A stretch of DNA of 32,811 nt, from positions 1 through 32,811 of IMG/VR virus record IMGVR_UViG_3300041809_003423; one strand, 5' to 3'. Positions within the stretch are counted from its first letter, which is position 1. Every line of letters starts with the position of its first letter. Source of the stretch: a virus. Positions 1-32,811 of this stretch are shown here, in pieces. Under the pieces are notes generated by a model. The model searched no databases. It saw only the letters and a program-made list of their open reading frames with translations, and had not been told where the DNA came from. The position numbers were made by a program, and so were the translations under genes.

Positions 1-156
1 GGTACGGGTCCGGGGACGGGTACGGGGACGGGTACGGGTCCGGGTACGGGTACGGGTCCGGGGACGGGTACGGGGACGGGTACGGGTCCGGGTACGGGTA
101 CGGGTCCGGGGACGGGTACGGGGACGGGTCCGGGTACGGGTACGGGTCCGGGTACG
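1..156 (+). repeat. GGNNCG hexamer tandem array with 48-bp higher-order unit
   Basis: The array is built from hexamers GGTACG, GGTCCG and GGGACG. The first 48 bases (eight hexamers) recur exactly at 49-96, then a 42-bp version lacking one hexamer follows, then a partial unit. This looks like unequal-crossover or slippage growth within a coding sequence. The array begins at base 1, so its true length is unknown. An assembly break inside the repeat is likely. Confidence 0.9.
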
Positions 157-246
157 GGTAACCTGGCCTGTGGAAAACTTTCGCGTTGGGCTGGCCGGAA
201 CGGCCAGCCCAACGCCAAGAGTCACTTGACGCGCATTTTGCGCTAA
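1..246 (+). CDS. 3' end of a Gly-Thr/Gly-Pro repeat protein (partial)
   Basis: Frame 1 is open from the window edge to TAA at 244-246. It encodes about 52 residues of strictly alternating glycine with Thr or Pro, then a unique tail beginning NLACGKLSRW and ending THIS side with LTRILR before the stop. The repeat resembles a flexible extended linker or stalk. The N-terminus and any functional domain lie upstream of the window. It sits just before a secreted Ig-type protein, so a fibre or surface protein is possible, but this is inference. The repeat itself is open in several frames; frame 1 is preferred because it continues through unique sequence to a stop that is followed by a clear start signal for the next gene. 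The function is unknown. Confidence 0.5.
   Translation, partial: GTGPGTGTGTGTGPGTGTGPGTGTGTGTGPGTGTGPGTGTGTGPGTGTGPGTGNLACGKLSRWAGRNGQPNAKSHLTRILR
186..212 (+). repeat. Perfect 12-bp palindrome with GAA loop
   Basis: Arms 186-197 and 201-212 are exact reverse complements around a three-base loop. It lies in the last codons of the repeat protein and 50 bases before the start of the secreted protein at 263. There is no T-run after it, so a classical intrinsic terminator is not supported. It could be an mRNA-end-stabilising hairpin, a REP-like element or a protein-binding site. Confidence 0.7.
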
Positions 247-262
247 AGAAACCGGAGGCTTT

Positions 263-733
263 GTGAAACGCACGCTATTTGTTTTTGTCCTGGGCCTGCT
301 GCTTTCCGCCGCAGTTCTTGCTCAAACCTTTTCCGCCACTCCGGCCCAGAACCAGGGCCTCCCCTCCGACTTCACGCTGACCGCCGCCGGCCAGGTCTGC
401 GTGGGATCCGCCGGGGCCTGCAACAGCAACAATATTTCGGCGAACGACATCGGGACCTGGGTGTTCTCGGTGTACGCCACTGACTCGCTGGGCAACAAGT
501 CTCCCGTTACCCCGATCACGCTGACCATCGGCGCCAACTGCGTGATCACGATTACGCCGACGACGCTCGGCGGCGGAGTGGTCGGCAAGCCGTACAGCCA
601 GCAGCTGACCGCGACCGGGACGGGAGGCTGCGGCAGCAATTTCACGTTCTCCCTGGCGAGCACGCCGTCCGGCGGCGCTACGCCGTTAGCAGCGGTACCG
701 GGCAAGCCGGTGAACAGCAGGGTCGTGTCTTAA
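263..733 (+). CDS. Secreted protein with C-terminal putative Ig-like module
   Basis: GTG start with GGAGG at 254-258. The protein has 156 residues. Residues 1-21 form a clear Sec signal peptide (Lys-Arg, hydrophobic core, AxA-type end followed by Gln). The mature part holds a beta-rich segment and then CVITITPTTL...GKPYSQQLTATG, the signature of the putative-Ig family common in Acidobacteriota surface proteins. The module stops early after the FTFSLAS strand, and the last residues look unrelated, suggesting truncation or a recombined end. It is flanked by another repeat protein and by a 1,034-residue protein ending in the same module. Likely a surface or fibre-associated protein; a phage adhesion role is inference. 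Confidence 0.7.
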   Translation: MKRTLFVFVLGLLLSAAVLAQTFSATPAQNQGLPSDFTLTAAGQVCVGSAGACNSNNISANDIGTWVFSVYATDSLGNKSPVTPITLTIGANCVITITPTTLGGGVVGKPYSQQLTATGTGGCGSNFTFSLASTPSGGATPLAAVPGKPVNSRVVS

Positions 734-751
734 ATAGCGTGAATTTAACCT

Positions 752-940
752 ATGACTAAAAATGAGTCAAGTAAAAAGTTAACCAGAAAACAGTTTTGGT
801 TAAATATTGCAGAAGACGCCTCGGTCAAGATTAAGGAGGCCAAGAAAAGGGTCAAAGAGCTGGAGCAAGCGAGGGAAGGGTTCCGGCGGAACGCTGAAAA
901 CGAGGTTCCAATTCCTGGGGAGGCGTCGGGCACATGCTGA
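752..940 (+). CDS. Small charged coiled-coil-like protein
   Basis: A 62-residue ORF with an ATG start in an unusually AT-rich stretch and no convincing Shine-Dalgarno sequence. The centre is a Lys/Glu-rich amphipathic helix (KIKEAKKRVKELEQAREG), and the last residues are PIPGEASGTC. Its stop overlaps the next start as ATGCTGA, implying translational coupling. Composition favours this frame over the longer overlapping frame that begins at 807, which is low-complexity Arg/Lys/Gln. The function is unknown. Confidence 0.45.
   Translation: MTKNESSKKLTRKQFWLNIAEDASVKIKEAKKRVKELEQAREGFRRNAENEVPIPGEASGTC
779..803 (+). promoter_or_regulatory. Operator-like imperfect palindrome in AT-rich segment
   Basis: TTAACC at 779-784 and GGTTAA at 798-803 flank a second complementary pair, AAAAC (787-791) and GTTTT (793-797), with a one-base centre and a two-base bulge. 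A further TTAACC occurs at 745-750, just before the ATG at 752. Binding by a regulator is possible, but no cognate gene is recognised. Confidence 0.25.
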
Positions 941-1035
941 AGCGAAAAGTGCTGAAGAAACTGCGGCTAAAGAAACGAACGCTCAGAAGAAACACCGGGA
1001 GGTTTCTGGGCACCGTGCCGAGAAAGGCATATTGA
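934..1035 (+). CDS. Tiny highly basic peptide, coupled to upstream ORF
   Basis: This ORF is 33 codons long. ATG at 934 overlaps the upstream stop and is preceded by GGGGAGG at 917-923. The product is dominated by Lys, Arg and Leu (MLKRKVLKKLRLKKRTLRR...) and could bind nucleic acid or be a leader peptide. It ends at TGA 1033-1035, directly abutting a GTG start. Support comes from the coupled start-stop arrangement rather than homology, and it could be spurious. Confidence 0.4.
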   Translation: MLKRKVLKKLRLKKRTLRRNTGRFLGTVPRKAY

Positions 1036-1164
1036 GTGCCAAACGCTCACAACAGCAACACGCAAATTAAGACAGTACCCAGTACCAACAGCAGCGACCC
1101 GAACACGATCGTCGTGCCCCCGGAAGGCGTGAAGGTTCAACTGATCGCCGCACCGAGTCACTAA
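1036..1164 (+). CDS. Small hypothetical protein, 42 residues
   Basis: GTG at 1036 follows the previous TGA without a gap; GAGAAAGG at 1020-1027 is a fair ribosome site. The product is polar at the start and ends VVPPEGVKVQLIAAPSH, a more protein-like composition than the alternative frames here. It closes a run of three coupled ORFs (752, 934, 1036) between the two secreted Ig-type genes. No family is recognised. Confidence 0.45.
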   Translation: MPNAHNSNTQIKTVPSTNSSDPNTIVVPPEGVKVQLIAAPSH

Positions 1165-1179
1165 ACGTCCGACGCAGGC

Positions 1180-1225
1180 ACGGCTTTTAGCGGGTTGTTT
1201 CGCCTGGCAGCGAGCTAAAAGCCGT
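1180..1225 (+). repeat. 12-bp inverted repeat upstream of large secreted gene
   Basis: Arms 1180-1191 (ACGGCTTTTAGC) and 1214-1225 are perfect complements around a 22-base loop. The right arm ends 20 bases before the ATG at 1245 and just upstream of its GGAG ribosome site. There is no T-run. It may be a processing hairpin or a mobile palindrome; its core resembles the ACGGCTTTAG core of the palindrome at 17899. Confidence 0.6.
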
Positions 1226-1244
1226 TGCAGTGGAGCGATCGATC

Positions 1245-4200
1245 ATGCGTTTCGCAATTGCAGTCCTACTGTTATCCCTCGGCGCGCTGGCTCAAGGTCC
1301 CGACCATGGCGCGCCCTGTCGACCGGATCCGTCGCAGCCGGGCGGCGTCAGTGCCGGGTGCCAGCAGGCCTACCATCCGCACCCGCTGCGCAAGCCAGCA
1401 CCAGCGCCAATTCAGGCCGCCGGCGCTCCGGCCTGCACGCTCAACCAGGTGCCGGGCGGCGGGGTGAAGGCCGGGCAGACGGTGACATTTCAGCCCTCGG
1501 CCGAGTGCACGAGCGGTCAGACGTTCACGCTGAACTGCTACGACCAGCCGAGTTGTGGCACGCTGACCGCGAGTGGATCGTTTACCGGTCCGGCTGTGAA
1601 CCCGCTGCTGGTGGTGCGCGGCGGCCAAGCCGTGCCGCGCAACTCGCTCTGGACGCTGCCGGCGCGACTCTGGCTCACTCAGGGGAAAATTCAGATTCAC
1701 GCGATGAATGGCCCATGGATGGCGCGCGCCATGGGCATATCGAGCACGATCATCTGGCACACCAACTCTATCGGCTCGCCGGTTGAAGTCGCCAACGCCG
1801 GCGAGAATCTCGCGACGCAGGTGGAGCATTTCTACGAGGGCGGCTGGAACCAGAACGATATCCCGTATCTGATACCAGCCCAGCCGTTCTGGGAGATGCA
1901 GCAAGGCATTCAGATGCCGGTCGTGATCGAGCCCAGCGGATTGTCGTTCGACAACCATGACGGCACCTGCGATCCAATGAACAACGAATGCGATTGGGTC
2001 TACAAGCGATTCGTCGACTTCCAGCAGATCACCTGCACGCCTGGCAATCCCGTTACCTGCAATTTCCAGACCGACACGCGTCAGCTGCTCGCTCCGAAAA
2101 TCTGGGTGTGGGGCTGGAACTCAACTGACTGCACGCAGATCAACAGCGCGCAATTCGCCACGGTGACGCTCCAGCCCGCGCTGAACGCCGGCGCCGGCCA
2201 GCTTACCATCCCGGTCAATTGCTCCGGCTCGACGCTCCACAGCTTAGTCGTGACCGCCGTTAACGAAGGCACCGGCGGACCCGACGGCCAGCAGGACAAT
2301 TCGCAGTCAGGCGGTAAATATTGGGGCTACAGCAATGCGCTGCTCGGCGGACCGAACGCCGCCGGCACGCAGATGATCCAGTACAACACGCTGCTAGCCT
2401 ACGACCGCGTGATCAACAACGTGATCGATCCGGTCTGCAACTGCATCACGGCAGCGCCTTACGCCTCGACGACGACCTACAGCAATCTGACGATCGCGCC
2501 CGAGAACGAGCCACCGGCGGTGACCGGCGACCAGGTGACCTACGAGCACCCGTTTTATCCCATCACCGGTTTCACGAACTCGCCGACGCCGACGATTACG
2601 ACCAGCGTCAACTTCAACAACAACGAAGCGCCGTGTATGGGCAACCCATACGGGTCGCAGAATTACGAACCGTGCACGGCAGGCATGCCGCTGTGGGTGA
2701 CGATCTCGCAGTGCCCGGCGGGTCCGTGGGCTGCGCTTAATGGCATGCATCTTCAGACAACTGCGGTCGACAGCGGCGGGGCGACGCTGCAGGTTGTGGC
2801 CGGCCAGATCGATACCACCGGCTTCGGTCCGCTTCCGGCCGGCTGCACCTTCAATCATTCCTGGATGCCGTATGGCACGCTGCTGCTGGCTAAGACGAAG
2901 GCCGAAGGCGGCCTCGACTGCGACACCGATATCTGCACCGACCAGTCGATGACCTGCGCGCTCAATAAGGCGACCTGCCATCAGGACCAGGAATACGGCA
3001 AGCGCATCACCGACGGTGCTTACCCTGACAGCGATTCGAACAACGCTGACGCGCTCAACACCTGGAACGACGATGACCAGGTGCACGACGCCTACGGTAC
3101 CGGCTCGGCGATGTCGACGCACTTCCAGTGCCCAAATCCGCAAGGCGGAGGGGCGCGCTCCAGCTCGACGGCCTGCTACGAGATTATCGACCCGCGCAAC
3201 GCGCTAGTGCTGCCGTGGCAGGTGACGCCGAAAGGCACCGCTGACGGCTCGACGAACCATAACCGGGTGAGCGTCTGCTACGGCTCGACCTGCGCCGACG
3301 TCCAGCTGATCGGCCCGGCGATCGATTGCGCCGAAACGCAGATGTCGGTCGCAGGCTTCGCTGGCAACAGCGTCCCGGCACCGCCCTGCTGGGAGAGCGG
3401 TAACGCGAATCCGGTGCTGCAGTACACGCTCCAGACTCCGATCACCGGCGTGACTGTGGACTCGAACAGCGGGCAGGTGACGGTGACGAGCGCGATCACG
3501 GCTCCAGTCGACACGCAAATCCAGGTGTCGGACAAGAACCTGCCTTGCTCGATCGCGCCGTGCGGGCACATCCAGACGGCTTTTCTGCCGACCGATTCCA
3601 GCCCGCAGCGCGTTGGCGTGTGGATCGGGGCGCAGGACCAGAACTTCACCAGCTGCCCTGGCCAGAACGGCAACCCATACGTCACGGCGGCGAACGACAC
3701 ACTGGCCGGAGCCAAGCTCAATTTCTGGGGACCCATCTCGAGCACCTATTGCCAACGCAACTGGCAAGCGGACTGCAAGTTTCGCATGGGCGTCAGCTAC
3801 GCCCAGAATTTCGGAACCTTCCGAGCGAACTGCTCCGGCTGGAACGGCGTCACCGACGGCGATCTTTTCGGTACGTCGACCAGCATCGTTAACGATCAGC
3901 GGTTCAACCTGCACGTCAACTGGCCGGTTGTGCAGCTCCGCATCGGCATCGAGGCTGGTTACAACACGACAGGCCCAGGACAAAACGTGTTCAACCTCTA
4001 CGCCGGCGGCGATGCCGCGCACGCTCCGACGCTGCTGGCGGGCCCGATCGACGCCTGGACATATTGCGGCGGCGCATACAAGCCATGCATCCTCGGGCCG
4101 TACACGGTGACGATGCCAGCCGACATGACGCTTCGCGTCGCCATGGTGATCGCTGGCTACAGCACGTCGCAGTACGAGGGCACGTCGTTGTCGTGGGTCG

Positions 4201-4349
4201 ACGTGGCGCCCTCCGGCCCTCCGGTTTGCCAGATCACCGTGAGCCCGACGACTCTGCCGCCCGGCTCACCTGGGCAGCCGTACAGCCAGCAGCTCACCGC
4301 GACCGGCAATTCGAGCTGCGCGCCGCCTTATACATGGGCTCTCCAATGA
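1245..4349 (+). CDS. Large secreted Cys-rich protein with clipped C-terminal Ig-like module
   Basis: ATG 1245 is preferred over GTG 1230 because GGAG at 1232-1235 is 9 bases upstream and the product then starts with a signal peptide, MRFAIAVLLLSLGALAQ. The 1,034-residue protein is rich in Gly, Thr, Asn and Cys, with many likely disulfide pairs and an all-beta look. I recognise no enzyme motif. The last ~40 residues (CQITVSPTTL...GQPYSQQLTATG) are a putative-Ig module that stops after YTWALQ, before the domain would be complete. The stop overlaps the next ATG as ATGA. A secreted adhesin-like or fibre-like role is plausible. Its position beside phage tail-type genes supports a phage accessory function, but that is inference. 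Confidence 0.7.
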   Translation: MRFAIAVLLLSLGALAQGPDHGAPCRPDPSQPGGVSAGCQQAYHPHPLRKPAPAPIQAAGAPACTLNQVPGGGVKAGQTVTFQPSAECTSGQTFTLNCYDQPSCGTLTASGSFTGPAVNPLLVVRGGQAVPRNSLWTLPARLWLTQGKIQIHAMNGPWMARAMGISSTIIWHTNSIGSPVEVANAGENLATQVEHFYEGGWNQNDIPYLIPAQPFWEMQQGIQMPVVIEPSGLSFDNHDGTCDPMNNECDWVYKRFVDFQQITCTPGNPVTCNFQTDTRQLLAPKIWVWGWNSTDCTQINSAQFATVTLQPALNAGAGQLTIPVNCSGSTLHSLVVTAVNEGTGGPDGQQDNSQSGGKYWGYSNALLGGPNAAGTQMIQYNTLLAYDRVINNVIDPVCNCITAAPYASTTTYSNLTIAPENEPPAVTGDQVTYEHPFYPITGFTNSPTPTITTSVNFNNNEAPCMGNPYGSQNYEPCTAGMPLWVTISQCPAGPWAALNGMHLQTTAVDSGGATLQVVAGQIDTTGFGPLPAGCTFNHSWMPYGTLLLAKTKAEGGLDCDTDICTDQSMTCALNKATCHQDQEYGKRITDGAYPDSDSNNADALNTWNDDDQVHDAYGTGSAMSTHFQCPNPQGGGARSSSTACYEIIDPRNALVLPWQVTPKGTADGSTNHNRVSVCYGSTCADVQLIGPAIDCAETQMSVAGFAGNSVPAPPCWESGNANPVLQYTLQTPITGVTVDSNSGQVTVTSAITAPVDTQIQVSDKNLPCSIAPCGHIQTAFLPTDSSPQRVGVWIGAQDQNFTSCPGQNGNPYVTAANDTLAGAKLNFWGPISSTYCQRNWQADCKFRMGVSYAQNFGTFRANCSGWNGVTDGDLFGTSTSIVNDQRFNLHVNWPVVQLRIGIEAGYNTTGPGQNVFNLYAGGDAAHAPTLLAGPIDAWTYCGGAYKPCILGPYTVTMPADMTLRVAMVIAGYSTSQYEGTSLSWVDVAPSGPPVCQITVSPTTLPPGSPGQPYSQQLTATGNSSCAPPYTWALQ

Positions 4350-4510
4350 GATACCGGGTCGTGGATAGCGAGATGCTTTTCGCGTTTTGGGTGGCGCTGT
4401 TCATGGTGCTGGCGATCTGCAGCACGTGGATCATGCTTGCCGGCGCGCTGGAGCTAAAGCCGATACATTTCGAGCAGCCGAATCCGCGAGTGCGGATGTG
4501 GAGGACGTAG
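4346..4510 (+). CDS. Small single-helix membrane protein
   Basis: A 54-residue product whose ATG overlaps the preceding stop (ATGA), so it is translationally coupled. Residues ~10-33 (MLFAFWVALFMVLAICSTWIML...) form one strong transmembrane helix, followed by a short polar, basic tail. Size and topology fit small phage membrane proteins (holin-like, spanin-like or accessory), but no lysis gene is recognised nearby, so the function is open. Confidence 0.65.
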   Translation: MRYRVVDSEMLFAFWVALFMVLAICSTWIMLAGALELKPIHFEQPNPRVRMWRT

Positions 4511-4513
4511 AAA

Positions 4514-4693
4514 TTGAAGACGGAATTCTATCGCGGTTCGTGGTCGAGTGTGTTGGGCGTTCCGATCATGCGGAAAAGGGCGGACCAGCCCAACGAGGTT
4601 TTGGTCTTCGCCGTCGTCGAGAAGAAGGACGAAGCGCTCCAGATCGCCGACGCCATTGTTGGGCTGCTAAACGACCGCTTCGGAGAGAAATAG
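4514..4693 (+). CDS. Small hypothetical protein, 59 residues
   Basis: The start is probably TTG 4514, with GGAGG at 4500-4504 nine bases upstream. The first residues are FYRGSWSSVLGVPIM after a Met-Lys-Thr-Glu opening, and the second half is a likely helix (EKKDEALQIADAIVGLLNDRFG). It lies three bases before the next gene in the same operon. No family is recognised; composition is protein-like and unlike the other frames. Confidence 0.55.
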   Translation: MKTEFYRGSWSSVLGVPIMRKRADQPNEVLVFAVVEKKDEALQIADAIVGLLNDRFGEK

Positions 4694-4696
4694 AAA

Positions 4697-5335
4697 GTGC
4701 CGCTGGTAACAGTGCGAATCGAGAACCTCAAGGAAGTGCAGGCCGAGCTGCGCTCGATCGCCTCCGACCAGGTTCCATTCGCGACTGCGATGGCGCTGAC
4801 CAAGACGGCGCAGGCCGGCCAGGGAAAAATCCGCTCCGACGTTCTGCCGACCAAGTTCATTCTTCGGCGCGCAGCATGGATGAAGAACAACATCCGTGTG
4901 AAGTCGGCCACGAAAACCGAGCTGGCTGCCGAGGTTCGCGACACTTACCGCGCCATGGTGCTGCAAGAGACGGGCGGCATAAAGATCCCGTTTGGCAGCA
5001 AGCTGGCTGTGCCGCTTTCGGCTGCACGGCCGTCGGAAAGCTCGCTGATCTCGCCGCAAAACCGTCCGGCCGCGGTAATGGCTCGCGGCGGGTTCATCCA
5101 GGGCAACATTCTCTACGGTGTTCCTTCCAAGAGAGCCCATGGACCGCACAAGAACCGGCGCGGCGCTCGTGGTGCTTCGAGCTCCGGTGACATCGTGCCG
5201 ATGTATGCGCTTGTGCCGCGCGCCCGCATCGACCAGCGATACGGCTTCGAGGATGCTGTGATCCAAGTGGTGCATGAAACCTTCGGCGCGAATTTCGCCG
5301 ACGCATTCAAGCGGGCTGTGAGGACAGCTCGCTAA
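4697..5335 (+). CDS. Phage minor tail / tail-completion protein, gpZ-like candidate
   Basis: GTG start with GGAGAG at 4682-4687. The protein has 212 residues. The N-terminal pattern (IENLKEVQAEL...VPFATAMALTKTAQAG, then LRRAAWMKNNIRVKSATKTEL) resembles the minor tail Z / tail-completion family, which joins tail end to head. The remainder has a basic Gly/Arg-rich loop and a helical C-terminus. In lambda this gene lies between FII and U; here it lies about 15 kb upstream of that position, before the replication and terminase genes. A related virion-neck family is the main alternative. The stop overlaps the next ATG as TAATG. Confidence 0.45.
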   Translation: MPLVTVRIENLKEVQAELRSIASDQVPFATAMALTKTAQAGQGKIRSDVLPTKFILRRAAWMKNNIRVKSATKTELAAEVRDTYRAMVLQETGGIKIPFGSKLAVPLSAARPSESSLISPQNRPAAVMARGGFIQGNILYGVPSKRAHGPHKNRRGARGASSSGDIVPMYALVPRARIDQRYGFEDAVIQVVHETFGANFADAFKRAVRTAR

Positions 5336-5985
5336 TGGGAGGGTACATGGCGACAAAGGCCACCAAGAAAGTCTTGATACTCGGCGGCGATCCAAACGCG
5401 GAGTTCGTAACTCCGAAGGACGACGAGTTCGGAGAAGACGAGTACGTGGAATCGCCAGGGCTGCAGAAGATCGGCGAGGCGCTGATCGAGCAGCGGCTCT
5501 GTTTTGAGAGCCTGCGCGATATTCCGATAGCGTTCCTGTGGAAGCGTAAGGCCACGGAAAAGCCTCGCAAGCTGCTCGGTAAGTGTCAGCGGCCATCGGG
5601 GCTGCTGGCCTACTTCTCCCGGTTTTACTTCGTGGTCTGGCTCGCGGCCAACAATTGCCAGGGAATGACGAACTGGCAGATTGAGGCTCTTGTTTTTCAC
5701 GAGCTCAAGCACGCCTTCGTCGAAGATGGCGAGCCCGTGAGCATCCCGCACGATTGGGAAGGCTTCGCCGAGGAGATCCAGCGCTATGGCCTGTGGAAGC
5801 AGGACATCGTGCCGATCGCGGAGGCTCTCACGAAGCAGATGGAGATCCGCTTCCCCGAGCATAAGCCCGCGATGCAGCACGCGCGTGAGCAGCTGGAGCG
5901 CGAGTTTGGTCCGATCCTGCCAATTCCGGATGGTCAAGTTCCCCCGCCGGCGACCGGCGCTGAGACGCCGCCTTCGCCAGCGTAA
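5335..5985 (+). CDS. Putative phage metallopeptidase (HELKH)
   Basis: The 216-residue product carries HELKH at residues 122-126, an HExxH zinc-metallopeptidase motif, within a segment typical of the putative phage metallopeptidase family (ALVFHELKHAF...DWEGFAEEIQRYG). The two His would bind zinc and Glu123 would activate water. The third ligand is probably one of the acidic residues that follow. Two starts are possible: ATG 5335, coupled to the upstream stop with GAGGA 10 bases away, or ATG 5347 just after GGGAGGG. The C-terminus is Pro-rich and probably disordered. Substrate unknown. It lies between tail-like and replication genes, a usual place for this family in phages as I recall it. Confidence 0.75.
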   Translation: MGGYMATKATKKVLILGGDPNAEFVTPKDDEFGEDEYVESPGLQKIGEALIEQRLCFESLRDIPIAFLWKRKATEKPRKLLGKCQRPSGLLAYFSRFYFVVWLAANNCQGMTNWQIEALVFHELKHAFVEDGEPVSIPHDWEGFAEEIQRYGLWKQDIVPIAEALTKQMEIRFPEHKPAMQHAREQLEREFGPILPIPDGQVPPPATGAETPPSPA

Positions 5986-6071
5986 AAAATTTTGCCGTTT
6001 GGCGTTGCGAGTTGGTAAACCGCAGTAATTGTGCTTTGGTCGGTTGGCACACAACTGGAGGCGGTCAAAAG

Positions 6072-6986
6072 GTGAGTCTGGCGGCGATGAATTACGTCAT
6101 GGAGCTGCGGGAGTTTCCCGACGGCGTGCCTCTGGATACGACCGATAAGGCCGTGGCGTTCGTGCTTGCGCACCATCACAACCCGTCGACGCGCGTCACC
6201 TACCCGAACCGCGACACGATCGCGGCGGCCGCGTGCTGCTCGGTGCCTACCGTGAAGCGCGCGTTGAGGTCGTTCGAGCGTCACCTGTTCGTCCGGCGCA
6301 TTCGCCCCGAGAACCAGGGACGTGGCCAGTTCACCCTCTATCGCTTTCTGGCTTTGGACGAGCCCGAGCTACTGGCGCGTCTGCTGTCGGGCGAGCGAGT
6401 GTCAGATCGGGAAGGGGGTCAAATTGACCCCCTTTTTTCTGTCGCAGAAAGGGGGTCAGAAGGGGGTCATTTGGACCCGAAAAGGGGGTCAGAAGGGGGT
6501 CACCCGCGTTCGCGCAATAAGGAAAGAACTGGAACTAAAACGAACTATGAACTAAACGACGACGACGACTGCCGACTTCCTGTGGAAAACGTGAAGACCC
6601 AGAAGCCGGAGATCAACCGCGAGCAGCTGCGCGAAGTGATGGAAGGTTGGCTCGGGATCGACAACGGAAGGCAGCAAGCGGTGAGCGTCGACGATCTTGT
6701 GCTGAATCGGCTGATCGAGCGGTGTATCGAGAACGACGCGGCAGTAACGACGGAAGAGATCATGCATTTCCTCAATGAGAAAGGCCCATCGCTTCTGATT
6801 CGGCGGGAAAACTACAGCACTGGCGGCTGGGTCAGTGAGCGTAAGCCGGGCATTAAATACCCGGCGATGTTTCTAGTGGCGGCGGTGGCGAGCTGTTTCG
6901 AAGGCGCGAACTCGGCGTCGCGCCGGATGCGGAGTGGTGACGGTTGTACGCAACACCGGAAGGATGACAACAACGATGCGCAGTGA
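6072..6986 (+). CDS. Phage replication initiator-like protein with N-terminal HTH (lambda O-like)
   Basis: GTG 6072 follows GGAGG at 6057-6061; ATG 6087 is an alternative. The product is about 304 residues. Residues ~5-95 look like a winged-helix/HTH domain (DKAVAFVLAHHHNPSTRVTYPNRDTIAAAACCSVPTVKRALRSFE), as in HTH_36 / phage replication O-type proteins. A low-complexity linker with two copies of RGSEGGH follows; its DNA is an iteron array. The C-terminal part (~180-280) is helical and could contact a host helicase or loader. This domain-iteron-domain order matches lambda O. No phage helicase or loader is recognised in the window, so host replication proteins are probably recruited. Confidence 0.75.
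   Translation: MSLAAMNYVMELREFPDGVPLDTTDKAVAFVLAHHHNPSTRVTYPNRDTIAAAACCSVPTVKRALRSFERHLFVRRIRPENQGRGQFTLYRFLALDEPELLARLLSGERVSDREGGQIDPLFSVAERGSEGGHLDPKRGSEGGHPRSRNKERTGTKTNYELNDDDDCRLPVENVKTQKPEINREQLREVMEGWLGIDNGRQQAVSVDDLVLNRLIERCIENDAAVTTEEIMHFLNEKGPSLLIRRENYSTGGWVSERKPGIKYPAMFLVAAVASCFEGANSASRRMRSGDGCTQHRKDDNNDAQ
6412..6502 (+). repeat. Iteron array: five direct and one inverted GGGGGTCA
   Basis: Direct copies of GGGGGTCA start at 6414, 6451, 6462, 6484 and 6495. An exact inverted copy lies at 6425-6432, and a degenerate inverted copy (TGGACCC, 6472-6478) fills the gap at 6473. Copies from 6451 on therefore sit at 11-bp spacing, one helical turn, on the same DNA face. A 22-bp segment at 6448-6469 recurs exactly at 6481-6502. 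The first pair forms an 11-bp-arm palindrome centred on 6423. The whole array is inside the initiator gene. Confidence 0.9.
6412..6560 (+). other. Predicted replication origin inside the initiator gene
   Basis: The iteron array is followed at 6515-6557 by the most A-rich stretch of the gene, containing four GAACT copies (6526, 6532, 6542, 6549). Iterons plus an adjacent AT-rich unwinding region within the initiator gene is the layout of the lambda origin in gene O. The replication function is inferred from layout and neighbour, not shown. Confidence 0.65.
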
Positions 6987-7536
6987 CGACGGAACACTTG
7001 CTCGTGAGCGTTTGCTGTGGCGAGGGTATGCAGGCGTTCGGTTCACGCTGGGATCTGACCGCGAACGGGCAATGCATTCCCTCCTGAAGACGAGAGTGCA
7101 GGCGCACTTTCACCGACTGCAGAACCAGGCCGCGCATTCTCGCGTGGGCATGGACTTCTGTTGGGCGCGGCTGACGATTCTCGTGATCAGCGCGATGAAT
7201 TGGGCTTGTGAGTACTGCGGCGAGCTGTTCGGTGTCGAAGATTTTGGGGTCGTCGAAAACGTCCCGCACAGCGGCAGGGACGCTCCCAGCACTGTCGTGA
7301 GGCTCGCAAACCTGCGAGTGTCGTGCGCGCGCTGTGCTGCCGCCAAAGGGCCGCTGAGCGGCGCGGAGTTTCTCGACCTGGTCGCGGCCCTGCGAGCGGC
7401 TGACCGGAATGCTTCGGCAATGGCGCTCGAGGCTTTGGGTCTCGGATACCGGGAGATGGCCTTGCGCGCGCGCCGCCAAGGTACTTCCCCGACCACCCCG
7501 GCCGCCGGTAACGCGCGAGGCGGGGTGTCGCACTAG
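6976..7536 (+). CDS. Degenerate HNH-like zinc protein
   Basis: The protein has about 186 residues. ATG 6976 is chosen because GGAAGG ends 12 bases upstream; the preceding stop overlaps it slightly. The core resembles an HNH nuclease: CEYCG, then a HSGRDAP...ANLRVSCARCAAAKG segment, with both CxxC pairs that hold structural zinc. The usual DH before the central loop reads EN, and the Asn after the second CxxC is Ala, so the catalytic His-Asn set appears lost. HNH proteins commonly sit near terminases and help packaging. Here a binding or vestigial role is more likely. The N-terminal ~70 residues are not recognised, and a shorter start near 7192 cannot be excluded. Confidence 0.6.
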   Translation: MRSDDGTLARERLLWRGYAGVRFTLGSDRERAMHSLLKTRVQAHFHRLQNQAAHSRVGMDFCWARLTILVISAMNWACEYCGELFGVEDFGVVENVPHSGRDAPSTVVRLANLRVSCARCAAAKGPLSGAEFLDLVAALRAADRNASAMALEALGLGYREMALRARRQGTSPTTPAAGNARGGVSH

Positions 7537-7577
7537 CGAACTGCTGGAAAAATGGGTTGTTTTTGGGTTGATTGTTG

Positions 7578-8096
7578 ATGTCGCAAACAGTGCACAATCC
7601 GGAGGCGATGAGTGACGCCGAGCTGCTGGCTGCGGCCGTCAGCGATGTTTGCGCGGTCTGCGGACGTCCCAAACTCACCAGCCGGGCGTTTTGCAACACG
7701 GATTGGGCGGCGTTGCCGCTGCATGCGCGTTGGGATCTCGGCCGCGGGCTGAATTCGCCCGGATTTGTCGGGATTATGCGCTGCTGGCTGCGCCATCTCC
7801 TCGTGCACAAGGACCGTTCCCGCCTATTCCGTTCACGAGCGGGAGAGTTGACCTTCCGAACCCTCGACGAGCTGCTCGCGGCCGGCTACAAGTTCAAAGA
7901 TCGCGTCCAGTGCGCTGCGCCGAGCTGCCTGCAGCCGATTCTGCTGGTCCGTCGTCCCGATCGCAGCCTGCTGGCGCTGGATGAACCGCAGTTGCAGCCG
8001 CATCGCTTCACCTGCAAGGACCCCGAGTATCTCCAGCGCCGGCGTGAGCTGAAGGAGCGCGTGAAAACGTCTGCACGGCGGCGGAGGGCCCGCTAA
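7578..8096 (+). CDS. Cys-rich zinc-binding hypothetical protein
   Basis: About 172 residues from ATG 7578; ATG 7608 is an alternative, with GGAGG only two bases upstream. Cys pairs at the start (CAVCG...FCNTDW) and middle (CAAPSCLQPI) plus a His/Cys pair (HRFTCKD) suggest one or two zinc ribbons. The C-terminus is Arg/Lys-rich, as in DNA- or RNA-binding proteins. Its stop abuts the terminase small subunit start (TAAATG), placing it at the head of the packaging operon. No family name can be given. Confidence 0.6.
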   Translation: MSQTVHNPEAMSDAELLAAAVSDVCAVCGRPKLTSRAFCNTDWAALPLHARWDLGRGLNSPGFVGIMRCWLRHLLVHKDRSRLFRSRAGELTFRTLDELLAAGYKFKDRVQCAAPSCLQPILLVRRPDRSLLALDEPQLQPHRFTCKDPEYLQRRRELKERVKTSARRRRAR

Positions 8097-8732
8097 ATGG
8101 CGCGCTCGACGCTGCTGACGCAGAAGGAATACGCGAAGCGCAAGCGCTGCACCCCGCAGTACATCAGCAAGCTGGTGCGCCAGGGCAAGATCAAGAAAGT
8201 CGGCAACCGCATCGATGCGCGCCAAGCGGACGCGGCGCTGCGCGACTGGAAACGGGAGGGGCGCGTAATTGGGCGCCGCGCCTCATCCAAGCCAAAGTCC
8301 AGGGCGCAGAAGAAACCCTCCTCGACGGGGAAACTCTATGCCGCGCGCGCCGATCGCGAAAGCTTTCAAGCCAAGCTGGCCGAGCTGACGTACAAGCGCG
8401 AACTCGGCGAGCTGGTCCCGGCGGCGGACGTGCTCGAGGCCGAGCGTCGCAAGAACGCGAACTTTCGCGCCAGCTTCCGGCGCCTGGCGCGATCGCTGGC
8501 GCCGCTGCTGCACCGCGCCACGTCGCCGGCGGAAGTCGAACGGCTGCTGCTGCGCGAAATCGATCTCGTGCTGGGTGAGCTGGCCGCCGATCCGCTGGGT
8601 ACGGGCGACCGGGTTCGGTTTGACGCGGCTCCAGAGGATTTAGCCGGTCTCGCACCCCCTTACGTCGGCGAGATTGCGCCAACGGTGCCCGTTATCCCAA
8701 CTATTGTCGAAGGAGAAACCGTCCATGGGTGA
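8097..8732 (+). CDS. terS: Terminase small subunit, Nu1-like
   Basis: The protein has 211 residues. It starts with a MerR/Nu1-type winged HTH (LTQKEYAKRKRCTPQYISKLVRQGKIKKVGNRIDARQADAAL), followed by a basic linker and a long helical domain (RESFQAKLAELTYKRELGELVPAADVLEAERRKNANFR...), the arrangement of lambda gpNu1-type small terminases. The HTH would bind cos- or pac-like DNA and the helical domain would oligomerise and bind TerL. The C-terminal ~40 residues are Pro/Val-rich. Unlike lambda, four small genes separate it from terL. Confidence 0.75.
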   Translation: MARSTLLTQKEYAKRKRCTPQYISKLVRQGKIKKVGNRIDARQADAALRDWKREGRVIGRRASSKPKSRAQKKPSSTGKLYAARADRESFQAKLAELTYKRELGELVPAADVLEAERRKNANFRASFRRLARSLAPLLHRATSPAEVERLLLREIDLVLGELAADPLGTGDRVRFDAAPEDLAGLAPPYVGEIAPTVPVIPTIVEGETVHG

Positions 8733-9111
8733 CACCCCGCTTCGTCCCCTCACCTTCTCCATGGCGCTCCGGCGATCGCGCCTGCCGCGCCAGCCGAGGC
8801 CGGAGTCGCAGATCGTCATCAACCCCGCGAAGGGGCGTGCGCAGCTGCGCCGCGGTTCTAAGCGGGACACAACTTACGGCCAGCCAATGCCGCCTTCCGC
8901 TGTCCAGGCTGCCGCCGTGGAGTTGACCGAGTTCGAGAAGCTCGCCGCGCGGCTCAATATCCCGGAGGGCGAGTGGGAAAAGTCCGAAGCCTTGCGGCGT
9001 TTCGCCCGCAAGCATGCCAGTCATCGCTACGTTCCTGAAAGTCTCCTCGACAAGTGGGGCATCACCGTCGAAGACTCGATCCTCGGCGTGCTCAAAGCGG
9101 GGCTGGCATGA
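8725..9111 (+). CDS. Hypothetical protein between terS and terL
   Basis: ATG 8725 with AGGAG at 8711-8715; it overlaps the end of terS by 8 bases. The product has 128 residues, with a basic N-terminal half and a C-terminal half of mixed helices (LTEFEKLAARLNIPEGEWEKSEALRRFARKHAS). The stop overlaps the next gene as ATGA. No family is recognised; its position suggests a packaging or early-expression accessory role. Confidence 0.65.
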   Translation: MGDTPLRPLTFSMALRRSRLPRQPRPESQIVINPAKGRAQLRRGSKRDTTYGQPMPPSAVQAAAVELTEFEKLAARLNIPEGEWEKSEALRRFARKHASHRYVPESLLDKWGITVEDSILGVLKAGLA

Positions 9112-9425
9112 GCAAGCGCTGGGACCAGATGACGACCCGGCAGCGCTGCTACCTGCTGTTTCGCCGCATCGATGACAACACCCGCGCCGTGGCGAAGCTG
9201 GGCTCGGCCATGTGGTATCTCACCTCCGACGAGTCCGACCTGGAATCGCTGCGCGCGTGCGCGCCCCGTGCCGTCGGCGAAGCTGCCCCGGATCTCGGAG
9301 TTGCGCTGCGCACCGTGATGCGCGAGCGCCGGGTCCTGCGCGATGCCATGGAGAACGAACTCGAGGTCCTGCGCCAGGAGAAGGCCGCCGCCGAGGTTGC
9401 GGCCGCTGGGAGGTCGCATGGCTAG
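9108..9425 (+). CDS. Hypothetical helical protein
   Basis: A 105-residue product starting at the ATGA overlap. It is predominantly charged alpha-helix, ending in a coiled-coil-like stretch (MENELEVLRQEKAAAEVAAAG). Overlap with both neighbours (ATGA upstream, 8 bases downstream) marks a tightly packed operon. Function not recognised. Confidence 0.6.
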   Translation: MSKRWDQMTTRQRCYLLFRRIDDNTRAVAKLGSAMWYLTSDESDLESLRACAPRAVGEAAPDLGVALRTVMRERRVLRDAMENELEVLRQEKAAAEVAAAGRSHG

Positions 9426-9672
9426 CCAGCTGGAGAAGGTCACCGCCGAGATTCTGTCGCGGGTCGAGGAGAAGTACATCCTCACGCTTCGCCCTGGCTG
9501 CGAGCACCTCTCGGCCGACGAGCTGGCCGGCATCATCGCGATCGGCCTCGATCTGCAGGCGCAAAAAACGCTCAAGCTGGAGATCGACACCGAGGACCTG
9601 GCGAAGACGCTGGCCGAGATTCGGCGTCGAATCGTTGCCGCGCTCACGCCTCCGCGTGGACGCGCCAATTGA
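9418..9672 (+). CDS. Small acidic hypothetical protein
   Basis: ATG 9418 with GGGAGG at 9408-9413. The 84-residue product is mostly helix (MASQLEKVTAEILSRVEEK... and DLQAQKTLKLEIDTEDLAKTLAEIRRRIV) and ends with a short basic Pro/Arg tail. It overlaps the previous gene by 8 bases. No family recognised. Confidence 0.6.
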   Translation: MASQLEKVTAEILSRVEEKYILTLRPGCEHLSADELAGIIAIGLDLQAQKTLKLEIDTEDLAKTLAEIRRRIVAALTPPRGRAN

Positions 9673-9688
9673 AAAAGAGGAGTGTCCT

Positions 9689-10189
9689 GTGGGCTACTGC
9701 AAGCCATGTCTGGGTGCCGGACATCAGTGTGAAGCTCGCGAGGGAAGCGACGAATGCATCTTCTGTGAAGATGGCGTCGCCTGCCCGCGTGATCGGGTCG
9801 CAAAAGCAGCTGTTCGCCCGTCGCCTGTACGGGTGAGCGAACTAAAGTCAGCCAAAAAGGAGAAGCCAATCATGCTGGAAACCGTCAAGAGGACCTGCTC
9901 GGTCGAGGGCTGCGACAAGCAGCTCGGCTCAGCCAATCAGAGTGGCCGCTGCACAAAGCATTTTTACGTGCCGAAAGGCGCCCGTCGCGGCGTTGCCGCA
10001 GTCAAGCCGAAGATCCTGTCGACGGGGATGCGGGTGTTGCGCAGGGGGGGGGCGAAACGGGGCGCTGCGCCGGCGGGCGAGGTCGTTGCCGTGGCTGTTC
10101 ACGAGTCGCGTCTCGCGGAACTCTTTGCCAATCTGCCGCCGGATGCGCGGGCCGTGCTGCTCTCCGGGTATTTTAGCCGCGAGGCGTAG
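9689..10189 (+). CDS. Double zinc-motif protein upstream of terL
   Basis: GTG 9689 with AGAGGAG at 9676-9682. The 166-residue protein has an N-terminal cluster CKPC...HQC...CIFCEDGVAC and a second cluster (CSVEGCDKQL...RCTKH), both typical of zinc-binding ribbons, then a basic linker and a helical end (SRLAELFANLPPDARAVLLSG). An in-frame internal ATG before the second cluster (about 9871) is preceded by AAGGAG, so a shorter form with only the second motif may also be made. The coding sequence contains a run of nine G at 10044-10052. Function unknown, possibly nucleic-acid binding. Confidence 0.6.
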   Translation: MGYCKPCLGAGHQCEAREGSDECIFCEDGVACPRDRVAKAAVRPSPVRVSELKSAKKEKPIMLETVKRTCSVEGCDKQLGSANQSGRCTKHFYVPKGARRGVAAVKPKILSTGMRVLRRGGAKRGAAPAGEVVAVAVHESRLAELFANLPPDARAVLLSGYFSREA

Positions 10190-10195
10190 CGCTCC

Positions 10196-12301
10196 ATGGC
10201 CCTGCAAACGTCTGCACTTTCGCTCTCGCCGCGCGTCCTGGCCGTCTTCCAGGACGCCGCGGCGGTCCTCAAGCCGCCGCCGCCTTCCTCGGTGTCACAG
10301 TGGGCGGAGCGGTGTCGTGTACTCTCGACGGAATCCTCAGCCGAGCCGGGGCGCTATCGCACGGCGCGCGCGCCGTACCAACGTGGTATGCAGAACGCGG
10401 TCAACTTGCCCGGCGTGGAAGAGATCGTCTACTTCACCTCGGCGCAGATCGGCAAGTCGCTCTGCCTGGAGAACATCCTCGGCTACTTCATGCAGGAGGA
10501 CCCGTCGCCGATCATCTGGATGTGGCCGACGCTCGAGGTCGCCAAGAGCTGGAGCATCGACACCCTGCAGCCGATGCTGCGCGACACCACAACGCTCTGC
10601 GATCTGACGGCCGAGGGCGGTCGCAAGTCGTCGAACTCCACCCTGTTCAAGAAATTTCCCGGCGGATGGCTGGCCGTGATCGGTGCCAACTCTCCCGGCA
10701 CGCTGCGCCGGCGCCGCGCGCGGATCCTGATCGCCGACGAAGTCGACGCCTACAACGCCAGCGCTGGCCCTGAGGGCGATCCGATCATGCTGGTGGCCAA
10801 GCGGTCGACCACCTTCTGGAACCGGCTGCGCATCCTGAGCTCGACGACCACCCTCAAGGGTGCCTCCCGCATCGATGCCGCCTATGATGCCAGCGATCGC
10901 CGTAAGTACTGGGTGCCGTGCCCGCACTGCTCCCAGGCTGCCGGCCATGATGACGGCTTTCAGGTTCTGCAGTTCAAGCGGCTCATCTGGGACAAACCGC
11001 CAGCGCCGGAGACGACGGTCTATCCCTGTGAGCATTGCGGTGCGGCTCTCACCGAGTTCGACAAGCCGTGGATGCTCGAGCATGGCGAGTGGCGGCCGGA
11101 GCGGCCGGAGGTCCTCAAGATTGCTGGCTTCTGGATTAACGAGCTCTATTCGCCGTTTGTGACCTGGGCGGAGATGGCGACCGCCTTTCTCTCGGCGACC
11201 GCCCATCGCGAAAACCCGGAGATGCTCAAGACCTTCGTCAATCTGTCGCTCGCTGAGCCCTATGAGATCCGCGACGAGCAGATCGATGTCGACGATCTGA
11301 GAAAGCGCGTCGAGGACTACGAGCCTCACATATTGCCTCGGGGCGTTGCCGTGCTTACCGCCGGCGTCGACGTCCAGGCCGATCGCCTTGAGGTCGAGCT
11401 GGTCGGCTGGGGCCGCGGCGAGGAAAGCTGGTCGATCGATTTCGCCCGCTTCGACGGCGATACAGGGGCGCCGGACGTCTGGCAGAAGCTGGATGAATAC
11501 CTGGTCGGACGCTGGTGGCACTCGCTGGCGCCCGATGATCTGTCACTCGAGATCGCCGCCGTCTTCGTCGACTCCGGATTCCGCGCCGCCAATGTCTACG
11601 CCTTCACCAAGACGCGTGGCGATCGCCGCGTCTTCGCCTCGAAGGGGATGTCGGGTTTCAACCGGCCACCGGTGATGAAGTGGAATCGCAATAACCAGGC
11701 GCGCGTGAAGCTGTATCCCGTCTCGGTCGATGTGGTGAAGGAGCTGATCTATTCCAGGATCCGGGTGCCGTCGCCTGGGCCTGGCTACATGCACTTTTCG
11801 CGGGCGAAGAACCTGAATGAGTCGCCGGAGTACTTCGACCAGCTCACAGCCGAGAAGATCGAGCGCAAGAATAAGCACGGCTACCCGGTCCGCTACTGGG
11901 TGCTGCCGCCTGGCAAGCGTAACGAGGCGCTCGATTGTCGCGTCCTTGCGACGGCAGCGCTGCATTCTCTCGTCGATCGCACGCCCGTGCCGGTGATGCT
12001 GGACCATCTCTACCGCAGCTTGTGCGATCGCGCCAAGGATCTGCTCGCCAAGCGGCGCGAGCGGACGGACCCGAATCAGCTGGAGTTATTGCATGAGCGA
12101 GCAGCTGTACGTGTACCGATGGAGCCGGTATCTGGGGATGCCGGTATGCGAGGGCCGCAAGGGGAAGATGTGCCGCCTGCTGGTGAGGGGCAAGCGGAAC
12201 AGCTGCCTGATCCAGTTTCTGGACGGCCACAAGGCGGTGACGAGCCGCAACGCCCTCCGCAAGGCCCTCCTGCCGTGAGAAGAAGGTCGTCGTGGATTTG
12301 A
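10196..12301 (+). CDS. terL: Terminase large subunit, GpA family
   Basis: A 701-residue packaging ATPase/nuclease of the lambda gpA family. The ATPase P-loop variant is SAQIGKS at 82-88 (Lys87) and the Walker B is ILIADEVD at 177-184. A zinc-knuckle pair, CPHC and CEHC, follows. The RNase-H-like nuclease shows the expected acidic residues: Asp392 (GVDVQAD), Asp459 (FVDSG) and Asp580 (EALDCRVLA). It would cut concatemers and drive DNA through the portal. The last ~69 codons become Pro/Gly/Arg-rich and overlap a separate well-formed gene (12093-12278) in another frame, so this tail looks like a read-on extension rather than a family feature. Confidence 0.93.
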   Translation: MALQTSALSLSPRVLAVFQDAAAVLKPPPPSSVSQWAERCRVLSTESSAEPGRYRTARAPYQRGMQNAVNLPGVEEIVYFTSAQIGKSLCLENILGYFMQEDPSPIIWMWPTLEVAKSWSIDTLQPMLRDTTTLCDLTAEGGRKSSNSTLFKKFPGGWLAVIGANSPGTLRRRRARILIADEVDAYNASAGPEGDPIMLVAKRSTTFWNRLRILSSTTTLKGASRIDAAYDASDRRKYWVPCPHCSQAAGHDDGFQVLQFKRLIWDKPPAPETTVYPCEHCGAALTEFDKPWMLEHGEWRPERPEVLKIAGFWINELYSPFVTWAEMATAFLSATAHRENPEMLKTFVNLSLAEPYEIRDEQIDVDDLRKRVEDYEPHILPRGVAVLTAGVDVQADRLEVELVGWGRGEESWSIDFARFDGDTGAPDVWQKLDEYLVGRWWHSLAPDDLSLEIAAVFVDSGFRAANVYAFTKTRGDRRVFASKGMSGFNRPPVMKWNRNNQARVKLYPVSVDVVKELIYSRIRVPSPGPGYMHFSRAKNLNESPEYFDQLTAEKIERKNKHGYPVRYWVLPPGKRNEALDCRVLATAALHSLVDRTPVPVMLDHLYRSLCDRAKDLLAKRRERTDPNQLELLHERAAVRVPMEPVSGDAGMRGPQGEDVPPAGEGQAEQLPDPVSGRPQGGDEPQRPPQGPPAVRRRSSWI
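12093..12278 (+). CDS. Small phage protein nested over the terL 3' end
   Basis: A 61-residue product with ATG 12093 and GGAG at 12082-12085. It carries the pattern RKGKMCRLLVRGKRNSCLIQF, then DGHKAVTSRNALRKAL, which I recall from short conserved proteins in phages and mobile elements: a small beta-barrel-like protein with a VTSRNAL motif. Protein-like composition in this frame contrasts with the Pro/Gly/Arg-rich terL frame over the same DNA. It occupies the place of small head genes after terL. Role unknown. Confidence 0.7.
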   Translation: MSEQLYVYRWSRYLGMPVCEGRKGKMCRLLVRGKRNSCLIQFLDGHKAVTSRNALRKALLP

Positions 12302-12489
12302 AAACTTTTCGGTGAGGAAAGGAGGTCGCGGAGAATCGCCAGAGCCTTGTTCGTGGCCGCGCGTTTTAGCAAAGCGCGGCCCGGACAACAAAAAAACCCA
12401 ACTTCCAAAAGTGCCTCCCACCCGCATAAATAAAGGCTGAAAAAAAATAATTTGCATTCGGTTCCCCGAAATCCCTAAAGTCGCTCGCG
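12302..12489 (+). other. AT-rich intergenic region with hairpin
   Basis: This is the widest gap in the packaging/head region. A perfect 8-bp stem GGCCGCGC (12355-12362) / GCGCGGCC (12374-12381) is followed by A-runs, not T-runs, on the plus strand, so plus-strand termination is doubtful. From 12387 to 12455 the DNA is A-rich, then a short TTCGG/CCGAA hairpin (12457-12470) ends 19 bases before the next ATG, which lacks a ribosome site. A late promoter could sit here, but I see no good -35/-10 pair. Confidence 0.4.
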
Positions 12490-13278
12490 ATGACGACGGG
12501 AAGCGGATTTCGGCAGCCATTCGGAAAACAGCTCATAGCCGGCGACGACTGGAGCTGGAGGATCACCCTCCATCGGTACCCGCCGACCGCCTATACCCTG
12601 AAGTACTTCTTCCGAGGAAATTGCGAAAATGCGACGCTCAATGTAGTTGCCACCATCGACGAAGATGGCCAGCAGTACGATCTTGCCGTTCCCAATTCCC
12701 TGACCGAGTCGTTGCCGCCCGGCGTGTACGCCTGGCAGATGTGCGTCTTCGCCACTGACGGCGCCGGCGCGTGGCAGGCCGCCACGAACTACGAAGTCGG
12801 CGACATGGTTTACGACGGCGAGTGTTTGCAGGAGTGCACCACTCCCGGCACGTCCGGATCCGAACCGCCGACCTGGGTGGAAACGCTCAACGGAACCACC
12901 GACGACGGCACTGACGGCCCGGTCTGGACTTGTCAGGGCAAGCCGGCGCGTACCGAGCTCGATCGCGGCGACGTGGCGGTCATTCCTGACATTTCAGCGC
13001 AGACCGCGCCTTATGACGGCCGGTCCTGGCCGGTGCGCATGCTCCAGGCGGTTGAGTGCGTCCTCGAGGGGCGCGCCACCCGCGTCGAGCGCCAGTACGC
13101 CATCGCCGGCCGCGAGTTACAGCTGATGTCGAAAGACGAGCTGATGAGCTGGCGCGGCGAGCTCAAGAATCTGGTCAAGCGCGAGCTGATTGACAGCGGC
13201 CAGGATGACGGCCGCGGAAGTCATGTTCTCGCTGGTTTTGATCGCGGGGCCATCGGTCCTGGAGTGTGGAACAAATGA
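12490..13278 (+). CDS. Head-tail connector (W-like) with N-terminal beta domain and inserted CBM-like module
   Basis: The product has 262 residues. Residues ~15-90 match a phage beta domain (DDWSWRITLHRYPPTAYTLKYFF...PGVYAWQM). Residues 94-150 form a CBM5/12-like module (AWQAATNYEVGDMVYDG..., SGSEPPTW, VWTCQG). Residues ~195-250 are W-like (YAIAGRELQLMSKDELMSWRGELKNLVKREL), expected next to the portal as the head-tail joining part. There is no ribosome site before ATG 12490, so leaderless translation or a different start is possible. The stop overlaps the portal start. The inserted module is odd for a neck protein and recurs in the tail-tip protein. Confidence 0.65.
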   Translation: MTTGSGFRQPFGKQLIAGDDWSWRITLHRYPPTAYTLKYFFRGNCENATLNVVATIDEDGQQYDLAVPNSLTESLPPGVYAWQMCVFATDGAGAWQAATNYEVGDMVYDGECLQECTTPGTSGSEPPTWVETLNGTTDDGTDGPVWTCQGKPARTELDRGDVAVIPDISAQTAPYDGRSWPVRMLQAVECVLEGRATRVERQYAIAGRELQLMSKDELMSWRGELKNLVKRELIDSGQDDGRGSHVLAGFDRGAIGPGVWNK

Positions 13279-14921
13279 AGCTCCTGGATAAGTTGGCGCG
13301 CCGTTTTGGCTACGGGCCGATCAAGGCGACCACCTACGGACCGGCGCCCTTCCGCGGCGCGTCGCTGGACCGCCTCACCCGCGATTGGCCCATTGCCATT
13401 CTGTCGGCCGACCAGGAGACGCGCCTGTCGCTGCGCTTCATGCGCGGCCGCTGCCGGGTTCTGGCGCACAACAATGACTACGCGCTTCGCTTCCTCAATA
13501 AGGCCAAGGAAAATGTCATCGGGGCGAATGGGATCACGCTGGAGATGTCCTTTGACGAGGAGATCCCCGGCGCTGATCAGTTGAACCGCGCTATCGAGAC
13601 GGCATGGCAGCGCTGGGGCGAGAAGGTTTCTGCCGACGGCAAGCTCACCTTTACCGATTACTGCCAGCTGGCCATCAGCAATGTGCTGATGGATGGCGAA
13701 GTCTTCCAGCGCCGCATCGACGGCTATCCGTACAACAAGTGCCGCTTCGCGGTCGACTTTCTCGACCCCGACCAGGTCGACGAGATGTGGAACCGCTTGC
13801 GCCGGCCAGGCATGGCCGGCGTCGGCGTCGACGCCTCGCAGGAAAACGAAGTCCGCATGGGCGTCGAGAAGGACATCTGGGGTCGCCCGGTCGCCTACTG
13901 GACCTATTACGGCCATCCCTCGGAGGTGGCCGGCGTGGTGCGCGTGCGCGTTCCCGCCGAGCTACTGAATCACGCCTATGTGTTCAAGCGGGTCGCCCAG
14001 ACGCGCGGCGTTCCCTGGCTGCATACCGCCATGACCCGCATGTTCATGCTGGGCGAATACGAAGAGGCTGAGCTGGTGGCGTCGCGCCTGGCCGCCTGCA
14101 AGATGGGCTACTTCGTTTCCAAAACGGGCGAGGAGTACACCGGCGCCGGTGTCAAGCGCGAGCCCGATGCGGACGGCAAGGTGAAGCCGCTGCAGGCCGT
14201 GGTCGAGCCTGGTTCCTGGGAGGAGCTGCCCGAAAGCGTCCAGCCGATGACGGTGGACTGGCAGCATCCGAATTCTGCTTATTCCGAATTCATGCGGGCG
14301 ATGCTGCGTGGCGCCTCCATGGGCCTGAACGCCAGCTATGCCACCGTCTCCGGCGATCTGCGCGATGTGAACTTCTCCAGCCTGCGCCAGGGCGTGCTAG
14401 ACGAGCGCGAGGGCTGGAAGGCCTTGCAGGCGTTTGCACGCGATCACCTGGTGAAGCCGGTCTTCGCCTGGTGGCTGCCGATGGCCATTACCAGCGGGCA
14501 GCTGGAGATTCCGGCGTCGGTCTCTCTCGACGACATCCTCGAAAACGCGCAGTGGGGCCTGCGCGGCTGGGATTGGGTGGATCCGCTGAAGGATTCGCAG
14601 ACGTCCATCATCGGCATCCGGTCCTGCGTCTCCACCATGGCGGCCGAAGCTGGCGCCAGGGGCCGCGACTGGAGAAAGAACATCGACCAGCGCGCCAAAG
14701 AGATCGCGTATGCGAAAGCCAAGGGCGTGCCCATCGACCTGACCACCAGCGGCGCCGGCGGTGTCGAAGGCGATCTGCCCGCCGAGGATCCGGAGCGCGG
14801 CGCCGAGCCGACCAAGGCGGTTCCGGGCGCGCCTGCTCCAGGTCCTGGCCAAGCTCCTCGCGCTCCCGGTAGCAAACCGAACGGCCGTGGCGCACTTACC
14901 CACGTGAGGTTACCGCAATGA
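13275..14921 (+). CDS. Portal protein, lambda gpB family
   Basis: The protein has 548 residues. ATG 13275 (ATGA overlap) is favoured with GGAG at 13261-13264; GTG 13266 is an alternative. The sequence fits lambda-type portals: an early Arg-rich segment with HNNDYALRFLNKAKENVIGANGI, a central block (FQRRIDGYPYNKCRFAVDFLDPDQVD), and the conserved MRAMLRGASMGLNASYATVSGDLRDVNFSSLR motif. It would form the dodecameric channel at one head vertex, docking TerL and later the connector. The C-terminal ~50 residues are Pro/Gly-rich and disordered. The stop overlaps the capsid ORF start as ATGA. Confidence 0.92.
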   Translation: MKLLDKLARRFGYGPIKATTYGPAPFRGASLDRLTRDWPIAILSADQETRLSLRFMRGRCRVLAHNNDYALRFLNKAKENVIGANGITLEMSFDEEIPGADQLNRAIETAWQRWGEKVSADGKLTFTDYCQLAISNVLMDGEVFQRRIDGYPYNKCRFAVDFLDPDQVDEMWNRLRRPGMAGVGVDASQENEVRMGVEKDIWGRPVAYWTYYGHPSEVAGVVRVRVPAELLNHAYVFKRVAQTRGVPWLHTAMTRMFMLGEYEEAELVASRLAACKMGYFVSKTGEEYTGAGVKREPDADGKVKPLQAVVEPGSWEELPESVQPMTVDWQHPNSAYSEFMRAMLRGASMGLNASYATVSGDLRDVNFSSLRQGVLDEREGWKALQAFARDHLVKPVFAWWLPMAITSGQLEIPASVSLDDILENAQWGLRGWDWVDPLKDSQTSIIGIRSCVSTMAAEAGARGRDWRKNIDQRAKEIAYAKAKGVPIDLTTSGAGGVEGDLPAEDPERGAEPTKAVPGAPAPGPGQAPRAPGSKPNGRGALTHVRLPQ

Positions 14922-17881
14922 ACCTGCTGGCCTTCATCGAAGCCGCACTCTCGCAGCCCTGGGCGATCACGGATCCTGCGTATCAGGCCATCTTTGCGCT
15001 CGTGACCCGCATTGTGAGCGGAGAAGAGGTCAGCGAAGAGCAGGGTCGCATGCTGCTGGGCATCCTCAAGCCCGAATCTGCGCCGGCGGTCCTCGTGATG
15101 CCCGACGGCGCCTGCTACGACCTGAAGAGTGGCGCGCGGGTGGGCCATAATGCCGCGGCCGCGGCGGTAGCCAGCAAGTCGAACAAAGGCGTTGCTGTGG
15201 TGCCCGTGCACGGCGTCATCATGCCCCGCGGCGGATGGTTCGGCACCAGCACGGACGAGATCACGGACGACTTCCGCAAGGCGATGGCCGAGCCCAATGC
15301 CGGCTCGGTGCTGCTCGATTTCGATTCTCCCGGAGGTTCGGTCTGTGGCATTTCGGAGCTCGGCCAGGAGATCCACGCCGCCCGCTCGCAGAAACCCGTC
15401 GTCGCGCAGGTCAATCCTCAAGCCGCTTCGGCCGCGTACTGGCTTGCAAGTCAAGCCCATCAGATCGCGATGATGCCCAGTGGCGACGTCGGCTCGATCG
15501 GCGTGCGCGCCATGCATGTCGATGTGTCGAAGGCGCTGGCGGATCAGGGCATCAAGCCCACCGAGATCGCCTTCGGCAAGTACAAAACCGAGGGCTCGCC
15601 CTTTGCTCCGCTGTCGCCGGAAGGCCTGCAGCACCTGCAGGGAAGAGTCGACAGCCACGGCCAGGATTTTGTCGGCGCTGTCGCCCGCGGTCGCGGCGTC
15701 TCACAGGCCACGGTGATGGAAGGCTTCGGCCAGGGACGTCAGTTCGGCGCGCGCCAGGCGAAACAGGCCGGCATGGTAGATCACATCGGAACGTTCGACG
15801 ATACCGTCGCGCGAATGCTGCAGCATGGCGCCTCGGCGTCGGTTTACGTGGAGGCTGACATGAGCAAGTTTTTCTCGGAAGGCCCGACGCAGAAAACCAA
15901 GCGCGTCGATGGCAAGGACTGCACGAAGGACTGCTTCGCCTATCGTCCCACGGACGATCACGACGATTGGAAGTTGCCGATCAAGTCGCCCGATGGCGAT
16001 GTTGAGTGGGAGAAGTCGCACGTTCGCAACGCGCTCTCGCGCTTCGACCAGACCGACATGCCCGACGCCGAAGAGAAGGCCAAGGCGCGCGAGCGCGTCG
16101 ATGCGGCCGCCAAGAAGTACAAGATCGGGAAGTACAACGACGACCAGAAGGACGAGAAGAAAAAGTCCGCTCTGGCGCTGTTGGCCTACCCCGCAAGCGA
16201 AGCCGAGCGTCAGGCCGCTGCCTACGAGCTCGCCGGGATCCTCCTCGCCGCCGGAAAGAAACAGAAAGACGACGAGAACGACGAGGACGAAGAGGACGAG
16301 GACGAAGAGGACGACGACGAAGAGGACGACGAAGACGAGGAGGACGACGAGAAAAAGAAGAAAGCTCTCGCCGCAGCCATCCTCGCAGGAAGTTTGAATC
16401 CGGCAACAGCCGATAAGAAGGAGGTCGCAATGTCGACCACTGCTACCGAAACGGCGGCGGCTGCTGCCGCTGCTACGAAGGAGCGCGATCGCGTAAGCGC
16501 GATCACGCAACTGGCAACCATTCACAAGAAGCAGGACAGGCTGGCCGCCTGGATTTCCGCGGGCACGTCGGTGGGCGCCGTGCGCAAGGAAATTCTCGAT
16601 GGCCTGGCCGAAAGCGCCTCCGCTGCCGCGCCGCACCTGGCCGGTCGCGATGTCGGATTCCCTGGGATCCAGGTGCTCACCGACGAGCACGATCGAATCG
16701 AGAAGGATCCGAAGATGAAAGGGGCGCGTTTTGGCCGCGCTGTCCGTTGCGCTGCCATCGCTTCCATGGGAGCGCGGCGCGGCGGGGTTGCCAGTCCGGC
16801 CAAGATCGCCCGCGATGTCTTCGGCGATGCCAAGCTGGCGCAGGCCTTCGAGTCGCTGAACGGCGCGCGCATGACTTCGGACGGAGCCGGCGGCTTCACG
16901 GCCGCGACGGATCCGCAGATGGCCTCCAACTTCAGCGAGGGCGGCTTCATCATCCCGCCCAACCTGATGCCGGAAGTCATCGAGCTGCTGCGTCCGATGG
17001 CGGTCGTGCGCTCGCTGAATCCGGCCTCGGCGCCGCTCATCAACGGCACCCTGGCGTTGCCCAAGCTGACCGGGGGCACGGTCTTCAACTACATCGGTGA
17101 GGCGCAACAGGTCCCCACCAGCAAGGTCGCCGGCGGCAACGTGAAGGCCTCGGCGAAGAAGTTGGCCGGGCTGGTGCCGCTCTCCAACGACCTGCTGCGC
17201 TTCGCGTCCATTGCGGCCGACTCTATGGTCCGCGACGACATGGTGCGCGCCCTGGCGCAGGCCGAGGACATCGCCTTCATTCGCTCCCTGGGCTCGCAGT
17301 ACTCGCCCAAGGGCCTGCGCTACTGGGCGAACCCCAACGGCGTCTTCAACTCCGTGCTCACCCAGGCGGAGATCAACAGCGACACCGACCTGCAAATCCT
17401 GAAGTACGTGCAGCAGGATATCGCCAACCTGAACCTGGTCATGCGGCGCACCAACCGGCCGCCTGAGCGCCAGGCCTTCATCATGTCGCCCCGCTCGGAG
17501 TACTTCCTCATGTGGCAGGTCCGCGACGGCTACGGCAACAACCCGTTCCGCGAGGAGATGCAGCAGGGCAAGTTCAATGGCCGGCCGTACGCGGTCACCA
17601 CGCAGATTCCGGAGAACCTGTCGGTGGTCGGCAGTGGCATCGATTCGGAGATCTACTTCGCCGAGATGGCCGACGTGGTCATCTGCGAAGCTCCGACCAT
17701 CGCGGTCGAGGTCTCCAACGAGGCTGCGTACCTGGATGCCAGCGCAACCTGGCAATCGGCGTTCCAGCAGGACCAGACGCTGATCCGCATGATCGTGGAG
17801 CACGACTTGATCGTTCGCCACGACGAAACCACCTTGGTTCTCACCGGCGTCGAGTACGGCACCGGAACCGGCAGCGAATAA
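14918..17881 (+). CDS. S49 (ClpP/SppA-like) protease - scaffold - HK97 major capsid protein in one ORF
   Basis: The ORF has 987 codons without a stop. Residues ~90-300 are an S49 head-maturation protease: conserved PGGS, then QAASAAYWLAS with the nucleophile Ser171, GSIGV, and FGKYKTEGSPF carrying the partner Lys (221 or 223). Residues ~330-405 match a conserved phage segment (VDGKD...HVRNALSRF...ARERVDAAAKKY). A stretch of Asp/Glu (~450-480) follows. Residues ~640-985 are an HK97-fold capsid protein (EGGFIIPPNLMPEVIELLRP...). Lambda uses separate C/Nu3 and E genes. Two strong internal ribosome sites sit at the domain borders, so the full-length product is probably the minor one. Self-cleavage is an alternative or additional route to free capsid protein. 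Confidence 0.9.
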   Translation: MNLLAFIEAALSQPWAITDPAYQAIFALVTRIVSGEEVSEEQGRMLLGILKPESAPAVLVMPDGACYDLKSGARVGHNAAAAAVASKSNKGVAVVPVHGVIMPRGGWFGTSTDEITDDFRKAMAEPNAGSVLLDFDSPGGSVCGISELGQEIHAARSQKPVVAQVNPQAASAAYWLASQAHQIAMMPSGDVGSIGVRAMHVDVSKALADQGIKPTEIAFGKYKTEGSPFAPLSPEGLQHLQGRVDSHGQDFVGAVARGRGVSQATVMEGFGQGRQFGARQAKQAGMVDHIGTFDDTVARMLQHGASASVYVEADMSKFFSEGPTQKTKRVDGKDCTKDCFAYRPTDDHDDWKLPIKSPDGDVEWEKSHVRNALSRFDQTDMPDAEEKAKARERVDAAAKKYKIGKYNDDQKDEKKKSALALLAYPASEAERQAAAYELAGILLAAGKKQKDDENDEDEEDEDEEDDDEEDDEDEEDDEKKKKALAAAILAGSLNPATADKKEVAMSTTATETAAAAAAATKERDRVSAITQLATIHKKQDRLAAWISAGTSVGAVRKEILDGLAESASAAAPHLAGRDVGFPGIQVLTDEHDRIEKDPKMKGARFGRAVRCAAIASMGARRGGVASPAKIARDVFGDAKLAQAFESLNGARMTSDGAGGFTAATDPQMASNFSEGGFIIPPNLMPEVIELLRPMAVVRSLNPASAPLINGTLALPKLTGGTVFNYIGEAQQVPTSKVAGGNVKASAKKLAGLVPLSNDLLRFASIAADSMVRDDMVRALAQAEDIAFIRSLGSQYSPKGLRYWANPNGVFNSVLTQAEINSDTDLQILKYVQQDIANLNLVMRRTNRPPERQAFIMSPRSEYFLMWQVRDGYGNNPFREEMQQGKFNGRPYAVTTQIPENLSVVGSGIDSEIYFAEMADVVICEAPTIAVEVSNEAAYLDASATWQSAFQQDQTLIRMIVEHDLIVRHDETTLVLTGVEYGTGTGSE
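15860..17881 (+). CDS. Nested in-frame product: scaffold-like region plus capsid protein
   Basis: In-frame ATG at codon 315 of the capsid ORF, with GGAGG at 15850-15854 and a 5-base spacer. It falls immediately after the protease domain, and the predicted 673-residue product begins MSKFFSEGPTQKTK. This mirrors lambda, where scaffold Nu3 starts inside gene C. The start is inferred from the signal and its position; expression is unproven. Confidence 0.5.
   Translation: MSKFFSEGPTQKTKRVDGKDCTKDCFAYRPTDDHDDWKLPIKSPDGDVEWEKSHVRNALSRFDQTDMPDAEEKAKARERVDAAAKKYKIGKYNDDQKDEKKKSALALLAYPASEAERQAAAYELAGILLAAGKKQKDDENDEDEEDEDEEDDDEEDDEDEEDDEKKKKALAAAILAGSLNPATADKKEVAMSTTATETAAAAAAATKERDRVSAITQLATIHKKQDRLAAWISAGTSVGAVRKEILDGLAESASAAAPHLAGRDVGFPGIQVLTDEHDRIEKDPKMKGARFGRAVRCAAIASMGARRGGVASPAKIARDVFGDAKLAQAFESLNGARMTSDGAGGFTAATDPQMASNFSEGGFIIPPNLMPEVIELLRPMAVVRSLNPASAPLINGTLALPKLTGGTVFNYIGEAQQVPTSKVAGGNVKASAKKLAGLVPLSNDLLRFASIAADSMVRDDMVRALAQAEDIAFIRSLGSQYSPKGLRYWANPNGVFNSVLTQAEINSDTDLQILKYVQQDIANLNLVMRRTNRPPERQAFIMSPRSEYFLMWQVRDGYGNNPFREEMQQGKFNGRPYAVTTQIPENLSVVGSGIDSEIYFAEMADVVICEAPTIAVEVSNEAAYLDASATWQSAFQQDQTLIRMIVEHDLIVRHDETTLVLTGVEYGTGTGSE
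16304..16360 (+). repeat. Asp/Glu codon low-complexity tract
   Basis: A run of GAC, GAG and GAA codons encodes an almost pure acidic stretch between the protease/scaffold part and the capsid part of the fused ORF (the acidic segment starts earlier, near 16265). Scaffold proteins are often acidic and helical, so it may replace a delta/scaffold domain. The tract is prone to slippage but remains in frame here. Confidence 0.8.
16430..17881 (+). CDS. Nested in-frame product: HK97-fold major capsid protein
   Basis: In-frame ATG at codon 505, preceded by AAGGAGG (16418-16424) with a 5-base spacer, among the strongest ribosome sites in the window. The 483-residue product begins MSTTATETAAAAAA, then a helical N-arm and the HK97 fold, a normal length for a capsid protein with its delta region. 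Capsid protein is needed in hundreds of copies, so independent initiation here makes sense. Translation from this site is inferred, not shown. Confidence 0.65.
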   Translation: MSTTATETAAAAAAATKERDRVSAITQLATIHKKQDRLAAWISAGTSVGAVRKEILDGLAESASAAAPHLAGRDVGFPGIQVLTDEHDRIEKDPKMKGARFGRAVRCAAIASMGARRGGVASPAKIARDVFGDAKLAQAFESLNGARMTSDGAGGFTAATDPQMASNFSEGGFIIPPNLMPEVIELLRPMAVVRSLNPASAPLINGTLALPKLTGGTVFNYIGEAQQVPTSKVAGGNVKASAKKLAGLVPLSNDLLRFASIAADSMVRDDMVRALAQAEDIAFIRSLGSQYSPKGLRYWANPNGVFNSVLTQAEINSDTDLQILKYVQQDIANLNLVMRRTNRPPERQAFIMSPRSEYFLMWQVRDGYGNNPFREEMQQGKFNGRPYAVTTQIPENLSVVGSGIDSEIYFAEMADVVICEAPTIAVEVSNEAAYLDASATWQSAFQQDQTLIRMIVEHDLIVRHDETTLVLTGVEYGTGTGSE

Positions 17882-17896
17882 GCAGCCGGCGATGGA

Positions 17897-17922
17897 CGGG
17901 GCACGGCTTTAGTCGTGCCCTT
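17897..17922 (+). repeat. Palindrome after the capsid gene
   Basis: GGGCACG at 17899-17905 pairs with CGTGCCC at 17914-17920, with two further inner pairs around a TTTA loop. It is followed by TTGTAAT, so weak termination or mRNA-end protection is possible. It lies alone in the gap between the capsid ORF and the next gene. Confidence 0.6.
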
Positions 17923-17958
17923 GTAATACCAAATTTTGCGACGAGAGGAGTTACTCCC

Positions 17959-18438
17959 ATGGGCGGATTTGCAATGTTTCACGACATCGCGGCGTTCATC
18001 CAGGCGGCTTACGGCTCGGATAACGCTGCCTTCACCGCCGGCGGCAGCGGCAATAACAGCCAGGTCACTGGGCTCATTGTCGATCGCTCGGCTTTTGATA
18101 TGCCTCTGTCCGCGGCTGTCTGCATTCGGTGGAAAGCTACCCTGCAGGCGATGCAGACGCTCTCGCTCAGCTGGGTCGTACAGCACGGTACCGAGTCGAA
18201 CCTGGGCGACGCGTCGACCTTCGCATCTGGTGGCCCCACGGTTGTCGCCACCGGACCCAGCGGCGGCGGCACGCTGGAGGGCGTCCTCCAAATCCCGATC
18301 AACTTGGGCGGCGCGGAGGAGTTCATCCGCGTGCTGTTCACCCCCGACCTCAGCGCGAGCGGGACTGATACCGGGCAAGCTGACGTCACGATCGTCTTCG
18401 GCGGCCAGTCGGAGATCCCGCAGGAGAACCCGTCGTAA
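17959..18438 (+). CDS. Putative virion structural protein after capsid gene
   Basis: ATG 17959 with GAGGAG at 17945-17950. The 159-residue product is beta-rich with Gly/Ser/Thr loops (TAGGSGNNSQVTG, ATGPSGGGTLEG) and ends FGGQSEIPQENPS. No signal peptide, membrane helix or enzyme motif is seen. Its place just after the capsid gene suggests a head decoration or stabilisation protein, but no family is recognised. Confidence 0.6.
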   Translation: MGGFAMFHDIAAFIQAAYGSDNAAFTAGGSGNNSQVTGLIVDRSAFDMPLSAAVCIRWKATLQAMQTLSLSWVVQHGTESNLGDASTFASGGPTVVATGPSGGGTLEGVLQIPINLGGAEEFIRVLFTPDLSASGTDTGQADVTIVFGGQSEIPQENPS

Positions 18439-18473
18439 GCAGCTGGTGACGGGCTGGAGTTCCTACAACGAGT

Positions 18474-18510
18474 GCCGGCGGCGATTGCCAATGCGGTAGC
18501 CGCCGCCGGC
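18474..18510 (+). repeat. 9-bp GC-rich inverted repeat
   Basis: GCCGGCGGC at 18474-18482 and GCCGCCGGC at 18502-18510 flank a 19-base loop in the gap before the gene at 18530. No T-run follows. It may be a hairpin in the late transcript. Confidence 0.4.
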
Positions 18511-18529
18511 GGTGTGACGAGGAGAGGTC

Positions 18530-18811
18530 ATGGCGCAAACCAAACTGCAAACCAAGCTGACGAATGTTCGCATTATGAAGCGATTCGCCGGCTACAACCA
18601 GGGCGAGATCGCCGGCTTCGCGGGCGAGGAGCTGGAGCAACTGCTGGCAAGCGGCGCGGTTGCCCTTGTCCAACCGCCTGCGAGGAAAGCGCCTGCGCCA
18701 CCGGCCAGGGCTGCTTCCAGCAAGTCGGCACCGCTGCCGAGTGCTGTCGATCTGGATGCCGTCGCCGCCGAGCAGAAGGTCGCCGGTGCCACTGGCGAGA
18801 CGGGGAAGTAA
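18530..18811 (+). CDS. Small head-region protein (FI position)
   Basis: ATG 18530 just after a GAGGAGAGG ribosome site. The 93-residue product has a short folded N-terminus (VRIMKRFAGYNQGEIAGFAGEELEQLLASGAV), a pattern seen in small phage proteins near head-tail genes, then a Pro/Ala/Lys-rich disordered tail. It abuts the next gene (TAAATG). The position matches lambda FI, but sequence evidence for that family is lacking. Confidence 0.55.
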   Translation: MAQTKLQTKLTNVRIMKRFAGYNQGEIAGFAGEELEQLLASGAVALVQPPARKAPAPPARAASSKSAPLPSAVDLDAVAAEQKVAGATGETGK

Positions 18812-19123
18812 ATGCCGGTTGGGGATCAGGACGTAGCGGCCAACACGTTTTTCCGCGACTGCAGCCGGGTGAAGGTTGTCGAGAGCGGTCTGACGTTTGA
18901 CGGCTTCTTCCTGTACCCCGAAGTCATCACCGAGTTCCCGCCGCTGAATGCGATGGCCGGAGATGTGGCGGGCAAACCGACGTTGCAGTATGCCACGGAG
19001 CTGGCGCCGCGTATCGGTCGAGGCACGTTGCTGGAGATCGAGTGCGAGGGAAGCTGGGAGGTCCGCAACGTTGAGCTGCAACAGGACGGCAAGGTGAGCC
19101 TGGCCAGGCTCAAGCGGCCATGA
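18812..19123 (+). CDS. Head-tail joining / stopper candidate (FII position)
   Basis: The 103-residue product begins right after the upstream stop. The C-terminal half (GRGTLLEIECEGSWEVRNVELQQDGKVSLARLKRP) has the small beta-barrel pattern of phage head-tail stopper proteins, and its place between head genes and the tail terminator fits lambda FII. This is a position-supported guess, not a firm family match. Its stop overlaps a possible ATG at 19120. Confidence 0.5.
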   Translation: MPVGDQDVAANTFFRDCSRVKVVESGLTFDGFFLYPEVITEFPPLNAMAGDVAGKPTLQYATELAPRIGRGTLLEIECEGSWEVRNVELQQDGKVSLARLKRP

Positions 19124-19170
19124 AGGCGCTCGAAAAAATCGTTTTAGTTTTCGAAGGAGGAGAACAAGTC

Positions 19171-19449
19171 ATGTTGAACCTGCAAACTTTCCAGAAAGTA
19201 CTGGCGCTCGCGCAAGGTGCGATCACCGAAGCCGGCCAGGTCTCCGCGCAGTGGGGCGGCGGTGACCACATTGGCGCTGTCCAGTCGATCCTGCAAACCG
19301 CGGGCGCGATCGCGGCCAGCGTAACCAATGATCCAACAAAGCAGGCCGAGGCGACGGCTGCCACAACCTTGGCTGTCAATCTCGCGCCGCTGCTTCTTTC
19401 GTTCGCGTCGCTGTTCAAGACGCAGCCGGCGGCTCCGGCCAAGGCCTGA
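19171..19449 (+). CDS. Small Ala-rich helical protein
   Basis: ATG 19171 is favoured by AAGGAGGAG at 19154-19162; ATG 19120, which overlaps the previous stop and adds 17 residues, is an alternative. The 92-residue product is nearly all helix with hydrophobic stretches (SILQTAGAIAASV and AATTLAVNLAPLLLSFASLF). The last could be a membrane-associating helix, but no clear transmembrane topology is evident. Function unknown; a small membrane-active or structural accessory role is possible. Confidence 0.55.
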   Translation: MLNLQTFQKVLALAQGAITEAGQVSAQWGGGDHIGAVQSILQTAGAIAASVTNDPTKQAEATAATTLAVNLAPLLLSFASLFKTQPAAPAKA

Positions 19450-19462
19450 AAACGTTGTTTTC

Positions 19463-19490
19463 GCGGGATGCGGCTCAAGCCGCGTCCCGC
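19463..19490 (+). repeat. Near-perfect 13-bp palindrome before secreted fibre-like gene
   Basis: GCGGGATGCGGCT (19463-19475) pairs with the arm at 19478-19490, with one T-G wobble and a two-base centre (realistically a 12-bp stem with a four-base loop). There is no T-run. It lies between a head/neck gene and the signal-peptide gene at 19530. Confidence 0.65.
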
Positions 19491-19529
19491 TGATCTCACC
19501 GGGCGGGCGAGGAATCGACGGGGGAGCTT

Positions 19530-20303
19530 ATGAAGACGAAATTTAGCATCGTGTTGCTGGTCGCGGCGTTGGCGCTCTCGGTCGCTGCGGTCGGCCAGCA
19601 GCCGCAGGCGGCTTCCGGCTATGCGCCCTCTGCCGCCCTGGACACGAAGGGCAGAATTGGTCTCACTCTGGCGCTCGGGCCGAGTAGCGTCTTTTGCGGC
19701 GGATCGCTGGTCAGCTACGGCGGCGGCACGCTGGGCATGGCTGCTTCGGCGACCAACTATGTTTACCTGAATACTGCGGCGTCGTGCGCGCCGGCAACGA
19801 AAACCACTGCATTCACCACAAGCGACATTCCGCTGGCCATCGTTACCACTTCGGCCAGTGCGATCACGTCGATCCAGGACATTCGCACACCATTTTCCGG
19901 CATGAACGCTAGCGGCCAGGTTTCCGCCGCCGGGCATGCAACCCTAACCCCGTTTTCCACTACGCAGAGCGGCAACCTGGTTGCGACGCCGACCGCCAAC
20001 AAGGCCTATCGCGCAGGTTATTACCTCTGGCAGGCGGCCAGCGGCACGGGCGGCACATGTGCCACCAGTGCGACTGTGACCCTTGCGTTCACCTGGAAGG
20101 ACCCTTCCGGCACCGCGCAGACCCGCACCGAGACCGCGCTTGCGCTGCCGCCAACCTTGGCGGCCGGGGCCTACCAGACGGATGCCTTTGAAATCGTAAC
20201 GGCGAGCGGCACCGCCATCGCATATAGCGCTACCTATGCCAACGGCAACTGTACGACGCAGCCTACGGCGCAGGCGCAGATATGGATTGAGGCGGCCAAC
20301 TAA
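19530..20303 (+). CDS. Signal-peptide-bearing fibre-like protein
   Basis: ATG 19530 just after GGGGAG. The 257-residue protein has a Sec signal peptide (residues 1-23, ending AAVGQ). The mature part has a ~90-residue module (GGTLGMAASATNYVYLNTAASC...SAITSIQDIRTPF) shared with the last protein of the window at 31618. A second beta-rich C-terminal domain (YYLWQAASGTGG...TWKDPSGTAQTRTE...) resembles fibre or decoration tips. It interrupts the usual FII-Z-U order, so it looks inserted. Host adhesion or surface decoration is inferred. Confidence 0.7.
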   Translation: MKTKFSIVLLVAALALSVAAVGQQPQAASGYAPSAALDTKGRIGLTLALGPSSVFCGGSLVSYGGGTLGMAASATNYVYLNTAASCAPATKTTAFTTSDIPLAIVTTSASAITSIQDIRTPFSGMNASGQVSAAGHATLTPFSTTQSGNLVATPTANKAYRAGYYLWQAASGTGGTCATSATVTLAFTWKDPSGTAQTRTETALALPPTLAAGAYQTDAFEIVTASGTAIAYSATYANGNCTTQPTAQAQIWIEAAN

Positions 20304-20315
20304 GGGGATTTAGCG

Positions 20316-20783
20316 ATGGCAGGAACGTCGGCGGGCGAGGCAATCATGGTGCAGATGGTGGCGACGTTGAACGCGCCGTCAGACAAGCCGGCGACCACCT
20401 ACCGCAGCCGCCCGGACGCTCTCAATGAGGAAGAGCTCTCCGCCTTCGTGCTGTACGCCATGGAAGAGGAAAGCAAGATTCGCAGCGGCGGCACGGCGCA
20501 GAGCGGCGGGACCGTCGAGCGTACCCGGAAGGTCTGCCTGGAGATCCAGACCAAAGGTCCGGCGCCGGCTGACGCCCAGCTCGATCCGCTGTACGTCTGG
20601 GCGGTGCAGACCTTGCTGGCCGATTCCACGCTGCCCACGCTGTTGCGCTGGCGATCGCTGCACGATGCGCGGATCCAGTGGGACACGCAGGCCGGTGCGT
20701 CGGATCTTGCCGTAGCGCTGGTGGTGTTCACGTTCGATTACTACACCACCCGGCTGGACCCGACGCTGCTGATACCGGGCTAG
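20316..20783 (+). CDS. Tail terminator / minor tail protein U-like
   Basis: The 155-residue product carries the pattern VERTRKVCLEIQTKG...LDPLYVWAVQTLLADSTL and ends with FDYYTTRLDPT, typical of tail terminator proteins of the gpU group, which cap the tail tube as a hexamer at the head-proximal end. The context fits: it lies after the head-tail genes and before the tail tube. The first ~45 residues are less typical. Confidence 0.65.
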   Translation: MAGTSAGEAIMVQMVATLNAPSDKPATTYRSRPDALNEEELSAFVLYAMEEESKIRSGGTAQSGGTVERTRKVCLEIQTKGPAPADAQLDPLYVWAVQTLLADSTLPTLLRWRSLHDARIQWDTQAGASDLAVALVVFTFDYYTTRLDPTLLIPG

Positions 20784-20799
20784 AGGTTTTTGATTTCGG

Positions 20800-20817
20800 C
20801 GTGCAGGCGTCTGCACG
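20800..20817 (+). repeat. 7-bp hairpin before structural gene
   Basis: CGTGCAG (20800-20806) and CTGCACG (20811-20817) flank a GCGT loop, 24 bases before the ATG at 20842 and just upstream of its GAGGAG site. It could modulate translation; no terminator T-run is seen. Confidence 0.35.
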
Positions 20818-20841
20818 ACCCCTGTTTCGAGGAGACGAATT

Positions 20842-21192
20842 ATGGCGCGTACCGTTTTAACCGTGCAGACCATTGTCAAGAACACCGCCGCCGCCATCAC
20901 CTACGCGGCTGCGGACGCTGTTAATAACATGCAGTTTCTCAACGACGGAAACACCCAGCTGCTGGTCAAGAACGGCGGGTCCGGGCCGTGCACGGTGACC
21001 GTGCACAGTGTCTCCGACCCGTACGGCCGCATCGGCGATCTGGTGCTTACGGTAGCGGCGGACACGGACCAGACGGCGCCCGTTCTGGATCCGCTGATCT
21101 GGAACCAGCAGGGCGCCGGCGAGGTCAACAACGTCTTTGTCGATTTCAGCGAAGGCTCCAGCGTGGAAGTGGCAGCCATTCGCCGCGGGTAG
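20842..21192 (+). CDS. Beta-rich phage structural protein
   Basis: ATG 20842 with GAGGAG just upstream. The 116-residue product is all-beta: NDGNTQLLVKNGGSGPCTVTVHSV, a central VLTVAADTDQTAPVLDPLIWNQ and an end of VEVAAIRRG. This pattern is familiar from small conserved phage structural proteins near the head-tail or tail tube genes. The exact role (decoration or tail) cannot be decided. Confidence 0.6.
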   Translation: MARTVLTVQTIVKNTAAAITYAAADAVNNMQFLNDGNTQLLVKNGGSGPCTVTVHSVSDPYGRIGDLVLTVAADTDQTAPVLDPLIWNQQGAGEVNNVFVDFSEGSSVEVAAIRRG

Positions 21193-21244
21193 GTTCTGTC
21201 GGCGGGGAAGCTCGACCAGCCGGAAGGCCAGTGGTAGGAGCGTA

Positions 21245-21352
21245 ATGCTTGACCGGCGCGAGCAGCGACATTCCTTCGGGAGGTTGCGAAATCGCGCAAG
21301 GTACATGCCCCAAAGACGGGAGAGGGACGGCAGCGCGAGCCGTCCCGACTAA
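21245..21352 (+). CDS. Possible tiny basic ORF in intergenic gap
   Basis: A 35-residue ORF: ATG 21245 with TAGGAG at 21236-21241. The product is Arg-rich and low-complexity (MLDRREQRHSFGRLRNRARY...). The palindrome at 21324 lies inside its end, which argues against a conserved protein. Treat as doubtful; otherwise the 228-base gap 21193-21420 holds only this and the palindrome. Confidence 0.2.
   Translation: MLDRREQRHSFGRLRNRARYMPQRRERDGSASRPD
21324..21346 (+). repeat. 8-bp GC-rich palindrome
   Basis: GGGACGGC (21324-21331) and GCCGTCCC (21339-21346) flank a seven-base loop. It precedes the tail tube gene; there is no T-run. The GACGGC core is similar in style to the other intergenic palindromes in this window. 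Confidence 0.6.
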
Positions 21353-21420
21353 AGGGTTTCAACAGCCGGCCGCAGGGCCGCTGATCTTTCCCGGCTATGG
21401 CCGGCATCGGAGGTTTTGCC

Positions 21421-21855
21421 ATGAGCGGTTATCAAACGCAAGCCATACCCGGCTATGAAGGTGTCGGGTACATCTCTCCTGACGGCGGCACGACCTGGGT
21501 GCCGTTTATCGAGATGAAGGACGTGACGCTCAAGCGCACGACCAAGATGCTCGATGCCACCTCGCACTCGACCGGCGGCCACAAGCAGGTTGTGCCCGGC
21601 GTCGATGACTGGACTGCCACGGTCGGTGCGCTCACCGTTTTTGCCGATGCCAGCTACGCGGACGTCGAAGCCGCCTACGCTGCGAAGCAGGGGCTGGTTT
21701 TCCGCTTCGATCCGGCCGGCGAGGGCAGCGGGCTGCCGCGCTTCCAGGGCGAAGGTTATCTGATGGACCTGGAAAATAAGCTGCCCAACGAGGACCTGGT
21801 CGAGCATACCTGCAGCATCCAGGGTCAGGGTCCGCTGGCATACACGACGCAGTAG
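21421..21855 (+). CDS. Major tail (tube) protein
   Basis: ATG 21421 is chosen for GGAGG at 21409-21413; the in-frame ATG at 21397 precedes that ribosome site. The 144-residue protein shows the tail-tube pattern: an N-terminal strand set with WVPFIEMKDVTLKRTTKMLDATSHSTGGHKQ, then VDDWTATVGALTVF, and ends HTCSIQGQGPLAYTT. This family stacks hexameric rings around the tape measure. Its position just before the chaperone pair agrees. Confidence 0.75.
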   Translation: MSGYQTQAIPGYEGVGYISPDGGTTWVPFIEMKDVTLKRTTKMLDATSHSTGGHKQVVPGVDDWTATVGALTVFADASYADVEAAYAAKQGLVFRFDPAGEGSGLPRFQGEGYLMDLENKLPNEDLVEHTCSIQGQGPLAYTTQ

Positions 21856-21883
21856 GCGGTTGAGGTAAGAGGTTGGGCCCAAT

Positions 21884-21936
21884 GCGTCTTCGGCGAGGCA
21901 CGGTTCTCCCCCTTTCCGTGGCTTCGCCGGAGGCGC
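21884..21936 (+). terminator. Long imperfect hairpin between tail tube and chaperone genes
   Basis: Arms 21884-21903 and 21916-21936 pair over about 20 positions with G-U wobbles and one bulge, closing a pyrimidine-rich 12-base loop. TATTTC follows rather than a clean T-run. It may attenuate transcription between the highly expressed tube gene and the low-level chaperone, or protect the tube mRNA end. Confidence 0.4.
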
Positions 21937-21958
21937 TATTTCAAAAGGAGATAGAAAA

Positions 21959-22369
21959 ATGCCGCCAAAAGCGGTCAGCGTGTATGGCTTCCAACTCCCG
22001 CTTCGGTGGACACTCTGGTCCCAGCTCGCCTCTGAGACGGTATTCGGTTTTCATCCGGACATAAAGGACTGGGCAAGGGCTGTCGGCGCGTACACCCTGA
22101 AGCACGGAGCTACCGAGCTTGGCCTGGCTTTTGCGTATTGCATCATGCAGTCGTTCGAACCCGCTGACAAGCCGGATGGCTGGCCGAAGTCGTGGCCTCC
22201 GACCCTTGAGGATTTGCGGCAGGTTCCCAAGGACGAGCTCATGCTGCTGTGTCGCACGGCTACTGAGGCGGTAGGTATCGGTCGCCTTGGCCCCGTCCCG
22301 CGAAAAAAAAACGAGGAACAAGGGTCAGGGGAAAGCGATCAAAGCGAGTCAAGTGGGACTGGCACCTAG
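21959..22369 (+). CDS. Tail assembly chaperone, gpG-like (unshifted product)
   Basis: ATG 21959 with AAGGAGATAG upstream. The 136-residue product is a helical domain (LGLAFAYCIMQSF...LEDLRQVPKDELMLLCRTATEAVGIG) followed by a Ser/Glu-rich tail. Position between tail tube and tape measure, together with the slippery site near its 3' end, identifies it as the G-type chaperone that coats the tape measure during tail assembly. Confidence 0.75.
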   Translation: MPPKAVSVYGFQLPLRWTLWSQLASETVFGFHPDIKDWARAVGAYTLKHGATELGLAFAYCIMQSFEPADKPDGWPKSWPPTLEDLRQVPKDELMLLCRTATEAVGIGRLGPVPRKKNEEQGSGESDQSESSGTGT

Positions 22370-22680
22370 CGATGGTGCAGGCGGCTGACCATTGCGGCCT
22401 GACGCCGAGAGAGTTTTGGCAGCTTGAGCCTTATGAATTCGAGGTGATGCTCGAGGCTGCGATCGCGAGGAATGAGCGAGAGTGGCGCTGGCAAGCGGTG
22501 CTCGCGGCCGATGTCGTCAACTACGCAGGGAAATCTCTGAAGCGGACTGTCACCGCGGACGACATCCTGGGAATCGCGAAGAAGCCGACGAAGCGGAAAT
22601 GGCGGACGGCGGCAGAGGTCATGAGGGAAAACGCAGCGCGTGGCTGGAGTCCGTCGCAAGTGATAAGAACGACGGTCTAG
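21959..22680 (+). CDS. Tail assembly chaperone frameshift product, gpGT-like
   Basis: A -1 shift at the A-run (22303-22311) joins the G domain to the frame that runs to TAG 22678-22680, without any stop between, giving about 240 residues. The added T part reads GLTPREFWQLEPYEFEVMLEAA, the familiar T-domain signature, followed by a basic, helical end. The T domain recruits tail tube protein to the tape measure. The ATG at 22372 in this frame is probably not used. The GT stop overlaps the convergent moron stop. Confidence 0.7.
22306..22312 (+). promoter_or_regulatory. -1 ribosomal frameshift site A_AAA_AAC
   Basis: Within nine consecutive A (22303-22311), the zero-frame codons are CGA AAA AAA AAC. 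Both A_AAA_AAA and A_AAA_AAC are canonical -1 slippery heptamers. Slippage joins the G frame to the T frame. A downstream stimulator is not obvious. Confidence 0.75.
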
Positions 22681-23030
22681 TGCGCTCGGCCTAGTTTTGC
22701 AGAGACGAAGGACACATGATCGCCCACCTCGACATAGTCGCAGCGAGATCCCATGAGCAGCCCGTCTGCCCCGGCGCGATAGTCGATGCCTACCTTTATC
22801 CGCGGTGCTTTAGCGTCGATGAGATATGTGTCGAACTGGCTCACGTTGGCTTTGAGCGGGCTGTGCCGGTTGGTCCACTCGGCGCAGTGGTAGCGTGCGG
22901 TGCTGGCGTTCTGATCGTGCTGTTCCTCGGTTGCTGTTTTCTGGACTGCTGGCTTCGTCTGCTGATCGGGAATCGCGGCAAATACCGCAACGATTGCGAG
23001 GAGTGCAATGGCCCACACGGCGGCTTTCAT
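22677..23030 (-). CDS. Membrane-anchored or secreted moron protein
   Basis: The only convincing minus-strand gene. Its start has a strong ribosome site (AAGGAGGG seven bases before ATG). The 117-residue product begins MKAAVWAIALLAIVAVFAAI, an N-terminal membrane anchor or signal peptide, followed by a polar ~45-residue linker and a compact domain with two Cys (HCAEW...GSRCDYVEVGDHVSF). It is inserted between the chaperone and tape measure genes with its own promoter-like box, the classic moron layout. HK97 gp15, a membrane-anchored superinfection-exclusion protein, lies at the same place as I recall. A shared role is inference; no sequence similarity is claimed. Confidence 0.7.
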   Translation of the reverse strand: MKAAVWAIALLAIVAVFAAIPDQQTKPAVQKTATEEQHDQNASTARYHCAEWTNRHSPLKANVSQFDTYLIDAKAPRIKVGIDYRAGADGLLMGSRCDYVEVGDHVSFVSAKLGRAH

Positions 23031-23054
23031 TCGTCGGCCCTCCTTTTCGGCATA

Positions 23055-23060
23055 AGTATA
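23055..23060 (-). promoter_or_regulatory. -10-like box for the minus-strand moron
   Basis: On the minus strand TATACT lies 25 bases upstream of the moron ATG in an AT-rich stretch unlike its surroundings. No good -35 box is spaced 16-18 bases further up, so the promoter may be activator-dependent or use a different consensus. Confidence 0.35.
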
Positions 23061-23113
23061 ACCCCGTTTTTTGAAACCCCTTCAGTAAAGTTTTGTTGCG
23101 GCGGAGGTGCCCT

Positions 23114-25861
23114 GTGCCTGACAACGAGGTAAAGGTAGTTATTACAGGGCAGAATGACGCCTCTCCTGCCATCCATGAGGCCTCTGAGCAGCTCGAAAAT
23201 CTTGCTGCCGTCGGTGAGCGCCTGAAGTCGGTTTTTGAGGCTTACATCGGCACGGAGATCATCTCGCGCCTCGCCGAGCTCGGCGCGTCGGCCATTGAGA
23301 CCGGCGCGAATATGGCCGAAATGGCTGAGCGCACCGGCATCAACGCCGAGGAGTTGCAGGCCCTCGCCTTTGCTGCTCAGCAGTCCGGGGTTTCCACGGA
23401 CACCTTTGAGAGGGGCGTGCGCAAGCTGCAGGCGACGCTCACCCAGGCAGCGGAGGGGAACGCGAAGGCTGCCGCGGCTCTCGCGGCTGTCGGAGTCAGC
23501 GCGCGCAACTCGTCTGGCGGCCTGACCACCGCCGGCCAGGCTCTTGACAAGATCGCTCAGAAGTTCAAGAGCACGGCGGACGGCACGGCTAAGGCCGGGC
23601 TCGCCATCCAGATTTTCGGGCGGTCGGGCACCTCCATGATTCCGATGCTGAATCAGGGCTCCGATGGCCTTGAGGCGCTCGAGAAGCGCGCAAAGGATCT
23701 CGGGTTGGTGCTCAGCGGCGAGGACCTTGAGGCGCTGAAAGATGTCAGCCATGCCTTTGCCGAGACTAAGGCGACCTCTGTCGCGCTAATGGAACATCTG
23801 GTCGCTGGACTGGCGCCTGCCCTCGAGAGCACGGCCAACGCGCTGAGCGAGCAGTTCGCCGCCCAGATGGGGGTCGCGACGCAGGCCGGCATGGGCCTGG
23901 TAAACATGTTGAAGGCCGCGATTACCCTGGTCGACGCGTTCGCGATCGACGTGGAATGGGCCGGGGAAAAGGTCGCGAAGCAGTGGGAAATCATGGGCGA
24001 TGCCGCCGCGCTGCATTTCGGTAAGGCTTTTCATGATGCGCTGCAATTCACTGGAATTGAGAACGACCCGCAAGCGCAGGCGATTAACGACAGCTTCCGC
24101 AAATTCTTCGAGACTATGTGGTCGGGCGCTACGGCTCAGGTAAAGGGATCAAACGATCTTACTGATCTCGTCGTCGAGGCGGCGGATAAGAGCAAGGAGA
24201 TCACTAAGGAACTTCTCGAATATCAGCTCGCCGCCATCAAGGCCGGCGAGACTGCGCTGAAGGCCGCAAACGAGCGCGAAGAGCAGGAGAACGAGAACCT
24301 CTACAAACACAACTTAAAGTCGGTCGATGACTATTACAAGGCAAAGAAGCAGCTCGCCGTCGACGAAATCCAGATCGAGATGTACGCGCTCGAGCAGGAA
24401 GGCAGGCTATACGATCAAGCGCTCGGTGCGCTGACCGGTCTCCATCCGGCTGAGGTGGCCCGCGTGCAGGCGCTGCTCCAGCAGGGAAAGCTCGACGATG
24501 CGGCTCTTGCTCGCATGCCGAAGATCAAGGCAAGTCTCTCCGAGATCGTCGAAGTGATGACCAAGCAGATGCAGGTGGCGACGCAGCTGGACACCCTGCA
24601 GAAGAAGCTGAACGCGGCGCAGGACCTGACGCCCAGCGGTCAAGTGGATTCCCTGGCGCGACTCGCCGACTCTGAGGACATCGCCGCCGCGAAAGCCAAG
24701 CTGCTCGGGGACGCGATCCAGGCTACCTTCGACAAGATCAAGGACCAGACGGACCTGGTCAAGCAGAAGATGGAGACCTTCGCCATCGGTGGTATTGAGG
24801 GCCAGAAGGAACTCAATGCCGTTCTGAAGCAGGGCTCGCAGCAGTTGCAGACCATGATCGCGGACTACCAGAAGCTGGCCGCGGCCGCCGGCGATCCCCG
24901 GCTGGTCACCGAAGGGCAGAAGTTCGAGACCCAGCTTGACCAGATGAACCTGAAGGTGCACACCCTGGCGCAGACCCTGGCGCAGGAAGGCACGCAGAAC
25001 ATTGAGAATTTTCTGGGCGCCATCGAAAAGGCTCCCAATGCCGCCAAGGCCTTCGAGCAGTTCGGCATGTCGATCCTGGAGATGCTAGCCAAGATCATCA
25101 ATCAGATGATCGCCACCTGGATCATCGAGAAGGCGATCGGCATCGCCGGCGGGATCGGTGGGGCTGCCGGCGGCGGCGGCGGTGCGACCTCGATCGGCAG
25201 TGACATCAACCCGGCTCCTACGAATTCGGCTGGCGTGCTGGGCACGGTGCCCGGCTTTGCCGAAGGCGGTGAGCCGCCGGTGGGCGAGCCTTCGGTCGTC
25301 GGCGAAGAAGGCATGGAGCTGTTCGTTCCCCACGTCGCCGGCACCATCGTTCCCCACGAGGAAACCATGCGGCGGCTGACGGCTTCGGCCGCGGCGCCGC
25401 TGCCCGAGGCCAGCCCCGAATTCATGGGCGACTTCATGGAGCGCATGGCGCACATGTCGAGTAGCCTGGACCACAGCGCGGATGCGCTGGTGGCGCATCT
25501 GCAGACGTCTGCACCAGGCGTGGTTTCGCGGCTGGACCCCTCCGGGCTGTTCGGCGTGCACGCCATTCCCCATGCCCTGGGAGGGGACATGGATCCCGGC
25601 GACGTCGGCCTGGTCGGCGATGCCGGCCCGGAGCTGTTTGTCCCCGATACGCCCGGTCGCGTGATCCCCAACAACCTGGTTGGCGATGCGCTGTCGGGCG
25701 GCGGCGGCGACGTGCACAACCACATGAACATTGACGCGCGCGGCGCCAACGCGGAGACGGAGATGCACCTGCGCAGGTATGTCGACCAGGCGATGGACCG
25801 ATGGAGCGCGATCACGCGAGTGCAGATTCGAGAGAACGGACTCAGGAGGAACCGGCGCTAA
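23114..25861 (+). CDS. Tape measure protein
   Basis: GTG 23114 is chosen because GGAGG at 23103-23107 is six bases upstream. The 915-residue protein has long helical/coiled-coil regions (EQLENLAAVGERLKSVFEAYIG..., AAIKAGETALKAANEREEQENENL...), a central hydrophobic segment (~250-290), and two C-terminal copies of the tape-measure signature: GEEGMELFVPHVAGTIVPHEE (~730-750) and GDAGPELFVPDTPGRVIPNNL (~835-855). It sets tail length. At the commonly used 1.5 Angstrom per residue this predicts a tail of roughly 135 nm. It is chaperoned by G/GT immediately upstream. Confidence 0.9.
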   Translation: MPDNEVKVVITGQNDASPAIHEASEQLENLAAVGERLKSVFEAYIGTEIISRLAELGASAIETGANMAEMAERTGINAEELQALAFAAQQSGVSTDTFERGVRKLQATLTQAAEGNAKAAAALAAVGVSARNSSGGLTTAGQALDKIAQKFKSTADGTAKAGLAIQIFGRSGTSMIPMLNQGSDGLEALEKRAKDLGLVLSGEDLEALKDVSHAFAETKATSVALMEHLVAGLAPALESTANALSEQFAAQMGVATQAGMGLVNMLKAAITLVDAFAIDVEWAGEKVAKQWEIMGDAAALHFGKAFHDALQFTGIENDPQAQAINDSFRKFFETMWSGATAQVKGSNDLTDLVVEAADKSKEITKELLEYQLAAIKAGETALKAANEREEQENENLYKHNLKSVDDYYKAKKQLAVDEIQIEMYALEQEGRLYDQALGALTGLHPAEVARVQALLQQGKLDDAALARMPKIKASLSEIVEVMTKQMQVATQLDTLQKKLNAAQDLTPSGQVDSLARLADSEDIAAAKAKLLGDAIQATFDKIKDQTDLVKQKMETFAIGGIEGQKELNAVLKQGSQQLQTMIADYQKLAAAAGDPRLVTEGQKFETQLDQMNLKVHTLAQTLAQEGTQNIENFLGAIEKAPNAAKAFEQFGMSILEMLAKIINQMIATWIIEKAIGIAGGIGGAAGGGGGATSIGSDINPAPTNSAGVLGTVPGFAEGGEPPVGEPSVVGEEGMELFVPHVAGTIVPHEETMRRLTASAAAPLPEASPEFMGDFMERMAHMSSSLDHSADALVAHLQTSAPGVVSRLDPSGLFGVHAIPHALGGDMDPGDVGLVGDAGPELFVPDTPGRVIPNNLVGDALSGGGGDVHNHMNIDARGANAETEMHLRRYVDQAMDRWSAITRVQIRENGLRRNRR

Positions 25862-26542
25862 ATGGGGGGGATTGGTCTCAGCTCGGTGACGTATCCGGTT
25901 CCGCTGCCGCCGATGGTGATCGGCTTTGCGGAGATCAAGATCATTCCCCATCCCTCCGACTCGAGCTCGCGCTCGCCTTTCACCGGCACGCGTCAGACCT
26001 TTCGCTGGCCCGGCGAGTACTGGGAGGCGACGGTGAAGCTGCCGCCCATGCCTGGCGAACTCGGCCGCGCCTGGGCAGCGTGGCTCACGGTGGTCGGCGG
26101 CTCGGCCGGCTCGTTTCTTCTGACCGACACCAGCGGCGCTAACCCGCGCGGCTCGGTTGCTGGCGCTCCGGTGGTCAATGGCGCCAGTCAGACCGGCACG
26201 CAGCTGGCGCTGCGTGGCTTCACGGCCAACGCTCCGCTGGTACTGCGCTCCGGCGACTGGCTGCAGATCCAGGCGCTCGATGGCGCCGGCAATACCCGCA
26301 CTCGTCTGTACATGAACCAGACCGACGTCAACGCCGACGACGAAGGCCATGCCACCATCAACATCTATCCCCGGCTGCGCGAGTCGCCGGCCGACGGCGC
26401 GATTCCCGTCCTCCACAGCGCCTGCGGTGAATTCTCCTTCGCCGGTAAGGACGACGCCAACTACCAGACCGATTCACCGTTCTGGACGGTCGGGAGCGAT
26501 CTCACCTACGCTGTCAGCTTTGACTGCGTGGAGAACATCTAG
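25862..26542 (+). CDS. Distal tail protein, phage minor tail
   Basis: The 226-residue protein starts right after the tape measure stop (TAAATG). It shows SPFTGTRQTFRWPGEYWEATVKLPPM, then WLTVVGGSAGSFLLTD, VVNGASQTGTQLALRGF, RSGDWLQIQ and a PRLRESPADGA end. This is a pattern I recognise from minor tail proteins that follow tape measures in lambda-like phages and form the distal tail ring. No catalytic motif is seen. Confidence 0.7.
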   Translation: MGGIGLSSVTYPVPLPPMVIGFAEIKIIPHPSDSSSRSPFTGTRQTFRWPGEYWEATVKLPPMPGELGRAWAAWLTVVGGSAGSFLLTDTSGANPRGSVAGAPVVNGASQTGTQLALRGFTANAPLVLRSGDWLQIQALDGAGNTRTRLYMNQTDVNADDEGHATINIYPRLRESPADGAIPVLHSACGEFSFAGKDDANYQTDSPFWTVGSDLTYAVSFDCVENI

Positions 26543-26544
26543 CC

Positions 26545-27189
26545 ATGTCGCGCGATCTCACCTCGGAGCTGGCGGCAGCCTTCTTGGCGGTGCGGGTTGA
26601 GCCCGTCATTCTGGTCAATCTGGAATTCAACAGCGGCTGGGTCTACCTCTGGACCGGCATTGGCACCGTCGTCTGGAACGGCAACACCTACTATGGCGTG
26701 ATCCTTCCCGGCGGTACCGTGCTGGGCAAAATCTCGGCGCTGGCTGAGACCACGGATCTGGAGGCGCAATCGGTTTCTTTGTCGCTCTCCGGCGTGCCCC
26801 CGGACGTCATCCAGGACGCGATCGCGGACTGCCAGGTCGGCCTGGGTGCCAAGATCTTTCTCGGCGCCTTCGATCCCTCGAGCGGGACGATCTTGCCTGA
26901 CCCCTTCTGCGCCTGGGGCGGCTTTACCGACATCCCGGCGATCACCGACGACGGGCGCACGGCGACGGTCTCGATCACGGTGGAATCGCGCCTGGTCGAC
27001 CTACAGCGTTCGACGCAGTGGCGCTATACCCACCAGGACCAGCAGCTGTTCTCCGCCGGCGACTTGGGCTTTATCTTCGTCGGGTCGCTGCAGACCGCCA
27101 ACATCACCTGGGGCCAGGGCGTTGCTGCCGGCCCGGTCGCCGCGGCGCCGGTGCCGGCTGATTCCGGTTGGCGTGGGGTGGCTCCATGA
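26545..27189 (+). CDS. Tail tip hub-like minor tail protein
   Basis: The 214-residue product shows VEPVILVNLEFNSGWVYLWTGIGTVVWNGNTYYG, a signature of a family of phage minor tail proteins next to the distal tail protein, followed by LAETTDLEAQSVSLSLSGVP and an end with TQWRYTHQDQQLF. It likely forms part of the tail tip ring in place of lambda L. The stop overlaps the next ATG as ATGA. Confidence 0.65.
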   Translation: MSRDLTSELAAAFLAVRVEPVILVNLEFNSGWVYLWTGIGTVVWNGNTYYGVILPGGTVLGKISALAETTDLEAQSVSLSLSGVPPDVIQDAIADCQVGLGAKIFLGAFDPSSGTILPDPFCAWGGFTDIPAITDDGRTATVSITVESRLVDLQRSTQWRYTHQDQQLFSAGDLGFIFVGSLQTANITWGQGVAAGPVAAAPVPADSGWRGVAP

Positions 27190-27620
27190 GGACTAAACGT
27201 CTGCGGAATTGGCCGAAGCTGTTGGCTGCGCACCTGAAGGCGAGCGCCGGCCGCCCGTTTGCGTGGGGTGCCGTGGACTGCGGTCTGGCCGCGGCCGACG
27301 CTATCCAGGCTATGACGGGAAAAGATCCCGCGGCCGAGCTGCGCGGCCGGTACTCAACGGCGGACGGGGCGACCGAGGCGCTGCTCGCCTTTGCCGGCGG
27401 CGGCATTGAAGCGGCGGCGGAAAAGATCGCTGCCCAGCAGGGCTGGTCGGAGATCCCGATCAAGTTCGCCGGCCGCGGCGATCTGGTCCTGTTCGACAGT
27501 CAGGATGGCGCGACGCTGGGAATTGTTGGCATGGACGGGATCCATGCGCACTCGACGGGACCCAAGGGCGCGGTGCGGATTCCGATTCTCGGCTGCTGCC
27601 GGCGGGCGTGGAGGGTGTGA
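27186..27620 (+). CDS. NlpC/P60-like tail tip protein (DUF6950-type, gpK position)
   Basis: The 144-residue product shows RPFAWGAVDCGLAAADAIQAMTG, the DC-containing motif of the NlpC/P60-related DUF6950 group that occurs at the lambda K position in tail clusters, then a GRGDLVLFD strand. The Cys would be the nucleophile in an active peptidase. A His partner may be in MDGIHAHS, though the triad is not complete enough to claim activity. It would act on host peptidoglycan during entry. Confidence 0.65.
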   Translation: MRTKRLRNWPKLLAAHLKASAGRPFAWGAVDCGLAAADAIQAMTGKDPAAELRGRYSTADGATEALLAFAGGGIEAAAEKIAAQQGWSEIPIKFAGRGDLVLFDSQDGATLGIVGMDGIHAHSTGPKGAVRIPILGCCRRAWRV

Positions 27621-27624
27621 CGAC

Positions 27625-30591
27625 ATGTCCAAGGTCGTAGATGTAGTCCTCGGAGCCGCACTGATCGCCGTTGGGATAATTCTTCCCGAGGTCGGGGTTA
27701 TCGCCTGGAGCACCGCGATCAGCATCATGGCCTCGGGTGCGCTGTTCGTGGTCTCCGCCTTTACGCGGCCTTCGCTCAACGTCGACGGCCCGCGCGTCGC
27801 TTCGCAGTCTCCCGACGCGCCCCGCGTCATCATCTACGGCCAGGCGATGGTGGGTGGCACCATCACCTACATCGCCGCCACCGGCGACGGCGGCAACCGT
27901 TTGCATCTGGTTATTACGCTGGCGGCGCATCAGTGCCAGTCGATCGACGCCATCCTGTTCGACAATTACACGCTGCAGCTCCAGCGGGGCCTCGATCTCA
28001 ACAGCGGCCAGGAGGTCCTGCTCGAGGTCGGGCAATATGCCAACCATGTCTATGTCGAGGAGAAGCTGGGCGCGCCTGGCGAGCCCGCGTTTCCCGCGCT
28101 GATCGCAGAGACTGCTGGTCTGGGAACCGGCGCGATCGGCTGGCAGGCGGACCATAGCTACTCGGTCGGCGACCTGATCGTGGAAGCTGGCATCATCCAG
28201 GCCTGCGTTACCGCGGGCACGTCCTACTCGTCGCCGCCGACCTGGGACAACAATCTTGACGAGTACACCTACGAGCTGCCGCCATCGACCGTCTCCTGGA
28301 TCTGTCTGGGCCCGCAGACCGGAGGCTTGGGGGCCAGCGCGTGGACGCCGGCACACCGTCAGGACGGGTGCTGCTCCATCCACGTCATGATGGTCTACAA
28401 GCAGTATCTGTTCTCCAACGGCGTGCCCAACATTCGCGCCCTGGTTTCCGGCAAGCTGTGCGTCGACCCGCGCACCGGCATCAAGGCCTGGACGCAGAAC
28501 CCCGCGGTGTGCATTCGCGACTTCCTGCTCGATCCCAAGTTTGGTTATCGCTGCTTCACTAACGACGAGGGCGTGACCTCGCCGGAGATCAACGATGCCA
28601 GCTTTATTGCGGCGGCGAATCTCTGCGACGAGTCAGTTTCGAGCGCTGGGCCGTCGGGTCTCTTCGGCCCGTATAGCGCCCTGAACTCGTACACCGCCTG
28701 GGGGTATTTCAATCCCACCACGCGGACGTTGTATTGGATCAACAGCATCCAGCAGCAGGGTGGCGTCGGCTGTCAAACCGGAGGAGGGCCGCCGGGACTT
28801 TACACGTGGTTCCAAGTAACCTTCAATGTCCTGGCTCCCAACCTGCCGCTGCAGCAGCTCACCACCGACTTCTTCCCCGGCGGCTATGACGCCAGTCCCA
28901 GTGGCCAGTTTTTCTTTACTCCCGACAACATCTTCGTTGGCGTGGCCTCGGGATACGGCGGCTTTCGCTGGGTCATGCTCAGTCTCTCTGGCGGCTACAT
29001 CAAGGCCGTCGGCGCACTGGACTTCGGCGACGACGACACTTGCGGTGGTTCGACCTGGCTGGGCCAGCTGCTCGCGGCGGTGTGGACGCCGGAATTAGGC
29101 ATCGTGCACATCAGTGCCGGCGGGGCGGTGTTTTGCGTCCTCGGTCCGAACCTCGGGACGGGCACGCTGCCGAACACCACCGGCGGCGTGACCGCGGCCG
29201 CGTGCGTCGATGCCAGCGGCAACGTGTGGGTGCTGTCGAATGGTGATTTCGGCCCGGTGCTGAGCAAGATCGCGGCCTCCGGCGAGTCGATCACGATTAC
29301 CAATTACACCCTTGGCGCCGACACCGATTCGGTGAACGACATTGAGTACAACGCCGGCGATAACACCTTGCTCTACTGGATCGGCGACACGCTGTTCAAG
29401 TGGGACATCGCCACCACGGCTCTGGTCAATTCCGCCGCGGTTACCTATGAGATCAGTGGTCCCATCGCCGGCGGCCTGTTGCCCAACGGCCTGAATTTCT
29501 ACGATCCGGTAACTTTGGTGCAGAGCTCGATCGTGGCCAGCGCCACTGGGCTCCCGTCGTGGCTGTCGGCTATCGCTTTCAAGCATTGGTACGACCCGCT
29601 CGGTCCGACACTTTGGCTGCAGGTCGACGTGGTGGGCCCCTATCCGCCGGTCTACGGTACCGCGGTCGGGTCGGGCAGTGAAGCGCAGTACGGCCTGAAC
29701 GGCTGGTTCGATACGTCCAAGGCGTTGGGCGACGTGCTGCAGAACCTGCTGTCGTCCTGCGCCGGCAAGGTCTCCTGGATCTCCGGCCAGTGGAACCTCT
29801 TTCCCGGCGCCTGGCGGCCGCCGGCGCTGCCACCCTTCACCGACGATGATCTGGCCGGCGCGGTGCAGATGCAGGCCAAACTCGGCCGGCGCGACGTCTA
29901 CACCGGGGTCAAAGGGCAGTACGTCGAGCCCAACAACAACTGGCAGCCGACCGACTTTCCCCCGCTGGTGCAGTCCAGCTATGTGGCGCTGCAGAACGGC
30001 ACCTGCCAGACTCCCAACGACCGGGGCAACTGGGCGACGGGCGTCGAGTACAGCCCCAACGATACGGTGATGTCGTTCGGCTATGCATACGTCTGCACGG
30101 TGGCCAACCTCTCCAGCCCCGAGACCCAGCCGGGATTGGGCGCCGACTGGGAAGAGGACTGGATCTTCGCCGGCGAAATCATCTGGAAGGACGTGCAGTA
30201 TCCCTTCACCACCTCCGGCACCACCGCGCAGCAGCTGGCCAGCTATGACCTGCAGTGGGGGCAGCGGCAGATCACCGCCTCCTGGCCGCTGAAGCTCACC
30301 GGCTATCAGTCGATCCCTTCCGACGTGATCGAGGTGACGCGCGCGACGTTTGGCTGGACGGCGAAACCCTTCGAGGTCACCTCGGTCAAGCTGGATATCT
30401 CGGACAGCGGCGGAGCCGATGCCGCGGCGCCGGTGCTGACCGCGGTGCTCAACCTGCACGAGACCGACGAGGACGTTTGGGCTGCCTACGATGCCCTGCC
30501 CGTGGTTTCGCAGCAGCAGCCGGTGGTGACCGGGCCGCAGTATGTCTTCGATTCGGGGGGCGACGTGGTAACGCTGGATCCGGAAGGCTGA
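27625..30591 (+). CDS. J-like tail tip attachment protein with propeller-like insertion
   Basis: ATG 27625 follows GGAGGG at 27610-27615. The 988-residue protein has hydrophobic segments at residues ~5-45, then the tip-protein core (SPDAPRVIIYGQAMVGGTITYIAATGDGG...), a CBM-like module (~172-228), and the FGYR...INDASFIAAANLCDE motif (to ~336). A ~350-residue beta-rich insertion (337-686) with propeller-like blades follows. The core then resumes at 687 (AQYGLNGWFDTSKALGDVLQNLLSSCAGKVSWISG). A second CBM-like stretch lies at ~800-850, then a fibronectin-like end. It forms the tail tip and probably binds the host receptor. Confidence 0.8.
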   Translation: MSKVVDVVLGAALIAVGIILPEVGVIAWSTAISIMASGALFVVSAFTRPSLNVDGPRVASQSPDAPRVIIYGQAMVGGTITYIAATGDGGNRLHLVITLAAHQCQSIDAILFDNYTLQLQRGLDLNSGQEVLLEVGQYANHVYVEEKLGAPGEPAFPALIAETAGLGTGAIGWQADHSYSVGDLIVEAGIIQACVTAGTSYSSPPTWDNNLDEYTYELPPSTVSWICLGPQTGGLGASAWTPAHRQDGCCSIHVMMVYKQYLFSNGVPNIRALVSGKLCVDPRTGIKAWTQNPAVCIRDFLLDPKFGYRCFTNDEGVTSPEINDASFIAAANLCDESVSSAGPSGLFGPYSALNSYTAWGYFNPTTRTLYWINSIQQQGGVGCQTGGGPPGLYTWFQVTFNVLAPNLPLQQLTTDFFPGGYDASPSGQFFFTPDNIFVGVASGYGGFRWVMLSLSGGYIKAVGALDFGDDDTCGGSTWLGQLLAAVWTPELGIVHISAGGAVFCVLGPNLGTGTLPNTTGGVTAAACVDASGNVWVLSNGDFGPVLSKIAASGESITITNYTLGADTDSVNDIEYNAGDNTLLYWIGDTLFKWDIATTALVNSAAVTYEISGPIAGGLLPNGLNFYDPVTLVQSSIVASATGLPSWLSAIAFKHWYDPLGPTLWLQVDVVGPYPPVYGTAVGSGSEAQYGLNGWFDTSKALGDVLQNLLSSCAGKVSWISGQWNLFPGAWRPPALPPFTDDDLAGAVQMQAKLGRRDVYTGVKGQYVEPNNNWQPTDFPPLVQSSYVALQNGTCQTPNDRGNWATGVEYSPNDTVMSFGYAYVCTVANLSSPETQPGLGADWEEDWIFAGEIIWKDVQYPFTTSGTTAQQLASYDLQWGQRQITASWPLKLTGYQSIPSDVIEVTRATFGWTAKPFEVTSVKLDISDSGGADAAAPVLTAVLNLHETDEDVWAAYDALPVVSQQQPVVTGPQYVFDSGGDVVTLDPEG

Positions 30592-30598
30592 AGCAGCG

Positions 30599-31621
30599 AT
30601 GGCGCAAAAGCAATTCAGCAGCGTGACCCCGCCGGCGCCACCAGGCACCGATAACGTGACCTGGCAGGAGACGCCGGTGCCCGCCTATCCGGAGATCACC
30701 CCGCAGAAGTTTTCCGCCTACGTCCCCCGAGCTACCGGCGGCGGCAGCAGCCCCGTTTTTGAGCTGGCGATCACGGCGTCCACGGCGGGCGCTTTCCAGG
30801 TTGCCCACGGCCTGGGAGCGACGCCGGCGCTGGTGCTGTTGACCATGACGTCGGGCGGTGAAATCTGGTTTCAGGCGGCCGTCTTGTACGACGCGACCTA
30901 CATCTACCTGGTGGCCTCTGCGCCTGGAGTCCAGTGCGTTGCCTCGATCTGGGCGGTTGCCGATGTCGTCTCCATTCCGCTGGCGCCGGCTTCAGCCGGC
31001 GACTTCACCGTCCCTCATGGCTTGGGCGCTACGCCGGCGCTGGCCGAAATTCAGATGACGTCGGGCGGCGAGATCTGGTTTCAGTCTCCCCCGGCCGACG
31101 GAACCAATCTCTATCTGGTCGCTTCGGCGCCGGGAATTACCGGCTACGCCGTCGTTTTCGCTCTGCTGCCCAGTCCCATCCTGGTCAGCTCGCTGGCGTC
31201 GGCGACGCTGGCGCTCGCGCCTTCCGCGCCGGGGCCGTTCAAGGTCGCCCATGGGTTGCCGGGAGTGCCCTCGCTCATATTGCTGCAGATGCAGTCAGGG
31301 GGGGGGATCTGGTTGCAGTCGCCGGTCTATGCCGACGGGACTTATATCTACCTGGTCGCCTCGGCGGGTGGACTTTCCGGCGCAGCCCAGGCTTGGGTGA
31401 CGGCCGGCGGATCCTCGGCGCCGATCGAGGTGCCGTTCACTTCTTCCGCCGGTGACTTCACCATCGCGCACGGTCTGGGGTTCACGCCACGGGCCGCGGT
31501 GGTGTCCATGGCCGATCTTGGCGCCGTGGTATTCCAGCGGCCGTTGCGTTGGGATGGAACGAATTTCTATCTGCAGGGCAGTGCCGCAGGACTCGAAGGA
31601 TTTGTGGAGGTGTGGAAATGA
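30599..31621 (+). CDS. Fourfold-repeat tail fibre or tip protein
   Basis: The 340-residue product has a Pro-rich N-terminus and then four ~66-residue repeats at about 54-120, 124-190, 203-268 and 275-340. Each has a VAHGLGATPAL-like turn (HGL at 70, 140, 218, 291), an MTSGGEIWFQ-like strand and YLVASAPG. This is likely a small beta domain repeated in line. It lies between the tail tip protein and the final fibre and overlaps it as ATGA, so a tip/fibre role is likely. Repeat 3 carries a nine-G run at 31298-31306. Confidence 0.7.
   Translation: MAQKQFSSVTPPAPPGTDNVTWQETPVPAYPEITPQKFSAYVPRATGGGSSPVFELAITASTAGAFQVAHGLGATPALVLLTMTSGGEIWFQAAVLYDATYIYLVASAPGVQCVASIWAVADVVSIPLAPASAGDFTVPHGLGATPALAEIQMTSGGEIWFQSPPADGTNLYLVASAPGITGYAVVFALLPSPILVSSLASATLALAPSAPGPFKVAHGLPGVPSLILLQMQSGGGIWLQSPVYADGTYIYLVASAGGLSGAAQAWVTAGGSSAPIEVPFTSSAGDFTIAHGLGFTPRAAVVSMADLGAVVFQRPLRWDGTNFYLQGSAAGLEGFVEVWK
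31298..31306 (+). repeat. Nine-G homopolymer inside repeat 3 of the fibre-type gene
   Basis: The count keeps the frame: the encoded SGGGIWLQ aligns with SGGEIWFQ in the sister repeats without a gap, so nine G is probably correct. Such runs are slippage-prone and could switch the gene off and on. Confidence 0.8.
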
Positions 31622-32811
31622 AGCAGGTGCTTGCCGTGATTTTCAGTCTGACTGTGGCGATCGCAGCCGCGGCTCAGCAGCCGGCGACGCAGAACGCGCC
31701 GATATTCGCCACCAACGCGCAGTGGGTGCAGGGCATCGGCATCGGTTACTGGCCAACGCCTGGCAGTGGCTTGACGCTGAACGTGGCTGCTGGCACCGCC
31801 AACTGTGCCGGGACGCGTGTAGCCTACGCCGGCGGGACGCTGACCATGACGGCGAGCGCGACCAACTATGTCTACCTCGACGGCACCTCGAGCTGCGTGC
31901 TGGCGCAGAACACGACCGGGTACCCGTCGACCAACGCAATCTTTATCGCGACAGTCGTGACCTCGGGCTCGGCGATTACCGGAATCACGGACGATCGCAC
32001 CATGTTCTTTATCGGCAATGGCGCCAGCAGTGGGGCGAACACTGCGCTCTCGAATCTCTCCAGTGTTGCCATCAATACCAACCTGCTTTGCGCCAGCGCC
32101 GGTAGCTGCAACCTGGGAAGCAGCTCGATTCCGTTCGGGACTGGCTACTTCGGCTCCGGGGTACAAACCGGGCTGGGCTCCGGCGTTGCGGGCTACTGGG
32201 CGCCGGCGCAAGGTACTGCCCCAACGCTATCGAGCTTCACCCACTCGGTCGTCCACTATGCGCCAACGAGCGTCCCCACAAAGTTCGGGATGGTTGACCC
32301 GACCGCGGACTTCACCGGCGCTCTGTGGTACACCGACTCGGGGCACATCATGACGCCGGGAGCGATGACGGCTGCCAACGTCGTCGGTCTGTGGGCGAGC
32401 GGTAGTTGTTCTGGCTTGCTGAAGAGTGACGGGACTTGCATTTCAACCGTCCATGCGCTCAGCTTCCAGGCAGGCACGCCCGGAGGCTCGGCACTTTCGA
32501 CCGGCGTCCTGGGCTACTTCACCGTTCCTATCGGCTGCGCCATCACCGGCTGGGACATTGAAGTGGATGCAGGGACGGCTACCGTCAAGACGCTCAAGGT
32601 CGCATCGGGTACGTCCATCCCGACGCTCGGCTCCAACTCCATCTCGACCAGTGGCGTGTCGATCTCGACCGGCACGGTCATTCAAAGCACGACGCTTACT
32701 GACTTCACGACCACGACCGTAACTGCCAATGACATCGTGGGTGCGGACATGATTACCACCAGCGGTGTGGGCTACATCAACTTTCAACTCGTATTGGGGT
32801 GCTCGCAATGA
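31618..32811 (+). CDS. Signal-peptide-bearing tail fibre-like protein
   Basis: ATG 31618 overlaps the previous stop and has GGAGG at 31606-31610, which together favour it over upstream in-frame codons. The 397-residue product starts with a Sec signal peptide (MKQVLAVIFSLTVAIAAAAQ). Next is the module GGTLTMTASATNYVYLDGTSSC...SAITGITDDRTMFF, shared with the protein at 19530. A stretch NLSSVAINTNLL...CNLGSSSIPFGTGYFG typical of phage fibre shafts follows, and then a C-terminal beta domain (FTVPIGCAITGWDIEVDAGTATVKTLKV). The final stop contains a possible next start (ATGA) at the window edge. Host recognition is inferred. Confidence 0.75.
   Translation: MKQVLAVIFSLTVAIAAAAQQPATQNAPIFATNAQWVQGIGIGYWPTPGSGLTLNVAAGTANCAGTRVAYAGGTLTMTASATNYVYLDGTSSCVLAQNTTGYPSTNAIFIATVVTSGSAITGITDDRTMFFIGNGASSGANTALSNLSSVAINTNLLCASAGSCNLGSSSIPFGTGYFGSGVQTGLGSGVAGYWAPAQGTAPTLSSFTHSVVHYAPTSVPTKFGMVDPTADFTGALWYTDSGHIMTPGAMTAANVVGLWASGSCSGLLKSDGTCISTVHALSFQAGTPGGSALSTGVLGYFTVPIGCAITGWDIEVDAGTATVKTLKVASGTSIPTLGSNSISTSGVSISTGTVIQSTTLTDFTTTTVTANDIVGADMITTSGVGYINFQLVLGCSQ

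Follow-up and report, generated by a model that had tools for sequence, protein, structure and literature searches.

A viral protease-capsid fusion gene with internal in-frame ATGs: a probable nested capsid gene and recurring start signals at the protease/capsid border

Does a phage gene that holds a head protease and a major capsid protein in one reading frame yield a single protein, or several proteins that share their C-terminus? The question is raised by a viral contig of 32,811 nucleotides (IMG/VR record IMGVR_UViG_3300041809_003423, the whole of which we refer to as the window), where a 987-codon ORF follows directly on the portal gene (Table 1). Fusion genes of this kind are now annotated as a single 'major capsid protein' or 'head protease'; if so, every subunit of the shell would come with a protease. 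An uninterrupted ORF from an S49 protease to an HK97-type capsid had been predicted here from the DNA letters, and both the sequence and the domain matches bear this out. Codon-position GC shows a constant phase over the whole of 14918-17881, also through the middle and acidic region, so that the three parts are common to one frame and no frameshift is needed to join them. A frameshift artefact was considered and ruled out on the constancy of this phase over the whole fusion ORF. Two stop codons in another frame (TGA at 15856 and TAA at 16414) lie shortly 5' of the internal starts at 15860 and 16430, respectively.

Table 1. Coordinates in the window of the portal gene, the fusion ORF, its parts and its internal start signals.
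Feature	Position	Strand	Remarks
Lambda-family portal gene, directly 5' of the fusion	13266..14921	+	Phage_portal_2 E 8e-84; best start probably ATG 13275
987-codon fusion ORF	14918..17881	+	S49 protease, DUF6582-like/acidic segment, pre-capsid N-terminus, HK97 capsid
N-terminal S49 head-maturation protease part	14918..15859	+	Pfam S49 at residues 155-302
Internal SD GGAGG and ATG 15860 (codon 315), candidate middle start	15850..15862	+	Pairing -9.3 kcal/mol, second best ATG
Middle segment: DUF6582-like domain and acidic tract (~16269-16361)	15860..16429	+	Pfam match at residues 366-403, sub-threshold
Internal SD AAGGAGG and ATG 16430 (codon 505), probable capsid start	16418..16432	+	Best-pairing, most accessible ATG of the ORF
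Pre-capsid N-terminus of the capsid product, ~170 aa	16430..16939	+	Precedes the Pfam capsid match at product residue 171
HK97-fold major capsid domain (residues 675-971)	16940..17830	+	PF05065 E 3.7e-27; TIGR01554 E 1.9e-33

The protease part of the ORF matches PF01343 (Peptidase S49, E 2.8e-35) and phrog_53, head maturation protease (E 1.7e-86). Residues S171 and K223, which we take to be the catalytic dyad by analogy with SppA, fall in nearly invariant columns of the alignment with relatives, as befits an S49 head-maturation protease. A ClpP-related head protease model scored 17 bits on the window against a cut-off of 120, which places the protease outside the ClpP type. At the C-terminal end, the Phage_capsid and TIGR01554 matches extend over the fold and identify an HK97-family major capsid protein, and the domain additionally matches phrog_10 and phrog_617, major head protein. 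With either the full protein or the capsid alone as query, no close relatives were found in viral and genome contigs, and the DNA matches of named phages to the window are short and of 67-74% only.

Two internal in-frame ATGs had also been predicted, at 15860 (GGAGG) and 16430 (AAGGAGG), each with a 5-base spacer, and both are present in that form, the SD motifs lying at 15850-15854 and 16418-16424 and the predicted products measuring 673 and 483 aa. When starts were ranked by the duplex energy of the upstream 11 bases to the 16S tail, these two took ranks 2 and 1 among the 28 ATGs of the ORF. Pairing at ATG 16430 reaches -12.6 kcal/mol, a value that, like all SD energies given here, was computed with an E. 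coli-type 16S tail, from which the tails of the hosts may differ. Local RNA folding makes ATG 16430 the most accessible of the 28 as well, and gives an accessibility of 0.35 around 15860, under the ORF mean of 0.41. Pairing of this strength is rare in the contig: of 767 ATGs on both strands 2 reach -12.5 and 17 reach -9.2, and upstream pairing is -9.3 or better at 8 of 927 in-frame codons and -12.6 or better at 1 of 927. If the internal ATGs were randomly placed, the chance that the two best of 27 would be both border ATGs is about 1 in 350. The start of the ORF itself, ATG 14918, pairs at -6.9 kcal/mol, worse than both border ATGs. The portal TGA (14919-14921) overlaps this ATG (14918-14920) as ATGA, and because of this overlap the full-length start is probably coupled to translation of the portal gene. 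Elsewhere in the window (23093-25861) a tape-measure-like ORF has its best start at GTG 23114, which pairs at -12.7 kcal/mol, an SD among the strongest of the gene starts examined in the contig.

Whether 16430 is truly a domain border, as had been claimed, depends on what is taken as the border. The separate capsid genes of relatives begin approximately there, but the Pfam capsid match begins 170 aa later. The nearest named phages (PY54, phiKO2, PG1, RcapNL, BgVeeders33 and Marinobacter AS1) have an S49 gene, a stop and then a capsid gene, and by alignment the capsid genes of PG1, phiKO2, RcapNL and BgVeeders33 start at about the equivalent of ATG 16430. In PY54, phiKO2 and RcapNL, as in the window, the portal is followed first by a homologous S49 protease and then by a homologous capsid, but these are two genes split by a stop, and the DUF6582-like segment is missing. 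Since the Pfam capsid domain begins at residue 171, the 483-residue product has a long HK97 delta-like N-terminal region. This region holds a conserved ERxRV..I motif, aligned across five fused sequences, and its position suggests a delta-domain or scaffold-like part. It is a likelier scaffold than the middle segment, to which the original prediction had assigned that role; the middle segment has a weak DUF6582 match and an acidic tract, no scaffold family matched it, and a scaffold is not recognisable there. In view of its sequence signals and of the recurrence of such signals in other fusions, the capsid start at 16430 is very probably functional.

The capsid family represented in the window also contains other fused genes. 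Viral contigs yielded 80 relatives in a profile scan, and a second pair of scans added two sequences (L134 and L097). The four best matches of the profile scan are all fusions, two with an S49 protease (L019, L020) and two with an S78 protease (L017, L018); L134 is an S78-capsid fusion in a bacterial genome, and L097 has an open 5' end. All six of these further family members, the five fusions and L097, have at the capsid border an in-frame ATG and an SD. The SD is AGGAGG in L019 and L020 (5-base spacer), GAGGAG in L017, L018 and L134, and GGAGGT in L097. In a maximum-likelihood tree of the capsid family the fusions are spread over more than one clade: well supported branches force at least three changes, and the window, with its S49 protease, groups with S78-fused capsids at moderate support. 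The count of independent fusions is approximate, as the unlabelled L103 in the tree is a partial contig near-identical to L018. Because the fusions are not one clade and the attached protease varies, the border start appears to be kept across different fusions. Among 7 genomes with strong matches in the phylum of the genome that carries L134, no further S49-capsid fusion was found. L017, L018 and L134 share a conserved cysteine-rich acidic linker, metal-binding in appearance, between the S78 protease and the capsid start.

For a broader view of the border we compiled 80 non-redundant fusions (77 S78 and 3 S49), with those at least 85% identical removed. The S78 fusions comprise those of VP882, ep3, PPpW-3, Alexa, FoX2, CRP-811, S-LBS1, Persinger, IME307, JLK-2012, FSL SP-016 and RHph_X2_26 as well as further contigs; they were gathered with fused queries, are biased to relatives of these queries, and carry no information on the frequency of fusion. 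None of the 80 lacks an in-frame ATG in the linker from protease to capsid; in 69 of them such an ATG has SD pairing of -5 kcal/mol or better, and in the other 11 the best border SD is weaker. ATGs that pair at -8 or better number 22 of 237 in the linkers, compared with 7 of 1008 in the rest of these ORFs (Fisher P 3e-11). The first ATG after the protease, picked blind to its SD, has a mean pairing of -5.8 kcal/mol, where the remaining linker codons average -1.7 (Wilcoxon P 9e-13); when it is ranked among the codons of its linker, its median position is the 5.5th percentile. This border pairing also beats synonymous-codon shuffles (-5.8 vs -3.7, P 3e-10, where this and the preceding P values overstate independence, the sequences being related), which ATGs of the capsid domain do not. 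The window contributes nothing to the first-ATG and shuffle signals, its first linker Met being neither 15860 nor 16430. The recurrence of the border start with different proteases is a stronger argument than the P values. An acidic or E-rich linker composition was rejected as the source of SD-like sequence, since the other linker codons do not show the pairing and part of it disappears on synonymous shuffling. In 53 of 63 high-GC fusions (P 8e-9) the capsid part has a higher third-position GC than the protease part, and so it does in the window (0.92 vs 0.78). This fits more translation of the capsid part, but a higher codon bias is also expected of any recently fused capsid gene.

Gifsy-2 reportedly has a "tripartite capsid gene", and the window ORF likewise runs uninterrupted from a protease through a central region to an HK97 capsid. 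Gifsy-2, MD8 gp5, mEp460 and F10 have these parts in one gene directly after the portal, as does the window, and in four sequences of this kind an in-frame ATG with SD directly follows the protease (pairing at -8.3 kcal/mol in Gifsy-2, -6.9 in MD8, -7.9 in yong2 and -5.7 in mEp460). An ATG with SD likewise follows closely on the protease in two further ClpP-type loci from genomes (L265 and L267). The Gifsy-2 kind differs from the window in its protease, which is of the ClpP fold and not S49, in its capsid subfamily, and in that no DUF6582-like segment was seen. A second ATG with good SD pairing, at codon 185 in MD8 (L256) and codon 186 in Gifsy-2 (L257), lies inside the ClpP motif KEETWM / AKETWM and probably reflects an amino-acid constraint rather than a start. 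S78 (U35) fusions such as VP882, ep3, PPpW-3, Alexa, FoX2 and JLK-2012 resemble the window in being one ORF, mostly with a border ATG and SD, although their protease family is unrelated and they have a single internal border start; S-LBS1 and Alexa have a weak border SD or none. Some S78 fusions carry additional N-terminal sequence. The 816-aa S78-capsid fusion of Roseobacter phage CRP-811 (L159, 1784-4234) has an extra stretch ahead of the protease, part of which matches Hva1_TUDOR (E 1.8e-5), and in L153 (3127-4479) an additional N-terminal domain of unassigned kind precedes the S78 protease.

In the 3 S49, 77 S78 and several ClpP-type fusions, then, an in-frame start has been retained at the border to the capsid, in most cases preceded by an SD. 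The original prediction had regarded its three-tier start arrangement as unusual; starts are the rule at the protease/capsid border, and from the sequences compared a border start at the protease/capsid junction is very probably general. In the parts of the literature available to us, protease-scaffold-capsid genes are described for MD8 gp5 (PMC8508860) and for Microbacterium clusters EE and EL (PMC7302621), and protease(-scaffold)-capsid single-gene fusions for Arthrobacter AM, AU and AN (PMC5513430); by these published descriptions, Microbacterium EE and Arthrobacter AM/AU/AN are like the window in being single-gene fusions. An in-frame embedded gene is also described in another phage module, the Ms6 lysin, in the part of that source available (PMC3111421). 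Mention of an internal start was not found in the available parts of the MD8 paper (PMC8508860), nor in the passages covered of the Microbacterium EE and Arthrobacter papers (PMC7302621, PMC5513430). More generally, neither internal starts in protease-capsid fusions nor a three-tier, three-start co-terminal arrangement was found in the literature covered, which consisted largely of papers outside subscription. The protease-capsid fusion itself is thus already known, while the conserved border start may be new as a general pattern.

How might such a gene work? In lambda C/Nu3, Mu I/Z and herpesvirus UL26/UL26.5 an internal in-frame start gives a shorter product that is co-terminal with a long protease product, and the common C-terminal part carries the protease into the prohead. 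By its sequence signals, an in-frame internal start with SD and a predicted co-terminal shorter protein, the window gene resembles the lambda C/Nu3 kind, with the difference that the part shared in those systems is the scaffold and the capsid is separate, whereas here the shared part is the capsid. The portal is a 12-copy protein, and the shell requires hundreds of capsid copies. From the observed frame, domains, start signals and their recurrence we infer the initiation, product ratios, co-assembly and cleavage of a nested, 3'-co-terminal capsid gene, with a minor full-length protease-capsid protein and the bulk of the capsid made from 16430; we put the probability of this reading at roughly 0.78. 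ATG 14918, coupled to the portal and with a modest SD, would give the minor full-length protein, and ATG 16430, with the strongest SD and the greatest accessibility, most of the major capsid protein, whose first 170 residues would act as an HK97-like delta or scaffold part. A few full-length copies would co-assemble with plain capsid through the common capsid part and so bring the protease into the prohead, much as lambda gpC enters by way of the Nu3 part that it shares. Afterwards, the protease would cut off itself and the N-terminal region. ATG 15860 may give a third product consisting of the DUF6582-like, acidic and capsid parts.

We extend this only tentatively, and with somewhat less than even confidence, to tailed-phage protease-capsid fusions in general, in which the border start might supply most of the capsid and the fusion might serve as a minor, co-assembling protease carrier, the window adding three co-terminal products. 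If this were true, a conserved internal start would set a low protease-to-capsid ratio within one gene, and the border start would show how the fusion is tolerated and why it recurs and swaps proteases. Use of the border start would be predicted in mEp460, MD8, VP882 and Gifsy-2, and the capsid start would be misassigned in many annotated phages.

The same ORF could instead encode a polyprotein only, that is, a stoichiometric 987-aa protein cut at its borders by the S49 protease, with the internal SD-ATGs as relics of separate genes. HK97-type capsids are indeed cut N-terminally by their protease, and as relatives have separate protease and capsid genes, the fusion could plausibly have arisen when the stop between two neighbouring genes was lost. 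Relics should decay, yet across 80 diverse fusions the border SD pairs better than after synonymous shuffling, and it is found with three protease families. A prohead loaded with as many proteases as capsid subunits would also be unusual, and we consider a polyprotein alone unlikely. It is far less probable still that three separate genes were read as a single ORF through an error of assembly or sequencing. Such an error might be suspected in a metagenomic contig of which no near-identical second copy was found, and in which out-of-frame stops stand just before both internal starts, but the single coding phase speaks against it, as do fusions of the same capsid family in independent contigs and in one bacterial genome.

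Within the nested reading, rather than in competition with it, there is the question whether the gene has only two tiers, with 16430 working and ATG 15860 idle, its SD being due to chance or a relic. The odds seem to us evenly balanced. For two tiers speak that a second fused homologue with the order S49-DUF6582-capsid was not found in viral contigs and genomes, that the closest S49 fusions (L019 and L020) are without the DUF6582-like segment, and that accessibility at 15860 is under the mean. Against this, fewer than 1% of in-frame codons reach an SD energy of -9.3, and a gene with the same domain begins close to this point in three other sequences (L244-L246). Of the three-tier arrangement originally predicted, the capsid start at 16430 is therefore supported, while the middle start rests on an SD in one sequence, from which we give its use about even odds. 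The domain itself matches DUF6582 (PF20223) with E 4e-4 and 21.2 bits, below the gathering cut-off of 27.3, hence our term "DUF6582-like". Phage THSA-485A encodes a head-region protein with a similar domain (48% identity over 68 residues); this protein had no Pfam match, and the domain sits behind a stretch that we take for a protease. Outside the window, the middle segment has its closest relative in L244-L246 at the N-terminus of an 866-codon frame, whose start codon, at most 7 codons from the equivalent of ATG 15860, opens a gene with the same DUF6582-like domain. ATG 15860 may thus be the former start of a joined-in gene, and may perhaps still work. In L244 (363-2963) and in L245 and L246 (4980-7580) one frame runs from the DUF6582-like domain through an acidic linker to an S78 protease and then the capsid, and at the protease/capsid border a GTG start follows AAGGAAGG.
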